The notes beneath the pieces are model-generated. The model did no database searches, had not been told where the DNA came from, and worked only from the letters and a program-made list of their open reading frames with translations. 57,776 nt of DNA from assembly GCA_002699025.1 (NCBI GenBank), contig PABA01000179.1, positions 1 through 57,776 of the forward strand, written 5' to 3'. The DNA comes from Sandaracinus sp. Its GTDB lineage: Bacteria; Myxococcota_A; Polyangia; Polyangiales; Houyiibacteriaceae. The position numbers and the translations under genes were made by a program. Positions 1 through 57,776 of this stretch are shown here, in pieces. Each line of letters starts with the position of its first letter. The first letter of the stretch is position 1.

Positions 1-98
1 CGCGGAGGAGGGCGGCGCTGGCGGGTGGGCTCGGCGTCGCGGGGAGGGGGTCGCGGAGGCGGGCGGCGCTGGGGGCGGCTCGGCGTCGGGGGAGGCGG
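1..98. repeat. imperfect direct repeat, period about 51 bases
   Basis: Two GC-rich copies begin at about 1 and 52. Each starts CGCGGAGG, continues with GCGGCGCTGG and GGCTCGGCGTCG, and ends in a G run. No credible gene lies in 1-130; the open plus-strand frame here is arginine/proline-rich and antisense to the aminopeptidase gene. Confidence 0.5.
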
Positions 99-130
99 GC
101 GCGCTCCTCCCCCGACGGGGGGGCCCGGGC

Positions 131-2899
131 TCAGCGTCCGAAGTAGCTGCGGGCGCTCTCCTGCTGCGCCTCGACCTTCGCCGCGCAGAGGCGCACGGCT
201 TCGAGCGTGTTCAGCAGGTTCCGCGGCCCGCCCGGGAGCTCGGCGATGCGCGGCTGGAAGAAGCCCTGCACCGCCTCCGCCTGCTCCTCGCTGCAGAAGG
301 CCCCCGCGAAGCGCGGCAGGAAGCCGGCGCTCGACTCGAGCCGCTCCACCAGCGCGTCGAAATTCTCCTGCAGAAAGCCCCAGGTCGCCTCCCGGGTCTC
401 GGGCATGCCCATCTGCGCGCCGAGCGGCACCCAGACCTCGTTCACCCGCACGCGCGGGTCGAGCGCCAGCGCCCGGGCCCGCGCCGCGAGCCCCTCGTCC
501 TTCGTCGACGCGAGCGCGCGCAGGAGCTGGCTCCGCAGCATGGCGTCGTCGCTCTCCACGAAGCGCTCGAGCACGTGGTCGAAGAAGGCCTCGTCGCCGT
601 CCTGCACGGCCACCTCGAGCACCGTGCCCACGAGGTTCGCATCCACCACGTCCCGGTGGATCTCCCCGTCGCCCCGCCGTCCGTAGCCGACGAAACGCTG
701 CCCGCGCTGCGCGGCCTCGCGTCGGACCCGCGGCAGCTCTGCGACCTCCGCGAGGTGCCCGATCACCGCCGCCCGGAGCAGCTTGGTCTCGCCGTCCTCC
801 TCCGCGCGCCCCCGCGGCGCCCAGCGGAGGCGCCGGAAGACGGGCTGGTAGAGCTGCGCCGAGAGCCGCCGCACGGCCGCCCGCTGCGCCTCGGTCACCA
901 GCCGGTCGTGGGCGAAGGAGAGCATGCCCATCGGCGCCTCGGCCACGTTGCGGATCTCGGAGCGCGCGAGCGGCTCGAGCATGCCGTAGAGGTCCGCGGC
1001 CGGGAGCGAGCCGTTGTCGAAGGCGGCGCGCAGGCTGTCGGTGAGCGCGAGCTTCTCCCGGTCCGTGAGGGCGTCCCAGGCGTCCGTGCGCAGCTTCGCG
1101 AGCAGCTCGGACGAGAGCGTGAAGCGGAGGTAGCCCGCGCCATCGGCGTTCGGGAGGATCCACCCGGGGCAGCGCGGGAGCTCGAGCCGGCCCTCGCGAT
1201 CCGCGAGCAGCGTGCAGGCCTGCGGCGGCTCCTCGGTCCCCTCGGCGCCCTCGTAGCGCACGCAGATCGGCATCACCCACATCTGCTCCGCGTCGCCCTC
1301 CGAGCCGACGGGGAGGTAGCGCTGCTGCGAGAAGCGCACCTCCGCGCCTCCAGCCTCCTCGCCTTCGCCCTCGCTGCAGCTCAGCTCCGCCTCCACGAAG
1401 GGCAGGCCGGGCTGGAAGAGGAAGGTGCGGAAGGGCGTGGAGACGTCGCGCCCGCTCGCCTCGCTCAGGGCGCTGAGCAGATCCTCGTAGGTCGCCGTGC
1501 CCCAGCGGTGCGTCTCCATGTACTGGCGGATGCCCCGCTGGAAGACCTCCGGCGACATCCACTGCTCGAACATGCTCAGCACGCCGCCGCCCTTCGTGTA
1601 GGTGATGGCATCGAAGGCGTTGCGGATGTCGTGGCTGCTCTCGATGGGCTCGCGGATCTGCCGCGCGCTCACGAGGCTGTCGGTCCGCATGGCGCGGTGC
1701 ACGTAGGCGAGCTGCGTCAGGTCCGTGCGGTAGGCCGGGTAGAGCTCGCGCACCACCTTCTGGCCCATCCACGTCGCGAAGGCCTCGTTGAGCCAGATGT
1801 CGTCCCACCAGGGCATGGTCACGAGGTTGCCGAACCACTGGTGGGCGAGCTCGTGCGCCATCACGTAGGCGTAGCCGCGGAGCTGCCGCTCGGGCGCGTC
1901 CTCGTCGAGGAGGAGCAGCGGCTCGCGGAAGGTGATCAGCCCCACGTTCTCCATGGCGCCGGCGGCGAAGTCCGGCACGGCGACGATGTCGAGCTTCCGG
2001 TAGGGGTAGGCGATGCCGAAGTAGGACTCGAGCGCGGCGAGGATCTCCGCCGTGTGCTCGAGCGCGTAGGCGAGCTGCTCGCCCTTGCCCTTCACGGCAA
2101 GGCCCCGGAGCGGGATGGGGACGTCGCGCACGTCGCTCGGCGGGATCGCCTCGTGCTCGACCACGTCGAGCGGGCCCACGGCCATGGCGACGAGGTAGGT
2201 GGGCATGGGCCGCGTCGTCTCGAAGCGCACGACCTGGAGGCCGCCGCCGAGGGCCGTCGCGGCGGCCTGGGGCGTGTTGAACGCGGCGACGTGATCCTCC
2301 TGCACCGTGAGGGCGACGTCGAAGGGCGTCTTGAAGCGGGGCTCGTCGAAGCCCGGGAAGGCGAGGCGCGCGCTCGTCGCCTCGAACTGGGTGAAGGCGT
2401 AGGCCTCCTCGGCGGCCTCGACCTTGTAGAGCCCGTGGAGCGCCGTGTTGAAGGGCGCGCGGTAGTCGATGCGGATCGTCGCCTCGCCCGCCGGTAGCAC
2501 CTCCCCGAGGCGCAGGATGGCCACGCCCTCGTCGTCGACCTGCTCCCAGCTCGCCTCGATGGCCTCCCCCTCGGCCGGCGTCACGGAGGCCTGGGCGACC
2601 TCGAGGTCGTCGCCGTGGAGCCAGATGTGCCGCGTGGGCTCGGCCACCTGCACCTGGATCTCCGCCAGCCCCGAGAAGCCCTCGCGCTCGGGGACCACCG
2701 TCAGCGCCAGCCGGTAGTGGGTCGGCGTGACCGCCTCCGGGAGCTGGCCGAGGGGCGGGTCGCCGGGCTCGGCGATCGCGACCGGCGTGGGCTCGGGGGC
2801 CGGCTCGGTCGCCGGGGCGACGGTCGTCGGGCGGCTCCCCTCGGGGGTGCCGCCGCAGGCGAGCAGGAGCGAGAGCGCGGGGAGAGCGAGGTTCCGCAT
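131..2899 (-). CDS. M1 family metallo-aminopeptidase, lipoprotein
   Basis: Zinc aminopeptidase that removes N-terminal residues from peptides, probably anchored in the envelope. The 922-residue product has the family exopeptidase motif GAMEN near residue 312, the zinc motif HELAH near 348 and the distal zinc glutamate in NEAFA about 19 residues on, then a long C-terminal region as in PepN/ERAP-type enzymes. The signal peptide ends in a lipobox, LLAC, with Cys15, followed by a Pro/Thr/Glu-rich linker. I chose the ATG at 2899 rather than an in-frame ATG at 2911, because the latter lies within a TATGCC -10-like box and adds residues before the signal peptide. It is monocistronic and divergent from the MopE-like gene. 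Family assignment is secure; the substrate is unknown. Confidence 0.93.
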   Translation of the reverse strand: MRNLALPALSLLLACGGTPEGSRPTTVAPATEPAPEPTPVAIAEPGDPPLGQLPEAVTPTHYRLALTVVPEREGFSGLAEIQVQVAEPTRHIWLHGDDLEVAQASVTPAEGEAIEASWEQVDDEGVAILRLGEVLPAGEATIRIDYRAPFNTALHGLYKVEAAEEAYAFTQFEATSARLAFPGFDEPRFKTPFDVALTVQEDHVAAFNTPQAAATALGGGLQVVRFETTRPMPTYLVAMAVGPLDVVEHEAIPPSDVRDVPIPLRGLAVKGKGEQLAYALEHTAEILAALESYFGIAYPYRKLDIVAVPDFAAGAMENVGLITFREPLLLLDEDAPERQLRGYAYVMAHELAHQWFGNLVTMPWWDDIWLNEAFATWMGQKVVRELYPAYRTDLTQLAYVHRAMRTDSLVSARQIREPIESSHDIRNAFDAITYTKGGGVLSMFEQWMSPEVFQRGIRQYMETHRWGTATYEDLLSALSEASGRDVSTPFRTFLFQPGLPFVEAELSCSEGEGEEAGGAEVRFSQQRYLPVGSEGDAEQMWVMPICVRYEGAEGTEEPPQACTLLADREGRLELPRCPGWILPNADGAGYLRFTLSSELLAKLRTDAWDALTDREKLALTDSLRAAFDNGSLPAADLYGMLEPLARSEIRNVAEAPMGMLSFAHDRLVTEAQRAAVRRLSAQLYQPVFRRLRWAPRGRAEEDGETKLLRAAVIGHLAEVAELPRVRREAAQRGQRFVGYGRRGDGEIHRDVVDANLVGTVLEVAVQDGDEAFFDHVLERFVESDDAMLRSQLLRALASTKDEGLAARARALALDPRVRVNEVWVPLGAQMGMPETREATWGFLQENFDALVERLESSAGFLPRFAGAFCSEEQAEAVQGFFQPRIAELPGGPRNLLNTLEAVRLCAAKVEAQQESARSYFGR

Positions 2900-2906
2900 G
2901 GCCACG

Positions 2907-2912
2907 GGCATA
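2907..2912 (-). promoter_or_regulatory. -10-like box TATGCC, aminopeptidase gene
   Basis: TATGCC ends 7 bases before the ATG at 2899, one of a series of such boxes very close to start codons in this window, suggesting a leaderless transcript. Confidence 0.4.
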
Positions 2913-3003
2913 GCACCGCTGGCCCGTTCGGGACCCCCCCGAGCCCGCGGAACCTGCCGCGGATGGGGGCGAGCCGGGCGGTGCGCTCGGAAAACTGCCT
3001 TTT

Positions 3004-3041
3004 CACGGGAAAATACCGTGGCGGTGCAGGGGGATTCCCCC
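3004..3041. promoter_or_regulatory. two adjacent inverted repeats in an AT-richer upstream region
   Basis: CACGG, a 7-base loop GAAAATA, then CCGTG (3004-3020), followed by GGGGG ATT CCCCC (3029-3041). They lie in the divergent gap upstream of the MopE-like gene, in one of the few locally AT-richer stretches here. They could be operators or leader hairpins. A possible -10, TAGATT, is at 3061-3066. Confidence 0.4.
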
Positions 3042-3105
3042 GTAGGATGTGGCGAGGTCGTAGATTTTCACCCGTTGCGGGACGGGTGATGCGAGGAGCG
3101 GTGTG

Positions 3106-6063
3106 ATGAATCGGTCGGGTCGAAGCTCGGGAGACTCCCGGGGAACCTTCGCGCGCGTGCGCGCGCTCTCGTGGCTCCTGCTCTGGGCGCTCCCCATCGG
3201 CGCCTGCGACTGCAGCTCCGATCCGGGCCCGGGCTGCGAGACCTCCGCCGACTGCGAGGGCGCCGAGGTCTGCGTGGACGGCCGCTGCGTCCCGCCGGAC
3301 GACGCCGGGCCGGGCAGCGACTCGGGCTCCGTGGACGCGGGCGGCGAGGTCTGCCGCGACATCGATCGGGACGGCTTCGAGGGGGAGACCGAGCTCTGCC
3401 CGAGCGGCCTCGACTGCGCCGACGACGACGCCCTCGTGAACCCGGACGCGGACGAGCTCTGCGGCAACGGGCTCGACGACGACTGTGACGGTGAGGCCGA
3501 CGAGGACGACTGCATCTGCAACACCGGCGACCGCATCGCCTGCTACACGGGCGAGCCCGCGACGCGGAACGAGGGCATCTGCCGGACGGGCATCGCCATC
3601 TGCCTGAGCCCCGGCGAGGTCGGCGAGTGCCGCGGCGAGACCACGCCCGGCGAGGAGAGCTGCAACCTCCTCGACGACGACTGCGACGGAGAGGTCGACG
3701 AGGGCCTTCGGAACGCCTGCGGCGAGTGCAGCGACGTCGAGCCGATGGAGATGTGCGGCAACGAGATCGACGACGACTGCGACGGGCTCGCGGACGAGGA
3801 CTGCGAGTGTGACTACCGCTGCGCGTGCCCGGACATGACGAGCTGCGAGTGCCGGCCGCCGACGAACCAGCCCTGCTACGAGGGTCCCTTCGGCACGGAG
3901 GGGGTCGGCGCGTGCGCCGGCGGGCGCCGCGACTGCATCGAGGACGCCGTGAGCGGCGGCAACCGCTGGGGCACCTGCGCGGGCGAGGTGCTGCCGAGCG
4001 AGGAGTGCGCCGGGGACGTGGCCGACGGGGTCGACGACGACTGCGACGGAGTGGTCGACGAGGGCTGCGCGGACGCCGACTCGGACGGCACGCCGTACCC
4101 GGCCGACTGCGACGACGGGGACGCGGACATCTACCCGGGCGCGCCGGAGATCTGCAACGGGCGCGACGACGACTGCGACGGCATCCCCGACGAGGGGGTG
4201 ACCAACGGTTGCGGCGGCTGCTTCACGCCCGAGGGCGACGAGGAGTGCGGCAACGGGCTCGACGACGACTGCAACGGGATGGTCGACGACGGCTGTAGCT
4301 GCGAGCCGGGCGCCTCCCAGGAGTGCTACGGCGGCCCGGAGGGGACGGCCGGGGTCGGGAGCTGCGCGGCGGGGACGCAGACCTGCTCGAGCGACGAGTT
4401 CACGGCCTGGGGTGCCTGCGAGGGCATGGTGCTGCCGGAGGTCGAGGTCTGCGGCGGCGGCGACGAGGACTGCGACGGGGAGGTCGACGAGCGCTGGGCC
4501 GTCGGGTCGAACCGCTGCGGCTTCTGCGATGGCGCCGAGGTCTGCGACGGGGAGGACCAGGACTGTGACGGGCGCGTGGACGAGGGCGTGTCGAACGCCT
4601 GCGGCGCGTGCGAGGAGGAGCCGGTCGAGGTCTGCGACGGCGAGGATGACGACTGCGACGGCATCGTGGACGAGGGCGTCGTGAACGCCTGCGGCACCTG
4701 CCCGCCGGAGCCCTGCTTCACGGACACCTGGGACACGCCGAGCGACTGCGAGGCGGAGGGTCGCGACTGCGAGGGCGTCGAGCCGCACCCGGACTTCCCG
4801 GACGGCGTGACGCTGAGCCAGAACAGCTTCGACAACGACTTCATCTACCTGGCCGTCACGCAGCGGAACCAGGTGGCGAAGGTGAACACCGAGACCGGCG
4901 CCGTGGAGTGGCAGGTGACGAGCCACGGCTCGTGGCCGAGCCGGACGGCGGTGGCCGTGGACGGGAGCGTCTGGGTGGCGAACCGGGCCCTCTCGGCGCC
5001 GAGCGACCCGAACCAGTCGAACGTCGTGCACCTGAACGAGGCGGACGGCTCGCTGATCTGCCGGGCGCCCTTCGCCGGGCTCGCGCGCGGGCTGGCCATC
5101 GACGGGGACGGCAACGTCTGGGCCGGCACCTTCAACGGGATGGAGGTCATCCAGATCGACGGGACCGAGGTCGAGCCGGACGGGACGTGCCGGATCCTGC
5201 GGCGCATCGCCGTGGGCGTGAACGTCTACGGGCTGGCGGCGGACTCGGAGGGCTACGTGTGGACCTCGAGCTCGCCGACGGTGCGCATCGAGGTGGCGAC
5301 CGGGGCGACGGAGAGCATCACGAACCCGACGCACTACGGCATCGCGGCCGACGGCGTGGGGAACATGTGGTTCGGCGGCTGGCGCGGGGGCGGCACGGTG
5401 CACGCGATCCGGCCGGACCGGACGATCCTCGACACGGGGGTCGGGCAGATCACGGCGGTGACGGTGCACCCGGACGGCTCGGTTTGGGGCTCGGGCTACG
5501 GCGTGAACCAGGTGGTGCGCTTCGACGGGGCGACGGGCGCGGAGCTGTGCCGGGCGAACACGATGAACGGCACGAACCCGCACGGCGTGGCCGTGGACCG
5601 GCGGGGGCGGGTGTGGTCGCCGAACCGCTACGGCGGGTACGTGAACGTGTACGACCCGGACACGTGCATGCTGCTGGAGAGCTACCCGGTGGACGCGGGC
5701 CAGGAGCTGTACTCGTACTCGGACATGACCGGGCACCTGCTGCGGACGTTCATCGCGCCCGAGGGCTGGTGGCGGCAGGTCTTCGACAGCGGCTACGCGG
5801 ACGCCTACTGGACGACGGTGGAGTGGGACTCGACCGAGCCGGCCGGGACGGGCGTGGAGATCTTCGTGCGGGTGGCCGACACGGAGGCGGGCCTCGACGG
5901 GGCGACGCCGTGCGGGCCCTTCACGAGCTCGCCGGCGGATCTCTCGACGTGCGCGCCGGCGCTCGGGCGGGGGCGGTACCTGCGGGTGGAGGCGCGGCTC
6001 TTCCGGTCGATGACCGACGAGCGGCCGATCCTGCACTCGGCGGAGGCGACCTGGGCGTACTGA
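3106..6063 (+). CDS. MopE-like lipoprotein: DDDCDG repeats plus NHL/Vgb-type beta-propeller
   Basis: Large surface or periplasmic protein of unknown role, 985 residues. A hydrophobic segment ends in the lipobox IGAC, so it is probably lipid-anchored. Residues about 45-540 are Cys-rich and contain nine copies of a DDDCDGxxDE-type motif, the putative metal-binding motif typical of myxobacterial and MopE-like proteins. From about 560 a propeller follows, with repeating blocks such as VAVDGSVWVANR, LAIDGDGNVWAG and VAVDRRGRVWSP, then a C-terminal beta domain. The ATG at 3106 follows GAGGAG at 3092-3097 with good spacing; a GTG directly before it is a weaker choice. The first 17 codons are unusually poor in G/C third bases, so a start at the GTG at 3157 is also possible. 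Confidence 0.85.
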   Translation: MNRSGRSSGDSRGTFARVRALSWLLLWALPIGACDCSSDPGPGCETSADCEGAEVCVDGRCVPPDDAGPGSDSGSVDAGGEVCRDIDRDGFEGETELCPSGLDCADDDALVNPDADELCGNGLDDDCDGEADEDDCICNTGDRIACYTGEPATRNEGICRTGIAICLSPGEVGECRGETTPGEESCNLLDDDCDGEVDEGLRNACGECSDVEPMEMCGNEIDDDCDGLADEDCECDYRCACPDMTSCECRPPTNQPCYEGPFGTEGVGACAGGRRDCIEDAVSGGNRWGTCAGEVLPSEECAGDVADGVDDDCDGVVDEGCADADSDGTPYPADCDDGDADIYPGAPEICNGRDDDCDGIPDEGVTNGCGGCFTPEGDEECGNGLDDDCNGMVDDGCSCEPGASQECYGGPEGTAGVGSCAAGTQTCSSDEFTAWGACEGMVLPEVEVCGGGDEDCDGEVDERWAVGSNRCGFCDGAEVCDGEDQDCDGRVDEGVSNACGACEEEPVEVCDGEDDDCDGIVDEGVVNACGTCPPEPCFTDTWDTPSDCEAEGRDCEGVEPHPDFPDGVTLSQNSFDNDFIYLAVTQRNQVAKVNTETGAVEWQVTSHGSWPSRTAVAVDGSVWVANRALSAPSDPNQSNVVHLNEADGSLICRAPFAGLARGLAIDGDGNVWAGTFNGMEVIQIDGTEVEPDGTCRILRRIAVGVNVYGLAADSEGYVWTSSSPTVRIEVATGATESITNPTHYGIAADGVGNMWFGGWRGGGTVHAIRPDRTILDTGVGQITAVTVHPDGSVWGSGYGVNQVVRFDGATGAELCRANTMNGTNPHGVAVDRRGRVWSPNRYGGYVNVYDPDTCMLLESYPVDAGQELYSYSDMTGHLLRTFIAPEGWWRQVFDSGYADAYWTTVEWDSTEPAGTGVEIFVRVADTEAGLDGATPCGPFTSSPADLSTCAPALGRGRYLRVEARLFRSMTDERPILHSAEATWAY

Positions 6064-6223
6064 GTCCGCTCGGTGGCGCGCGGCGTCCTCGGCCTACCCG
6101 TGAGGCCCGGGGCGCACCGGACGCGGCTCCGTGCGGCCGGGCAACCCGTGGGGGCGCTCCCCTTCGCAGACGCGTGCTTTTCCGCATTCGGTGGGGCTGG
6201 AGCCGGGCGCTCGGCCGGGGCTG

Positions 6224-6306
6224 GGAGCTGAGCGCTTGGGCTGGAGCTGAGCGCTGGAGCTGAGCGCTGGAGCTGAGCGCTCGGGCTGAGCGCTTGGGCT
6301 GAGCGC
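6224..6306. repeat. 13-base tandem repeat
   Basis: About six copies of a 13-mer close to GGAGCTGAGCGCT. Three in direct tandem at 6243-6255, 6256-6268 and 6269-6281 are identical; flanking copies at 6224-6236 and 6282-6306 are degenerate. The array occupies the gap between the convergent MopE-like and Cys-rich lipoprotein genes. Near-repeats continue to about 6340. No gene is seen in 6064-6353. Confidence 0.75.
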
Positions 6307-6353
6307 CGGGGCTCGCCGCTGGGCTGGGGCTGGCCGTCGCCGCCGCGCCCGGC

Positions 6354-7088
6354 TCAGCCCCCGGCGGGGTGGCAGACGGACACCCGGCTCTCGATCGTGC
6401 CGGTGCTCGGCGTGCCGCACTCGTAGCCGCGGCGGCAGCGGCCCGTCGCCGGGCTGCAGGTCTCGACGCAGTAGCGATCGAGGAAGCCGAACTGCCAGCA
6501 GACGCTCCCGTCGGGGCAGGCGCCGTCCCGGAGGCAGCGCACGGTGCAGTAGCCGCCCGGGAAGACCACGTCGCCCGAGCGGCTCCGGTCGGCGCAGATC
6601 ACGGTGTCGAAGCCGCTCCCGAGGTCGCAGTCCGTGGCGTCCTCGCAGGCGGCGCCGAGCCCGCCGGGGCCGCCGGCGTCCGGCGTCCCCGCGTCTTCCG
6701 GGCCGGCGTCCTCCATCGCCCCGGCGTCCGTCCCCGCGTCGGCCGCGCCGGCGTCCTCGTAGGGCACGCAGCCGGTCGCGACGTCGCAGAAGCCGAGCGG
6801 CGCGCAGCGCTCGTCCACGGGCTCGAGCCGGCACTCGCCCTCGATGCAGAGCCGCTCGGAGCAGGCGCTCCCGCCCGGGCAGTCGCTCGCGCTCGCGCAC
6901 TCGCAGGCGCCGACGCATGCGTCCACGTCCGGCGTCGGCGTGCAGCGCTCGTCGATGCAGGACTCGCCGCTCCCGCACTCCTCGCTGCGGGTGCACGGCG
7001 TCCCCGCGTCCCCGCCCTCGTCGTCGTCCGATCCGCATCCGAAGGCGAGAAGCGCGGTCAACATCACGGCGCCGAAGCTCGTTCGCAT
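6354..7088 (-). CDS. cysteine-rich lipoprotein of unknown function
   Basis: A 244-residue protein of no family I recognise beyond the myxobacterial Cys-rich surface lipoprotein style. The signal peptide ends with AFGC (Cys18). An N-terminal third has CxxxxECxxGxxC-type units, a low-complexity linker of Asp, Ala and Gly (repeats of DAG) occupies about residues 115-150, and a second Cys-rich domain of DCxLGSGF and CxxRCLRDGACP type follows. All cysteines should be disulfide-bonded outside the cytoplasm. The start at 7088 is preferred to an ATG three codons upstream, since the signal peptide then begins MRTS. It is convergent with the MopE-like gene and divergent from the SUMF1-domain gene. Confidence 0.75.
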   Translation of the reverse strand: MRTSFGAVMLTALLAFGCGSDDDEGGDAGTPCTRSEECGSGESCIDERCTPTPDVDACVGACECASASDCPGGSACSERLCIEGECRLEPVDERCAPLGFCDVATGCVPYEDAGAADAGTDAGAMEDAGPEDAGTPDAGGPGGLGAACEDATDCDLGSGFDTVICADRSRSGDVVFPGGYCTVRCLRDGACPDGSVCWQFGFLDRYCVETCSPATGRCRRGYECGTPSTGTIESRVSVCHPAGG

Positions 7089-7287
7089 GCCCCCCATGCT
7101 GCCACGAACGGGCGGGGCCGCGAGCGAAGCGGGCGTCGTCGGGCTCATTCGCCGCCCGAACGGCGCCCGCCAGGCCGCGGCCGTCGTATCGTCGCCCCAT
7201 GCCCACGCTCGCTCCGGAGCTTCGCGAAGGAGGCCGTGGAGGCGCTCGAGGCGGAGGCGACGCGCGGTGTGGATCGGGCGCGCGGTG

Positions 7288-7293
7288 TAGGCT
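7288..7293 (+). promoter_or_regulatory. -10-like box TAGGCT, SUMF1-domain gene
   Basis: TAGGCT ends 6 bases before the GTG at 7300. The same hexamer with the same spacing stands before the gene at 47755. Confidence 0.45.
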
Positions 7294-7299
7294 GCGCCA

Positions 7300-8046
7300 G
7301 TGCTGCCTCCGCTTCCCCCTACCGGTGTCCTCGTGGCGCCGCTCGTCCTCGCGCTGGCCTGCGGCGGCGAGCCCGTTCCGTCGGGGCGTTCGGCCCGCGA
7401 GGAGCCGTCCCGGGCACCGCGCGTGGAAGCACCGCGCGCGGAACCGGCCGCCGCGGAGCCCCCCGACGTCGAGGCGGAGACGCCCGAAGACCCCGAGATC
7501 ACGGGCCCGTGCCCGGCGCGCATGGCGCACGTCCCCCACGCCGGCGTCTGCATCGATCGCTTCGAGGCGGCGGTGGACGACGGCCGGGCCGTGTCCGAGC
7601 GGGGTCACCTTCCCGCCGCGCGGATCAGCTGGGAGGACGCGCGCGCCGCCTGCGAGGCCGCCGGCTTCCGGCTCTGCACCGTCGAGGAGTGGACCGCCGC
7701 TTGCCGCGGGGAGGAGGAGCGCGTCTACCCCTATGGTGACGAGTTCGACCCGCGGCGCTGCAACACCGGCGGCCCCCACGAGGCCGTCGAGGAGGCGGAG
7801 CTCGCGCCGGCCGGCTCGCACCCCGGCTGCGTCACGCCCGAGGGCGTCTTCGACCTCTCCGGCAACGTGATGGAGTGGATGGACGGGGAGCATCCGACCG
7901 GCGTCATCCGGCCGATGGGCGGCGGCGGCTACGGCATCGGCGACGGCCGGGAGGTGGTCTGCGTGCGCCGCGCCCAGCTCTGGCAGCCGCCCGACGCCGC
8001 CTTCCAGGGCTACGGCTTCCGCTGCTGCACCGACCCCCGCGACTGA
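7300..8046 (+). CDS. SUMF1/formylglycine-generating-enzyme-like domain lipoprotein
   Basis: A 248-residue lipoprotein (lipobox LALAC, Cys21) with a Pro/Glu-rich linker and then a compact SUMF1/FGE-sulfatase fold. Family marks are ISWEDARAAC, GFRLCTVEEWTAAC, YPYGDEFD, GVFDLSGNVMEW and the C-terminal GYGFRCC. Known members either oxidise sulfatase cysteines to formylglycine or, far more often in myxobacteria, serve as non-catalytic modules. No sulfatase is nearby, and it is shorter than true FGEs, so a structural or binding role is likelier. The GTG start places the signal peptide at the very N-terminus and is 6 bases from TAGGCT. Confidence 0.82.
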   Translation: MLPPLPPTGVLVAPLVLALACGGEPVPSGRSAREEPSRAPRVEAPRAEPAAAEPPDVEAETPEDPEITGPCPARMAHVPHAGVCIDRFEAAVDDGRAVSERGHLPAARISWEDARAACEAAGFRLCTVEEWTAACRGEEERVYPYGDEFDPRRCNTGGPHEAVEEAELAPAGSHPGCVTPEGVFDLSGNVMEWMDGEHPTGVIRPMGGGGYGIGDGREVVCVRRAQLWQPPDAAFQGYGFRCCTDPRD

Positions 8047-8068
8047 GCTCCCGCCCCTCGCCTCCGCC

Positions 8069-10027
8069 TCATCGCTCCGGCAGCACGCAGACCGTCGCCT
8101 CGATGGCCTCCGCTCCCTCCGGCGGGCAGAGCCCCCGCGCCGGCGCCAACGCCCGCCGGAGACACGCCGCCGCGCTCGCGGGCAACGCCGTGCCGTCGAT
8201 CGCCTGCACCTCCACCGCGTCCCCGATCGTCACCAGGGTCGCCATCGGCTCCGCGACACCGCAGGCGCCGAGCGCCGCCGAGAGGCCTGCCCCACCGAGC
8301 GGCGCCTCCGCCCGCACCATCACCCGATGCGCGCCCTCGAGCCGCCCGTAGTGCGCGCTCCGGAGATCGGCCGGCGCGCTCAGCGCGACCGACACGAGCT
8401 CCCGCGCGCCGCCGAGGCTCCGCGGATAGCGCGCCTGGTCGAAGGCGCGCCGCACGCAGGCCGGCGCGTCGCCCTGCCACTCGACCCGGAGCCTCCCGCC
8501 CCGATGCGTCGCCACGGCCCGCCAGACGCCTTGGTTCTCCGGCTCCGCGGCGCAGCCCGCGAGCGCCTCCTCGAGCGCCGCGTCCACCGCGTCCCGCGAC
8601 ACCGGCTCCTCGGGGCTCCCATGCACCGCGCGGCGCACGCTCACCGGCGGCGCACCGTCCGGTGCCCCCGCTGGGGCGGCGCGCGGCGCGCTCTCTTCCA
8701 GCGCGCCCACGGCCGCTCGCCAGCTCCGCGCGTTCGTCGGCGCCTCCACCCGCGCCTCCAGCGCCGCAGGCAGCCGGGGCGTCTCGCTCGGGTCGGCGAA
8801 GCGCACGGCCACCACGCAGTCGTCCGGGCCGTCGCAGGCCAGCTCGGCCCACGCGAGGACCGCCTCCGGATCGCGCTCGCGGAGCGCCTCCCAGGGCGCC
8901 GGGCCGCAGCGCTCGGGGGCGGGGAGGGCGCGCACGCTCGTGCCGAGCTTCGCGCGCAGCGCCGGCACCAGGGCCCGCTCCACCTGGCGCCGTTCCGCCG
9001 CGACGAGCGGCGCGTCTCCGGGCACTCCGACGAAGGGTCGCACCGCGAGGTGCACGACGTCCGGCGGGTCCGCGCGCTGCGCCGGCGCCGCACGCACGGG
9101 CTGCGGCGCCGGGGTCGTCGGCCCGGGTCCGACGCCCCGGATGCCCATCCCGCCGCTCCCTCCCAGGCGGCCCAGGATCAGGGCCCCACGGCGGGGGCTC
9201 GCCCCTTCGGGCCCCTCCGCGAGCTGCGGCGCCCGGGGCGCCTCGGCGCGGGCCCCCTCGAAGCAGATGGCGGGGCCGGCCGGCGGCGGGCCGACGCGCC
9301 GCGCCAGGATCTCGCGCCGCAGCGTCTCCACCCCGGCGCCGCCTTCCCGGGAGAGCGCGTGGGCGTGGCGCGCACAGAAGCCCTGCCAGGCGTCGTCTCC
9401 GCGCTCGGCCGCGCTCTCGGCACAGCGCGTGTAGATCTCCGCCGCGCGCCGGAGGATCGGCTCCGCGGACCCCCAGAGCGCCTCGACGTAGACGGCGCGG
9501 AGCTCCGGATCGACGTCGATCGCGGCGGGCATGGGCGCGGCGAGGAGCGTGGCCACGAGCGACTCGTAGAGGGCGCCGTCGAGGGCCGCCGCCATCGGCT
9601 GGAGCTCCGGCTCGGCCTGCGCGAGGGCGAAGAGGCGCGCCTCCTCCTCCTGGATGCTCCGCTGCTGCTCCCGGAGCCAGGGCGCGAGCGCCTCCCGGGA
9701 CCAGCGCGAGGTCTCCTCGGTGCCGCCCGTCGGGTACCAGGCCGGCTCTCGCGCGACGATGGTCGCCACGCGCTGCCGGGCGGCCGCGATCTCGGCGCGC
9801 TCGGGGAGCGCCGGGAAGCGGAGGAAGCCCACCGCCGTCGGCAGCTCGGGCATCGGCGGGATCGCGGCCTCGGCCCGCGCGGGCTCTCGGCCGCTCTCCC
9901 CGGGCGGCGCCTCCGCGCCCGAGGCGTGGGGGTCGCCGACCGGCGTGGGCGTGGGCGCCTCCGGGCTCGCGGCCGGACCGCAGGCGGCGAAGAGGAGGAG
10001 CGTGGCGAAGAGGGCGCGGGCTCGCAT
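8069..10027 (-). CDS. AgmX/TonB-C-like lipoprotein of unknown function
   Basis: A 652-residue lipoprotein, lipobox FAAC (Cys16), with no catalytic family I recognise. The middle contains a paired-Cys section and a Gly-rich stretch (LGGSGGMGIRGVGPG). The C-terminal 250 residues hold two related modules, each with a conserved Cys before a basic helix: PACVRRAFDQARYP and AAACLRRALAPAR. This pattern resembles the AgmX/PglI C-terminal domain of myxobacterial gliding and periplasmic proteins; the assignment is tentative. The start at 10027 is 8 bases after TATGGT. It converges with the SUMF1-domain gene with only 22 bases between the stops. Confidence 0.7.
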   Translation of the reverse strand: MRARALFATLLLFAACGPAASPEAPTPTPVGDPHASGAEAPPGESGREPARAEAAIPPMPELPTAVGFLRFPALPERAEIAAARQRVATIVAREPAWYPTGGTEETSRWSREALAPWLREQQRSIQEEEARLFALAQAEPELQPMAAALDGALYESLVATLLAAPMPAAIDVDPELRAVYVEALWGSAEPILRRAAEIYTRCAESAAERGDDAWQGFCARHAHALSREGGAGVETLRREILARRVGPPPAGPAICFEGARAEAPRAPQLAEGPEGASPRRGALILGRLGGSGGMGIRGVGPGPTTPAPQPVRAAPAQRADPPDVVHLAVRPFVGVPGDAPLVAAERRQVERALVPALRAKLGTSVRALPAPERCGPAPWEALRERDPEAVLAWAELACDGPDDCVVAVRFADPSETPRLPAALEARVEAPTNARSWRAAVGALEESAPRAAPAGAPDGAPPVSVRRAVHGSPEEPVSRDAVDAALEEALAGCAAEPENQGVWRAVATHRGGRLRVEWQGDAPACVRRAFDQARYPRSLGGARELVSVALSAPADLRSAHYGRLEGAHRVMVRAEAPLGGAGLSAALGACGVAEPMATLVTIGDAVEVQAIDGTALPASAAACLRRALAPARGLCPPEGAEAIEATVCVLPER

Positions 10028-10035
10028 GATGCTGG

Positions 10036-10041
10036 ACCATA
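10036..10041 (-). promoter_or_regulatory. -10-like box TATGGT, AgmX-like lipoprotein gene
   Basis: TATGGT on the minus strand ends 8 bases before the ATG at 10027. The divergent recQ gene has the same hexamer. Confidence 0.4.
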
Positions 10042-10254
10042 CCCCTCGTCGCCCCGCGAGCTTCCCCTGCCGGGCGAGGCCCCACGGGGCGAGCCCACGC
10101 GCGACCGGATCCTCCTCGGCGCGAGGGGCCGCACCCATCCCCCCGAGACGCTCCGGGAGGCCGATCCGGCGCCTCGATGGCCGCCCCCCATCCCCTCGCG
10201 TGCGCAATCACGGCGCGCCCGCGACCGACGAGCGGACATGTCGCTGCCGGCTGC

Positions 10255-10260
10255 TATGGT
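10255..10260 (+). promoter_or_regulatory. recQ: -10-like box TATGGT, recQ
   Basis: TATGGT ends 10 bases before the GTG at 10271 and supports that start over the ATG at 10238. Confidence 0.4.
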
Positions 10261-10270
10261 CCCTCCGCCC

Positions 10271-12139
10271 GTGAGCCTCGAAGACACCCTCCGCGAACGC
10301 TTCGGCTTCGACGCCTTCCGCCCCTGGCAACGCGAAGCGATCGAGGCGCTCCTCGAGGGGCCGCGCCGCGTCCTCGTCGTCGCCCCCACTGGCGGCGGCA
10401 AGTCGCTCACCTACCAGCTCCCCGCGGTCGTGCTCGAGGGCACGACCATCGTGATCTCGCCGCTGATCGCGCTCATGGAGGATCAGGTGCGCGGCCTCGA
10501 GGAGAAGGGCGTCCGCGCGACCTACCTCACCTCGTCGATCAGCATGGACGAGCGCCGCCGCCGCGAACGCGCGCTGCGGGACGGCGAGTACGACCTCGTC
10601 TACGTCGCGCCGGAGGGCATGGCGAACGACTACACGATGGCGCTCCTCGAGGGGCTCCAGCCCCAGCTCGTCGCCATCGACGAGGCGCACTGCATCAGCC
10701 AGTGGGGCCACGATTTCCGCCCCGACTACCTCCGCCTCGGCCCGGCGATCCGCCGCCTCGCGCCGCGTCACGTGCTCGCCTGCACGGCCACCGCCACGCC
10801 CATCGTGCGCGAGGACATCCTCGCGAACCTCGGCTTCGACGACGCGCGCGTGGTCCTCCGCGGCTTCGCCCGCCCGAACCTCCACCTCGAGGCCATCCCC
10901 CTCGACTCCCGGCGCCACCGCGACCGGCAGCTCCACGCCGCCCTGAAGGAGGCCCTCGGCTCGCCGAAGGAGCCGACCGGGGCGGCCATCGTCTACGCGG
11001 CCACGCGGAAGAACACCGAGAAGCTCGCGGGCCAGCTCGCCAAGCTCGGCTACCGTACGGCTGCCTACCACGCCGGCCTCGCGCCCGACGCGCGGGCGAG
11101 CGTCAACGCCCACTTCGCCGACGGCGCGCTCGACGTCGTCGTCGCCACCAACGCCTTCGGCATGGGCATCGACCGGGCGGACATCCGGCTCGTGGTGCAC
11201 GTGCAGGCGCCCGGCTCGATCGAGGCCTACTACCAGGAGGTGGGCCGCGCCGGCCGCGACGGGGAGCCGGCGCACGGGCTGCTGATGAGCTCGTCGGCCG
11301 ATCTCGCGCTCCGCCGGCGCCTCATCGAGCGCGTCTGGGAGCCGCCGGACATGCGCCCGCCGGCCGAGGAGGTCAGCCGGCAGTGGCGCCTCTTCCTCGA
11401 CCTGATGCGCTACGTGGAGGCCGGGAGCTGCCGGCACGACTTCATCCTCCGCTACTTCGGCGACGAGGAGGAGATCCTCGGCGGCTGCGGTCATTGCGAC
11501 GTCTGCGAGCGCCTCGAGGAGGGGGACGACGGCGGGCTGAGCGAGGAGGACGTGCTCGTCGTGCGCAAGGCGCTCGCGGGGCTGGCGCGCTGCCGCGGGC
11601 GGGTCGGCATGCGCAACGTCACCGACATGCTCGTCGGCAAGAGCAACCAGAAGCTCCGGCGCCAGGGCCTCGACCGGCTGAGCACGCACGGGATCTTGAA
11701 GGACCACGATCCCGAGTGGGTCCTCGCGCTCCTCCGCCGGCTGGTGACGGCGGGCTACGCGAACATCACGGCCGACGACTACCCCACCGTCTACCTGACG
11801 AAGAAGGGGGCGCGCGTGATGAAGGAGGAGGAGCAGGCGCGGGTCCTCCTCCCGCCGCCCGTGAAGAAGGGGCGCACGCGGCGGGGGGGCGGCGGCTCGA
11901 AGGGCGGGCCGAGCGTGGCCTCCGAGGATCGGGACCTCTTCGAGCGGCTGCGGGACCAGCGGCGCGAGCTCGCCAAGGCGCGCGGCGTGCCGGCCTACGT
12001 CGTCTGCAGCGACCGGACCCTCGCGGAGATCGCCGCCCAGCGCCCGGGGGACGAGGCGGCCCTCGGCGCGGTCCACGGCATGGGGCCGGCGCGGATCGAG
12101 GCCTACGGCGAAGCGCTCCTCGGCGTCGTCAACGGCTGA
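10271..12139 (+). CDS. recQ: ATP-dependent DNA helicase RecQ
   Basis: 3'-5' DNA helicase of recombinational repair, 622 residues. The order is canonical: FRPWQREAI Q-motif region, Walker A APTGGGKS near residue 38, DEAH within AIDEAHCISQWGHDFRPDY near 136, motif V/VI with GMGIDRADIR and QEVGRAGRDG, the RecQ zinc site (CRHDF...CGHCDVC) near 385-415, a winged helix, and a C-terminal HRDC domain from about 550. An ATG at 10238 is in frame, but the 11 codons it adds include several T-ending ones and overlap a TATGGT box, so I prefer the GTG at 10271. It stands alone. Confidence 0.93.
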   Translation: MSLEDTLRERFGFDAFRPWQREAIEALLEGPRRVLVVAPTGGGKSLTYQLPAVVLEGTTIVISPLIALMEDQVRGLEEKGVRATYLTSSISMDERRRRERALRDGEYDLVYVAPEGMANDYTMALLEGLQPQLVAIDEAHCISQWGHDFRPDYLRLGPAIRRLAPRHVLACTATATPIVREDILANLGFDDARVVLRGFARPNLHLEAIPLDSRRHRDRQLHAALKEALGSPKEPTGAAIVYAATRKNTEKLAGQLAKLGYRTAAYHAGLAPDARASVNAHFADGALDVVVATNAFGMGIDRADIRLVVHVQAPGSIEAYYQEVGRAGRDGEPAHGLLMSSSADLALRRRLIERVWEPPDMRPPAEEVSRQWRLFLDLMRYVEAGSCRHDFILRYFGDEEEILGGCGHCDVCERLEEGDDGGLSEEDVLVVRKALAGLARCRGRVGMRNVTDMLVGKSNQKLRRQGLDRLSTHGILKDHDPEWVLALLRRLVTAGYANITADDYPTVYLTKKGARVMKEEEQARVLLPPPVKKGRTRRGGGGSKGGPSVASEDRDLFERLRDQRRELAKARGVPAYVVCSDRTLAEIAAQRPGDEAALGAVHGMGPARIEAYGEALLGVVNG

Positions 12140-12150
12140 GGGCCCGCCTC

Positions 12151-12318
12151 GCGGCCACCGGCGGCGCGCCGATTTCGCGCTCGCCTCGGCGCGGTCGATG
12201 GCCGAGCGGCCGCGTCGTGGTCACGTGGCTGGCGCGCCGACTTCGCGCTCGCTTCGGCGTCACCCGGCCGAGCGCCGGCGTCGCGGCCACCGGCGGCGCG
12301 CCGACTTCGCGCTCACTC
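12151..12318. repeat. three imperfect direct repeats, spacing 64-68 bases
   Basis: A block with core GCGCGCCGA followed by (C/T)TTCGCGCTC recurs at 12164, 12232 and 12296, with GCGGCCACCGGC preceding the first and third. The third copy runs into the fxsA stop codon (12313-12315). It fills the convergent gap between recQ and fxsA and may act in termination. Confidence 0.7.
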
Positions 12319-12825
12319 CTCGCGCTCGGCGGGGGGCAGGGCGGGCGGAGGCGGGGTGACGTCCTCGCCCTCCACGTCGATCACGTCCTGGCGCCCGCCG
12401 AAGCCGCTCGACCAGGACATGACCTGGCCGCCGTCGAAGCTCTGCACGCGCACCCGGCCGCTCTTCACGCCGCGCTCGACGCGCTTGCGGATCGCCCCGA
12501 CCGCCAGGTGGCGCGTCGGCGGGAAGAGCATGGCGAGGCCGAAGGCGTCCGTCAGGACGCCCGGGGTCACGAGGAAGAGCCCGCCCGCGAAGACGAGCAG
12601 CCCGCCGAGCACGCCGTCCTCCGGGACGCGCCCTTCGGAGAGGTCGCGCTGCCAGCGGCGCACGACGCGGAGCCCCTCGTGCTTGGCGAGCGTCGCGCCG
12701 ACGATGCCCGTCACGAGGACGAGCGCCACCGTCGGACCGAAGCCCATGAGGCGCCCGAGCGCGAGCAGGAGGTAGAGCTCGACCAGCGGCACGACGGTGA
12801 AGAGGAGCAGGAGGATCTTGCCCAC
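12313..12825 (-). CDS. fxsA: FxsA family membrane protein
   Basis: Small inner-membrane protein; the E. coli homologue relieves phage T7 exclusion by F plasmids, but its cellular job is unknown. The 170-residue product has hydrophobic segments at about 4-22, 27-47 and 70-95, with FVVPLVELYLL-type family sequence, GATLAKHEGLRV, and the hallmark FLVTPGVLTDAFGL before a charged C-terminus rich in Glu and Pro. The GTG start at 12825 lies 7 bases downstream of a TACCCT box. The stop codon lies in the intergenic repeat. Confidence 0.9.
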   Translation of the reverse strand: MGKILLLLFTVVPLVELYLLLALGRLMGFGPTVALVLVTGIVGATLAKHEGLRVVRRWQRDLSEGRVPEDGVLGGLLVFAGGLFLVTPGVLTDAFGLAMLFPPTRHLAVGAIRKRVERGVKSGRVRVQSFDGGQVMSWSSGFGGRQDVIDVEGEDVTPPPPALPPAEREE

Positions 12826-12832
12826 GGCGCGC

Positions 12833-12838
12833 AGGGTA
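12833..12838 (-). promoter_or_regulatory. fxsA: -10-like box TACCCT, fxsA
   Basis: TACCCT on the minus strand ends 7 bases before the GTG at 12825. Confidence 0.4.
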
Positions 12839-13019
12839 GGAGCACCACGGCGCTTGTCGAACGCGTCGTCCGCTCACCGGCGCGCGCGACCTTCGCTCGC
12901 CCGCGGGCCGAAGGGGCCTCGACCCTCGCTGCCGTGCCTCCGCCGGGTCGGTTCGGGCGGGGCCTCTTTCGGGCGCCCTCGGCGCAGGTTCGGGGGCAAC
13001 TGGGGGGCGGGGCGGGACG

Positions 13020-13775
13020 ATGGGGGGCGCCGTGAGCGTCGTCGTCCCCTTCCTCCCCGGCATCGTCTTCCTCTTCCTGGCGCTGGTGCTGGCGCACTTC
13101 CGCTGGCTCGACGGGGCCAGCCTCCCGGTGGCGAAGGGCCTGGGCGTCTTCGCCGGGCTCTTCCTGGTCTTCGCGAGCGGCCGCGCCGTCGTCCGCGGCG
13201 GCTACCTCGATCGCCTCGATCGCCTCGACGGGTCCATGGCGGACGCCGCGGGGTCGGCGGCCGGGCCCTCGGACGACGCCCTCTGCCGCGCCTTCGTCGA
13301 CGAGCGTGGGATCCCGGCGCCCTGGTGCGACTGCCTCGCGCGGGGCCTGGCGGCGGGGCGTGAGGTCGACCCCGCGCTCGCGCTCGTCCGCCGCGAGGGA
13401 GAGCTCCAGGTGGAGGGCGACGAGCGCGCCCTCGCGCGGACCGACGGCGTGCTCCTCGAGTGCTCCCGACCGAACCTCGCCGCCTGGTACGCCCACATCT
13501 GCCGGAGCGGTTGCCGCCAGGAGCCGCTCGAGCCGGACGCGCGCGTCCTCTGCGACCGCATCTGCACCTGCATCGGCCGGCGCTTCGGCGCGGACCCGGC
13601 CCTGGCCGACGGCTTCGCCCTCGACGATCGCCCGGGCCGGATGAGCCTCTGGGCCGAGCAGCTCGAGGCCGAACGGCTGGTCGAGCCGTACGTCGACGCC
13701 TGCGAGGCGGAGCTCGGTTTCGGCGGGCGGGCGCTCGGGCCGCCGCCTTCCGGGCGCGGCGCGTCGCGCCTCTGA
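13020..13775 (+). CDS. hypothetical membrane protein with Cys-rich C-terminal domain
   Basis: A 251-residue protein of no recognised family. Two hydrophobic helices (about 5-25 and 38-58) are followed by a soluble part with eight or more cysteines in CxC and CxxxC patterns (APWCDCLARG, HICRSGCRQ, CDRICTCIGRRFG). If the soluble part is periplasmic these would be disulfides; if cytoplasmic a metal site is possible. The start is uncertain: the ATG at 13020 or the GTG four codons later both precede the first helix. Codon use is strongly G/C-ending, so it is a real gene. Confidence 0.7.
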   Translation: MGGAVSVVVPFLPGIVFLFLALVLAHFRWLDGASLPVAKGLGVFAGLFLVFASGRAVVRGGYLDRLDRLDGSMADAAGSAAGPSDDALCRAFVDERGIPAPWCDCLARGLAAGREVDPALALVRREGELQVEGDERALARTDGVLLECSRPNLAAWYAHICRSGCRQEPLEPDARVLCDRICTCIGRRFGADPALADGFALDDRPGRMSLWAEQLEAERLVEPYVDACEAELGFGGRALGPPPSGRGASRL

Positions 13776-13925
13776 CGGCGACGACCGGTCCCCCGAGGCC
13801 GCGCCGGCCAGCCCCCGTGGAACCCCTCGCGACCCCCCGGGGGCCCTTCCTTCGCCGAGCGAGCGATCGCGAACCGCCCGACGAGCGGGTCCCGAAGCCC
13901 GCTCCGCGCCCTGGTCGAGCGCCGG

Positions 13926-13971
13926 CCGAGCGCCGTTCGATCGCTGGACCGAGCGCCGTTCGATCGCTGGA
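13926..13971. repeat. 23-base perfect tandem duplication
   Basis: Two identical 23-base units at 13926-13948 and 13949-13971, each beginning CCGAGCGCCGTTCG; a truncated third start follows. It lies in the 276-base gap before the gene at 14052. Confidence 0.8.
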
Positions 13972-14039
13972 CCGAGCGCTGGGAGAAGGCGGGCGGCGCC
14001 GCTCCTCCGCGCGCTTTGGCGTCGGCCGCGGGCGGGCCC

Positions 14040-14045
14040 CATACT
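14040..14045 (+). promoter_or_regulatory. -10-like box CATACT
   Basis: CATACT ends 6 bases before the GTG at 14052 and matches the spacing of other boxes here. Confidence 0.4.
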
Positions 14046-14051
14046 CCCGCC

Positions 14052-14963
14052 GTGCGGACGCTCCTCTTCGCCGCTCTGCTCGGCCTCCTGGGCTGTCCGC
14101 GCGCCGACCCGCGCTTTCCACGCCCGCGTCCGCTCGACGTCGAGGCGACCGGGCTGAGCGGGCTGACGGTGGACGGCGAGGGCGCGCTCTGGGCCGTCCC
14201 GGAGGACGCGCGCTCCCTCCTCCGCATCGACCCGCGGACCGGCGCCATCCGGACCATCCCGCTCCGCGGCGTCCCGGAGGGCGCCGAGACCGAGTCCATC
14301 ACCTGGCTCGAGGGACGCCGCTTCGCCCTCGGCACGGAGCGGGGCGAGGACGGCCGGAGCGGCGACGACATCCTCGTCGTGGCGGTGCTCGAGGACGCCG
14401 CCCACGTGCAGGAGCGCATCCTCTACCCCTACGGCCTCTGGTCCCTCGAGGGCGATCACAACACGGGCATCGAGGGCCTCTGCCACGTCGACGGCGCCCT
14501 CTTCGTGGCGGCCGAGGTGGTCGGCCTGGACCGCGGCCGCCGCTTCGCCCCGCTCGCTCGCCGGGGCCGCAACGGCCAGTGGACGACCTACCGGCTCTGG
14601 CTGACCACCGTCGAGGGGAAGCTCTCGGCCCTGGCCTGCCGCCCGGCCGGCCCCGACGCCGTCGAGCTCTTCGCCATCGAGCGCCACTTCGGCACCACGC
14701 GCGTGCTCCGCGCCCGCGTCTCCGTCGCCTCCACGCTCGGCGAGGACGTGCAGCCGGAGGTCCTCGCCGACCTCGACGGATGGATCCGGGAGCAGGATCC
14801 CTCGCCGAACTTCGAGGGCATCGCGCTCCTCCCGGGTCGGCTGGTGCTCGTCCTCGACAACCGCTACCAGGGTCGCGTCACCCAGCCCAACGCGCTCCAC
14901 GAGCTCGACCTCGGCGCCCTCCGCGCCCGCCCCCTTCGCCCCCTCCGCCCCGCGCTCCCGTGA
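14052..14963 (+). CDS. esterase-like/SdiA-regulated-type propeller lipoprotein
   Basis: A 303-residue lipoprotein (lipobox LLGC, Cys15). The body looks like a beta-propeller of the esterase-like-activity-of-phytase or SdiA-regulated type: TGLSGLTVDGEGALWAVP, ESITWLEG, IEGLCHVDGALFVAAE and NFEGIALLPGRLVLVLDN. Such proteins are mostly uncharacterised calcium-binding propellers in the envelope. The GTG at 14052 puts the signal peptide at the N-terminus and is 6 bases from CATACT; an upstream ATG at 14016 would add 12 residues with weaker codon bias. It ends 22 bases before rlmKL, so the two may be cotranscribed. Confidence 0.75.
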   Translation: MRTLLFAALLGLLGCPRADPRFPRPRPLDVEATGLSGLTVDGEGALWAVPEDARSLLRIDPRTGAIRTIPLRGVPEGAETESITWLEGRRFALGTERGEDGRSGDDILVVAVLEDAAHVQERILYPYGLWSLEGDHNTGIEGLCHVDGALFVAAEVVGLDRGRRFAPLARRGRNGQWTTYRLWLTTVEGKLSALACRPAGPDAVELFAIERHFGTTRVLRARVSVASTLGEDVQPEVLADLDGWIREQDPSPNFEGIALLPGRLVLVLDNRYQGRVTQPNALHELDLGALRARPLRPLRPALP

Positions 14964-14985
14964 GGGCTGCCCCCGAACGCCCACC

Positions 14986-17112
14986 ATGAACGAGCTCGTC
15001 ATCACCTGCGCCGCCGGCACGGAGCCCGCCCTCGAGGAGGAGCTCCGCGAGCTCGACCTCGCCCCGACGGGGAAGGGGCGGGGCGTCCGCCGCGTCGCCG
15101 GGGGCCTCCACGCCCTCTACCGCGTCGCCATGGAGGCGCGCGTCGCGAGCCGGGCGCTGATGCCGCTGACGACCTTCCGCGCCGACGACCCGGACGCGCT
15201 CTACGAAGCCGCCCGAGCGCTCCCCTGGGAGGCGCACCTCGACCCGGAGCACGCCTTCGTCGTCGACTGCGTCACCAGCGCGCGGCGCCGCCAGGACCAC
15301 ACGCGCTTCCTCGCCCAGCGCACGAAGGACGCCATCGTCGACCGCATCCGCGACCGGCGCGGGGCCCGCCCGAGCGTCGACAAGCGGCGGCCCGATCTGC
15401 GCGTCCACGTCCGCTGGGCGCGCGAGGTCACGATCAGCCTCGACCCCTTCGGCCCGCTCCATCGACGCGGCTACCGCCCGCAGGGCGCGGCGGCGCCGCT
15501 GAGGGAGAGCCTCGCGGCGGCCATCCTCCGCCTCGCCGGCTGGCGCCCGGGCGAGCCGCTCGTCGATCCCATGTGCGGCAGCGGCACCTTCCTCGCGGAG
15601 GCCGCCGGGCGCGTGCGCGACGTCGCGCCGGGGCTGAGCCGGCGCCTCGGCGGCTGGAAGGGGCACGAGGGCGCGGCCTGGTCGGCGCTCGTCCGGGACG
15701 CCCGGGATCGCAAGGACGCCGCCGCGCTCCGCCCGCTCCAGCTCCACGGCCGCGACGCCGATCCGGAAGCCGTGGCCATGGCGCGCGAGGCGCTGCTCCG
15801 CGCGGGCTTCCCGGACCTCCCGGTCCAGGTGCAGGCCCTCGAGGATCAAGCGGCGCCCGAGGGGCCGCCGGGGCACGTGCTCGTGAACCCGCCCTACGGC
15901 GAGCGCCTCGGCGCGCGCGGCGAGCTCGTCTTCCTCTACGCGCGGCTCGGCGACGTGCTCAAGCGGCGCTTCCCCGGCTGGACCGCGCACGTGCTCGCCG
16001 GCGAGCCGGACCTGCTCAAGCACGTCGGGCTGCGGGCCGACGCGAAGCGCACGCTCTTCAACGGGCCCCTCGAGGCGCGCCTCGCGACCTACCGCATCCA
16101 CGCGCGGGCGCCGGAGAGCGCCCCCGAGGAGGGGCCGGGCTGGCGCAAGGCGAGCGAGGAGAGCCAGGCCTTCGCCAACCGCGTGAAGAAGAACCGCACG
16201 CGCCTCGGGCGCTGGGCGAAGCGCCACGGCATCCACGTCTGGCGCGTCTACGACGCGGACATCCCCGAGTTCAACGTGGCCGTCGACCTCTACGAGGGGG
16301 TGGGCGTGGTGGTGCAGGAGTACGCGCGCCCGAAGAAGGTCGACCCGATGGTGGCCGATCGGCGCCTCCGGGACGTGATGCTGCGCGTGCCCGAGCTGCT
16401 CGATGTGGACGAGAAAGACGTGCACCTCCGCGTGCGCGCGAAGCAGGGCGCGGGGCAGTACGGCAAGCGCGCCGACGAGGGGGAGCGCCACGAGGTGATC
16501 GAGGCCGGGCTCCGCTTCGGCGTGAACCTCACGGACTACCTCGACACGGGGCTCTTCGCCGACCAGCGGGAGCTCCGCGCGCGGGCCGCGGAGGCGGCGG
16601 GGGAGCGGGGCGGCGAGGAGGGCGGCGGGGCGCGCTTTCTGAACCTCTTCGCCTACACCTGCTCGGCGAGCGTCCACGCGGCGGCGCGCGGGGCGAGCAC
16701 GACGAGCGTCGACCTCTCGCGCACCTACCTCGACTGGGGCGAGGAGAGCTTCCGGCGGAACGGGCTCGACCCGGCGGCGCACGCCTTCGTCCGGGCCGAC
16801 GTGGAGCGCTTCCTGGCGGACGTCGGGTCGGCGCGCTGGGACGTGATCTACCTGAACCCGCCGAGCTTCAGCCGCTCGAAGGCCATGGAGGGCGACTTCG
16901 TCGTCGCGCGCGACCACGGCCCGCTGATCGAGGCGGCGATGAAGGCGCTCGCGCCCGGCGGCGTGCTCTTCTTCTCGACGCACGCCCGCGGCTTCCGCCT
17001 CGACGACGCGCTCGAGCGCCGCTTCGACGTGCGCGACATCGGCCGCGAGGTCGTGCCCCGCGACTTCCAGCGGAGCCCCTTCCGGGCCTACGCGCTCCGC
17101 GCGCGCCCCTGA
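14986..17112 (+). CDS. rlmL: bifunctional 23S rRNA (guanine-N2)-methyltransferase RlmL/RlmK
   Basis: Fusion enzyme that makes m2G2445 and m7G2069 in E. coli 23S rRNA; 708 residues, close to the usual 700. An N-terminal THUMP region begins LVITCAAGTEPALEEEL. The RlmL methyltransferase has DPMCGSGTFLAEAA near 190 and the target motif NPPYGERL near 302. The RlmK half contains FLNLFAYTCSASVHAA near 546 and NPPSFSRSK near 624. All SAM and target motifs are intact. The ATG at 14986 follows the upstream lipoprotein by 22 bases; no strong ribosome binding site is visible. Confidence 0.93.
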   Translation: MNELVITCAAGTEPALEEELRELDLAPTGKGRGVRRVAGGLHALYRVAMEARVASRALMPLTTFRADDPDALYEAARALPWEAHLDPEHAFVVDCVTSARRRQDHTRFLAQRTKDAIVDRIRDRRGARPSVDKRRPDLRVHVRWAREVTISLDPFGPLHRRGYRPQGAAAPLRESLAAAILRLAGWRPGEPLVDPMCGSGTFLAEAAGRVRDVAPGLSRRLGGWKGHEGAAWSALVRDARDRKDAAALRPLQLHGRDADPEAVAMAREALLRAGFPDLPVQVQALEDQAAPEGPPGHVLVNPPYGERLGARGELVFLYARLGDVLKRRFPGWTAHVLAGEPDLLKHVGLRADAKRTLFNGPLEARLATYRIHARAPESAPEEGPGWRKASEESQAFANRVKKNRTRLGRWAKRHGIHVWRVYDADIPEFNVAVDLYEGVGVVVQEYARPKKVDPMVADRRLRDVMLRVPELLDVDEKDVHLRVRAKQGAGQYGKRADEGERHEVIEAGLRFGVNLTDYLDTGLFADQRELRARAAEAAGERGGEEGGGARFLNLFAYTCSASVHAAARGASTTSVDLSRTYLDWGEESFRRNGLDPAAHAFVRADVERFLADVGSARWDVIYLNPPSFSRSKAMEGDFVVARDHGPLIEAAMKALAPGGVLFFSTHARGFRLDDALERRFDVRDIGREVVPRDFQRSPFRAYALRARP

Positions 17113-17209
17113 GCGCCTCGCGGAGACGAAGCGGCGCCGGGCGCCCGGGTCGCGCTCGTGCTCGCGCTCGATTCGCCGGAAGCAGCTCGGCCCGTCCGAC
17201 CTCCCCGGG

Positions 17210-17677
17210 CTACTCCGGCGGCAGCCGCTCCAGCGCCCGCTCGAGCAACACCACCTGCGCCTTCACCGCCTTCTCCCGCGCCACCTCCAGCGGGAAGAAC
17301 GCCGCCCGGTCCACCTCCGGGAAGCGCTGCATGGTCCCGCTCTTCGGCGGCCACTCGAGCTCGAATTCGTTGCTCACCAGCTCCGCCGGGTCCCAGCCGC
17401 CCCGCAGCCGGAACGCCCAGGCGTGGACGTCCTTCTTCGACTGCTTCGCGACGCCCAGGTCCACGTACGCCCGCTCGTCCGTCGGCGGCGCGTAGCCCGT
17501 CTCCTCCTCGAGCTCGCGCCGCGCCGCCGCGAGCAGCTCCTCCCCCGGCTCCGCGAGCCCCTTCGGGATCGACCAGACCCCCGCGTCCCGCCGCCGGAAG
17601 TAGGGGCCGCCCGGGTGCGCGAGGAGCACCTCGTCGCCGCGCACCATCACCAGCCCGGCCGCCACCTGCCGCGGCAT
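17210..17677 (-). CDS. NUDIX hydrolase
   Basis: A 155-residue NUDIX-fold pyrophosphohydrolase. The catalytic box is complete: G at the start of GLAEPGEE, then RELEEETGY, meeting GX5EX7REUXEEXGU. The N-terminus, VAAGLVMVRGDEVLLAHPGGP, and the WSIPKGL element resemble the diadenosine polyphosphate/MutT-like group that predicts an NTP-type substrate; the exact one cannot be read. Its ATG overlaps the mepA stop as ATGA (17675-17679), so the two are translationally coupled. Confidence 0.9.
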   Translation of the reverse strand: MPRQVAAGLVMVRGDEVLLAHPGGPYFRRRDAGVWSIPKGLAEPGEELLAAARRELEEETGYAPPTDERAYVDLGVAKQSKKDVHAWAFRLRGGWDPAELVSNEFELEWPPKSGTMQRFPEVDRAAFFPLEVAREKAVKAQVVLLERALERLPPE

Positions 17678-18681
17678 CAGTCCGCGCGCGCGCGCCGGCG
17701 CCGCCCCCGGCTCTCCTCGGCCGGCTCGGGGCGCGTGAAGTCGAAGTGCTCGTTCAACCCGGGGAGGGGAACGAGGTAGCGGCGCCAGGGGTGCGCCTCG
17801 GGCAGCCACGGCCACCAGGGGCCCCGGTCCCGGCAGCGCCGCCGCCGCTCGCGCACGCCCGCGTCCTCGCTCGGGCAGTAGATGCGCACGTGGAAGTGGT
17901 TCCGGTGCGGGTGGCTCACGCCGGGCGCGATCACGACGCGCTCGATCTGCTCGAGCAGCACCGGGCTCGCGCCCATGCGCCGGGCCGTGCTCATCAGGCG
18001 CCGCCGCACGCTTCGGTGCACGAAGGCGTGCTGCACCGTCGTCTCCGGGTCCTCGATGAGCGCGCGGATGAGCAGGAAGTTCCGCTCGTCGTCGAAGCGG
18101 AGCGGCTGCCGCTCGTGCCCGCTCCGGCCCGAGCGGCGCACGTTCAGAAAGCGCGGCGGCTCGTAGGGGTGCTTCTCGGCGTCGAGCATGTAGAAGCCGA
18201 GGTCGACGTCGCGCCCGTTCTCGTGGGAGCTGTGCCCCGGGATGTTCCCGCCGCCGCGCTTCGAGAGCTCGCCCACGTGCAGGCGCACGGGCCCGAAGGC
18301 GCTCGGCGCTTCGTGGGCGACCCGGGCGGCGGCGCGCTCGACCAGGCCGACGAGCGCGCGCGTGCCCCAGTGGAAGCCGCGCTCGGCCTCGGCCTCCACG
18401 AGGTGCACGCTGTCGCTCGCTTCGAGCCGCACGCCGTCGCCCTCGAGGCGCCCGCGCCAGGGATAGCCCCGCGAGTGATCGTCGACGGCCTCGGGGGCGG
18501 GGTCCGTGGGCGAGACCTCTTCGCGGTCGGGGACGCGCGCGGCCACGGGCGTGGCCGGCGCGGAGGGAGCCGCGTGCGCGGACGTGGGGGCGTCGTCGTC
18601 GTCGGGCGTCGCGTGGACGTCCGGGGAGACGAGGAGGCTCATCGCGAGGAGGGTCGCGGCGCTCGGGACATCGAGGCGCAC
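17677..18681 (-). CDS. mepA: penicillin-insensitive murein endopeptidase MepA
   Basis: Periplasmic zinc endopeptidase (M74) that cuts the D-Ala-meso-DAP cross-link in peptidoglycan. The 334-residue protein has a signal peptide at 1-24 (cut after VHA), an acidic Ala/Pro-rich linker, then the catalytic core: GGNIPGHSSHENGRDVDLGF with the HxxGxDxD zinc site and the second site HPHRNHFHVRIYC. It is longer than E. coli MepA (274) because of the linker and a basic C-terminal tail. The GTG start at 18681 gives the full signal peptide and follows a GATACT box by 8 bases. It overlaps the NUDIX gene downstream. Confidence 0.9.
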   Translation of the reverse strand: MRLDVPSAATLLAMSLLVSPDVHATPDDDDAPTSAHAAPSAPATPVAARVPDREEVSPTDPAPEAVDDHSRGYPWRGRLEGDGVRLEASDSVHLVEAEAERGFHWGTRALVGLVERAAARVAHEAPSAFGPVRLHVGELSKRGGGNIPGHSSHENGRDVDLGFYMLDAEKHPYEPPRFLNVRRSGRSGHERQPLRFDDERNFLLIRALIEDPETTVQHAFVHRSVRRRLMSTARRMGASPVLLEQIERVVIAPGVSHPHRNHFHVRIYCPSEDAGVRERRRRCRDRGPWWPWLPEAHPWRRYLVPLPGLNEHFDFTRPEPAEESRGRRRRARAD

Positions 18682-18689
18682 GGCCCACG

Positions 18690-18695
18690 AGTATC
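18690..18695 (-). promoter_or_regulatory. mepA: -10-like box GATACT, mepA
   Basis: GATACT on the minus strand ends 8 bases before the GTG at 18681. Confidence 0.4.
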
Positions 18696-18738
18696 GAGGG
18701 AGAGACGGGGCCTCGCAAGCTCGCCCGGTTCCGGGCGA

Positions 18739-19785
18739 TCAGGCGGGCCGGGAGGGGCCGCGCGGGTAGAGCCCGGCGACCTCCTCGCCGTAGCCGTTGT
18801 AGACGAGCGTCGGCACCTCGCTCCCGGTGTCGATGAGCCGCTCGCGGGCCTGTGACCAGCGCGGGTGCGGCGTCGCCGGGTCGACGTTCGCGTAGAAGCC
18901 GTACTCCCGGGGCTCGAGGCGGCTCCAGAAGGTCTCCGGGCGGCTCCGCAGCAGCTCGATGCGCGCCACGCTCTTCGCGCTCTTGAAGCCGTACTTCCAC
19001 GGCACGACCAGGCGGATCGGTGCGCCGTGCTGCGGCGGGAGCGGCCGCCCGTACACGCCCGTGGCCAGCATCGCGAGGGGGTGCATGGCCTCGTCGAGCC
19101 GGAGCGCCTCGAAGTAAGGCCAGGGGTACCAGGGCTGGGTGCGCAGGCCGGGCATCTGCGTCGGGTCTTCGGCGCTCACGAAGCGGACGAAGCGCGCCGC
19201 GGAGGTCGGCTCGACCCGCGCGAGGAGCGCCCGCAGCGAGAAGCCCGTCCAGGGGACGACCATCGACCAGGCCTCCACGCAGCGGAAGCGGTAGACGCGC
19301 TCCTCGAGGGGCATGGAGCGCTCGAGCGCGGCCACGTCGAAGGTGCCGGGGCGCGCGACCTCGCCGGCGACCTCGAGGGTCCAGGGCCGGCTCGCGAAGC
19401 CGGCGGCGAGCTCGGCGACGCGCTCCTTGTCCGTCGAGAACTCGTAGAAGTTGTTGTGTCCACCGGCGACGCGGGCCGGGGTGATGGCGCGGCCGACGCG
19501 GTAGGTGGGGTCGCGCGGCGCGGGGTAGACGTCGGGGATCGTCGAGCCGGGCCTGCGCGCCCGGGGGAGGGCTCCGAGCCCACGCTGGTCTCCCGCCTCC
19601 TCGTGCTCCCCGGCCAAGCCCTCGCAGCCTCCGCCGAGCAGCGCTCCGGCCACGCCGAGCCCGAGGGAGCGCAGCACGGCCCGGCGCGCCCTCCAGACGG
19701 GCTCCGGCGTCGCCGCGCGCTCCGGCAGGGCCCAGCGCGGGCGGAGGATGGGCGCGGGGGCGCGGCGAGGACGGCGTCGGCTCAC
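18739..19785 (-). CDS. msrP: protein-methionine-sulfoxide reductase catalytic subunit MsrP (YedY)
   Basis: Periplasmic molybdopterin enzyme that repairs oxidised methionine in envelope proteins; 348 residues. A twin-arginine-like signal, RRAVLRSLGLGVAGALL, ends with GGGC, so a Tat-exported and possibly lipidated form is likely. Family marks are FYEFSTDKERV, RCVEAWSMVVPW with the molybdenum-ligand Cys, GQ/PQHGAPIRLVVPWKYGFK and the C-terminal VDPATPHPRWSQA. The GTG start at 19785 follows AGGAGACGAG. The usual membrane haem partner MsrQ is not found nearby. It is divergent from the SGNH-type lipoprotein gene. Confidence 0.93.
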   Translation of the reverse strand: MSRRRPRRAPAPILRPRWALPERAATPEPVWRARRAVLRSLGLGVAGALLGGGCEGLAGEHEEAGDQRGLGALPRARRPGSTIPDVYPAPRDPTYRVGRAITPARVAGGHNNFYEFSTDKERVAELAAGFASRPWTLEVAGEVARPGTFDVAALERSMPLEERVYRFRCVEAWSMVVPWTGFSLRALLARVEPTSAARFVRFVSAEDPTQMPGLRTQPWYPWPYFEALRLDEAMHPLAMLATGVYGRPLPPQHGAPIRLVVPWKYGFKSAKSVARIELLRSRPETFWSRLEPREYGFYANVDPATPHPRWSQARERLIDTGSEVPTLVYNGYGEEVAGLYPRGPSRPA

Positions 19786-19917
19786 CTCGTCTCCTACGCT
19801 CGGGCCGGTGACCCGTTTCGTCCAGCCCCGGGGCCCGCTCCGGCGCCGCGATGTCGACGAGGCGCCAGCCGCGCGGTAGATCCGTCGGTGGCCGGTCCCG
19901 CCGGGGCCGCTCCCGCC

Positions 19918-21366
19918 ATGACCCCGCTCGCCCACGCCGCGCTCCTCCTCCTCTCGCTCGCGCTGCTCGCGCCCTGCGGCACGCCCGACGTGGACGCCCC
20001 CGTCGAGGAGGAGACCCCCGGCGGCGAGCGCGTCGAGGCGAGCGCGGCGCCCGTGTCGGCGTCCGCCGAGGCCCCGGCCGGGGGATCGGCCGCCGAGGTC
20101 GTGGCCCCCGAGCCCGTCGAGCCTCCTGCCCCGGCGCCGCCCCCCGATCCGGTCCTCGCGCTGGAGGCGCAGAGCATCCACGCCCCGCTGACGTCAGCCG
20201 TCGCCCAGCGCATCCGCGCCGTCGCCGCGCGCCGTGAGCTCCGCGACGACGTCTTCGCCAAGCTCGGCGGCTCGAGCGTGGAGAGCCACGCCTTCCTCCA
20301 CTGCTTCTCCCGCGACGACCTCGTCGACCTCGGCGGCCGCGACGACCTCCGAGAGACCCTCGAGCTCTTCCGCGGTGGCCGCGCCGGCGGCAGCAACCCC
20401 TACCGTCGCGAGAGCGTCGCCGCGGGCGTCGGCTGGTCGCTCCGCCAGGGCCTCGCCGGTCGCCCGCCGCGCGCTCTCCAGGAGATCCGCGAGACCCGCG
20501 CCCGCTGGGCCCTGGCCTTCTTCGGGGGCAACGACGTGCAGGCCCGCGACCCCTACACCTTCGCCGAGCGCCTCGCGAAGCTGAGCGATCAGCTCGAGCG
20601 CCAGGGCGTGGTCCCGGTCCTCGGCGCCGTGCTCCCGCGCGGCGACGACCCGGAGATGGACGTCTGGGCCCGCCGCTACAACCGCATCAGCCGCTCGCTC
20701 GCCCGCGCCCTGGCGCTCCCCTACATCGACTTCGACCTCGCCGTGCGCGACCTGCCGCACCAGGGCCTCGCCGGCGACGGCGTGCACCCGAACGTCCACC
20801 AGGTCGACGGCCGCGGGCGCCCCTGCGTCTTCGACGAGGTCGGGCTCACGCACGGCCAGAACCAGCGCAACCTGCGCACGCTCGAGGCCCTCGACCGGCT
20901 GCGGCGCGTGCTCGCCGGCGAGGAGCCGCCGGACCCGGAGCCGGCGCCGCTCTTCGGGGGCGGGACGGCCGACGAGCCGCTCCGCGTCGCGACCATGCCC
21001 TTCGGCGATCGGCAGCCCTACGCGGTGCTGACGGCCCAGCTCGACGGCTACGCCTGCGAGCCGACACGCGAGGTGCGGACGCCGGGGGAGGCGCCCGGGC
21101 CGGAGCGGGTCTACCGGGTGCGCGTGGAGGAGCCGACCCGCGTGCTCGTCGCCGGCTTCGCGCGCCGGGGCGAGGCCCGCGTCTACCTGCTCGGGGACGC
21201 GCCGGACCCCGCGAGCTGCGTTCGCTTCGGTGACGCCTTCGAGGTCGAGCTGAGCCCGGGCGTGCACCACTTCGTCGTCGAGTCCATGGCGCCCGCGCGG
21301 CGCCGCGAGGACGCGGACGTCGTCTTCCTCCTCGACGCCGCCGTCGAGGACGCGACCGAGGGCTGA
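19918..21366 (+). CDS. SGNH/GDSL hydrolase-like lipoprotein
   Basis: A 482-residue lipoprotein (LAPC, Cys20) with a Pro/Glu/Ala-rich linker to about residue 80. The core keeps parts of the SGNH esterase pattern: a Ser-containing KLGGSSVESHAF in the place of block I, FFGGNDVQ for block III and DGVHPN, with the Asp/His pair, for block V. Block I is GSS rather than GDS, so activity is not certain. The C-terminal 130 residues form an extra beta domain. The family acts on ester bonds of polysaccharides or lipids. It is probably monocistronic. Confidence 0.75.
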   Translation: MTPLAHAALLLLSLALLAPCGTPDVDAPVEEETPGGERVEASAAPVSASAEAPAGGSAAEVVAPEPVEPPAPAPPPDPVLALEAQSIHAPLTSAVAQRIRAVAARRELRDDVFAKLGGSSVESHAFLHCFSRDDLVDLGGRDDLRETLELFRGGRAGGSNPYRRESVAAGVGWSLRQGLAGRPPRALQEIRETRARWALAFFGGNDVQARDPYTFAERLAKLSDQLERQGVVPVLGAVLPRGDDPEMDVWARRYNRISRSLARALALPYIDFDLAVRDLPHQGLAGDGVHPNVHQVDGRGRPCVFDEVGLTHGQNQRNLRTLEALDRLRRVLAGEEPPDPEPAPLFGGGTADEPLRVATMPFGDRQPYAVLTAQLDGYACEPTREVRTPGEAPGPERVYRVRVEEPTRVLVAGFARRGEARVYLLGDAPDPASCVRFGDAFEVELSPGVHHFVVESMAPARRREDADVVFLLDAAVEDATEG

Positions 21367-21538
21367 GCGGCCGCGCCTCTCCTCCCGGGTCGGGCGCCTT
21401 CGCCGTCGCTCGCGGCCCGTGATGCGCTGGGGGCTTCGGACCCCCGCCGGGTGTCTCCCCGAGCGTTACACCCGCCCTGCGGATCCGGGGGATCCGGCGC
21501 GCACCCCGGTCGGAACGCCGGTTGCAACTCTTTCGCGC

Positions 21539-22864
21539 GTGGTCACCTCCCCCTCCCTCGCCGCACCCCTCCGCCGGCGCCGCCCCACGCTCCCCGGCGG
21601 CTCCGACACCCGCCCCGACGGCATGCGCCGCTCCCGCCGCGCCTTCCGCCGCTGGCCCGCCATCGCGGGCCGCTTCCGCCCCATCGGCGACCTGGCCCGT
21701 GGCGGCATGGGGCGCATCCTGCGCTGCGAGGACGCCCACTCGGGCGAGGTCGTCGCCGTGAAGGTGGCGCTCCCCGAAGACGTCGGCGGCGCGAGCTGGC
21801 GGCAGCGCTTCGAGCGCGAATGCCTCGCCGCCTCCCGCGTGCGGAGCGAGCACGTGCCCCGCGTCGTCGACGTCGGCGAAGACCCGGAGGTCGGCCCCTA
21901 CCTCGCCATGGAGCTCCTCGAAGGCGAGACCCTCTCCCGTCGCCTCTCCGCGGGGGGCGCCCTCGACGCGCGCGAGGCCATCTCCCTCGGCATCCAGCTC
22001 GCGGACGCGCTCCTCACCATCCGCGCGGCCGGCATCCTCCACCGCGACCTGAAGCCCTCCAACGTCCAGCTCGTCCCCACGCCGGGCGGCCTCCCGCGGG
22101 TCGTCCTGCTCGACTTCGGCATCTGCCGCTTCGTCGACGAGCTCGCCGATGGCCACGGCCGGCTGACGGCGCCCGGACGCCCCGTCGGGACGCTCCGCTA
22201 CATGGCCCCCGAGCGCCTCTTCGAGCCGGAGCGCGTCGACACGCCCGCCGACGTCTACGGCCTCGGCGCCGTCCTCTTCGTCGCGCTCACGGGGCGCCGC
22301 CCCTTCCCGCACGTGCGCCGCGGCTCCACCCGCGCGCTGATCGAGGCCATCGTCGCCGGCGATCACCCCGAGCCCCGCGAGCTGGCGCCCGCCGTCCCGG
22401 AGGCGCTCTCCGCGCTGGTGGGCTCGACCATGGACCGCGACCCCGAGGCCCGGCCGACGCTCGCGGAGTTTCGCGACGCGCTCCTCGAGCTCGAGGATCC
22501 GACCGAGCTCGACCTCCGCCCGCCGCCCTTCGTGCGCACGCCGCGCGACGCCGCCCCGCGCGCGCCCAGCGCCCCGCCGGCCCCTCCGAAGGCGGTCGCG
22601 GCGGCCCGGGAGCGCGCGCCCATCGACCCCTGCGCAGAGACCGTGCCGGCCATGTCGCTCGCCCGCGGGCCGGGGCGCCGCGGCTGGCGGACCGCCACGC
22701 TCCCGGGGGCCGGAGCCTCACGGCGACCGACCCTTCCCGCCTGGCAGCTCGCGCGGGCCCCCGTCGCGCCCGTCGTCGCGCCCCCACGGCTCGGCCGGGT
22801 GGCGGCGTTCCTCCGCTGGCTGGGCGACCTCCTCGGCTCCCTCGGCGTCTACCGGCGCGCCTGA
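21539..22864 (+). CDS. Hanks-type Ser/Thr protein kinase (soluble)
   Basis: A 441-residue kinase. The domain spans about 43-300, with a Gly-rich loop variant (LARGGMGRI), VAVKV lysine near 75, the catalytic loop HRDLKPSN near 168, DFG near 193 and APERL near 225. The tail is Pro/Ala/Arg-rich and no membrane helix is seen. The start is set by codon use: from the GTG at 21539 nearly every codon ends in G or C, while the 40 codons before it, open in frame back to 21419, often end in A or T. An ATG at 21623 is the fallback. Substrates are unknown; myxobacteria have many such kinases. Confidence 0.88.
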   Translation: MVTSPSLAAPLRRRRPTLPGGSDTRPDGMRRSRRAFRRWPAIAGRFRPIGDLARGGMGRILRCEDAHSGEVVAVKVALPEDVGGASWRQRFERECLAASRVRSEHVPRVVDVGEDPEVGPYLAMELLEGETLSRRLSAGGALDAREAISLGIQLADALLTIRAAGILHRDLKPSNVQLVPTPGGLPRVVLLDFGICRFVDELADGHGRLTAPGRPVGTLRYMAPERLFEPERVDTPADVYGLGAVLFVALTGRRPFPHVRRGSTRALIEAIVAGDHPEPRELAPAVPEALSALVGSTMDRDPEARPTLAEFRDALLELEDPTELDLRPPPFVRTPRDAAPRAPSAPPAPPKAVAAARERAPIDPCAETVPAMSLARGPGRRGWRTATLPGAGASRRPTLPAWQLARAPVAPVVAPPRLGRVAAFLRWLGDLLGSLGVYRRA

Positions 22865-22871
22865 GGAGCGA

Positions 22872-22887
22872 GGCGCGCGAGCGCGCC
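22872..22887. terminator. GC hairpin between convergent genes
   Basis: GGCGCGC, GA, GCGCGCC is a perfect 7-base inverted repeat between the stop codons of the kinase and the anti-sigma gene. It has no T run, so it is at most a weak bidirectional terminator. Confidence 0.4.
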
Positions 22888-22919
22888 GGGAGGAGGCGAG
22901 GGCGACCCGCTGCGATCGA

Positions 22920-23666
22920 TCAGTCGCGGTGGCGGAGCGCCGCCTCGAGGAGCCCGACGCCGACCACGTAGAGCGCCACCACCCCCGCGTGGCCGGCGAG
23001 GAGGTGCGCCGGCCCGCCCGTGGGGCAGTGCAGCTCGAGGACCAGGTTGCCGGCGAGCCCTGCCGCCGAGGCCGCGACCACCCGTGAGAGCGGGCTCCCG
23101 CGGTCGAGCAGGCGGAGCGCCGCGTAGACGGGCACGCCGACCAGGAAGCCGTAGACCAGGCAGGGCAGCGCGTGCGACCCGAGCGCCCGGCCGGCCTCCG
23201 GGAGCGCCGCGTGCGCGTGGTAGCCGGGCACGACCGCCAGCACCACCGTCGCCGCGAGGCTCGCGGCCGTGAGCGCCGCCACCTGCCAGCGCGGGAGCGG
23301 CGGCCGGTGGGTCGGCCGGAGCGCGGCGAAGACCGCGAGGAGCACCAGCACGCCGAGGCTCCCGAAGCTCGCGGCGAGCAAGCCGGGCCCGTAGGTGCCG
23401 AGATCCGGCCGCGTCCCCAGGAGGAGGTTCGCGGCGATCACCCCGAGGACCGCGAGCAGCCCGAGGAGCCGCCGCCGGGGCGTGCTCTGGGCCTTCAGCC
23501 GGAAGCTCGGCGAGCGCTCCGCGTCCTCCACGCGCTCGCGCACGCCGGCGAAGAGCCCGTCCAGGTCGAGCTCCGGCGTCGCCTCCGGCCGGCCCAGCAG
23601 CGCCTCGAGCTCGGCGCGGCGCTCGTCGGCGGCCGTCTCCGGGCGGACCCCGCTCGCCCCGCTCAC
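22920..23666 (-). CDS. six-helix NrsF-like putative anti-sigma factor
   Basis: A 248-residue protein with a soluble N-terminus of about 70 residues and six predicted membrane helices. The end of helix 5 reads LVLELHCPTGGPAHLLAGHAG, whose His, Cys-Pro and second His pattern is typical of the NrsF/DUF1109 anti-sigma family. Its GTG overlaps the sigma gene stop by four bases (GTGA at 23663-23666), which fits an anti-sigma of the ECF factor upstream. Family assignment is from pattern memory and moderately sure; the pairing is well supported by the overlap. Confidence 0.72.
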   Translation of the reverse strand: MSGASGVRPETAADERRAELEALLGRPEATPELDLDGLFAGVRERVEDAERSPSFRLKAQSTPRRRLLGLLAVLGVIAANLLLGTRPDLGTYGPGLLAASFGSLGVLVLLAVFAALRPTHRPPLPRWQVAALTAASLAATVVLAVVPGYHAHAALPEAGRALGSHALPCLVYGFLVGVPVYAALRLLDRGSPLSRVVAASAAGLAGNLVLELHCPTGGPAHLLAGHAGVVALYVVGVGLLEAALRHRD

Positions 23667-24205
23667 CCTGCGATCTCCTTCAGGAGCTCCTTGAGCTTCG
23701 TGTAGGCCCGATGCGCCCGCACCCGCACGGCCCCCTCCGTGCTCCCCACGATCTCGGCCACCTCGCGGTAGGGCCGCTCCTGGAACCAGTGCAGCTCGAT
23801 CACCTCGCGCTGCGTCGGCGGCAGCTTCTCCAGGGCCGCCCGCACGTGGAGCGCGCGCTCGGCCAGCTCGAGCCGCGAGCGCTCGGCCTGCGGCGCCTGC
23901 TGCCGCTCGACGTCCAGGTCCACGTGCTTGCGCCGCTTCTTCTTCCGCCAATGCTCGCGCACGAGGTTCATGGCGATCGTGAGCAGCCAGGGCCGGAGCT
24001 TCGAGTCCAGGCGGAAGTCGTTCCGCGCGCCGTGGAGCTTGAAGAAGGTCTGCTGCGTGATCTCCCGCGCGAGCTCCTCGTCCTTCAGGTGCCGGCGCGT
24101 CATGCCGTAGACGATCGGCGCGTAGCGCGCGAAGAGCTCCCGGAACGCCGCCTCGTCGCCCCCGACGTACGCGCGCATCAGCTCCTCGTCGGTCCGCTCC
24201 CCCAT
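23663..24205 (-). CDS. ECF-family RNA polymerase sigma factor
   Basis: A 180-residue sigma factor with region 2 (YVGGDEAAFRELFARYAPIVYG, split motif) and its -10-recognition stretch KLRPWLLTIAMNLVREHWR, then region 4 (LPPTQREVIELHWFQ, YREVAEIVGSTEGAVRVRAHR). A basic linker, KKKRRK, joins them. The ATG at 24205 is chosen over an in-frame ATG at 24283 because a TATAGT box lies between. It is coupled to the anti-sigma gene by overlap. The target regulon cannot be read; the divergent GS-family operon 220 bases away is an obvious candidate. Confidence 0.92.
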   Translation of the reverse strand: MGERTDEELMRAYVGGDEAAFRELFARYAPIVYGMTRRHLKDEELAREITQQTFFKLHGARNDFRLDSKLRPWLLTIAMNLVREHWRKKKRRKHVDLDVERQQAPQAERSRLELAERALHVRAALEKLPPTQREVIELHWFQERPYREVAEIVGSTEGAVRVRAHRAYTKLKELLKEIAG

Positions 24206-24215
24206 CGGCGCGGCG

Positions 24216-24221
24216 ACTATA
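24216..24221 (-). promoter_or_regulatory. -10-like box TATAGT, sigma factor gene
   Basis: TATAGT on the minus strand ends 10 bases before the ATG at 24205, among the best -10 matches in the window. Confidence 0.45.
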
Positions 24222-24424
24222 GCGCTCCGGCTCCGGGCGCGAGAGGGGAGGGCGGCGTCGAGGGGGAGGGCGAGGCTCGTCACGTCGGGGCCTACGTCTG
24301 CGCCACCTCACGCGTTACGGAGGGGCGGAAATGCCCCTTTCCAGCCCCCGGGGGGGTTGCCCTATCCTCGGCGCTCCCCCGCCCCGGCCCGCGCCGGCGC
24401 GCCGCGGGGAGGAGGCAGGCGAAG

Positions 24425-25825
24425 ATGACGGGTGCCACCAGCGAGAGCGCGAGCGACGTGCCGACGACCCCCGAGGAGCTCCGCGCCCGCTTCGAGGAGC
24501 GGGGCATCCGCAAGGTGAAGGTCGGCGGCTTCGACGTGGACGGCGTGCTCCGCGGCAAGCTCATCTCGCTGGCGAAGTTCTGGTCCGCCGTCGAGAAGGG
24601 CTTCGGCTTCTGCGACGTCATCTTCGGCTGGGACATCGCCGACAACCTCTACGACAACGTCGCCGTCACGGGCTGGGCCAGCGGCTACCCGGACGCGCTC
24701 GCGAAGATCGACCTCTCGACGTTCCGCGTGCTCCCCTACGAGCCCGACACGGCCTGCTTCCTCGTCGACTTCCACACCCCCGAGGGCAAGCCCCACCCGG
24801 CCTGCCCGCGCGGCCTCCTCAAGCGCGTCGCCGCCCGCGCCGAGAGCGCCGGCTACCGCCCGGTGTTCTCCGGCGAGCTCGAGTTCTGGGTCTTCCGCGA
24901 GAGCCCCGAGAGCCTCCGCGAGAAGGGGTACCGCCAGCTCACGCCGCTCAGCCCCGGCATGTTCGGCTACTCCTGGCTCCGCGAGGTCCAGCACGCGCCC
25001 TTCGTCCACGACGTCCTCGACACGATGAAGGACTTCCGCATCGACGTGGAGGGCCTGCACACGGAGACGGGCCCCGGCGTCTGGGAGGCCGCGATCCGCT
25101 ACGCGGACGTCATCGAGGCGGCCGATCAGGCGGCGCTCTTCAAGACGACCATGAAGCAGATCTGCCACCGCCACGGGCTGGCCGTGACCTTCATGGCGAA
25201 GTGGAGCCCGGACCTCCCCGGCTCGAGCGGCCACCTCCACCAGTCGCTCTGGGACTCGACCCGCGAGACGAACCTCTTCGCCGACCCGAAGGACCCGACG
25301 GGCCTCTCGAGCCTGGCCCAGCACTACGTCGCCGGCCTCGTCACCACGGCCCCCGATCTCACGGCGCTCTACTCCCCCTTCATCAACTCCTTCCGCCGCT
25401 ACGTGCCCGGCATGTGGGCGCCGCTGACCTCGACCTGGGGCATCGAGAACCGCACCTGCAGCGTGCGCGTGATCAACGGCCCGGGCGCGAGCGCCGCGCG
25501 CGCCGAGCTCCGCCAGACGGCCGCCGACCTGAACCCCTACGTCGCCATGGCGACGGCCCTCGGCGCGGGCCTCCACGGCATCGAGAAGGCCGTGGACCTG
25601 CCCCCGGAGACGAAGGGCGACGCCACCGGCGAGGCGGCCCAGGGGCCGGCGCTCCCGCAGACCCTCGACCAGGCCGTGCGCATGCTCCGCGAGAGCGAGG
25701 CCGCGCGCGCGATCCTCGGCGAGGGCTTCGTCGACCACTACGCGCGGACGCGCGAGTGGGAGGTCCGCGAGCACCGCAAGAGCGTCAGCCAGTGGGAGCT
25801 CGAGCGCTACTTCGAGGGCGTATGA
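24425..25825 (+). CDS. glutamine synthetase family ligase
   Basis: ATP-dependent amide ligase of the GS fold, 466 residues. Active-site elements are present: the ExE pair in SGELEFWVF near 150, ETGPGVWEAAI near 220, the catalytic His in GHLHQSL near 268, and GIENRTCSVR in the ATP/phosphate site. Sequence style is nearer to gamma-glutamyl-polyamine or other amine synthetases than to GlnA: it lacks the GlnA adenylylation region. The ATG follows GGGGAGGAGG at about 24407-24415. It overlaps the next gene as ATGA, heading an operon. The amine it condenses with glutamate is unknown. Confidence 0.85.
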   Translation: MTGATSESASDVPTTPEELRARFEERGIRKVKVGGFDVDGVLRGKLISLAKFWSAVEKGFGFCDVIFGWDIADNLYDNVAVTGWASGYPDALAKIDLSTFRVLPYEPDTACFLVDFHTPEGKPHPACPRGLLKRVAARAESAGYRPVFSGELEFWVFRESPESLREKGYRQLTPLSPGMFGYSWLREVQHAPFVHDVLDTMKDFRIDVEGLHTETGPGVWEAAIRYADVIEAADQAALFKTTMKQICHRHGLAVTFMAKWSPDLPGSSGHLHQSLWDSTRETNLFADPKDPTGLSSLAQHYVAGLVTTAPDLTALYSPFINSFRRYVPGMWAPLTSTWGIENRTCSVRVINGPGASAARAELRQTAADLNPYVAMATALGAGLHGIEKAVDLPPETKGDATGEAAQGPALPQTLDQAVRMLRESEAARAILGEGFVDHYARTREWEVREHRKSVSQWELERYFEGV

Positions 25826-27558
25826 AGAGCCCCTTCGAGCTCCTGAGCGAGTACCCGCTGCGCCTGCCGCGGCTCCGCCCCTACGTGCCCTCGCCGGACG
25901 ACCCGGCGATCTTCTGGTTCAACAGCGAGCGCAAGGACATCGTCCGCGAGGTCGTCGACCGGGTCGTGCGCGGCCACGGCGGGGGCGGCGGGCCCGGCGC
26001 GGACGGCCGGCGCCTCGAGCTGATGCTCAACGACACGGCGCTGAACGAGGTCCGGCGCCTCGAGCGCCAGCGCGACTCGGAGGCGAAGGAGCAGCTCCCG
26101 TTCTACCGGAGCCTCACGCGGCGCATCGCCCGGATGAGCGACGGGGAGAAGCGCGAGGCCGCCCGGACCATCGTCCAGCGCTACGCCCGCGACGTCGCCG
26201 GCAACTTCGACCCGCGCGTCTACAACCTCGCCAAGCACGCCGTGCCGCGCCTGCTCACGGGCGTGATGCGCCCCTCGAGCCTCCCCGAGGAGCTCCTCCC
26301 GACCGGCGGCGGCTCGATCATGGAGCGCCTGCTCCGCATCGAGGGCGATCTCGAGCGCCTCTCCGCGCTCCAGCGCATCGGCACGCTCGTCTACGTGCCC
26401 ACGCACTCGTCGAACCTCGACTCGATCGTCCTCGGCCGCGCCCTCGAGGTCGCGGGCCTCAGCCCGGTGATCTACGGCGCGGGCAAGAACCTCTTCACGA
26501 ACCCGATCATCAGCTTCTTCATGCACAACCTCGGCGCCTACCGCGTCGACCGGCGCATCAGCGCGCGGGTCTACAAGGAGGTGCTGAAGACCTACTCGCA
26601 GGTGATGATCGAGCGGGGCTACCACTCGCTCTTCTTCCCGGGCGGGACGCGGAGCCGGAGCAACCTGATCGAGTCGCACCTCAAGCTCGGCCTCGCCGGG
26701 AGCGCCGTCCGCGCCTTCGCGAACAACCGGGTGCACGGCGTCGACCGGAACGTCTTCTTCGTGCCGACCACCATCAACTACGAGCTCGTGCTCGAGGGCG
26801 AGACGCTCGTCGAGGACTGGCTCAAGGAGGAGGGGCGCGCGCGCTACATCATCGAGGACGACGAGTTCTCGCAGCTCGACCGCTGGATCGCCTTCTTCCG
26901 GAAGCTCGTCGGCCTCGAGGCGGCCTGCATCATCCGCTTCGGCGCGCCCCTCGACCCCTTCGGCAACCCGGTCGACCAGGCGGGCCGCTCCGTCGCGCCG
27001 GGCGGGCGCACCATCGACCCGGGCACCTACGTGATGAAGGGCGGGCGCCCGGTGAACGACGCGGCCCGCGACGCCGCCTACACGCGCGAGCTCGGCGAGG
27101 TGCTGGTCGAGCGCTACCGGCGCGAGACGGTGGTCATGGCGACGGCGGTGGTGGCGCACGTGCTCTACCGGCACCTGGTCGCCGAGACGCCGGGGCTGGA
27201 CGTCTTCGCGCGCCTGAGGCTCCGGGGCGAGGTCGCCGTGCCGCGGGAGGCGCTGCTCGCGGAGGTCGGGGCGACGCGGGAGCGGCTGGTGGAGCTCGAG
27301 CGCGAAGGGCGGCTCCATCTCAGCGAGGGGCTCCGGCGCGCCAGCCCGGCGGAGGTCGTCGAGCGCGCCCTCGCGGTCTGGAACGGCTATCACGCGCGCA
27401 TCGCCGCGCGGGATCTGGGCGACCGGATCACGGCGGAGGATCCGACGCTCCTGCTCTACTACCAGAACCGGCTCGTGCCCTTCGCGACGGAGCTCGTCAC
27501 GGACGCGGCGCATGCGGAGGCGGCGCGGGAGATCCACACGATCGGAGCGGTGCGATGA
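25822..27558 (+). CDS. PlsB-like glycerol-3-phosphate/lysophosphatidate acyltransferase family protein
   Basis: A 578-residue acyltransferase. The acceptor motif HSSNLDS (HX4D) is near 193, followed by the phosphate-binding block FFPGGTRSRSN near 275, and VFFVPTTINYE, as in PlsB and DHAPAT relatives. It is shorter than E. coli PlsB (807). It starts within the stop of the GS-family gene and ends within the start of the GpsA-like gene, both ATGA, so all three should be made together. Likely reaction: acylation of sn-1 of glycerol phosphate or a related alcohol. Strong mixed G/C codon bias shows no sign of transfer. Confidence 0.88.
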   Translation: MKSPFELLSEYPLRLPRLRPYVPSPDDPAIFWFNSERKDIVREVVDRVVRGHGGGGGPGADGRRLELMLNDTALNEVRRLERQRDSEAKEQLPFYRSLTRRIARMSDGEKREAARTIVQRYARDVAGNFDPRVYNLAKHAVPRLLTGVMRPSSLPEELLPTGGGSIMERLLRIEGDLERLSALQRIGTLVYVPTHSSNLDSIVLGRALEVAGLSPVIYGAGKNLFTNPIISFFMHNLGAYRVDRRISARVYKEVLKTYSQVMIERGYHSLFFPGGTRSRSNLIESHLKLGLAGSAVRAFANNRVHGVDRNVFFVPTTINYELVLEGETLVEDWLKEEGRARYIIEDDEFSQLDRWIAFFRKLVGLEAACIIRFGAPLDPFGNPVDQAGRSVAPGGRTIDPGTYVMKGGRPVNDAARDAAYTRELGEVLVERYRRETVVMATAVVAHVLYRHLVAETPGLDVFARLRLRGEVAVPREALLAEVGATRERLVELEREGRLHLSEGLRRASPAEVVERALAVWNGYHARIAARDLGDRITAEDPTLLLYYQNRLVPFATELVTDAAHAEAAREIHTIGAVR

Positions 27559-28502
27559 GCGGCGTGAGCGAGGGCCGGGCGCCGGTCGCCGTCGTGGGCG
27601 GCGGCGGCTTCGGCCAGGGGATCGCCCGGGCGGCGGCGCGGCAGGGCCTCGAGGTGCTGCTCTGGAGCCGGAGCCCGCGGAACCTCGAGGGCGTGAAGGA
27701 CACGACGAGCTTCGTGGAGGTCGCGCGGGCCGGGCTGATCTTCCTCGCCGTGCCCTCGCCCTTCGTCGAGGCCGTCGCGGGCGAGATGGGCCAGCAGCTC
27801 GACGGACGCCACTACCTCGTCCACGTCTCGCGCGGGCTCGTCGGGGACGCCCTCGAGCCGATCTCGCTGGCGCTGAGGCGGGTGACGCCCTGTCGGCGCG
27901 TGGGCGCGCTGGGCGGGCCGCTCGTCGCGGAGGCGCTCCGGGACGGGACCCCGAGCGGCGCCGTCGTCGGGACGCACTTCCCCGAGGTCGCCGACGCCGT
28001 GCGCGCGGCCCTCGGGAGCGAGGCGCTCCGGCTCTACGACACGATGGACCTCGTCGGCGTCGAGGTGGCCTCGGCCATGGTCGGGCTGCTCGCGCTGGGC
28101 GTCGGCTACGGGCGGGCGGCCGGCGCCGGGCCGGCGGCGCTCGCGCTCGTGCTCACGCGGGGCATGGCCGAGGCGGCGCGGCTCGCGCCCTCGCTGGGGG
28201 CCGACCCCCAGACGCTCAGCGGCCTGGCGGGGCACGGCGATCTGCTGGCCGTGATGGCGGGCGACGAGCGGCCCGAGGTGCGCCTCGGCCGGGCGCTGGC
28301 CGAGGGGCGATCGCTCGACGAAGCGGCCCGGGAGGCGGGCGCGCACATCGAGGGCGTGAAGCTCGCCAGCCGGCTGGCGGCCCACGCGGAGCGGCTCGGG
28401 CTCGAGGCGCCGATCTGCCGAACGATCGTCGACGTGCTCGAGGGCACGCCGGCGCAGGATGCCATCCGCGCTCTCATGGCGCGGGACGCGGGGACGGAGT
28501 AG
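27555..28502 (+). CDS. GpsA-like dehydrogenase with altered active site
   Basis: A 315-residue NAD(P)-binding protein of the glycerol-3-phosphate dehydrogenase family. The Rossmann motif VAVVGGGGFGQG, VPSPFVEAV, VGALGGPLVAEAL and GLAGHGDL all match GpsA. Two conserved lysines are missing: the TKGLE-type segment reads VSRGLV, and where GpsA has GGAVKNVIAI this protein has ASAMVGLLAL; the following substrate loop NARTALITRG reads AALALVLTRG. It may therefore use another substrate or be inactive. It is coupled to the acyltransferase gene by ATGA, so a role in glycerolipid chemistry is still implied. Confidence 0.85.
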   Translation: MSGVSEGRAPVAVVGGGGFGQGIARAAARQGLEVLLWSRSPRNLEGVKDTTSFVEVARAGLIFLAVPSPFVEAVAGEMGQQLDGRHYLVHVSRGLVGDALEPISLALRRVTPCRRVGALGGPLVAEALRDGTPSGAVVGTHFPEVADAVRAALGSEALRLYDTMDLVGVEVASAMVGLLALGVGYGRAAGAGPAALALVLTRGMAEAARLAPSLGADPQTLSGLAGHGDLLAVMAGDERPEVRLGRALAEGRSLDEAAREAGAHIEGVKLASRLAAHAERLGLEAPICRTIVDVLEGTPAQDAIRALMARDAGTE

Positions 28503-28512
28503 GGGTGACCCG

Positions 28513-29688
28513 ATGAGCGACGAATCGAACGCGACGAAGCCGGTGGTGTGGAGCTTTCCCACGCGGCTGATCTTCGGAGCCGGCGCGCGCGCCGAGCTGC
28601 CCGTCGAGGTGAAGGCGCTCGGCGGCACGAAGGTGCTCGTGGTGACCGACCCGGGCGTGAACGGCGCGGGGCTCGTCGAGCCGCTCGTCGAGGCGCTGGA
28701 GCAGGCCGGCATCGGCGCGGCCGTCTTCGACGGGGTCAGCTCGAACCCGCTCGAGAGCGAGCTCCACGCGGCGACCTCGGCCTACCGGGACGCCGACGCG
28801 GACGCGATCGTCGCGGTCGGCGGCGGGAGCCCGCTGGACGTGGGCAAGCTGGTGAAGCTGACGGCGACGCACCCGATGCCGCTGGCCCAGTACGACGACG
28901 CGCTGGACGGCTGGAAGCACATCACCAAGCCGATGCCGCCGATGATCGCGATCCCGACGACGGCGGGCACGGGGAGCGAGGTCGGCCGGGCCGGCGTCGT
29001 GACGTTGCAGGCGACGCACAAGAAGACCGTGATCTTCGCGCCGGCGCTCATGCCGAACGCGGCGATCCTGGACCCGGAGCTGACCGTCGGGCTGCCGCCG
29101 CGGACGACGGCGGCGACGGGCATCGACGCGCTCACGCATTGCGTGGAGGCGTACCTGGCGACGGGGGATCACCCCATGGCCGACGCGATCGCCTTCGCGG
29201 GGATCGAGCTGGTCGCCAAGCACCTCGAGACGGCGGTGCACGACGGCAAGGATCTCGAGGCGCGGGGGGCCATGCTGAAGGCGGCGATGATGGGGGCGGT
29301 GGCGTTCCAGAAGGGGCTCGGGGCGTGCCACGCGCTCGCGCACCCGCTGGGGGCCGAGTACGACCTGCACCACGGGCTGGCGAACGCGCTCTGCCTGCCG
29401 GCCGTGCTCGACTTCAACCGGAGCGCCGTGCCCGAGCGGGTGGCGCAGGTGGCGAAGCTGCTCGGCGCGCGGGGTGACGACACGGAGACGCTGGCCTTCG
29501 AGTGCTCGGGCGCCGTGCGAGCGCTGCGGAAGAAGGTCGGCCTGCCCGACGGGCTCGAGGCCGTGGACGTGCCCGAGGACGGGCTCGAGAAGATCGCGAA
29601 GCTGGCGATGGACGACGCCAGCCACCGGACGAACCCGAGGCCGTGCACGGAGGAGGACATGCTGAGCCTCCTGAAGGCGTCCTTCTAG
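28513..29688 (+). CDS. iron-containing (group III) alcohol dehydrogenase
   Basis: A 391-residue NAD(P)-linked alcohol dehydrogenase. Family motifs are VGGGSPLDVGK near 120, IPTTAGTGSEV near 150, and the metal ligands in GIDALTHCVEAY (Asp, His) and HALAHPLGAEYDLHHGLAN (two His). All four ligands are present. It follows the GpsA-like gene by 10 bases and is presumably the last operon gene; a hairpin lies 29 bases after its stop. It could interconvert an aldehyde and alcohol used as acyl acceptor, or a hydroxyacid; the substrate cannot be told. Confidence 0.9.
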   Translation: MSDESNATKPVVWSFPTRLIFGAGARAELPVEVKALGGTKVLVVTDPGVNGAGLVEPLVEALEQAGIGAAVFDGVSSNPLESELHAATSAYRDADADAIVAVGGGSPLDVGKLVKLTATHPMPLAQYDDALDGWKHITKPMPPMIAIPTTAGTGSEVGRAGVVTLQATHKKTVIFAPALMPNAAILDPELTVGLPPRTTAATGIDALTHCVEAYLATGDHPMADAIAFAGIELVAKHLETAVHDGKDLEARGAMLKAAMMGAVAFQKGLGACHALAHPLGAEYDLHHGLANALCLPAVLDFNRSAVPERVAQVAKLLGARGDDTETLAFECSGAVRALRKKVGLPDGLEAVDVPEDGLEKIAKLAMDDASHRTNPRPCTEEDMLSLLKASF

Positions 29689-29717
29689 GAGTGGGCAGCC
29701 TCGAGGAGCGGGCAGCG

Positions 29718-29738
29718 CCGGGGCGCCAGACGCCCCGG
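29718..29738 (+). terminator. GC hairpin after the GS/PlsB/GpsA/ADH operon
   Basis: CCGGGGCG, loop CCAGA, CGCCCCGG: a perfect 8-base stem 29 bases after the dehydrogenase stop. No T run follows. Confidence 0.5.
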
Positions 29739-29942
29739 GGGCGGGACGAGCCCCTCTCGCGCGGCCTCTCTCGCCCAGCCCCTCTCGCCCAGCCCTGACC
29801 CTCGAGACGGCACCACCGCTCCGTGGCTCGCGGATGGACGACCTGCGCCCGTCGCGCTCCACGCTCCGCCCCGCGCCGAGGTGCCAGACACCCTCCGAGG
29901 GCGAGCCGACGTCTTCCGAATGACGTGAGCAGACCGAAGCGA

Positions 29943-29948
29943 TAGGGT
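29943..29948 (+). promoter_or_regulatory. -10-like box TAGGGT, CDF gene
   Basis: TAGGGT ends 7 bases before the ATG at 29956. The rest of the 29689-29955 gap holds a short CCCTCTCGC-type repeat and no gene. Confidence 0.4.
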
Positions 29949-29955
29949 CCGCGCG

Positions 29956-30957
29956 ATGGCCGCCGACTCGAAGTCCTCGGTCGTTGCCGCGCTCTTCGGC
30001 AACACCGTCATCATGATCGCGAAGTTCGTCGCGTTCTTCGTCACCGGCTCCGGGGCGATGTTCGCGGAGGCGATCCACACGCTCGCCGACGTCGGAAACC
30101 AGGCGCTCCTGCTCCTCGGCATCGTGCGCTCGGGGCGGGAGCCGAACGAGGTCTACAACTACGGGCACGGCCAGGAGCGCTTCGTCTGGGCGCTGATCAG
30201 CGCGGTCGGCATCTTCTTCCTCGGCTGCGGCGTCACGCTCGCGCACGGCATCGAGGCGCTGATCCACCCGGAGGAGATGCCGCCGCACGATCTGACCTGG
30301 GCGCTCGGCGTGCTCGGGGGGTCGCTGCTCATCGAGGGCTACGTCTTCGTCTACGCCTTCATCGGGTTGAAGAAGACGGCGGCCGGGCGGCCCTTCGCGA
30401 AGTTCCTCCGGGACGAGGCGGATCCGGCGGCGGTGGCCGTGCTCCTCGAGGACTTCGCCGCCTGCCTGGGCGTCGTGCTGGCGCTCGCCTCGATCGGTCT
30501 GACGAAGCTGACCGGCGAGGCCTACTGGGACTCGATCGGCTCGATCCTCATCGGCCTCCTCCTCGGGGGCGTGGCCATCTGGCTGACGTTCCGCAACCGC
30601 GAGCTCCTCATCGGGCGGGCGGCGCCGAAGAAGGCGCGGCTGGCGATCCGGAAGGCCATCGAGTCGATGCCTTCCGTGGAGGGGATCGTGCGGCTGAAGA
30701 GCCGGGTGATCGACACGGAGACCTACGACGTGCTCGTGGAGCTCGAGTTCGACGGGGAGAAGCTCGCCGAGCAGTTCGAGGACGAGCTGAAGGCGCGCTG
30801 GGACGCGGGCTTCGAGGACTTCGAGGCGTTCTATGCGTTCGAGAAGAAGTTCGCCGACGACGTGGTCGAGCTGCTCGGGGACAAGGTCGACACGATCGAG
30901 AAGAAGATCAGCGCGGCCGTGCCCGAGGTGAAGCACATCGACGTCGAGCCCGACTGA
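29956..30957 (+). CDS. cation diffusion facilitator family transporter
   Basis: Inner-membrane divalent-metal/proton antiporter, 333 residues, six helices. The first metal site is in helix 2, EAIHTLADVGNQ, and the second acidic site in helix 5, LLEDFAACLG. The sequence is closer to the SLC30A9/ZnT9-type branch (AEAIHTLAD-NQ) than to FieF, so the metal and direction are not certain; zinc, manganese or iron are candidates. A cytoplasmic C-terminal domain follows from about 235. It stands alone with a TAGGGT box 7 bases upstream of its ATG. Confidence 0.9.
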   Translation: MAADSKSSVVAALFGNTVIMIAKFVAFFVTGSGAMFAEAIHTLADVGNQALLLLGIVRSGREPNEVYNYGHGQERFVWALISAVGIFFLGCGVTLAHGIEALIHPEEMPPHDLTWALGVLGGSLLIEGYVFVYAFIGLKKTAAGRPFAKFLRDEADPAAVAVLLEDFAACLGVVLALASIGLTKLTGEAYWDSIGSILIGLLLGGVAIWLTFRNRELLIGRAAPKKARLAIRKAIESMPSVEGIVRLKSRVIDTETYDVLVELEFDGEKLAEQFEDELKARWDAGFEDFEAFYAFEKKFADDVVELLGDKVDTIEKKISAAVPEVKHIDVEPD

Positions 30958-31041
30958 GGCTCGAGCGCGCCGCCCGGAGCCGTGTGGCGCCTCGGCCGGT
31001 GGTGGCCCCCCTCGATCCGCGTCCGGCTCTCGGGCGTCGCC

Positions 31042-34000
31042 TCAGGCCCGCGCGCGGCCGTGCACGCAGCGCTCGCGGGCTGCCCGATCGTGGCGCCGGA
31101 GCTGGGCGCGGCGGAGCCCACGGAGGAGCTCGCCGTTCCAGATCGCCGGCAGCGGCGCCTCGTCGAGCCGGCCCGCGATCGGGTGCTCGTAGTCGACGGG
31201 CCGCACGGCGCCGTCGGGATCGATGGCGACCTGCTCCCAGGCCATGCGGCAGGGCCGGAAGGCGGCGCGGTTGGCGAAGTCGTCGGCCTCGCGGAAGGCG
31301 CGCTCTGCCGGTCCGTCCTGGACGCAGAGGCACGCGCTCGGGCTCGCGAGGTGGTCGACGAGCGTCACGCCGCTCCCCTCGAGGGCCGCGCGGAGGGCGG
31401 CCATGGCGTCTCGCACGGCGGCGCCCCGCGGGTCGACGAAGAGCTCGCGGGCCGGCTGGTTCACGGGCGCCGTCTCCTCGATCTTCAACCAGTCGACGCC
31501 GAGGGCGACGGCGCGCCGCCCGAGGGCGACCAGCTCGGGCAGGAGCCGCGTGGTCAGCACGGCCGAGAGGCCGACGCGCAGGTCCGCGCCCCGCTCGCGC
31601 GCCGTCACGGCGCCCTCCACGTGCGCGAGGAGCCGGTCCATGCGGCTGCCGAGGCGCACCAGCTCCTGGGTCTCGCGCGTCGCGCCGTCGACGCTGATCG
31701 CGAGGCTGGTCACGCCGTGGTCGACGAGCTCGCGAGCGTGTCCGGGTCCAGGCGGCGACCGTTCGTGAGCAGGTGCACGTCGAGGCGCCCGGGTCGGCCC
31801 GCGCGGGCCTGCTGGATCGTGGCGAGCGTCTCGAAGAAGCGCCCGTGCACGAGCGACTCGCCGCCGTGCGAGAGACCCACGTAGCGCGCCCCGGCGAAGG
31901 CCTCGCGGAGCGCGTCGAGCACCCAGGGCGCCATGTCGCGGGCGCTTCCGTCCGCCGTGCGCGCGGGCGCGCCGGTGATGCAGTGCACGCAGCGGAGGTT
32001 GCAGCGCTCGGTGAGCGTCAGATAGAGGCGCGAGGGCAGCGCCGGGCACTCGTCCCAGCCCTCGACGAAGGCCTCGGCGGCGACCCGCGGGCCCTCTTCG
32101 TGCACCGCCTCGAAGAGCTCCCGCGCCTCCCTCGACGCCTCCCGCGCGAGGGCCGCGCCGCTCTTCGGTCCGAGCCAGAGCGCCCCCTCCTCGATCCGCG
32201 CCTCGCCGGCCACCAGCAGCAGGCGGCCCTGGGGCGGCGCGCCCCCCGGGAGCGGCAGGCGCACCTCGCCCTCGCCGCGGTGGAGCGCGACGTCGACCGT
32301 CTCCTCTCCGGCCCGCCGCCGAAAGCCCGCGACCTCTGCGTGCCCCCAGTCGAGGGCCAGCTCGTCACCGCGCCGGAGCGCCGCGCTCGCTCGCCGGAGC
32401 GCGAGCCCGCCCTTCACGAGCGCGAGCGTCGTGGCGTCCCAGGAGGTCCGATCCCAGGGCATGGGCATGCGGTCGGGCCAGGCGTCCTCGAAGCCGCGCT
32501 CGGGCGCGTCGCTCGCCAGGCCGATCTCGTCGCCGTAGAGGAGCGCCGGCACCTCCGGCCGGGTCAGCACGGCGAGCTGCTCGAGGCGCGCGAGGCGCCG
32601 GTCGCCGACGCGGCTGAGCGTGCGCACCTGGTCGTGGGTCGCCGAGAAGCCGAGGCGCGTATGCCCCTCGCTCCGCCGCGCGCGTCGCCGCAGCCAGGCG
32701 GCGCGGGTCGCCTCGGGGGAGGCGCCGCGCTCGAGGAAGCCGCGGAGCGCCTCCTGCGCGAGGAAGTCCGTGCCCGCGTCGAGGAGCCCATCGGTCCAGC
32801 TCTCGACGTGGTCCGAGGTGATCTCGCCGAAGACCACGGCGTCGGCCCGCTCGCCGCGGACGGCGCGGACGATCTCCGCGAGGAGCGCCTTCGGGAGCTC
32901 GGCGGCGGCGTCCACGCGGAAGCCGTCCACGCCGAAGCGCGCCCAGCGGCGGAAGACGTCGACGACGAAGGCGCGCGCCCCGGCGTCGTCGAGGTTCAGC
33001 AGCGGCTCGCGCCAGGCGCCCTTCTGGTAGTAGCGGTAGCCCGGCTCGAGGCCCTCCGTGAAGGGGTGGGCGTAGATCTCGAACCAGGAGAAGAAGGGCG
33101 AGGCCGGGCCGCGGTCGCGGACGTCGAGGAACTCGGGCAGCTCGCGGCTGACGTGCGTGGCGGGGACGTCGAGGAGCACGCGGAGCCCGCGCGCATGCGC
33201 CGCGTCGACGAAGGCGCGGAGGGCCGGCTCGCCGCCGAGCGCCGCGTCGACGCGATCGAAGCCGTGCACGTCGTAGCGATGCGCCGAGCCGGAGGCGAAG
33301 ACCGGCGTGAGGTGCACGGCGCCGACGCCGAGCTCGGCGAGGTGGTCGAGGCCCTCCCGGGCGCCCTCGAGGTCGCCGCCCCGGCGCGCCTGCTCGTCCT
33401 CGGGGGCCGCGCCCCAGCCGCCGCCGGCGCGCCGGAAGCGGTCGACGAAGACCGTGTAGACGCTGGCGTCCTTCCACCACTCGGGCACGCCCGAGCGGAG
33501 GGCGCGCCGCTCCACGGAGAACGCCTCGCCGGCCCCGCGCCCCACGAGCGCGCCGCCCGCCCGGAAGAGGTAGTGGAGCGCCCGCGCGCCGGCCGGGAGC
33601 GTGCGCTCGAAGATCCGGTGCTCGTTCGTCTCGGCGACCGGCTCCATGGCCGCCTCGCGCCAGCCGTGCCCCTCGTCCCAGCGAAGGGCGAGCCCCTCGC
33701 CGGCGCCGCGGCGGAGGCCGGCGCGCACCGTGACGCGGCCGTCGTCCCGCGCGAAGAGCCAGGGCGCGGCCGGCGCGTGGAGCACGGGCTCCGGCGTGCC
33801 GCCGACGACCAGCGCGCTGTTCCGATGGCCGCCCTCGGCGACCGTGCGCGGGTTCGCCGGGTCGAGGTGCCAGCTCCGGTCCGCGTGCTGGAGCTTGTAG
33901 GCGTAGACGCCGGGCCCGAGCTCGAGCTCGGCCTCGAAGGCGCCGTCGCCCGCGCGCCGAAGCGGCACCGGATCGCTCCACGCCTTCACTTCGCCGCGTA

Positions 34001-34070
34001 GCTCGACCCACTCGAGGCCGGGCAGGGGCGGCGGGGCGTAGCGGAAGAGGATCCGGTGCCGGGTGCGCAT
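31042..34070 (-). CDS. GH13 alpha-amylase fused to radical SAM domain, interrupted by an apparent frameshift
   Basis: About 1009 codons if the frame is restored. Residues 1-95 resemble a CBM48-like beta domain. The GH13 barrel (about 170-600) has DVPATH, FRVDAAAE (nucleophile Asp near 385), VVFGEI (acid/base Glu near 413) and SATHDQ. From about 680 a radical SAM domain begins, with CNLRCVHC near 691. Translation in that frame stops at 31710. The downstream part continues in another frame (ELVDHGVTSLAISVDGATRE ... CRMAWEQVAIDPDGAVRPV, SPASM-like) to a stop at 31042. Adding one base at about 31731 joins the two seamlessly (DTLA-ELVDHG). It may be a sequencing error or real decay. It follows the CBM21-like gene by 23 bases in a probable operon. 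Confidence 0.82.
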
Positions 34071-34093
34071 CGTGCTCGTCCCCTCCGGCGGGC

Positions 34094-35143
34094 TCAGTCG
34101 GCCTTGCGGACCTGGTAGTTCCGGCCGGCGTTGTTGTCCCAGACCTCGCGCGGCGTCGCGCCCTCGGCGAAGCCGTGGCGGTAGACGATGGCGTACTCGA
34201 AGACCTCGGCCGGGCCCTCGACGTCCACCTCGAGGCGCCACTGCTCATAGTCGGCGACGCCGTCGATCACCGCGCCGATCGGGCCGACGTAGTAGAAGGC
34301 GTTCTTCTCGCCGTCGCCCATGCGGAAGGTGTTCACCGTCTCCCAGCCGTCGGTGGTCCAGACCATCTCGAGCTGCTTGTCCCAGTCGAGGTTGGCGACG
34401 CGGAAGTCGAGCGTGCCCTGGACGCCCTGCTCGCTCACCTCGAGCCCCTGGTCCGGGGACCAGTAGCGCGAGAGGATCGACCAGGGGCCGATCGACGCCG
34501 GGTAGAGGTCGCCGCCGTTGTCGTCGACGAAGGTGCGCTTGCGCCACTCGCCGGCGCCCTCGTCCCAGTACCAGGTGCCGTCCTCGTACCAGGCGTCGAA
34601 GGTCAGCAGGCTGCCCTCCCAGGAGCGCACCTTCACGGGCACGTGCCACTCCTCGCGGCCGTCCTCGAAGGTGCGCACGTAGTAGCCGTTCGCCGTGCGC
34701 GGCGCGTGGTAGCCCGGGAGCCGGTAGACGACGCCGACCTTCTTGTCCTCGAGGTGCGCCGAGGGGGTCGGCTCGACGAAGAGCTGGATGAGGTACTCGT
34801 AGTCCGTGCAGCCGCCGCGGAAGCCGCAGCCGGTGGTCTGCGTCCAGTAGACGCCGTCGTAGCGGACCATGTGCGTGTTGCGCTCGCCGCGCTCCTGGGC
34901 CCACGAGCGCACGCTGCTGTTGATCAGCGCCTCTTCGCTCGAGCCGACGACCTCCCCCGCGCAGCCGCCGACCAGGAGCTGGCCGCTCGAGAGGCCGATG
35001 GCGCCGGCGGCCGTGGCGGCCCGCGCGAGGCGACCGCCGCGGCGGAAGCGCCGCATCATCCACTCGATGGCCTCGCCGAAGCTCGACGTCTCCTCGGCGC
35101 GCCCGGGCGCCTCGGCGCCGTCTCCGTTCGTTCGATAGATCAT
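34094..35143 (-). CDS. lipoprotein with CBM21-like starch-binding C-terminus
   Basis: A 349-residue exported protein. The N-terminus has a basic region (MMRRFRRGGR), a hydrophobic stretch and a lipobox-like VGGC near residue 62, so Tat or late lipoprotein export is likely. The body is rich in Trp, Tyr and Gly, and the last residues, VWDNNAGRNYQV, match the WDNN-G-NY signature of CBM21/CBM53 modules that bind starch or glycogen. The first half has a related aromatic-rich beta pattern and may be another binding module. Located 23 bases upstream of the amylase fusion and read in the same direction, it probably holds starch at the surface. The ATG at 35143 is preferred to one 14 codons upstream. 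Confidence 0.7.
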   Translation of the reverse strand: MIYRTNGDGAEAPGRAEETSSFGEAIEWMMRRFRRGGRLARAATAAGAIGLSSGQLLVGGCAGEVVGSSEEALINSSVRSWAQERGERNTHMVRYDGVYWTQTTGCGFRGGCTDYEYLIQLFVEPTPSAHLEDKKVGVVYRLPGYHAPRTANGYYVRTFEDGREEWHVPVKVRSWEGSLLTFDAWYEDGTWYWDEGAGEWRKRTFVDDNGGDLYPASIGPWSILSRYWSPDQGLEVSEQGVQGTLDFRVANLDWDKQLEMVWTTDGWETVNTFRMGDGEKNAFYYVGPIGAVIDGVADYEQWRLEVDVEGPAEVFEYAIVYRHGFAEGATPREVWDNNAGRNYQVRKAD

Positions 35144-35211
35144 GCCCAACCGTCTCGATGAGGCGGGGACTCCCCCGCGTTCCAACCGGCTCTCTCGACC
35201 GGCCCGATGGT

Positions 35212-35233
35212 AGTGACTCTACAAAGAGTCACT
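35212..35233. promoter_or_regulatory. 22-base perfect palindrome, probable operator
   Basis: AGTGACTCT, spacer ACAA, AGAGTCACT. A perfect 9-base inverted repeat with 4-base centre in the divergent gap between the CBM21-like and 35370 genes, in an AT-richer stretch. Size and symmetry fit a dimeric repressor site. A TTGACG sequence follows at 35236-35241. Confidence 0.6.
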
Positions 35234-35345
35234 GATTGACGCGCAGCCTGACGCCTCCTCCGAGCGAGCACCGCTCGCCATGGGAGCGATCTCACGCCGG
35301 TCCCGAGTGCACCGAAAATCACGGGTCTTTCTCGGGACAACTGTC

Positions 35346-35366
35346 GGTGCATGGGGGCGATGCACC
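35346..35366 (+). promoter_or_regulatory. stem-loop directly upstream of a start codon
   Basis: GGTGCAT, loop GGGGGCG, ATGCACC, ending 3 bases before the ATG at 35370. An outer pair TGTCGG (35342) and CCGACA (35375) could extend it over the start codon. It would hide the start if formed in RNA. Confidence 0.4.
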
Positions 35367-35369
35367 TAC

Positions 35370-36311
35370 ATGCGCCGACAGAAGAAGAAGGACCGCCAGC
35401 GTCTCCGCCGTGCCGCCCGCCGTCGCCCCGCGCGACCGCCCACCCCTCCCGAGCCCGGGCCGCCCCAGCCCCCGCCGCCCGAGGCGCCCCCGAGCGTGCC
35501 TCCCGACGTCGGGGACGGCGTCGCCCTCGCCTCCTGGGAGCGCTTCGTCGGCGGTCCGCCGCCTCCCGCGGGGCAACTCGCGTGGATCGAGGCCTTCGCG
35601 CGTGACGCGGGGCGGGGCCCCGAGGACCCGGCTCTGGCGGCGCTGCTGCTCACCTTCCCGGCGGGCGACATCCTCGATCCCGCCTGGCTCCGCATGGGGG
35701 CGATGGAGGTGTACCTGCACCTCGACGCGCCGGGCTTCGGGAGCGGCCGCTACTACCGGGCGGTGCGCGCCTGGTTCGAGTGGCTCTTCGAGGAGGAGGT
35801 CATCGGCGAGCTCTCCCTCGTCCATCTGCTCTGCGAGCTCGAGCACGCGCGCCGCGCCAACGGGCTCGAGCCGGAGGTGATGCGCCTGCCCGCCGCCTTC
35901 GGCGTCGAGGCGCGCGATCGGGCCGCGAGCGACGTCTCCACGGACAGCGCGGCGCGGCTCCTCGAGACCATCGTCGCCTTCGGCGGGGTCCCGGAGGAGG
36001 AGCCCGAGCACGTGAAGATGGCCGTGCAGCTGGCGAGCAGCTGGCTGGCGTGCGTCGATGGGGTCCCCGCGCGCTGGGGCCGGCTCGATCCGGAGGCGTG
36101 GGAGGGGGGCATGCGCGAGGCCATGCTCGCGACCGGCGGCGATCCGGACACGCCCTCGACGATGGCGTTCCACGCGATGCAGCTCCGCGTCTGGGGGAAG
36201 ATCTTCGCGCGCTTCCACGGCGTGCTCTTCCTCGGTGACGGGGCCGCGGAGGAGCTCGCGGCACGCTGCGCGGATCTCGCCGTGGCGCTCGAGGCCGACG
36301 TCGCGGCCTGA
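35370..36311 (+). CDS. hypothetical protein with basic/Pro-rich N-terminus
   Basis: A 313-residue soluble protein I do not recognise. Residues 1-20 are very basic (MRRQKKKDRQRLRRAARR), residues 22-50 are Pro-rich, and the remainder is alpha-helical with acidic and aromatic residues (WFEWLFEEEVIGELSLVHLL, WGKIFARFHGVLFLGDG). It could be a nucleic-acid- or ribosome-associated protein, judging only from the N-terminus. The ATG at 35370 is used because upstream in-frame codons (from 35280) have poor third-base G/C and contain the palindrome-proximal leader. A stem-loop abuts the start. Confidence 0.7.
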   Translation: MRRQKKKDRQRLRRAARRRPARPPTPPEPGPPQPPPPEAPPSVPPDVGDGVALASWERFVGGPPPPAGQLAWIEAFARDAGRGPEDPALAALLLTFPAGDILDPAWLRMGAMEVYLHLDAPGFGSGRYYRAVRAWFEWLFEEEVIGELSLVHLLCELEHARRANGLEPEVMRLPAAFGVEARDRAASDVSTDSAARLLETIVAFGGVPEEEPEHVKMAVQLASSWLACVDGVPARWGRLDPEAWEGGMREAMLATGGDPDTPSTMAFHAMQLRVWGKIFARFHGVLFLGDGAAEELAARCADLAVALEADVAA

Positions 36312-36315
36312 GCGC

Positions 36316-36439
36316 GGGGCGCCCGACACCCACCGGTGTCCCCGTCGTCGTCCGCCCCCGCCGCCGCTCGCCTGGCCGGGGCGCCCGAAACCCGCCGCCG
36401 TCCGCGTCGTCGTTCGCCCCCGCCGCCGCCCGCCCGGGC
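36316..36439. repeat. 62-base imperfect direct duplication
   Basis: Copies at 36316-36377 and 36378-36439, both beginning GGGGCGCCCGA and containing CGTCGTCG and CGCCCCCGCCGCCG. A second pair (GTCGGTGGG... GACGGCGCGCGTC) follows at about 36448-36523. They fill the 275-base gap 36312-36586; no gene seen. Confidence 0.65.
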
Positions 36440-36586
36440 CGTGGCGTCGGTGGGGGCGTCGGTCTCGACGGCGCGCGTCCGCTCACGGGGTCGTCGGTGG
36501 GCCGGGCGTCGACGGCGCGCGTCGGCGCGAGGCCCGGCGAGGCGGTCGCGCTTCGGTCGGAGCGCGGGCAATGGCAGAGTCGCGCC

Positions 36587-37114
36587 GTGGACCTCTTCCG
36601 CTGCGCCTTCGCCTTCGCCCTCGCCCTCGCGCTCGTCCTGGGGGCCGGCTCCCAGGCCTCGGCCGACGCGATCATGACCTTCGAGGGCGCCTGCCCACCC
36701 GGCACGGAGAAGGGCATCGCCCACCACGCGGAGGCGTGCATCCCGCGAACCTGCACGAGCGACTCGGACTGCGGCTCCGGGGCGAGCTGCCAGGAGCTCT
36801 GCGTCTGCCGGGCTCCGCGCGAGTTCCGCGGCGAGGGGCGCATCGTCTACGACGAGCCCGTGACCCGCGTGGTCGAGGTGGGCTTCTGCGACGCGGCGGG
36901 CGCGTGCCCCGAGGGCGAGCGCGGGACGCGCCGGCAGTGCGAGCCGGACGAGGACACGCCGGCCTGGAACCGCGCGGGCCACTCCTGGAGCGGCCAGCCG
37001 CACCCGGACTCGGGGCTCTGCGCGGCGGGCGGGGCGCGCGAGGCCGGCGGCACGGCGCTCGCGCTCCTCGGTGCTGGGGGCCTCCTCGCGTGGCGGCGTC
37101 GCCGGCGGACGTAG
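36587..37114 (+). CDS. Cys-rich exported protein with MYXO-CTERM-like tail
   Basis: A 175-residue secreted protein. The signal peptide (FAFALALALVLGAGSQASA) is cut near residue 27. Six or more cysteines follow in CTSDSDCGSGASCQELCVC style, typical of small disulfide domains of myxobacterial surface proteins. The C-terminus is a Cys, a short linker, a hydrophobic helix ALALLGAGGLLAW and RRRRR, matching the MYXO-CTERM sorting signal whose Cys is processed and anchored at the cell surface. The GTG start at 36587 is preferred since the upstream frame is the repeat region. Function unknown. Confidence 0.72.
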   Translation: MDLFRCAFAFALALALVLGAGSQASADAIMTFEGACPPGTEKGIAHHAEACIPRTCTSDSDCGSGASCQELCVCRAPREFRGEGRIVYDEPVTRVVEVGFCDAAGACPEGERGTRRQCEPDEDTPAWNRAGHSWSGQPHPDSGLCAAGGAREAGGTALALLGAGGLLAWRRRRRT

Positions 37115-37241
37115 CGTTCGCGGCGCGAGGAAGCGCACGGGGAAGCTCCGCTCGCCGTCCGCTGGGGACGGCTCGGGCGCGGTCCGGGCACGTTCGCGAG
37201 AAAGCGCACGGGCGTGGCGCCGGCGGGCGCGGGCGGCGTAC

Positions 37242-37247
37242 TAGGGT
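37242..37247 (+). promoter_or_regulatory. -10-like box TAGGGT
   Basis: TAGGGT ends 8 bases before the ATG at 37256. Confidence 0.4.
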
Positions 37248-37255
37248 TCCCCGCG

Positions 37256-37924
37256 ATGGCGTTCTTCTTCACCGTCGTGGCCGCCACCCTCGCCTCGAAC
37301 GCGATCCTGCTCGGCGTGCTGGCCTGGGCCTATCACTCGCCGCGCCTCGCCCATCGGCGCATCAGCCCGAAGCCCGGCATCAAGGTCGCCTGGCCGAAGC
37401 GCCTGCGCATCATGGCCGTCATCTCGACGCTCTCGCTCGCGGCCGTGATCCTGCCGAGCTGGCTCCTCTTCGAGCACCTGGTGCACGAGCGGCCGACCGC
37501 CTGGTGGGTGGTCGCGCTCCAGGCGGTCGGCATCCTGACGATCTACGACTTCGTCTACTACGGCCTGCACCGGACGCTGCACCACAAGAAGCTGATGCGC
37601 TTCGTCCACGGCGTGCACCACCGGGCGCGGAACCCCTCGGCGCTCGAGAGCTTCTACCTGCACCCGATCGAGCTGCTCGCCGGGCTCGCGCTCCTCTACG
37701 GCGCGACGCTCGCCATCGGCCCCGTCCACGTGCACGCCTTCCTGATCGCCTTCTTCGTCTACTCGACGCTGAACATCGTCATCCATTCGGGCCTGGTCGT
37801 GCCGGGCTTCGGGCCGCTGAACTTCCTGACGAAGAAGCACCACGTCCACCACCAGGACGACTTCGCGAAGAACTACTCGTCGCTGACCCCGCTGCCCGAC
37901 CTGCTCTTCGGCACCGCGGGCTGA
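37256..37924 (+). CDS. sterol desaturase/fatty acid hydroxylase family membrane enzyme
   Basis: A 222-residue integral membrane di-iron enzyme. His boxes are HRTLHH near 108, HGVHH near 122, HPIE near 143 and HHVHHQDD near 200, the set that binds two irons in this superfamily. Four or five hydrophobic helices surround them (5-25, 48-68, 80-98, 146-185). Reactions of relatives include C-H hydroxylation or desaturation of sterols, carotenoids and fatty acids. Myxobacteria make sterols and hydroxylated lipids, so a lipid substrate is likely. A GC hairpin follows the stop. Confidence 0.9.
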   Translation: MAFFFTVVAATLASNAILLGVLAWAYHSPRLAHRRISPKPGIKVAWPKRLRIMAVISTLSLAAVILPSWLLFEHLVHERPTAWWVVALQAVGILTIYDFVYYGLHRTLHHKKLMRFVHGVHHRARNPSALESFYLHPIELLAGLALLYGATLAIGPVHVHAFLIAFFVYSTLNIVIHSGLVVPGFGPLNFLTKKHHVHHQDDFAKNYSSLTPLPDLLFGTAG

Positions 37925-37929
37925 CTCCA

Positions 37930-37946
37930 GCGCCGGACCCCGGCGC
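37930..37946 (+). terminator. GC hairpin after the hydroxylase gene
   Basis: GCGCCGG, ACC, CCGGCGC: a perfect 7-base stem starting 5 bases after the stop at 37924. No T run. Confidence 0.5.
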
Positions 37947-38033
37947 GCTCGCTCGACGGCGGCCGGGCTCGGCGCGTCGCCCGAGAAATCGAGCCGCCAG
38001 GAAACCGCTCGGAGCCGGCGCCGATAGGGCGGC

Positions 38034-38978
38034 ATGTCTCGAATCGAGCGCGGCGCTGCGCCGCCCACCCCCGCCACTTCCCCGTCCACCCCCACCGCCG
38101 CCCCGGCAGACGCCGCTCCGTCGCCGGAGGCCGCCGTCGACGAGGCCACGGCCCAGCTCGACGCCATGGAGCGCCGCGCCGACCGGCGGCCGACGCTCCG
38201 CCCCGCCAGCCGCGTCCGGCGGCAGCGCGCGCTCCCCGTGGAGAACGACGCACCCGAGCCCCGCGAGCCCGGCGAGATCGGCGTCTACGTGCGCTCCTTC
38301 CACCACGGCGAGAGCTTCGGGGTCGACCCCGAGGGCATCGACCTCGGCGGCGACGACATCGCCGGGTACCACGGAGACGGGCGCGGCTTCTCGACCGACC
38401 GGGAAGACACGGCGCGCATCCGGGCCGGCGTGGTCTTCCGGGAGGGCGAGGGCGGCTTCCAGGCCGCGCGCGCTGGCGGCCGGAGCGATGAGTCCGGCAA
38501 CGACCTGCTCCGCTTCCTGCACCCCGGCCAGTACCCCAACGAGACCGGGGTCCCCGAGGTCGAAGCGACCGCTCGCCAGCCGGGCGGCGAGGTCACGCTC
38601 CGCTACGCCGGCTCCATGCCCCTGCACCCGTCCTTCGACATCGACGTGGACGCCCGGATGCGCGTGGAGCGGACCGGGGAGCGGACCATCCGGGTGACCC
38701 TCGCCGCCGCCGGCGACGGCTTCCCCAACGCCGAGGCCTTCGCGCGCGATCACGCGGGCAACGCCGTCTTCCTCGGGGTGCACCAGCTCCAGGAGGGGCA
38801 GATCGCGGCCGACCTCGCGGGTGAGGCGGAAACGCCCATGTTCAGCGCGAGCCTGCAGATCCACACGCGCGAGGACGGGACCTTCGAGGCGGTGGAGTTC
38901 GGCGGTGAGCGCTACACGCTCGAGGAGTGGAACGCGCGCTTCGAGGAGATGGAGCCGGTCGGGGAGGGCGCGTCGTGA
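38034..38978 (+). CDS. hypothetical protein, possible DUF3238-like
   Basis: A 314-residue protein with no signal peptide or membrane helix. Residues 1-70 are Ala/Pro/Thr- and Arg-rich and probably disordered. The rest is beta-rich: IGVYVRSFHHGESFG, GYHGDGRGFSTDRED, EVTLRYAGSMPLHP, FDIDVDARMRVERTGE and FSASLQIHTREDGTFE. The GDGRGFS block recalls DUF3238, a poorly studied family; I would not rely on this. TAGGGC at 38025-38030 precedes the ATG closely. The stop overlaps the start of the next gene (GTGA). Confidence 0.7.
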   Translation: MSRIERGAAPPTPATSPSTPTAAPADAAPSPEAAVDEATAQLDAMERRADRRPTLRPASRVRRQRALPVENDAPEPREPGEIGVYVRSFHHGESFGVDPEGIDLGGDDIAGYHGDGRGFSTDREDTARIRAGVVFREGEGGFQAARAGGRSDESGNDLLRFLHPGQYPNETGVPEVEATARQPGGEVTLRYAGSMPLHPSFDIDVDARMRVERTGERTIRVTLAAAGDGFPNAEAFARDHAGNAVFLGVHQLQEGQIAADLAGEAETPMFSASLQIHTREDGTFEAVEFGGERYTLEEWNARFEEMEPVGEGAS

Positions 38979-39334
38979 GCGGCGGGCCTTCGCGCGGCCT
39001 GGCGCCCGGTCCGCGGCCCCGCTTGGGGGTCCAGGAGATGCGGCTGGCCGATCCCCTGACCATCCACCCGCTCGAGCCGGCCATGGGCCTCGCGGCCGCG
39101 ATCGCCTCGCTCCTGTCGTGCATCGGCTGGATGACCATTCTGGCCCACGCGGCGCTCGTCTGGCTCTTCCTGGGGCTCCCGGTGGGCATCGTGTCGCTGG
39201 TGCTCCTCATCGGGAAGCCGGCGAAGAAGGAGCAGCCTCAGCTCCGCATCTTCCGGATCGCGGTCGCCCTCACGATGCTGCACGCGGCGTCCGGTGCGGT
39301 CGCGCTGGCGGCCTGCCTGTTCGGCGGCGTCTGA
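38975..39334 (+). CDS. small membrane protein of unknown function
   Basis: A 119-residue protein with three hydrophobic helices (about 40-58, 62-80 and 95-117, including SLLSCIGWMTILAHAALVWLFL). The GTG overlaps the previous stop by GTGA at 38975-38978, implying coupling. The first 21 codons contain several T- or A-ending ones, so the ATG at 39038 is an alternative start. No family recognised. Confidence 0.65.
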   Translation: MSGGPSRGLAPGPRPRLGVQEMRLADPLTIHPLEPAMGLAAAIASLLSCIGWMTILAHAALVWLFLGLPVGIVSLVLLIGKPAKKEQPQLRIFRIAVALTMLHAASGAVALAACLFGGV

Positions 39335-39455
39335 CGAGCTCGTCGGCGGTCCGAGGAGGGGGCGACCCGAGGTGGCTCCGAAGGCCGGCGAGGCCGGCGC
39401 TACGTCCGCCTCCGCGGAGCTGCTCTCGCGTCGAGCCCACCGGCGGGGCCCGGGC

Positions 39456-40277
39456 TCAGCGGCCCGGGAGGACGCTCGAAAGGAGCGGGTCGTCGGTCTG
39501 GAGGGTCTGGAGCGACTCGTCGACGAGCTCGGTGGGCGGCGCCTCGGCGGAGGCGAAGTAGCCGCCGACGAAGTAGCGGAGGCCGGGCGCCTGGCGCGGG
39601 AGGACCGCGTGCCAGACGCACTGCTCCAGGAGGAGGACGCTGCCGGCCGGGAAGGTGAGCTTCACGTCGCCGGGCCAGCGGGTCTGGTCGATCGGGTGGG
39701 GCGGCTCGGTGGGGTCGCCGACGCGGCGCGGGTGGACGAGGAGCGGGCCCGTCGCCTCCGTGACCGCCTCCGGGTAGAGGAGGTACTGGACGCGGTGTGA
39801 GCGCGCGTAGCGCGGGAAGCGGTGGGCGTGGCGCCAGCGCTCGTCGTCGATGCCGCCGAGGTGCGTGTGCCACTCGAAGTAGGGGCGGCCCTCGTCGCTG
39901 ATGACGCCGCCGACGAGCTCGAGGTGGAGGCCTTCGCCGAGGATGGCGCGGATGGCGCCGAGGCCGACCGGATCGAAGACGCGGCCCGCGAGGTCCGGGC
40001 GCCAGCCGAAGAGCTCGTAGAAGACCAGGCCCGTCGTGCTGATCTCGGACTTCGGCGCCGGGTAGATCGGATCCTTCGCGTAGAGGGGCGGGTCGCCGAG
40101 CCCGGCGCGGAGCCCGTCGAGCGCGTCCTTCAGGAGCGCGCAGGTCGCCGCGTCGTGGACGCCCTCGAGGAGCGCGAAGCCGCGGGTCCGGAGCTGCGCG
40201 GCCGCGTCCGCGATCGCGGCGTCGGTCGTCGCGTCGGGGCGCGTGGTGGAGTCCTCGTCGTTCTCGGGCGGGAGCAT
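39456..40277 (-). CDS. PhyH-like Fe(II)/2-oxoglutarate oxygenase homologue (copy 1)
   Basis: A 273-residue protein of the phytanoyl-CoA dioxygenase-like cupin superfamily. The iron-site region reads EWHTHLGG (His137, His139), the distal His is His223 in VWHAVL and the 2-oxoglutarate Arg is likely Arg234 in GLRYFVGGYF. The usual WHxD carboxylate position is His139, and the Asp present two residues later in the paralogue at 45642 is Gly141 here. Downstream, HPRRVGDPTEPPHPID is almost identical in that paralogue. It is the last gene of the minus-strand cluster, separated by a 276-base hairpin-rich gap. Likely an oxidative tailoring enzyme; substrate unknown. Confidence 0.8.
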   Translation of the reverse strand: MLPPENDEDSTTRPDATTDAAIADAAAQLRTRGFALLEGVHDAATCALLKDALDGLRAGLGDPPLYAKDPIYPAPKSEISTTGLVFYELFGWRPDLAGRVFDPVGLGAIRAILGEGLHLELVGGVISDEGRPYFEWHTHLGGIDDERWRHAHRFPRYARSHRVQYLLYPEAVTEATGPLLVHPRRVGDPTEPPHPIDQTRWPGDVKLTFPAGSVLLLEQCVWHAVLPRQAPGLRYFVGGYFASAEAPPTELVDESLQTLQTDDPLLSSVLPGR

Positions 40278-40338
40278 CGTGCGGAGCCTCGCCCCGATCC
40301 TGCCAGAGCCGCCCCCGTCGCGCCGCTCCGGCCCCTCC

Positions 40339-40515
40339 GCCGCAGGCGGCCACGAACCCCCGCCCCACCGCCGCAGGCGTCACCGGAGGCGGCGGATCCT
40401 CGACGCCTGGCCGGCGCCCGCGTTCGGGGCGAACGAGGCTCCGCCGCATCCGGCTCGCCTCACGCGGCCCAGTTCCCCGATCCCCGCGGCCGCAGGCCGC
40501 TCGTCGCCGAAGGCG
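40339..40515. repeat. cluster of short GC hairpins in an intercistronic gap
   Basis: GCCGC-AG-GCGGC at 40339-40350, GCGGCC-GCA-GGCCGC at 40486-40500 and CGCC-GAA-GGCG at 40505-40515, with further CCGCAGGCG elements at about 40370. The gap 40278-40553 separates the oxygenase copy 1 from the first radical SAM gene. No plausible small gene was found in it on either strand. Confidence 0.55.
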
Positions 40516-40553
40516 GCGAAACCCCGGCCCCTCCGCCGGCCAGCGGCGGCGGC

Positions 40554-41921
40554 TCAGGAGCGGCGTCGGCGGCGGGTGGCCTCGGGGCCGACGAGCCCTT
40601 TGCGCTCGTCGAGGAGGAGGTCGCCCCGGTCGCGCTCGCGGAGGGTCCGGGCGGCGGCCTCGATCACGGCGGCGAGGGTCGCCTTCCCGGCGCCGCCCTC
40701 GCCGAGCTCGAGGTGGCGGTAGGCCACGTTGAAGCTCCGGGTGCGGAGGAGCGCCGGGCGCCCGTCGTCGCGCTTGGTGAGGAGCAGGTCGACCCGCGCG
40801 CCCTCGGCTTCGAAGCGGTAGGTGCAGCGGCGCCGGTCGAGGAGGATCGTCGCGAGGCGCGCGCCGTGCTCCTCGGCGACGCCCTCGACCAGGCGGAGCC
40901 AGGCCGGGTGGTGGGTCGGCGGCGGCGGCGCGCCCTCGAAGCCGTCGCCGGGGCGCGTCGGGTCGTCGGTGCCGAGGGCGAGGCCGTCCTCGGGCTCGCG
41001 CCAGGGGGTCGTCCGCGGCGTGGGCGTCAGGAGCTCGCGCTCCCAGCCGTGCTTGTGGACGTAGGGGTGGTGGAGGCCGAGGCAGGTCTCGGCGTGCTCG
41101 CACTTCGCCTCCCAGAGGCACGCGAACTTCGGGTAGACGTCGTAGAACTCCTCGACGATCACGACGTCCGGCTGGGTGTTGTCGACGCAGTGGCCGTGCT
41201 CGCCGAGGAGGCAGCGCGGCACGTACTTCACGGCGCAGGGGATCCCGCTCGCCTCGGCGTGGGCGAGGGCCTCGCGGAGCGCCGGGGCGAGCTCGGCCAT
41301 GGGCGCGATGAGTCCGCGCTCGTCCTCGAAGTCCTCCATGGGGAGGTAGTTCCAGAACTCCATGCGCGTCGGCCGGACGGCGCGGACCTTCTCCACGAGC
41401 GCCTTCAGGTGCGGCACGTTGTGGGTGATCAGCACCGTGTTGGTCAGCACGGTCACGCCGAGCGCGTGGAGGTTCTCGAGGCCGGCCCAGGCCTCGTCGA
41501 AGCTCCCCTCGCGCTGGCTGATGAAGTCCTGCACTTCGGGGTTCGGGCCGTGGAGCGACACGAAGAACTCGTCGACGCCGGCCTCCACCAGGCGCTCGGC
41601 GTAGGCCCGGTCGGCGAGGAGGCGTCCGTTCGTCTGCAGGCGGATGTGCTCGAAGCCGCCGCGCTCGCGGGCGTAGGCGACGTACTCGAAGAGCTTCTTC
41701 TCGAGGGTGATCTCGCCGCCGGTGAAGGTGATGCGGCGGTAGCGGGGCTTGTGCCGGTTGTCGTCGACGGCCTGCTGGAAGCGCTCGAAGGGGACGCCCC
41801 GGTAGAGGTTCATGCCCTCCTGCACGATGCAGAAGCGGCAGGCGCTGTGGCAGTGGAAGTCGACCGTGACCGTGAGGTCGGCGAAGCGCGTCGGCTCGAA
41901 GCGGCCTTTGTAGGACTGCAT
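40554..41921 (-). CDS. radical SAM protein (SPASM/twitch-like) with C-terminal shared domain
   Basis: A 455-residue radical SAM enzyme. The cluster motif is Cys24, Cys28, Cys31 in FHCHSACRFC, followed by FTGGEITLEKKLF (GGE motif), RLQTNGRLLADRAYAERLVE and a VSLHGPNPEVQD strand. About residues 240-285 hold seven cysteines (PRCLLGEHGHC, KFACLWEAKCEHAETCLG), probably binding auxiliary Fe-S clusters. Residues 366-430 (TYRFEAEG, VDLLLTKRDDGRP, RTRSFNVAYRHLE) look like a beta domain also found in neighbouring proteins. The start overlaps the stop of the upstream gene (ATGA). Likely a peptide- or small-molecule-modifying enzyme in a cluster. Confidence 0.88.
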   Translation of the reverse strand: MQSYKGRFEPTRFADLTVTVDFHCHSACRFCIVQEGMNLYRGVPFERFQQAVDDNRHKPRYRRITFTGGEITLEKKLFEYVAYARERGGFEHIRLQTNGRLLADRAYAERLVEAGVDEFFVSLHGPNPEVQDFISQREGSFDEAWAGLENLHALGVTVLTNTVLITHNVPHLKALVEKVRAVRPTRMEFWNYLPMEDFEDERGLIAPMAELAPALREALAHAEASGIPCAVKYVPRCLLGEHGHCVDNTQPDVVIVEEFYDVYPKFACLWEAKCEHAETCLGLHHPYVHKHGWERELLTPTPRTTPWREPEDGLALGTDDPTRPGDGFEGAPPPPTHHPAWLRLVEGVAEEHGARLATILLDRRRCTYRFEAEGARVDLLLTKRDDGRPALLRTRSFNVAYRHLELGEGGAGKATLAAVIEAAARTLRERDRGDLLLDERKGLVGPEATRRRRRS

Positions 41922-42895
41922 CAGAGGGTCCCGTAGAAGCCGGTCTTGGGGTAGGCGACGCGCCCGTCCGGCCCCTGCTGGAGATCGAGGCCGACGTCGA
42001 AGTAGAGGTGGTCGAGCTCGGGGGCGCAGCGCTCGGCGAAGGCGACGAGCGCGGGCGGGTAGGGGAAGCGGCGGAGGAGCCAGAGGAGCTGGTCGACGTC
42101 GACGCCGCTGAAGTACACGCCGTCGTGGGTGCGCTTCTTCGCGACGCAGACCTTCTTGCAGGCGAAGAGCTCGGGGATGAGGACCTCCGCGAGGGTGGTG
42201 GGGGCGGCGTCGTAGTCGACGAAGGCGCTCGAGGTGAGGAGGGAGAGCACGGTGTCGATGTCGCGCTTCGGGGAGAGGAAGCGGTAGGTGTTGGCGAGCT
42301 CGAGACCGTCCTCGCGGACGACGTAGCTCCGGCCGGCGTGGTCTTCCGTGCCCGTGAGGTAGAGGTTGAGCTCGTCGACGCGGCCGCGGGCGAGGATGTC
42401 GGCGTCGAGGTCGAAGCTCACCATCATGTAGGGCGTGCTCTCGCGCACCGGGGGCCGGAGCTCGAGCCAGGGGGCGAGGGTCTCGCGGAGCCCGGCGACG
42501 GTGGCGCGCGGGTCCTCCTTCCGCGGGTCGTAGAGGTAGAGCTCCCAGAAGAGGCGCTGGCCGTCGGTCTTCACGCCGAAGACGGTCATGTCGCGGCCGA
42601 GGCTCCGCTGGAGGGCCTCGAGGGGCGGGCGCGCGGCGTCCAGGAGGCCGGCGAGCTCGAGCGAGTACCAGAGGAGGTTCTCGGCGCGGAGCTTGCCGGC
42701 GGGCGGGCGACGCGGTCGGTAGGGCTCGAGGCAGTAGTCGAACCAGCGGTCGCCGGGAGCGACGCGCGCGAGGGGGAAGGAGGGCGCCGGCGCGTGCTTC
42801 GCCGCCGCGGCTTTCGTCACGGCAGCCTTCGCCTCCGCGGCGTTCGCGTCGGCCTTCTTGCCGAGCGCGATCAGCTTCTCAGGCGGCGACGACAC
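41921..42895 (-). CDS. cluster protein of unknown family (A)
   Basis: A 324-residue protein I do not recognise. Residues 1-40 are Ala/Lys-rich. The rest alternates beta strands and helices: FGVKTDGQRLFWELYLYDP, YMMVSFDLDADI, ELNLYLTG, LANTYRFLS and a C-terminal KTGFYGTL. The layout resembles the first half of the neighbouring protein B (DAARRPPVAKLYLNLSD and IGLNLPREG against FGVKTDG...ELYLYDP and VSFDLD), so the two may be distant paralogues. The strand pattern recalls ABBA-type prenyltransferases but no clear diphosphate-binding set can be shown. The GTG start overlaps the end of protein B by 17 bases; the stop overlaps the radical SAM start. Confidence 0.75.
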   Translation of the reverse strand: MSSPPEKLIALGKKADANAAEAKAAVTKAAAAKHAPAPSFPLARVAPGDRWFDYCLEPYRPRRPPAGKLRAENLLWYSLELAGLLDAARPPLEALQRSLGRDMTVFGVKTDGQRLFWELYLYDPRKEDPRATVAGLRETLAPWLELRPPVRESTPYMMVSFDLDADILARGRVDELNLYLTGTEDHAGRSYVVREDGLELANTYRFLSPKRDIDTVLSLLTSSAFVDYDAAPTTLAEVLIPELFACKKVCVAKKRTHDGVYFSGVDVDQLLWLLRRFPYPPALVAFAERCAPELDHLYFDVGLDLQQGPDGRVAYPKTGFYGTL

Positions 42896-43925
42896 GCCAA
42901 CCTTCCGGGGGCTCGGCGAGCGCGGCGGCGCTCGGCGTCGGGGGGAGGGCGCCGGCCTCGAGCTGCGCGAGGGCCCAGCGCATGGCGCGCTCGACCTCGG
43001 CGCGGCCCGGGGCGCCGGCGCGGACGCGGTAGGAGAGGGCGTGCTCGCCGGTGCGCGCCCAGGCGCGCGGAGCGCTGGCGGGCTCGACGAAGAGGCCGAT
43101 CTCGCCGCGGGGCCCGGCGAGGCAGAGCACGGGGTCGAGGCGGAAGAGGGCGCCGTCGTGGGCGCGGGGCTTCACGTAGACGGTGAAGCGGCCGGCGACG
43201 TCGGCGCCGACGGACTTCACGAGCCCGGGCGCGAAGGGGAGGGCGGCGCGGGCGGTGGCGTCGTCCCAGCCCGGGAGGCGGCGGAGCGCCCCGTCGACCG
43301 GCGCGTCGGAGCGCGGGGCGACGAAGTGGGCGCGGGGCCGGAGGGCGCCGTCCTCGAGCGCGTGGCAGACGACCACGCCGGCGAGCGGGAGGCCCTCGGC
43401 CCAGGCGCGGAGCGGCGCCGGCGCGTCCTCGGGGAGCGCCTCTCGCTGGGCGTAGAGCTTGGTCTCGGCGGCGCCCTCGCGGGGGAGGTTCAGGCCGATG
43501 ACGTGGGCCGGCCTGGGGAGGGCGAGGGCGCGGGCGACGGCGGCGCGGGCGTCGGCGGAGGCGTCCGAGAGGTTGAGGTAGAGCTTGGCGACGGGCGGGC
43601 GGCGCGCGGCGTCCCAGCCGACGATGAAGGGCGCCTCGATGGGCGCCTCGAGCAGCGCGGGGCGGGGCACGCCGAGGGCGTCGAGGGCGGCGCCGGCCTC
43701 CTCGCGTTGGACGCCCTCCACCATCATGCGCAGGCCGGTGATCGCCCGGCCGTCGAGGCGGAGCGAGGCCTCGAGGGCGGCGAGGCCGCGGGGGGCGAAG
43801 AGCGCGGCGAGGGCGGGCGCGCGGTCGGCCCAGGGCCCGAGGCTGCCCTCGAACGCGCGCTGGAGCTCGGCGCGGCTGTCCTCGGCGCGCGCGCGCTCCG
43901 GGAAATGCTCGCGGACCTCAGCCAT
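42879..43925 (-). CDS. cluster protein of unknown family (B) with C-terminal shared domain
   Basis: A 348-residue protein with no recognised family. The first two thirds resemble protein A in strand order (APFIVGWDAARRP, KLYLNLSDASADARA, HVIGLNLPREG, AGVVVCHAL). Residues 261-323 (FRLDPVLCLAGP, IGLFVEPASAPRAW, HALSYRVRAG) match the N-terminal domain of the radical SAM protein at 46517 (PLHVELSPLADTPRY, LALSYRARG). The start overlaps the upstream B12-radical SAM gene by 8 bases, and the stop overlaps the next by 17. No signal peptide. Confidence 0.77.
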   Translation of the reverse strand: MAEVREHFPERARAEDSRAELQRAFEGSLGPWADRAPALAALFAPRGLAALEASLRLDGRAITGLRMMVEGVQREEAGAALDALGVPRPALLEAPIEAPFIVGWDAARRPPVAKLYLNLSDASADARAAVARALALPRPAHVIGLNLPREGAAETKLYAQREALPEDAPAPLRAWAEGLPLAGVVVCHALEDGALRPRAHFVAPRSDAPVDGALRRLPGWDDATARAALPFAPGLVKSVGADVAGRFTVYVKPRAHDGALFRLDPVLCLAGPRGEIGLFVEPASAPRAWARTGEHALSYRVRAGAPGRAEVERAMRWALAQLEAGALPPTPSAAALAEPPEGWRVVAA

Positions 43926-45597
43926 GGGCGGCCTCGCGGGGCTCGCCGCGGACCAGCGGGAGGGCGTCGCGGTGGACGAGGCGGATCACCTCGCGGAGCT
44001 GCGGCGCGTCCTCGCGGGCGAGCGGGCCTCGGTGCGAGTAGGCGACGCCGTCCACGGCCTCGAAGTAGGGGCGGTCGGGGGCGCGCGGCACGGCCTCGAG
44101 GACGACCTCGCCACCGGGCGCGTCGAGATCGAAGAAGAGGCCGTCGTGCTGGTTGCGCATGGTGCGCAGGCGCCAGCCCTGGACGCGCCCGCCGACGCGC
44201 TGCCGGATGCTCTCGACCAGCTCGATGGGCACGGGCGTCACGCCCCGGTCCCGCGCCGAGTCGATGTGGCGCGGGCCCGCCTCGCGTCGCGGATCGGCGC
44301 TCCGGTCGCGCACCTGGAAGCCGGCCCAGCGCTCGGCGACGACCGGGTTGGCGTGCTCCTCGGCGACGCGCTTCACGTAGGCCAGCTCGCGCTGGAGGTC
44401 CTCGGGCGACCAGCCCGCGCAGGAGCGGATGTGCCAGGTCTCCGGGTCGAAGTCGATGGCGAGCTCCGCGTCGGCGCGGTCGAGGAGCGCGTCGGGGAGC
44501 ACCAGCGTCCAGAAGACGCGCACCGAGTCGGCGATCTCGACCGCGTGGTGGAAGGTGCGACGGAAGCTCTCCGGGTCGTCGCCGGGGAGACCGAGCATGA
44601 GCTCGAGCTCGATCGGGAAGTGGTCGCGCACGACGTCCACGACGCGCTCGAAGCGGGCGAGGTCGAAGGGGCGGCCGAGCCGGTGGAGCACCTCGGGCTC
44701 GAAGCTCTGCACGCCGATGGCGACCTGACAGCGCTTGAAGGACGTGAGCAGCTCGAGGTGCTCGTCACGGAGGAAGGTCGGGTAGAGGTGCCCGTGGACG
44801 AGGGTCTCGGCGAGCACGCCGGTCTGGCGCTCGGCCTCGGCGAGGTTCCGGAAGCCGCGCGGGCTGAGGTTGAAGGCGGCGTCGAGGTTGAAGACGTTCG
44901 GGACGCGCGCGCGGCGGAGGCCCTCGAGGTGGGAGGCGAGGTGCTCGACGGAGAAGACGCGGTCCGAGGCCTGCTCGCCCCACTGGCAGAAGGTGCAGTG
45001 GATGGGGCAGCCCCGGTAGGTCTCGAGGTAGCCGGTGCGGCCGACGGGGGCGAGGTCGAGCTGGTAGGGGGAGGGGTAGGCGTCGACGTCGATGCGTTCG
45101 AGCGGGCCCGTGGAGCGCCAGCCGAGGGCGTGCGGGCGGAGGAGGCCCGGGATGGCGTCCCAGTCGTCTTCGCGGAGGAGCGCGCGGAGCACCTCCTCGC
45201 CCTCGCCCGTGACGGCGGCGTCGACGGTGTGGGCGAGCTCGCGGTAGGGGGCGAGCGCGAAGACCGAGGGCCGCGCGTGGGGGCCGCCGATGACGACGCG
45301 CACGCTCGGGTCCCAGCGGCGGATGCGCGCGGCCAGATCGCGGAAGGGGCCGATGGACCAGAGGTAGAGGGAGGCGCCGACGTGGGTCGGGCGGAAGTCG
45401 CGGATGGCCTCGAAGAACGCCTCCGGGTCGCCCGAGCGGAGGTCGATGATGCGGATCTCGACGTCGTCGAGGTCGGGGCAGGCGCGGATCGAGGCCTCGA
45501 GCTTCCGCACGCCGTAGGTGAAGGGCACGAAGTCGCCGCTGGGGTCCTCCCAGATCGGGTCGATGGAGACGAGGGCCAGTCGGCGATCGCGCGGCAT
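43918..45597 (-). CDS. B12-binding-domain radical SAM protein
   Basis: A 559-residue enzyme. Residues 1-140 form a cobalamin-binding-like Rossmann domain (VVIGGPHARPS, DAAVTGEGEEVLRALL), without the DxHxxG motif, as is common in this class. The radical SAM domain has Cys197, Cys201 and Cys204 in YRGCPIHCTFCQWGEQ, then VFNLDAAFN and QVAIGVQSFEPEVLHRLGR. Members are methylases, ring-contracting and other radical enzymes. The C-terminal 75 residues (LFFDLDAPGGEVVLEAVPR, RPYFEAVDGVAYSHRG) resemble the domain shared in the cluster. The ATG lies 44 bases after the oxygenase-copy-2 stop. Confidence 0.88.
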   Translation of the reverse strand: MPRDRRLALVSIDPIWEDPSGDFVPFTYGVRKLEASIRACPDLDDVEIRIIDLRSGDPEAFFEAIRDFRPTHVGASLYLWSIGPFRDLAARIRRWDPSVRVVIGGPHARPSVFALAPYRELAHTVDAAVTGEGEEVLRALLREDDWDAIPGLLRPHALGWRSTGPLERIDVDAYPSPYQLDLAPVGRTGYLETYRGCPIHCTFCQWGEQASDRVFSVEHLASHLEGLRRARVPNVFNLDAAFNLSPRGFRNLAEAERQTGVLAETLVHGHLYPTFLRDEHLELLTSFKRCQVAIGVQSFEPEVLHRLGRPFDLARFERVVDVVRDHFPIELELMLGLPGDDPESFRRTFHHAVEIADSVRVFWTLVLPDALLDRADAELAIDFDPETWHIRSCAGWSPEDLQRELAYVKRVAEEHANPVVAERWAGFQVRDRSADPRREAGPRHIDSARDRGVTPVPIELVESIRQRVGGRVQGWRLRTMRNQHDGLFFDLDAPGGEVVLEAVPRAPDRPYFEAVDGVAYSHRGPLAREDAPQLREVIRLVHRDALPLVRGEPREAAHG

Positions 45598-45641
45598 GGG
45601 CGGGGAACGAAGCGGCCTCCGGCGCGGGAGGCCCGGGGCGA

Positions 45642-46520
45642 TCATAGCAGCGCGTCGGCGAGATCGGGGTGGGCCCAGGGCGCGGGGGGCGCGTCGGCGG
45701 CGGCCAGGTAGCAGCCGAGGAAGCGGCGCGGGCCCGGGCGAAGCTGGCGGCGGACGGCGTGCCAGGTGTGCTGCTCGAGGGCGACGAGGGTGCCGGCGCG
45801 GGGCTGGAGCTCGACCTGGCCGGGCCAGTCGTCGTCGTCGATCGGGTGGGGGGGCGCGGCGGGATCGCCGACGCGGCGCGGGTGGACGAGGAGCGGGCCG
45901 CCGTCCGCGTCGAGGTCGTCGAGGTAGAGGATCGCGAGGACGCGGCGCGGGGCGCGCTGGGCGGGCCAGGCCTGCCGGCGGACGCGCTCGCCCTCGTCCT
46001 CGCCGTCGATGTGGGTGTGCCAGCGGAAGAAGGGGCGGCTCGGGTCGCTGATCATGCCGCCGGCGAGCTCGAGGCGGAGGGGGCCGAGGAGCTGGCGGAG
46101 CGCGGCGAGGAGGCGCGGGTCGAGGACGAGCGGGAAGAGGGCCGGGTGGCGCGGGAGAAAGCGCGGGAGGGCCAGGCCGCTGGTGGTGAGGAAGGCGTCG
46201 TCGTCGAGCGGGCGGCTCTCGGGGGCGTAGAGGGCGGGCGGGTCGAGGCGGGCGCGTTCGGCGTCGAGGGCGGCGCGGAGGCGCGCGACCTCGTGCGGCG
46301 CGCGGAGGTGCTCGAAGACGGCGTAGCCGCGCTCGAAGAGGGAGGTGGCCTGCGCGGTGGCGTCGGACCGGGCCGGCGCGGTGGGGGCGGCGTCGGACCG
46401 GGCCAGCTCGGCCGAGCGGCTCATGGGGTCCGCGTTCGAGCGGCTCGAGGCGTCGGTGTTCGCGTGGCTCGAGGCGTCGGTCTTCGCGTGGCTCATGCCG
46501 TCGACTTCCGAGCCGCTCAC
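45642..46520 (-). CDS. PhyH-like Fe(II)/2-oxoglutarate oxygenase homologue (copy 2)
   Basis: A 292-residue paralogue of the protein at 39456. Shared blocks include RPFFRWHTHIDGE (His168, His170, Asp172), GPLLVHPRRVGDPAAPPHPID, WPGQVELQPRAGTLVALEQ, TWHAVRRQ (His254) and PGPRRFLGCYL (Arg266). An iron site of His170/Asp172/His254, or of His168/His170/His254, is possible. The N-terminus holds a repeat of SHAKTDAS and SHANTDAS from a 24-base DNA duplication and is probably unstructured. The GTG start at 46520 overlaps the upstream radical SAM stop as GTGA. Confidence 0.83.
   Translation of the reverse strand: MSGSEVDGMSHAKTDASSHANTDASSRSNADPMSRSAELARSDAAPTAPARSDATAQATSLFERGYAVFEHLRAPHEVARLRAALDAERARLDPPALYAPESRPLDDDAFLTTSGLALPRFLPRHPALFPLVLDPRLLAALRQLLGPLRLELAGGMISDPSRPFFRWHTHIDGEDEGERVRRQAWPAQRAPRRVLAILYLDDLDADGGPLLVHPRRVGDPAAPPHPIDDDDWPGQVELQPRAGTLVALEQHTWHAVRRQLRPGPRRFLGCYLAAADAPPAPWAHPDLADALL
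46447..46494. repeat. 24-base in-frame tandem repeat within an oxygenase gene
   Basis: Units at 46447-46470 and 46471-46494 differ by one base (GAGGCGTCGGT G or C TTCG...). They encode the SHANTDAS/SHAKTDAS N-terminal repeat. Confidence 0.8.
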
Positions 46521-47668
46521 GGCTGGCGCTCCGGGGGGAGCTCGCCTTCCCAGCGGGGGACGCCACGGGCGTCGAGCAGGCCGGCGAGCTCGGCGGCGGC
46601 GCCCTTCTGCCACGCCGGCTCGCGCGTCGCGGCGAAGCGGGGATCGTCGAAGTCGGCGGCGGCGCCGTACTCGCCCTGGAGCACGGCGAGGTGCACCGAG
46701 TCGGCGTGGGCGGCGAGCGCGTCCGCGAGCTCTGCGCGGTCTCCGGCGAGCATCGGCTGCACGACGGCGAAGGTGGCGAGGCCGGCGGCGCGGGCGTCCC
46801 GCAGCAAGGCGAGGCGCTCGTCGACGGAGGCGGCGCGCGGCTCGAAGTGGGCGCGGACGGCGTCGTCGGCGGTGGGGAGGGAGACGCCGAGGTGGGCGCC
46901 CGGCAGGCGCGCGAGGAGCGGGAGGTCGCGGCGCACCAGAGGCGCGCGGGTGAGCACGAAGACGGGCGCGTCGAAGGCGGCGCCCACCAGGACCTCGAGG
47001 CAGGCGCGGGTGAGGCCGAGGCGCTTCTCCAGCGGCTGGTAGGGGTCGCTCACGATCGGGCAGAGCTTGATGGGGCGGCGGGGGCGCGCCTCGAGCTCGC
47101 GCGCGAGCACGGCGGGGGCGTTGACGCGGGCGTCGACCCAGGAGCCCCAGGGCGCGGCGGCGCGGCCGAGGAGGCGGCGGAGCGGGTCGAGGTGCGACTG
47201 CGCGTAGCAGAAGCGGCAGCCGACGAGGCAGCCGACGTAGGGGCTCAGGCCGTAGAAGGTCTCGTCGCGCGCGGCGGTGACGCGGCCCATGGGCTCGAGG
47301 AGGGTGTCGACCTCGACCTCGCGCAGGCGCGCGCCGGCCTGCGCCTCTGCCTCGGCCTCGAGGCGGGCGAGCACCCGCTCCTCGTTGTCGCGGACGGCGG
47401 CGGCGAGGGTGTCGCAGAGGCGCTTGCCGAGCCCCGGGTCGGCGCCGCGGGCGCGGTAGGAGAGGGCGAGCCGCGTCGAGCGGGCGGCGTAGCGCGGCGT
47501 GTCGGCGAGGGGGCTGAGCTCGACGTGGAGCGGCCCGGCGCCGGCGACGGCGAAGGTGAGGCGGAGGCCCAGCTCGGCGGAGGCGCGCTCGAGGACGACC
47601 CCCGGCAGGACCTCGGCGCCGAGGCCGTGCGGCGCGACGAGCTCGAGCAGGGGGGCGCGGAGATCCAC
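46517..47668 (-). CDS. SPL-like radical SAM protein with N-terminal shared domain
   Basis: A 383-residue enzyme. The radical SAM domain has Cys147, Cys151 and Cys154 in PYVGCLVGCRFCYA, then KLCPIVSDPYQPLEKRLGLTR and a VFVLTRAPLVRRD strand, the pattern of the spore-photoproduct-lyase-like/Rv2578c group. Residues 34-100 (LRLTFAVAG, PLHVELSPLADTPRY, LALSYRARG) are an N-terminal beta domain resembling the C-terminal part of protein B. It is the first gene of the minus-strand operon. The GTG start follows TATACT by 8 bases. It overlaps oxygenase copy 2 by GTGA. Confidence 0.87.
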   Translation of the reverse strand: MDLRAPLLELVAPHGLGAEVLPGVVLERASAELGLRLTFAVAGAGPLHVELSPLADTPRYAARSTRLALSYRARGADPGLGKRLCDTLAAAVRDNEERVLARLEAEAEAQAGARLREVEVDTLLEPMGRVTAARDETFYGLSPYVGCLVGCRFCYAQSHLDPLRRLLGRAAAPWGSWVDARVNAPAVLARELEARPRRPIKLCPIVSDPYQPLEKRLGLTRACLEVLVGAAFDAPVFVLTRAPLVRRDLPLLARLPGAHLGVSLPTADDAVRAHFEPRAASVDERLALLRDARAAGLATFAVVQPMLAGDRAELADALAAHADSVHLAVLQGEYGAAADFDDPRFAATREPAWQKGAAAELAGLLDARGVPRWEGELPPERQP

Positions 47669-47676
47669 GGACGGGG

Positions 47677-47682
47677 AGTATA
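47677..47682 (-). promoter_or_regulatory. -10-like box TATACT, radical SAM operon
   Basis: TATACT on the minus strand ends 8 bases before the GTG at 47668; best single -10 match in the cluster. Confidence 0.5.
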
Positions 47683-47742
47683 GCGGCCGGGCGGGCTGGT
47701 GAGGGCAGGGCAGGGGGGCCGCCGGGGCGCGGCCGGGCGGTG

Positions 47743-47748
47743 TAGGCT
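47743..47748 (+). promoter_or_regulatory. -10-like box TAGGCT
   Basis: TAGGCT ends 6 bases before the GTG at 47755. With the TATACT box it makes an 86-base divergent promoter region. Confidence 0.45.
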
Positions 47749-47754
47749 CGGCGC

Positions 47755-48900
47755 GTGGGCGTCGGGGCGCACGAGGCGGCGGTGCGAGAGGCGGAGCGGG
47801 CGCTCGAGGGGGCGCTCGCGGGGTGGCTCGGCGTCCGGGTGGGCGAGGTGCGCGGCGCGCTCGCGGGGGAGGTGGTGCACGCGCGCGCCGGGGGGCTGCC
47901 GCTGCGCATCGAGCCGACGGGGTCGCGCGGCTTCTTCGACGCGGGGGGCTTCGTGCTCGCGCACGGCGAGGCGCCGGGGGCCGGGGAGGCGGCGCGGGCG
48001 CTCCGGGCGCGGCTCGGTGGGCGCGCGAGCGAGCCGGTGGCGGCGGCCCTCGCGGCGTACTGGGAGGCGGCGCGGGCGCCCACGCGCGGGCGGCGCGAGG
48101 CGCTCGACGGCGCGCGGGCCGCGGCGCTCTTCGCGGGCGAGGGCGCGCTCCTCGCGCCCTGGGTGGACGCCTTCGCGGCGCACTACGGGCGGCCCCTCGG
48201 GCTCTGGTGGCCGGAGCGGGGCGAGGCGGGGCGGCCCTCGCTCGCGTTCCCGGACGTCGCCCCGGAGCAGAGCGTCTTTCTCCGGGCGCCGGCCGTCTTC
48301 GCGAACGACGCGCGCGGGCGGGCCTACCTCGCGGACCTGGGCTACGGCGTCGACGCCGGCGGGAAGATCGCGATCGTGCCCCTGCCGGCGGACTTCGCGC
48401 GGCGGCGCGCGGCCCTCGGACAGCGGGGCGGCTTCGACGCGCGCCTGGTCCCGGCGCCGGTGGCGCTCTTCTCGGGCCGACGCTGGCTCCGGGACCTCGC
48501 TGGGGGCGTCCTCCCCATCAACCTCTACGGCCGCCGCGCCTACGCGCTCACGCGCCGGCCGCGGGCGCTCTCCACGCGCCTGCACCCGACCTTCGTCCGG
48601 AAGTGGCACACCCACTTCCACGCCCTCGGCCACGACATGAGCCTCCACGCCCTCGGCTGGCATCGCATCGGCGTCGCCGCGCGCGAGGCCTTGCTCGCGG
48701 AGGCGCGCCGGACCCTCGGGCTCGGCCTCCGGGCGCGGCGCGCGGCGGCCCGGGCGGCGATCTTCTTCGAGGAGCGGCTCACGCGCACCTGCGCCGAGCT
48801 CTGGATGGAGCTCGATGCCCCGGACGCCTTCGAGGCGCGCTTCGACGCGGCGCTCCCGACGCTCCTCGCCGCGCTCCGGGACGCCCTCGCCGGCCGCTGA
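47755..48900 (+). CDS. cluster-associated protein of unknown family with His-rich motif
   Basis: A 381-residue protein, divergent from the radical SAM operon and sharing its promoter region. No family recognised. Residues about 47-87 (LPLRIEPTGSRGFFDAGGF) may be a divergent copy of the domain shared by cluster proteins; similarity is weaker than the other four. Residues 283-303 hold six histidines in 19 positions, WHTHFHALGHDMSLHALGWH, a probable metal or haem site. A segment FVNDARGRAYLADLGYG precedes it. The C-terminal helix region has ELWMELDAPDAFEARFD. No signal peptide or membrane helix. Confidence 0.75.
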   Translation: MGVGAHEAAVREAERALEGALAGWLGVRVGEVRGALAGEVVHARAGGLPLRIEPTGSRGFFDAGGFVLAHGEAPGAGEAARALRARLGGRASEPVAAALAAYWEAARAPTRGRREALDGARAAALFAGEGALLAPWVDAFAAHYGRPLGLWWPERGEAGRPSLAFPDVAPEQSVFLRAPAVFANDARGRAYLADLGYGVDAGGKIAIVPLPADFARRRAALGQRGGFDARLVPAPVALFSGRRWLRDLAGGVLPINLYGRRAYALTRRPRALSTRLHPTFVRKWHTHFHALGHDMSLHALGWHRIGVAAREALLAEARRTLGLGLRARRAAARAAIFFEERLTRTCAELWMELDAPDAFEARFDAALPTLLAALRDALAGR

Positions 48901-48980
48901 CACGTCTGCGCTCTGCTCGCCGTCCGGCTGCGCCCTGCGTCGAGTCGGCGCTCGCCCGTGCCGGCCGCGCCCGGCCGCTC

Positions 48981-48986
48981 TACGAT
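48981..48986 (+). promoter_or_regulatory. -10-like box TACGAT
   Basis: TACGAT ends 6 bases before the GTG at 48993. Confidence 0.4.
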
Positions 48987-48992
48987 CTCCCG

Positions 48993-50258
48993 GTGCGCCG
49001 CTGCACCCCACCGCTGCTGGGCCTGCTCGCCCTGAGTCTGCTGGGCTCCTGCTACCGCATGCAGACGATGCGGCGGCAGGTCGCCAAGCTCGACGGCTAC
49101 CCGCGCGTCGAGGGCGAGGTGCGCGTGCCCACCTGGGAGGGCGAGCCGATCGTCGTCGTGCTGCTGCGTCCGCCCGCCGAGTCGGCCGCGCCCACGCCGA
49201 TCGTCGACCGCGTGCAGCTCTACGAGCCCGGGCGCTTCCGCTTCATCACACGCCCGGGCGACTACCGCGTCGCCGCGTTCCTCGACGGTGATGGCGACCT
49301 CGCCCTCGACGCCGGCGAGGCGTGGGTCGGGCCCGTTCCGGTCGAGGGAGGGAGCCCGGCGCTCCTCGAGCTCGACCCGGCGCGGAACGCGCGGCGCCCC
49401 GATCCCGAGCTGATCCTGGCCCGTGACTACCGCCTCGGCGACCGGATCAGCCTCGACGACCCGCGCGTCGGTCGCGCGAGCGGGCCCTACGGCATCTACC
49501 AGCCGCTCCGCTGGACCGAGCGCTACGTGATGGGCGTGTTCTTTCTCGAGCGCTACGACCCGGAGCGCACGCCCGTCCTCTTCGTGCACGGCATCAGCGG
49601 CTTCCCGGCGCAGTTCGAGCGCTGGGCCGAGCTCCTCGACGGCACGCGCTATCAGCCCTGGTTCGTGCACTACCCGAGCGGCCTGCCCCTCGAGCTGGTC
49701 TCCGAGTGGCTCGCCCGGAGCCTCTCCGAGCTCCATACGACCCACGGCTTCGAGCGGCTCTGCGTCGTCGCGCACAGCATGGGCGGCCTCGTCGCGCGCG
49801 AGGTGCTCAACCGCCACGTGGAGAGCAGCGCGCCGCCTTACCACCGGGGGCTGGTCACCATCGCGGCGCCCTTCGGTGGGCTCGGGAGCGCCGAGCTCGG
49901 CGTGTCCTGGTCCCCGAGCGTGGCGCCGGCCTGGCGCGACCTGGTGCCGGGGAGCCCCTTCCTCGAGGCGCTCCACCGGCGGCCGCTCCCGCCCGAGGTC
50001 GACTACGAGCTGCTCTTCCTCTTCGACGGGGCGAGCGGCGCGGACGGGGTCGTGCCGATCCCGAGCCAGCTCCGCGCGGAGGCCCAGGCGGAGGCGGAGC
50101 GGATCCGCGGTCTGGGTGGGACGCACGGCGGGATCCTCGAGGAGCGGGCGGCCTGGGACGTCGTGTCCCGGGCGCTCGAGCGCTGCGAGGCCTCGGAGCT
50201 CTCCGTGCCCGAGGCGGCCACCGAGCCGGCTTTGCCGGGCGCGTCCGCGCCGCGCTGA
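48993..50258 (+). CDS. alpha/beta-hydrolase lipoprotein (lipase-like)
   Basis: A 421-residue lipoprotein (LLGSC, Cys20). Residues 40-170 form a beta domain of GDYRVAAFLDGDGDLALDAGE type (carboxypeptidase-regulatory-like). The C-terminal alpha/beta-hydrolase has the oxyanion strand VLFVHGISG, the nucleophile elbow VVAHSMGGLV (Ser near 265) and FDGASGADGVVP toward the acid residue. The closest style is PGAP1-like or triacylglycerol lipases. Likely acts on lipids or esters in the periplasm or on the cell surface. The GTG start is 6 bases from TACGAT and gives a standard signal peptide. Confidence 0.83.
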   Translation: MRRCTPPLLGLLALSLLGSCYRMQTMRRQVAKLDGYPRVEGEVRVPTWEGEPIVVVLLRPPAESAAPTPIVDRVQLYEPGRFRFITRPGDYRVAAFLDGDGDLALDAGEAWVGPVPVEGGSPALLELDPARNARRPDPELILARDYRLGDRISLDDPRVGRASGPYGIYQPLRWTERYVMGVFFLERYDPERTPVLFVHGISGFPAQFERWAELLDGTRYQPWFVHYPSGLPLELVSEWLARSLSELHTTHGFERLCVVAHSMGGLVAREVLNRHVESSAPPYHRGLVTIAAPFGGLGSAELGVSWSPSVAPAWRDLVPGSPFLEALHRRPLPPEVDYELLFLFDGASGADGVVPIPSQLRAEAQAEAERIRGLGGTHGGILEERAAWDVVSRALERCEASELSVPEAATEPALPGASAPR

Positions 50259-50308
50259 GCACGAGGGGGACGGGGGGCCTGGCGTGCGCTCCGCCGTCCA
50301 GGTGGACC

Positions 50309-51921
<1,613 letters not shown>

Positions 51922-51925
<4 letters not shown>

Positions 51926-52326
51926 CCCTCGCCTCCCGGATCGGCGCCGGCGCTCCGCGGGGTCCCGGGGGTGGCCGAGGGGCCGATGAAGTCGGCCGCC
52001 TGGAGCAGCTCGTAGAGGGCCGAGGCCTGGCCCGTGGAGAGCGAGGCGAAGCGCACCCCGAAGCCATGGGGCCGGCCCGCCGTGCCGTCGCTCACCCAGC
52101 GTACGCGGCAAGGGATCTCGAGGGGCTCCCACGCGGTGGGCGAGCGGAGCGTGAGGACCAGCTCGTCGCCGACGGCGGGCAGGGGGGTCCCGCGGACGAA
52201 GGCGCCGCCGAGGCCGATGTCGACCGTGGTGCCCTCGTGCTGGAGGGCCGAACCGCGCGAGTACTGCACGCGCAGCGCGACCGGCTGGCGGCCGCCGCGC
52301 CGAAAGTGGGTCGGTTCGTTCCCCAT
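51922..52326 (-). CDS. PilZ domain protein
   Basis: A 134-residue single-domain PilZ protein. It starts RRGGRQPVALRVQYS, the Arg-rich strand of the c-di-GMP site, and continues with TVDIGLGGAFVRG (the D/NxSxxG position reads DIGLGG) and GFGVRFASL. The family Ser is Gly here, so cyclic-di-GMP binding is uncertain; many myxobacterial PilZ proteins carry such variants. It is translationally coupled to the kinase gene, suggesting it is a partner or substrate. TATCGT precedes its ATG by 11 bases. Confidence 0.85.
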
Positions 52327-52337
52327 CGCCGGCAGGG

Positions 52338-52343
52338 ACGATA
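52338..52343 (-). promoter_or_regulatory. -10-like box TATCGT, PilZ/kinase pair
   Basis: TATCGT on the minus strand ends 11 bases before the ATG at 52326. Confidence 0.35.
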
Positions 52344-52444
52344 CCACCGTCGCGGGTCCTCCGCCCGGCCTCTCCGCCCAGCCTCTGCGTCCGGCCTCGC
52401 GTGGCTCTTGGGCCCGGCCGCCCGCTCGGGGCATGCTCCGGCCC

Positions 52445-53953
52445 ATGCGTGCGCTCGTCGCCGGCCTCGTCCTCGTCCTGGGCCTCCTCGCCTCTGCCGC
52501 GCCGGCCTCGGCCCAGCGGAGCCTCGACATCGGCCGCTTCCGCCCGGCCCTCGACCACCACGGGTTCTTCGGGGTGCAGGGCACGACCCCGCCGGGGCCC
52601 TGGCGCTGGAACGTCGGCATGTGGCTCAGCTACGCCAAGAGCCCGCTCGTGGGCGTGGTCGGGGGCGAGGAGCGGGACGTGATCCGTCACCGCTTCGTGG
52701 GGGACTTCCAGGCGCAGCTCGGCATCGGGGGGCGCTTCGCGCTCGGCCTCGACGTGCCGCTCGTGCTGCATCAGAGCACGCGCACGCAGGTGCTCGAGGA
52801 TGGCGGGCCGACGATCCCCGCGCAGGCGGTGGGTGACCCGCGGGTCGTCGCGCGCGTGCGGCTCGTGGGGCAGGACGCGGTCGCCCATCGGGAGCGCTCG
52901 GAGGGGCCGGGGCTCGCGCTGATGGCCGCGGCGACGCTGCCGCTCGGGGACGAGGACGCCTTCGCGGGGGAGGGGCAGCTCACGCTCGATCTCCAGGCCA
53001 TCGGGGACTTCCGGGTGTTCGGGCTCGGCGCCGGGCTCATGCTGGGCTGGCGGCATCGGCCGAACGATCGGGTCGTCGGAGGCGTGACGTTTCGCGATCA
53101 GCTCCTCTTCGGCTTCGGGCTGCAGGTGCCCGTGCCGGTGCTCGAGGGGTTGAGCGCGCTCCTCGACGTGCGGGGGGAATTCGACGCGCGCTTCGGTGGG
53201 GGCAGCGCGCGGCGGGCGGTGGAGGGGACGCTCGGCGTGGCGCTGAGGCGGAACCAGGTCAGCTACACGACGGGCGTCGGCGTGGGCTTCACGCCGGCCG
53301 TGGGGACGCCCTCGGTGCGCGTGGTGTTCGGGGTGCAGTGGGCGCCGCGGACGCCGGACCAGGACGCCGATGGGATCCCCGACGACGAGGACGAGTGCCC
53401 GCACCTGCCGGAGGACTTCGACGGGTTCGAGGACGAGGACGGGTGCATGGACCCGGACAACGACATGGATTTCATCCCGGACGTGGACGATCGCTGCCCG
53501 AACGAGGAGGCGCTCGAGGGGCAGGACGCGGACGAGGACGGATGCACGGATCCGGCGCCGGCGGGGGGCGCGGGCGGCGAGGGGACGCCTGAGGGCGGCG
53601 CGGCGGAAGAGGGATCGCCGGTGGGCGTGGAAACGAACGGGGCAGCAGAGAACGGCGACGGCGGTGAGGACGGTGGCGCCGAGGACGGTGGCGCCGAGGA
53701 CGGTGCCGCCGAGGACGGTGCGGAGACGGACGGTGCGGAGACGGACGGTGCGGAGACGGACGGTGCGGAGACGGACGGTGCCGCCGAGGACGGTGCGGAG
53801 ACGGACGGTGCCGCCGAGGGCGGTGGCGGTCCGGCCGTGGAGGGCGATGCGGCACCGGAGGCCGTGGAGGGCGATGCGGCCCCGGAGGTCCAAGATGGCG
53901 ACGCCGAGGACGCCCGTGTCGGGGCGCAGCCGGGGGCACCGGACGGAGCGTGA
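52445..53953 (+). CDS. outer-membrane barrel-like protein with TSP3 repeats and acidic repeat tail
   Basis: A 502-residue exported protein. The signal peptide is cut after ASA (near 23). Residues 25-300 alternate short strands typical of a small beta-barrel (GGRFALGLDVPLVLHQ, LGAGLMLGWRHRP). At about 305-370 are thrombospondin type-3 calcium repeats (DQDADGIPDDEDECP, EDGCMDPDNDMDF). In related myxobacterial proteins an OmpA-like domain often follows; here an acidic tail of EDGGA, ETDGA and EGDAAPE repeats replaces it. The ATG at 52445 is used; one at 52433 is also in frame. Confidence 0.78.
   Translation: MRALVAGLVLVLGLLASAAPASAQRSLDIGRFRPALDHHGFFGVQGTTPPGPWRWNVGMWLSYAKSPLVGVVGGEERDVIRHRFVGDFQAQLGIGGRFALGLDVPLVLHQSTRTQVLEDGGPTIPAQAVGDPRVVARVRLVGQDAVAHRERSEGPGLALMAAATLPLGDEDAFAGEGQLTLDLQAIGDFRVFGLGAGLMLGWRHRPNDRVVGGVTFRDQLLFGFGLQVPVPVLEGLSALLDVRGEFDARFGGGSARRAVEGTLGVALRRNQVSYTTGVGVGFTPAVGTPSVRVVFGVQWAPRTPDQDADGIPDDEDECPHLPEDFDGFEDEDGCMDPDNDMDFIPDVDDRCPNEEALEGQDADEDGCTDPAPAGGAGGEGTPEGGAAEEGSPVGVETNGAAENGDGGEDGGAEDGGAEDGAAEDGAETDGAETDGAETDGAETDGAAEDGAETDGAAEGGGGPAVEGDAAPEAVEGDAAPEVQDGDAEDARVGAQPGAPDGA
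53666..53830. repeat. in-frame 12/15/18-base minisatellite
   Basis: About ten units such as GAGGACGGTGGCGCC (53666, 53681, 53696) and GAGACGGACGGTGCG (53723, 53738, 53753). All are multiples of three and encode EDGGA, EDGAA, EDGA or ETDGA. Copy number is likely to vary between strains. Confidence 0.85.
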
Positions 53954-54332
53954 GCGCGCCTCGGATCCGACGACGACACGCCATCGAGCGCCTCCCCGCG
54001 AAGGCTCATGTGCCGAGCACAATTCGCGAGGGGCCCGCGAGCGGAGCGCCGACCACGGAGAGCACCCGACGAGAGGGGAGGGGCTCCGGGCGGTCCCGTT
54101 GCCGATCGCGGCCGAGGGCGTGGACGGTCGGTGGGGGCGCGGGCCCGGAAACGCCCCACGGCGCACGGTGAATCTTCGCGGTACGTCCGCGTCTTGGGTG
54201 GAGCGAGCCCTCCCTCGCGGCCCTCGGAGGCGCAGGTGTGGGAGCGGGTCGGTTGATCGCCTACCCCGGGTCCGCACTACTCTGGGGCGGTCGCGGGGAG
54301 TGCGGGCGAAGGGCGAAACGAGCGACGACGGG
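53954..54332. other. 379-base gap with no gene; possible promoter
   Basis: No coding-like frame is seen. A candidate promoter, TTGATC at 54253-54258 and TACTCT at 54278-54283 with 19 bases between, lies 50 bases upstream of the next ATG. Confidence 0.4.
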
Positions 54333-55292
54333 ATGCGTTTGAGAGGGAGAGCAGGGAGCCGGGGGGGCACGGCCGCGCCGCGGCGCATGGCCGTTCTCGC
54401 CGCGCTGGCGCTCGCGGGCCTCGTCGCCCTGCCGGGCTCCGCGCAGGACGCGCGCACGATGATCCGAACCCTCGCGGAGGGCGACGACTTCCGCGTCCGC
54501 GTGCAGGCCGCCTTCGCGATGGGCAACACGCGGGACTCGGTCTTCCGCCCGCATCTCGAGCGCGCCCTCCGTGATCGCAACCCGGCCGTGCGCGCCGCTG
54601 CCGCCACCGCGCTCGGGCGCCTCGGCGATCGGCGGGCGCTCGGGGCGCTCCGCCGGGCTCGGCGCGATCGCTCCGCCTCCGTGCGCATGCAGGCCGAGCG
54701 CTCCATCCGCACGCTCTCGCAGGCGCCCGAACGCCAGGCGCGCACGGCCCCACGACGGCGACGCGCGCCGAGTGGGATGGGCGTCTACCCGACGGTCCAG
54801 GTCGTGCCGGAGGCCGGGCGCATCCCCTGGCCGCGCATCCGCTACGCCGTCGTGCTCGGCGAGATGAACGACCGGAGCCGCTTCCGGGGGGCGCCGCTCG
54901 CGGACACGATGCGGAGCGAGATCCACCGGGCGCTCCGCGTGCTCCGAGGGGTGGCGGTGTTCCCGAGCCAGTCGGCCTTCGATCGCGACGCCGAGCGCCA
55001 GACGCGCCGTCGGCGGATCCCGAAGCTGCGCATCGACGGCACGCTCGCCGAGGTGCGGGCGCGGCGGCAGCGCGGTGAGCTGGCCGTGCGCTGTGAGGTG
55101 AGCCTGATGCTCCTCGACGACGGGAGCATCCGCGGGATGATGAACGGCGCGGCCACCGGGTCGGAGCCTCCGCGCCGCGATCGCCGGGAGCAGACGGCGC
55201 GACTCGCGCAGCAGGCGCTGGCGGCGGCGGTCCGGAGCGCGATGAGCGAAGCCCCGTCGGCGCTCGCGCAGGCCGCGCGGCGCGGCCGCTGA
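54333..55292 (+). CDS. exported HEAT-repeat protein
   Basis: A 319-residue protein. The N-terminal hydrophobic stretch (VLAALALAGLVALPGSAQ) is a signal peptide, cut near 37; the ATG at 54387 would make it shorter and is an alternative. Residues about 40-125 hold two to three HEAT/PBS-lyase-type repeats (LERALRDRNPAVRAAAATALGRLGD, LRRARRDRSASVRMQAERSIR), usually protein-binding. The C-terminus is basic with a beta pattern (AVVLGEMNDRS, LRIDGTLAEVRARRQ, VRCEVSLMLLDDGS). A long hairpin overlaps its stop. Confidence 0.78.
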   Translation: MRLRGRAGSRGGTAAPRRMAVLAALALAGLVALPGSAQDARTMIRTLAEGDDFRVRVQAAFAMGNTRDSVFRPHLERALRDRNPAVRAAAATALGRLGDRRALGALRRARRDRSASVRMQAERSIRTLSQAPERQARTAPRRRRAPSGMGVYPTVQVVPEAGRIPWPRIRYAVVLGEMNDRSRFRGAPLADTMRSEIHRALRVLRGVAVFPSQSAFDRDAERQTRRRRIPKLRIDGTLAEVRARRQRGELAVRCEVSLMLLDDGSIRGMMNGAATGSEPPRRDRREQTARLAQQALAAAVRSAMSEAPSALAQAARRGR

Positions 55293-55337
55293 GCCTCTCC
55301 GGGGCGTCGGCCTCGGGTGCCGGCCCCGGGGAGGCTC
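55291..55337 (+). terminator. 15-base-pair hairpin overlapping the stop
   Basis: GAGCCTCTCCGGGGC (55291-55305) pairs with GCCCCGGGGAGGCTC (55323-55337), with one G-U pair. It begins inside the stop codon of the HEAT gene. No T run, but the longest stem in the window. Confidence 0.6.
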
Positions 55338-55455
55338 CGCGCGGTGCGCCGGCCGGGCTGCTCACGGCGCCGTCGGGTTCCTGCCCCGTCGGTCTGGGGG
55401 GCGCGGCCCGCGGAAGCGGAGGCACGCTTCGGTTCGAATTTCCGGGACGAGGTAC

Positions 55456-55461
55456 TACGCT
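55456..55461 (+). promoter_or_regulatory. -10-like box TACGCT
   Basis: TACGCT ends 11 bases before the GTG at 55473. Confidence 0.35.
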
Positions 55462-55472
55462 CGTCCGTCGTC

Positions 55473-56093
55473 GTGAGGCACCTGATCGTCCTGGCCGCTC
55501 TCGCCGCCCTGGCCTGCACCCCGCAGGGTGACCCCGCCGTCCCGAGCGAGGGCTACTCCGACGACTTCGAGCGCGACCGGCTCGGGGACGACTGGAACAA
55601 CACGGGCGGGCCCTGGGAGATCCGCGACGGATGGCTGCACGTGCGGGGGGCGCGGAATCGGCCGCTCTGGCTGCGGCGTGTGCTGCCCCGGGACGTCCGG
55701 GTGGAGTTCGACGTCAAGAGCATGAGCGACGAAGGCGACATCAAGGTCGAGGTCTTCGGCGACGGATCGAGCCGCGCCACGAGCGAGAGCTACACGGCGA
55801 CCAGCTACGTCATCATCATGGGGGGCTGGGGCAACTCGACGAACATCATCGCGCGCATGGACGAGCACGGCGCCGATCGGGCCGTGGGGCCGCGGCGCCC
55901 CGTCGAGCCGGGGCGCGTGTACCACTTCCGCATCGAGCGGGAGGGCGATCGCATCACGGCGTGGGTGGACGACGAGGAGCTCGCGAGCATGGAGGACGAC
56001 GAGCCGCTCGAGGGGCGGGGGCACGACCACTTCGCCTTCAACAACTGGCAGTCGGACCTCTGGTTCGACAATCTGGAGATCACGCCCCTCTGA
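55473..56093 (+). CDS. jelly-roll (LamG/concanavalin-like) lipoprotein
   Basis: A 206-residue lipoprotein (LAC, Cys15). The body is a beta-sandwich like those of family 16/3-keto-disaccharide-hydrolase-type or DUF1080 proteins: SDDFERDRLGDDWNNTGGPWEIRDG-style opening, VRVEFDVKSMSDEGDIKVEV, YVIIMGGWGN, YHFRIEREGDRITAWVDDE and FNNWQSDLWFDNLEI. It probably binds a carbohydrate; no catalytic residues can be named. The GTG start gives the full signal peptide. Confidence 0.78.
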   Translation: MRHLIVLAALAALACTPQGDPAVPSEGYSDDFERDRLGDDWNNTGGPWEIRDGWLHVRGARNRPLWLRRVLPRDVRVEFDVKSMSDEGDIKVEVFGDGSSRATSESYTATSYVIIMGGWGNSTNIIARMDEHGADRAVGPRRPVEPGRVYHFRIEREGDRITAWVDDEELASMEDDEPLEGRGHDHFAFNNWQSDLWFDNLEITPL

Positions 56094-56121
56094 GGGGGCG
56101 CGGAAGGGACGCGATCGGGCG

Positions 56122-57048
56122 ATGGAGAAGGGCGACTTCGAGGCGATGCTGAAGGAGGCGGAGGGCCGCCTCGACCGCCTGAAGGCGCTGTACGAGCAGT
56201 ACTTCCAGGGCTTCGAGCGCATCCCGCCGGCCCGCCAGCGCGAGGCGCTGGAGCGTCACCTGAAGCAGCTCCGCCGGCAGCAGCCACGCAACACGGCGTT
56301 GAAGTTTCGTTTCCAGACGCTCTGGCAGCGCTGGACCACGCTGAAGAACTACTGGAACCGGATCCTCCGGCAGATCGAGGAGGGCACGTACTACCGCGAC
56401 GTGCAACGCGCCCGGCGGCGGGCCAAGCGGCGCGACGAGCGGGTGAAGGCGGCGCAGGCCGTCGAGGTGGACGTCGACCTGGACGATTTCGACCTGGAGG
56501 CGGAGGTCGGCGCGGCGCTCGAGGCGATCCAGGCGAGCGAAGCCGGGGCGGCGCCGGACGATACGCAGCCGAACATCCCGTTGCCTGGCTCTGCCGCGAG
56601 CCTCCCCGCCGCGCCGTCGCCGGGGGGCGATCGAGCGGGCGGAGGTCAGCCCGTCACCGCGACCTTCGCCAAGCCCAAGGCGGCGACCTTCGCCAAGCCG
56701 CAGCCCCGGTCGAGCGCGGCGGCCGCGTCGGGGGGTCGCCCCTCGGCGCCCCCTTCGCTCCGTCGCCACGAGAAGGCGGCGGCCTCCATGCCGCCGCCCA
56801 CGCCCAAGCGGCGCGTCGCCCCGAAGCCCGGGGGCGGCGATGCGCACATGCGGAAGCTCTACGAGAAGTACGTGGCGGCGCGGCGGCGGAACGGGGAGCG
56901 GGTGGACAACTTGAAGTACGAGACGCTCGCCAAGCGCGTCGCGCAGATGCGCCCGAAGCTCGAGAAGAAGCACAAGGGCAAGAAGATCGACTTCGAGGTC
57001 GTCGTGAAGGACGGGCGCGTCGGCCTGAAGCCAGTCGCGAAGGATTGA
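56122..57048 (+). CDS. protein with MXAN_5187-type C-terminal domain
   Basis: A 308-residue soluble protein. Residues 1-120 are helical and basic, with probable coiled coil (MLKEAEGRLDRLKALYEQYF, LKNYWNRILRQIEEGTYYRD). Residues 120-225 are an acidic then Ala/Pro-rich linker with two TFAKP repeats. Residues about 235-305 match the domain described at the C-terminus of Myxococcus MXAN_5187: MRKLYEKYVAARRRNGE, LKYETLAKRVAQMRPKL and KIDFEVVVKDGRVGLKPV. This domain is found almost only in myxobacteria and has no known function. It begins 28 bases after the previous stop. Confidence 0.82.
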   Translation: MEKGDFEAMLKEAEGRLDRLKALYEQYFQGFERIPPARQREALERHLKQLRRQQPRNTALKFRFQTLWQRWTTLKNYWNRILRQIEEGTYYRDVQRARRRAKRRDERVKAAQAVEVDVDLDDFDLEAEVGAALEAIQASEAGAAPDDTQPNIPLPGSAASLPAAPSPGGDRAGGGQPVTATFAKPKAATFAKPQPRSSAAAASGGRPSAPPSLRRHEKAAASMPPPTPKRRVAPKPGGGDAHMRKLYEKYVAARRRNGERVDNLKYETLAKRVAQMRPKLEKKHKGKKIDFEVVVKDGRVGLKPVAKD

Positions 57049-57094
57049 CCTGAGCGACGAGGCCCCCGAGCCGGGCGATGGCTTCGCGCGCCCG

Positions 57095-57379
57095 GTGCAC
57101 GACGACGCCACGCGGGCCGGCGCTGGCTGCGCGCTCTTCCTGGCGGCGCTGAGCACGGCGCTCTTCCTCTGGAAGTGGTGGGAGGCGGGTCAGGCCGAGG
57201 CGATGGGGCGGCCGCTCCACCTTCACGTCTTCGTGCGGCCCGTATACGGCTGGCTCGGTCGGCCGGGCATCCTCCTCTGCGGAGGCCTCACGACCCTCGT
57301 CTTCGCCGCCATCGCGATCGCCGGCTTCACCACTGCGCGTCGCCACGCCGCCGGCCACGACGACCCTCCGCCGCCCTGA
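57095..57379 (+). CDS. small two-helix membrane protein
   Basis: A protein of at least 94 residues with two hydrophobic helices (about 12-27 and 55-80). The GTG at 57095 is the first usual start, but 15 codons upstream of it, back to a CTG at 57050, keep near-complete G/C third bases and begin 2 bases after the previous stop, so the true start may be a CTG. Likely cotranscribed with the gene before. No family recognised. Confidence 0.55.
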   Translation: MHDDATRAGAGCALFLAALSTALFLWKWWEAGQAEAMGRPLHLHVFVRPVYGWLGRPGILLCGGLTTLVFAAIAIAGFTTARRHAAGHDDPPPP

Positions 57380-57484
57380 CGACCCCGTCGGGGCCCGACG
57401 ACCGGCTCGACCGGTGCACGCCCGGAAACGTACACGCCCCGTCCCGGACACAGCCCAACACAGCCTTCGCTTGGGCGGAGCCCC

Positions 57485-57597
57485 ATCCCGGGCACGCGCC
57501 TCCGTCCCGGGTACGCGCCTCCGTCCCAGGTACGGCGCCCCCGTCCCGGGTACGACGGCGCCCCCGTCCCGGGTACGGCGCTTCCGTCCCGGGTAGG
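57485..57597. repeat. 19-23-base tandem repeat with CCCGGG core
   Basis: Six copies of a unit with GTCCCGGGTACG at 57485 (variant), 57504, 57523 (CCCAGG variant), 57543, 57566 and 57586; an older copy is at 57441. Spacing is 19, 19, 20, 23 and 20. It fills the gap after the small membrane protein; the rest of 57380-57776 shows no gene. Confidence 0.8.
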
Positions 57598-57776
57598 GCC
57601 TGACCCCGGGGGACCCACGGCGGGCCGAAACCTCGCGGAAGGGCCTCCGGCCTCCAGGCGCGTGAGCCTCGGCACGGCAGGAGGCAGGCGACGGGGGGTC
57701 GAAAGGGCGGATTCTCGGGGGGAGAGCGGCGCCGCGGACGCACGACTGCGCCGCCCGGACCGGGAGCCGGGCGACG

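Follow-up and report, generated by a model that had tools for sequence, protein, structure and literature searches.

The window analysed here, a 57,776-nucleotide stretch of DNA from Sandaracinus sp. (contig PABA01000179.1), carries a gene for a GpsA-like protein directly downstream of a gene for a PlsB-like acyltransferase. GpsA and PlsB-type enzymes form the entry point of bacterial membrane lipid synthesis. A sequence-only reading had proposed that this GpsA homologue lacks both conserved catalytic lysines and that such a protein in an intact operon suggests a new substrate. We examined whether the observation and its interpretation hold.

Fold and active site of the GpsA-like protein

The GpsA-like open reading frame (315 amino acids; 27555–28502, + strand) was assigned both GpsA domains by Pfam (PF07479, 93.5 bits; PF01210, 55.3 bits) and scored below the cutoff of every NCBIfam GpsA model that it matched (best, 188.2 bits against a cutoff of 257). 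Domain search, an AlphaFold2 model and structure comparison all revealed the GpsA fold, with a Rossmann domain and an all-helical C-terminal domain. The model, generated using a 28-sequence alignment, had a pLDDT of 90.8 and a pTM of 0.90, and its closest solved fold was GpsA 3k96 (Z 35.8 across 304 residues). Compared with GpsA (the E. coli protein, the structures 3k96, 1z82 and 1n1e, and PF01210/PF07479), the protein is predicted to have the same fold over its whole length and shares the GxGxxG motif, the GP of the core, GLAG-GD and Asp-248. Since solved GpsA/GPDH structures were the best matches and ketopantoate reductases, the next different families, came far lower (about Z 22), the model places the protein with GpsA in descent and fold but not in its active site. 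The NAD-binding part and GLAGHGDL had been described as retained and both were indeed present; the GxGxxG dinucleotide motif (Gly-15 to Gly-20) lies at 27597–27614 (+ strand), and NAD(P) binding is predicted from it.

To number the active site, we aligned the protein with the E. coli K-12 GpsA sequence. This alignment confirmed that both catalytic lysines are gone. Lys-110 of TKGLE (human Lys-120) aligned with Arg-93 in VSRGL (codon at 27831–27833, + strand), and the Lys-195–Asn-196 pair of KNVIAI (human Lys-204–Asn-205) aligned with Val-176–Gly-177 (28080–28085, + strand). The counterpart of NARTALITRG was AALALVLTRG, without the Asn and the first Arg, as had been proposed. The sequence-only reading nevertheless understated the change: the phosphate-binding Ser-258–Arg-259–Asn-260 has become Arg-239–Pro-240–Glu-241 (28269–28277, + strand), the equivalent of Thr-252 is absent, and a loop of about 17 amino acids after the second strand, retained in intact acyltransferase-linked copies, is deleted in this protein and in the other members shown of its clade, here called R-type. 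Asp-229 (28239–28241, + strand; Asp-248 in E. coli, human Asp-260) is the sole residue of the active-site network that is kept.

In human GPDH (PMC12874384), the oxyanion is stabilised by Lys-120 and Lys-204, and the phosphate is held by Arg-269 and Asn-270, supported, together with the lysines, by Asn-205, Thr-264 and Asp-260; Asp-260 pairs with Lys-120. The same paper gives a cost of 9.1 kcal/mol for R269A, with kcat/Km reduced 4.5 million-fold, and costs of 5.6, 5.3 and 3.1 kcal/mol for the single losses N270A, K120A and K204A, respectively. Human and bacterial residues were equated in this analysis via conserved motifs; by this assignment, the equivalents of human Lys-120, Lys-204, Asn-205, Thr-264, Arg-269 and Asn-270 are all replaced in the GpsA-like protein. 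Since these six residues are replaced, normal DHAP reduction appears very unlikely; the protein may still catalyse another reaction.

We consider it improbable that the protein still reduces DHAP or acyl-DHAP through a rearranged site, in which Arg-239, one residue upstream of the lost Arg-259, would grip the phosphate and Arg-93 would replace Lys-110. In the AlphaFold2 model, this Arg sits next to the site of the lost one, where the same helix begins, and the retained Asp-229 corresponds to the residue that pairs with Lys-120 in human GPDH (PMC12874384). However, Lys-195, Asn-196, Thr-252 and Asn-260 are lost too, and the genome has a normal gpsA. This second, complete copy (G000:C71) has all active-site residues and scored 199.8 bits compared with 94.2 bits for the GpsA-like protein, ruling out the GpsA-like gene as the genome's sole gpsA. 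GC-driven Lys-to-Arg drift was ruled out as well, since this normal copy retains both lysines and encodes 15 lysines compared with two in the GpsA-like gene. A strong, canonical-score PF07479 match (E 1.6e-49 or better) was found in 70/72 genomes searched (exceptions, G004 and G243), which also speaks against a rearranged reductase. In three genomes (G236, G221 and G301), the single PF07479 match was an intact copy linked to the acyltransferase.

Fixation and selection in the R-type clade of Polyangia

A 100-row tree contained a branch (SH-aLRT 96, by a quick method without bootstrap) that set the 54 R-type rows apart from all others. In E. coli numbering, Arg-110, Arg-258, Glu-260, Asp-248 and His-107 were each present in 54/54 rows, whereas Lys-195, Asn-196, Thr-252, Arg-259 and Asn-260, as well as Lys at position 110, were each found in 0/54; the phosphate-binding Arg-Asn site was occupied by Pro or Ala followed by Glu in all 54. 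Conversely, Lys-110, Lys-195, Asn-196, Asp-248, Thr-252, Ser-258, Arg-259 and Asn-260 were each conserved in 33/33 canonical GpsA rows. Thus, seven of eight active-site positions were changed throughout the clade and kept in all canonical rows and in 21/21 intact acyltransferase-linked rows. The GxGxxG motif was kept in the clade rows covering it, except for L102, which has a one-residue deletion. The sequence-only reading had named lysines located elsewhere in the active site as a refuting outcome. In no alignment column was Lys the majority residue among the 54 rows, and a relocated lysine was thereby ruled out.

In the window's family, 31/33 genomes, the window's own included, matched the GpsA-like query, and 28 genomes had a full-length or nearly full-length orthologue with 47–66% identity; the orthologue of G001 was split into two frames (L053), and G028 gave canonical-level matches only. 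The matches in G175 (G175:C70) and G218 (G218:C146) included one in-frame TGA. Such interruptions may be genuine or may stem from sequencing error or an end-of-match effect. Forty-four columns were invariant among 28 GpsA-like sequences, and dN/dS was 0.05–0.24 in nine close clade pairs (crude Nei–Gojobori estimates). These sequence comparisons indicate that the GpsA-like genes are under purifying selection and, since the new residues are fixed in 54/54 rows at such dN/dS values, that the loss of the active site is due neither to chance nor to decay.

This fixation keeps alive, as a serious but less than even possibility, the reading that the protein is a true NAD(P)-dependent reductase acting in the same lipid pathway on a new substrate that is larger or phosphate-free, for example, acyl-dihydroxyacetone or another keto-lipid precursor. 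Arg-93 and Asp-229 would then take the oxyanion role, and Arg-239 and Glu-241 would read the substrate. Consistent with this, the five residues listed above are invariant, the dinucleotide motif is maintained, the pocket side chains have become small or hydrophobic (Thr-141 to Leu/Val, Lys-195 to Val/Thr/Met and Asn-196 to Gly), and the operon of one family adds a glutamine-synthetase-like ligase and an iron-containing alcohol dehydrogenase. The replacement at Lys-195, however, is variable (Val, Thr, Met, Ala, Ile or Asn), so no new fixed acid-base residue appears at that site, and the lipid substrate is a conjecture.

Pairing with a PlsB-like acyltransferase across the phylum

The upstream partner gene encodes a PlsB-like acyltransferase of 578 amino acids (25822–27558, + strand; PF01553, 58.6 bits for the longer ORF), whose end shares an ATGA with the start of the GpsA-like gene, producing a 4-nt overlap that we read as translational coupling. 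Its profile matched solved PlsB (E 8.5e-14) and human GPAT1 (E 2.9e-9), and the GPAT1 structure 8e4y was the sole match under E 0.001 for its AlphaFold2 model (pLDDT 83.3; E 8.5e-11, TM 0.48, with poor global superposition). It fell below the curated PlsB cutoff (55.5 bits compared with 618.5 for TIGR03703), as did the longer PlsB-like protein of the host genome (C90; 461.4 bits). In addition to the profile match, it shares with PlsB and GPAT1 the order of blocks II–IV and an intact HX4D catalytic motif, of which the His and Asp were kept in 130/130 loci. In block III (FFPGGTRSR), Gly occupies the position of a Glu that matters in PlsB, so the acyl acceptor of this acyltransferase is not certain.

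With a threshold of E 1e-40, the acyltransferase profile matched 160 of the 282 genomes searched from the phylum. We read 139 stretches, 59 selected via GpsA-like matches and 80 by acyltransferase matches alone (part of all such matches). The acyltransferase was present in 130 of the 139, and in 112 of these 130 it had a same-strand GpsA-like neighbor. The signature of this neighbor was lost in 87 loci and intact (K-K-N-S-R-N) in 21, and in four the neighbor was cut. The 80 acyltransferase-selected loci comprised 62 same-strand pairs (49 lost, 10 intact and three cut) and 18 loci without such a neighbor, of which seven belonged to f2 genomes with an R-type gene elsewhere (G038, G061, G065, G070, G117, G170 and G271). 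The two genes overlapped by 4 nt in 76 of the 112 pairs and by 1 nt in 11. R-type copies (E below 1e-46) occurred in 35 genomes of the phylum sample, and the acyltransferase was found in 35/35, including the seven f2 genomes with the genes apart. A scan of 80 loci in named genomes gave a similar picture: all 26 R-type loci and three loci with other lost signatures (29/29 lost) lay beside the acyltransferase, compared with 2/51 intact loci. Named carriers of the R-type include Enhygromyxa salina (Myxococcota, Nannocystaceae), Nannocystis and Sandaracinus/Polyangia MAGs. In the papers searched, a partial selection of the literature, we found no description of the pair or of an inactive GpsA.

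The intact acyltransferase-linked copies (e.g. L080–L084 and L088–L091) have the same gene order and overlapping partner as the GpsA-like protein, and most of them (15/21) share His-107 with the R-type clade; they differ in keeping the K, KN and SRN residues and in falling outside that clade. Lost forms occurred in 25/36 families and intact forms in 14/36, and on the acyltransferase tree the two states require at least three changes. Three genomes have two pairs each, one intact and one lost (L075/L074 in G253, L086/L097 in G238 and L288/L322 in G158). An adjacent acyltransferase and intact GpsA were also seen outside Myxococcota, on a contig labelled as a Flavobacteriales MAG (L204), reflecting either transfer or mis-binning. 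At residue 222 of the window acyltransferase, the Lys of a GAGKNLF motif, Lys was found in 61/87 enzymes beside a lost GpsA and in 0/21 beside an intact one; this pattern may reflect ancestry alone.

Outside the R-type clade, 51 lost rows showed highly diverse signatures (e.g. GAGDPD, KRTAPV, RVEHPG and HGQEPN); these rows were aligned automatically and single positions may be misplaced, but they clearly differed from the intact rows, which were uniform. The GxGxxG motif was found in 75/87 lost rows and in 21/21 intact acyltransferase-linked rows. In another selection test, dN/dS was 0.08–0.48 in 12 pairs, again indicating purifying selection, and it exceeded that of the acyltransferase in most lost-type pairs. 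This higher ratio, together with the loss of the active site and the 12/87 lost rows in which GxGxxG was not found, is what a decaying gpsA duplicate carried by the operon would show. Such decay is nevertheless extremely unlikely, given the low dN/dS of the nine clade pairs, the 44 invariant columns and the frames that stay open in many families.

The same diversity bears on the new-substrate reading. Among sister lineages that carry the same acyltransferase, the signatures differ considerably and give no sign of a new reaction common to them, and the broken signatures across the phylum, together with the lost rows lacking a recognizable GxGxxG, fit a loss of function with a partner role better than one new substrate. 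A new-substrate reductase would explain the fixation within Polyangia better than a partner role does, but not this diversity. Thus, the original proposal is right that the operon is intact and the lysines are gone, and the new substrate is one of two live readings.

A putative accessory subunit and its genomic surroundings

Loss of catalytic residues with retention of the fold and of purifying selection, the pattern that marks a pseudo-dehydrogenase, was found in the GpsA-like protein. The explanation we favor, with roughly even confidence, is that it descends from GpsA and is maintained as a pseudo-dehydrogenase that serves the upstream acyltransferase as an accessory or sensor subunit. It probably started out as a functional GpsA supplying the neighboring acyltransferase with glycerol-3-phosphate, a state that some lineages still show. 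The paralogue would then have lost its normal DHAP/glycerol-3-phosphate dehydrogenase activity while forming a complex with the acyltransferase, as a subunit that retains both domains of the fold and, within Polyangia, the NAD(P) site. It could scaffold or regulate the enzyme, possibly as a sensor of NAD(P)H or of a glycerol-phosphate-like ligand, and the strict new residues of Polyangia may bind NAD(P)H or make up the interface. This path from feeder to partner would account for the gene coupling, for a dehydrogenase site lost repeatedly and in varied ways, for the intact acyltransferase motif and for the retained fold; varied signatures outside the clade are expected if the pocket no longer serves one reaction. 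The coupling is seen at the level of the genes; complex formation, cofactor binding, regulation and the acyl acceptor are inferred.

Several observations speak against a partner role. The strictly fixed pocket residues of Polyangia look like a working rather than a released site, and Arg-258, the neighbor of the old Arg-259, could still hold phosphate. No fused acyltransferase–GpsA protein was found among the 112 pairs, so fusion fails as proof of interaction, and the genes lie apart in the seven f2 genomes. More tentatively, and with less than even confidence, we propose that Myxococcota have a two-protein glycerolipid acyltransferase whose feeder dehydrogenase repeatedly became a dead nucleotide-binding regulator subunit. 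If so, a metabolic feeder enzyme would have become the control subunit of the very acyltransferase that it used to supply. Dehydrogenases that repeatedly lost the site but stayed coupled to the acyltransferase offer a natural intact-to-dead series for the change from enzyme to partner or sensor subunit, and many myxobacterial proteins annotated as glycerol-3-phosphate dehydrogenase may not be one.

The pair is flanked upstream by a gene for a glutamine-synthetase-like ligase (24425–25825, + strand; PF00120, 315 bits for the longer ORF), whose stop is overlapped by 4 nt by the acyltransferase start, and downstream by one for an iron-containing alcohol dehydrogenase (28513–29688, + strand, with a putative start codon; PF00465/PF25137). 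In the window's family, the ligase gene precedes the pair in 20/20 regions and the alcohol dehydrogenase gene follows it in 19/20, two of these matches covering only 59–67 amino acids. Beyond this family, both flanking genes were found only in L095 among the loci examined; we therefore place them outside the core pair and dropped an operon-wide pathway with them as its core. They may add pathway steps in the window's family.

The idea that the acyltransferase replaces PlsY phylum-wide was unsupported: PlsY was found in 57/160 genomes with the acyltransferase and in 14/122 without it. The host genome itself has PlsY, PlsX and the longer PlsB-like protein. In two near-complete genomes (G095 and G165), neither PlsX nor PlsY was matched, and the one PlsB match was the acyltransferase of the pair, which is thus the only first-step candidate seen there. 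Elsewhere in the window, on the − strand at 31042–34241, one ORF encodes an alpha-amylase domain and, after it, a radical SAM domain, and a SPASM domain lies in a second ORF that overlaps it in another frame, an unusual fusion with an apparent frameshift.

Follow-up and report, generated by a model that had tools for sequence, protein, structure and literature searches.

A GH13 glycosidase joined to a radical SAM/SPASM enzyme in Myxococcota, with a possible role in starch or glycogen metabolism

One gene in the 57,776-nucleotide stretch of Sandaracinus sp. DNA that we analyzed (the window) encodes a GH13 glycosidase joined to a radical SAM/SPASM enzyme. The join, first proposed by an initial annotation made from the window alone, is a real architecture: the frame is unbroken in approximately 28 relatives across Myxococcota, far beyond chance, and the catalytic residues are invariant. 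A local accident or assembly artifact as the cause of the join is rejected on the same ground. The fusion is a combination of known families whose function is undescribed. Because it nearly always occurs with a surface starch-binding lipoprotein, often encoded next to it, the fusion suggests a so far undescribed radical chemistry connected with starch or glycogen. Our leading reading, to which we give a probability of roughly 40%, is that the protein would act in the cytoplasm as a bifunctional enzyme within a starch/glycogen system and perform a radical step on a glucan or malto-oligosaccharide.

Domain architecture and the frame break in the window

The features of the fusion gene and its neighbor are listed in Table 1. 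The first ~90 residues of the fusion align with the AMPK-beta1 glycogen-binding domain; the corresponding Pfam match (PF16561) lies under the cutoff in the window copy and over it in L049 (E = 7.7e-07). Residues K59, W67, and N84 align with AMPK K126, W133, and N150, which we take to be glycogen contacts, and each is kept in 32 of 33 members.

Table 1. Features of the fusion gene and the upstream lipoprotein gene, in window coordinates
Feature	Position	Strand	Basis or remark
GH13-radical SAM/SPASM fusion gene	31042..34070	minus	Intact in relatives; one frame break in window copy
AMPK1_CBM/CBM48-like glucan-binding domain, N-terminal	33804..34007	minus	PF16561, E = 8.5e-05; AMPK-beta1 alignment
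GH13 catalytic domain, GH13_20-like (neopullulanase/cyclomaltodextrinase)	32445..33449	minus	PF00128; TVAII fold match on relative's model
GH13 motifs, window copy	Region I D/H 33170-33153; GFRVD 32924; GE 32834; HD 32642	minus	
Radical SAM domain, first part	31734..32018	minus	PF04055, E = 4.7e-07
CNLRCVHC (CxxxCxxC)	32003-31980	minus	Radical SAM motif, window copy
HGGE	31854-31868	minus	Radical SAM motif, window copy
Single-base frame break	31720..31742	minus	One base fewer than relatives, near 31731; no slippery heptamer
SPASM-like domain, reduced cysteine set	31066..31251	minus, shifted frame	PF13186, E = 4e-06
Exported lipoprotein, Ig-like domain plus CBM21 domain	34094-35143	minus	23 bp upstream of fusion gene
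Lipobox Cys61 of lipoprotein	about 34963	minus	Invariant in 13/13

The GH13 catalytic set was described as complete in the initial annotation, and each of its elements could be located in the window copy, which matches PF00128 at 106.8 bits (E = 2.1e-30; cutoff, 22). Residues R415, D417, E446, H512, and D513 (L035 numbering) occur in 29/29 aligned members. When relatives or the family profile were queried, TVAII (PDB entry 1jib) was the top match by profile, Foldseek, and VIA-align, the last giving a Z score of 46.7 and an rmsd of 3.3 over 538 residues for a relative's model. GH13 structures filled the Foldseek and VIA-align lists for the full model, so these lists cover the GH13 part only. 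The AlphaFold model of the whole chain of the relative L057 (1,002 aa) has a pLDDT of 91.5 and a pTM of 0.90. Judged by these sequence and fold comparisons, the GH13 part is a GH13_20-type domain, like those of neopullulanases and cyclomaltodextrinases. With GH13_20 enzymes such as TVAII, it shares an Ig-like N domain, the catalytic barrel, the C domain, and the catalytic residues, whereas the fusion adds the AMPK/CBM48-like domain in front and the radical SAM/SPASM part behind. It also reaches no NCBIfam cutoff; for the cyclomaltodextrinase equivalog NF041090, the score was 151 bits against a cutoff of 540.

The radical SAM match (PF04055) exceeds its cutoff of 29.5 bits narrowly in the frame-broken window copy (30.6 bits) and clearly in intact relatives (43.6 to 50.8 bits), and the CxxxCxxC and HGGE motifs align in 36/36 members. 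The C-terminal part matches the Pfam SPASM family at 27.5 bits in the window (cutoff, 21.5). The canonical seven auxiliary SPASM cysteines are absent; instead, four are conserved in each of two clades (C1014, C1016, C1039, and C1100 in clade A; C1016, C1039, C1094, and C1100 in clade B, where L162 deviates at the last position), one cysteine having relocated between the clades. Four cysteines per clade suggest a single auxiliary cluster, and the radical SAM part thus probably carries one auxiliary Fe-S cluster in a SPASM/Twitch-like end. One or two auxiliary clusters are described for SPASM/Twitch domains (PMC10452713). Sequence matches to the structures of BlsE, PqqE, SkfB, MoaA, and BtrN are weak, and no NCBIfam family reached its cutoff in the radical SAM part. 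Compared with SPASM/Twitch enzymes (PqqE, SkfB, anSME, BtrN, and BlsE), the fusion shares the CxxxCxxC motif, the GGE motif, and the SPASM region but differs in its smaller cysteine set and in bearing a GH13 domain and a glucan-binding module. Unlike in many peptide maturases, Pfam detected no PqqD-type RRE, although divergent RREs can escape such detection.

The gene limits given in the initial annotation were correct; to these we add the strand and a frame break. From the ATG at 34070, the minus-strand frame of the window copy runs to a stop at 31710 and encodes the AMPK/CBM48-like, Ig-like, and GH13_20-type domains together with the first half of the radical SAM domain. The remaining radical SAM region and the reduced SPASM domain are encoded in the next frame, which ends at 31042. 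The statement that both enzymes share one frame thus holds for the GH13 domain and the first ~100 radical SAM residues and fails beyond them. At the switch, relatives read ...RLVDHGVTSLA..., and the window reads ...ELVDHGVTSLA... in the other frame; a base present in the relatives is missing from the window there, which breaks the frame. A programmed frameshift is unlikely, as there is no slippery heptamer at the break and the relatives are unbroken at this point.

Beyond the break, the window copy retains 66 to 68% identity to two sister sequences (which are 73% identical to each other), its catalytic cysteines, and a coding score per codon of 0.35, versus 0.40 before the break. These retained features indicate that the break is recent or an assembly error. 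They also weigh against the idea that the window copy is a decaying pseudogene, or that the joined domains have unrelated jobs in this genome. That idea draws on the single-base break itself and on the existence of Polyangium species that manage with separate genes (see below). Given that the fusion also persists across the phylum, we regard it as quite improbable.

Distribution of the fusion and the split in Polyangium

The initial annotation had suggested searching related myxobacteria for intact fusions and had named separate adjacent genes as the sign of an accidental join. Intact fusions are present as single open frames, and no separate adjacent genes were seen in related genomes. The single-frame fusions span ~970 to 1,320 aa and occur in the family of the window genome, in other families within its order, and beyond that in further orders and a second class. 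In the nearest relatives (two genomes of another genus in the same family, G011 and G016), the open frame encodes 1,319 and 1,103 aa, respectively; in a genome of another family (G039), it encodes 989 aa. When the radical SAM/SPASM part was used as a profile, 25/184 genomes of the order were positive; other orders of the class gave further members, and a different class gave one. After removal of duplicates, the family comprises ~36 members including the window copy, some of which end at contig ends.

A set of 84,980 species yielded at least 19 loci before a sharp drop in significance (from E = 6e-62 to 4e-16). Among the matches listed, this set gave no sign of GH13-radical SAM fusions outside Myxococcota, since none of the 61 weaker radical SAM loci matched GH13 or the N-terminal module. 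A single scan of viral contigs retrieved no relative, and a viral origin was rejected on this basis. We note two further proteins. The fusion of G011 (L036:8843-12802) contains low-complexity stretches (VDVDGDGD..., SHDSHD..., and SDSVSDS...) at its N terminus and inside the C-terminal part of the GH13 domain, likely the result of repeat expansion at the DNA level. In another Myxococcota genome, a distant radical SAM/SPASM relative is fused to TPR repeats (L091:9911-13111).

Five Polyangium members depart from this architecture, consisting of the N-terminal module and the radical SAM/SPASM part without GH13 (564 to 590 aa). The two genomes read (G155 and G156) encode elsewhere a second protein (657 and 661 aa) that has the N-terminal module and a GH13 domain with intact catalytic motifs but lacks the radical SAM part. 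The two genes are far apart; in G156, the GH13-bearing one adjoins genes for a B-type lipoprotein and a PHP-domain protein. In trees of the N-terminal module, the radical half joins clade A and the GH13 half joins clade B, with a support of 99 for each split. The GH13 tree also groups the GH13 half with clade B (AU p = 0.038 against clade A), while the radical SAM tree places the radical half with clade A but allows clade B (AU p = 0.20). The split looks derived, since the genes are nonadjacent, each retains an N-terminal module, and they group with different clades. In the simplest reading of these trees, two ancestral fusion paralogues would have lost complementary domains. The equivalents of K59, W67, and N84 are kept in the Polyangium radical proteins even though these have no GH13 domain, and glucan binding therefore appears to go with the radical domain.

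The lipoprotein partner and neighboring genes

The initial annotation placed the enzyme in the cytoplasm and the upstream CBM protein outside it, which agrees with the invariant lipobox cysteine of the neighbor and the lack of a visible signal peptide in the fusion. The second domain of this lipoprotein falls just under the PF03370 cutoff (27.4 versus 28.9 bits; E = 4.3e-06), but it matches the CBM21 domain of PPP1R3B by profile (E = 2.4e-09) and has a CBM21 fold (Z score of 11 to the CBM21 domain of PTG); the first domain is Ig-like. The CBM21 fold is thus shared with the glycogen-targeting subunits of PP1 (PTG and PPP1R3B/C), although the protein here is an exported lipoprotein of bacteria and carries an Ig-like domain ahead of it. 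The family has a conserved W...R...GC region. Its hydrophobic stretch is preceded by an N-terminal extension of 20 to 40 residues (TFGEAxExxxxR-like; window 34963-35143, minus strand), which is exceptionally long for a signal peptide.

In relatives, the fusion usually has a lipoprotein gene next to it, either of the same clade A type as in the window (~330 aa) or of the longer clade B type (~370 or ~580 aa). Within the order, one or the other type is present in 24/25 genomes with the fusion, the exception (G134) being a 72% complete genome, and outside the order in 7/7, for a total of 31/32. By comparison, the 159 genomes of the order without the fusion gave a single weak match, and three further genomes of the order have only the C-terminal domain of the B-type lipoprotein. 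Fisher's exact test of this co-occurrence within the order gives p = 8e-28, a value uncorrected for kinship.

Such tight linkage supports the possibility that the lipoprotein, rather than a glucan, is the radical substrate. Genes for SPASM enzymes are frequently found next to those of the proteins they modify, and anaerobic sulfatase-maturating enzymes modify the precursor of their substrate in the cytoplasm before export. The radical SAM domain could likewise be a maturase that modifies the CBM21-type lipoprotein before export, with the CBM48 and GH13 domains bringing in a glucan-bound precursor or clearing glucan from it. The long N-terminal extension and the conserved W...R...GC region suit such a role. 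So does the region immediately downstream of the fusion in L054 (L054:11091-13138), in which a CBM21 protein lacking any visible signal peptide is encoded by a gene that shares 4 bp with another, separate radical SAM/SPASM gene, suggesting a direct partnership between CBM21 and radical SAM proteins. Against it stand the missing PqqD-type RRE match (subject to the detection limit given above), the presence of four rather than seven SPASM cysteines, and the fact that lipoproteins of the two clades show no confident profile similarity across any common modification motif. A further difficulty is Polyangium, whose radical half is of the A type and whose lipoprotein is of the B type, a combination easier to explain if the shared substrate is a glucan. 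We consider a maturase a serious contender that nonetheless falls well short of even odds.

The surroundings of the lipoprotein gene vary. In G404 and G455, it is distant from the fusion and close to a GH13 gene. In two genomes, the lipoprotein gene lies near a GH13 gene whose product has a lipoprotein-like N terminus, which fits the glucan-directed reading. A sulfatase-domain gene lies between the lipoprotein and GH13 genes of G404 (L208:3839-6376), which raised the idea of anSME-like sulfatase maturation; no sulfatase gene was noticed in loci other than L208. The ~200-aa C-terminal domain of B-type lipoproteins, for which Pfam gave no match of its own, also ends a glucose/sorbosone dehydrogenase-domain protein in G011 (L203:4252-8573), whose gene adjoins another GH13 gene.

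A PHP-domain gene is often present in the fusion loci of relatives, and the order lipoprotein-PHP-fusion recurs in L055, L056, L057, L178, and L179. The PHP assignment (PF02811; cutoff, 26.4) scored 37.2 bits in L055 and 27.0 bits in L163. No PHP gene was seen among the window genes around the fusion. Farther along the window, a minus-strand run of genes (40554-47668) includes two radical SAM proteins and genes without Pfam or NCBIfam matches. One of the radical SAM proteins (40554-41921) has an HxsC4-like family as its top NCBIfam match, far under the cutoff, and the other is a B12-binding radical SAM protein (43918-45597). This run is possibly a natural-product or modification cluster.

The pairing of an exported starch-binding lipoprotein with a neopullulanase-type GH13 enzyme recalls Sus-type starch utilization, in which SusA is a neopullulanase and SusE/F are starch-binding lipoproteins. 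Unlike in Sus, the GH13 enzyme here is joined to a radical enzyme and shows no visible signal peptide, and the lipoprotein families are unrelated; SusC/D-like genes were not recognized in the fusion loci. By analogy, the system might be catabolic, with capture at the surface and degradation in the cytoplasm, the radical domain degrading some unusual derivative of an alpha-glucan, such as a pseudo-oligosaccharide inhibitor, released or shortened by the GH13 domain. The proximity of the lipoprotein gene to other GH13 genes in L208 and L210 fits this proposal, as does the appearance of the Klebsiella acarbose hydrolase among the close GH13 structures. Yet that hydrolase is one of many equally close structures, and no transporter was recognized in the neighboring genes read. 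On balance, a catabolic system of this kind appears unlikely.

Radical chemistry on a glucan as the proposed role

For the glucan-directed enzyme that we prefer, the following sequence of events can be envisaged. At the cell surface, the lipoprotein would capture starch or malto-oligosaccharides. An alpha-glucan in the cytoplasm would be bound by the CBM48 module and cut or transglycosylated by the GH13 domain, and the radical SAM domain would subject this glucan or malto-oligosaccharide to a radical reaction, such as oxidation or deoxygenation of a glucosyl unit. The PHP enzyme might act on a phosphorylated intermediate, which is the weakest step of the scheme.

We tentatively favor a glucan over the lipoprotein as the radical substrate for three reasons: the glucan-binding residues stay with the radical domain even where GH13 is lost, the SPASM cysteine set is reduced and no recognition domain was found by Pfam, and in Polyangium a radical half of clade A coexists with a lipoprotein of clade B. 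Several considerations pull the other way. Most known SPASM enzymes act on peptides or proteins, the lipoprotein accompanies the fusion very closely across genomes, and the second CBM21-radical SAM pair of L054 suggests a protein partner. In addition, the radical SAM domain by itself does not compel the assignment of the Polyangium radical half to clade A.

A limited search of part of the literature retrieved no earlier description of a GH13-radical SAM fusion and no system in which a glycosidase acting on starch is coupled to radical SAM chemistry. The fusion might represent a new class of radical enzyme acting directly on alpha-glucans, in which the CBM48 and GH13 domains bind and cleave glycogen or malto-oligosaccharide and the attached radical SAM domain chemically alters a glucosyl unit; we put this forward as conceivable, at less than an even chance. 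The case is notable for a fusion that spans the phylum, keeps both active sites, and is accompanied by a surface glucan-binding lipoprotein in nearly every genome. Whether the radical substrate is a glucan or the lipoprotein is a clear, testable question, and the natural split in Polyangium allows the two halves to be studied apart. If the enzyme does act directly on alpha-glucans, Myxococcota would make an undescribed modified glucan, and the fusion would tie radical chemistry to a storage or dietary glucan.
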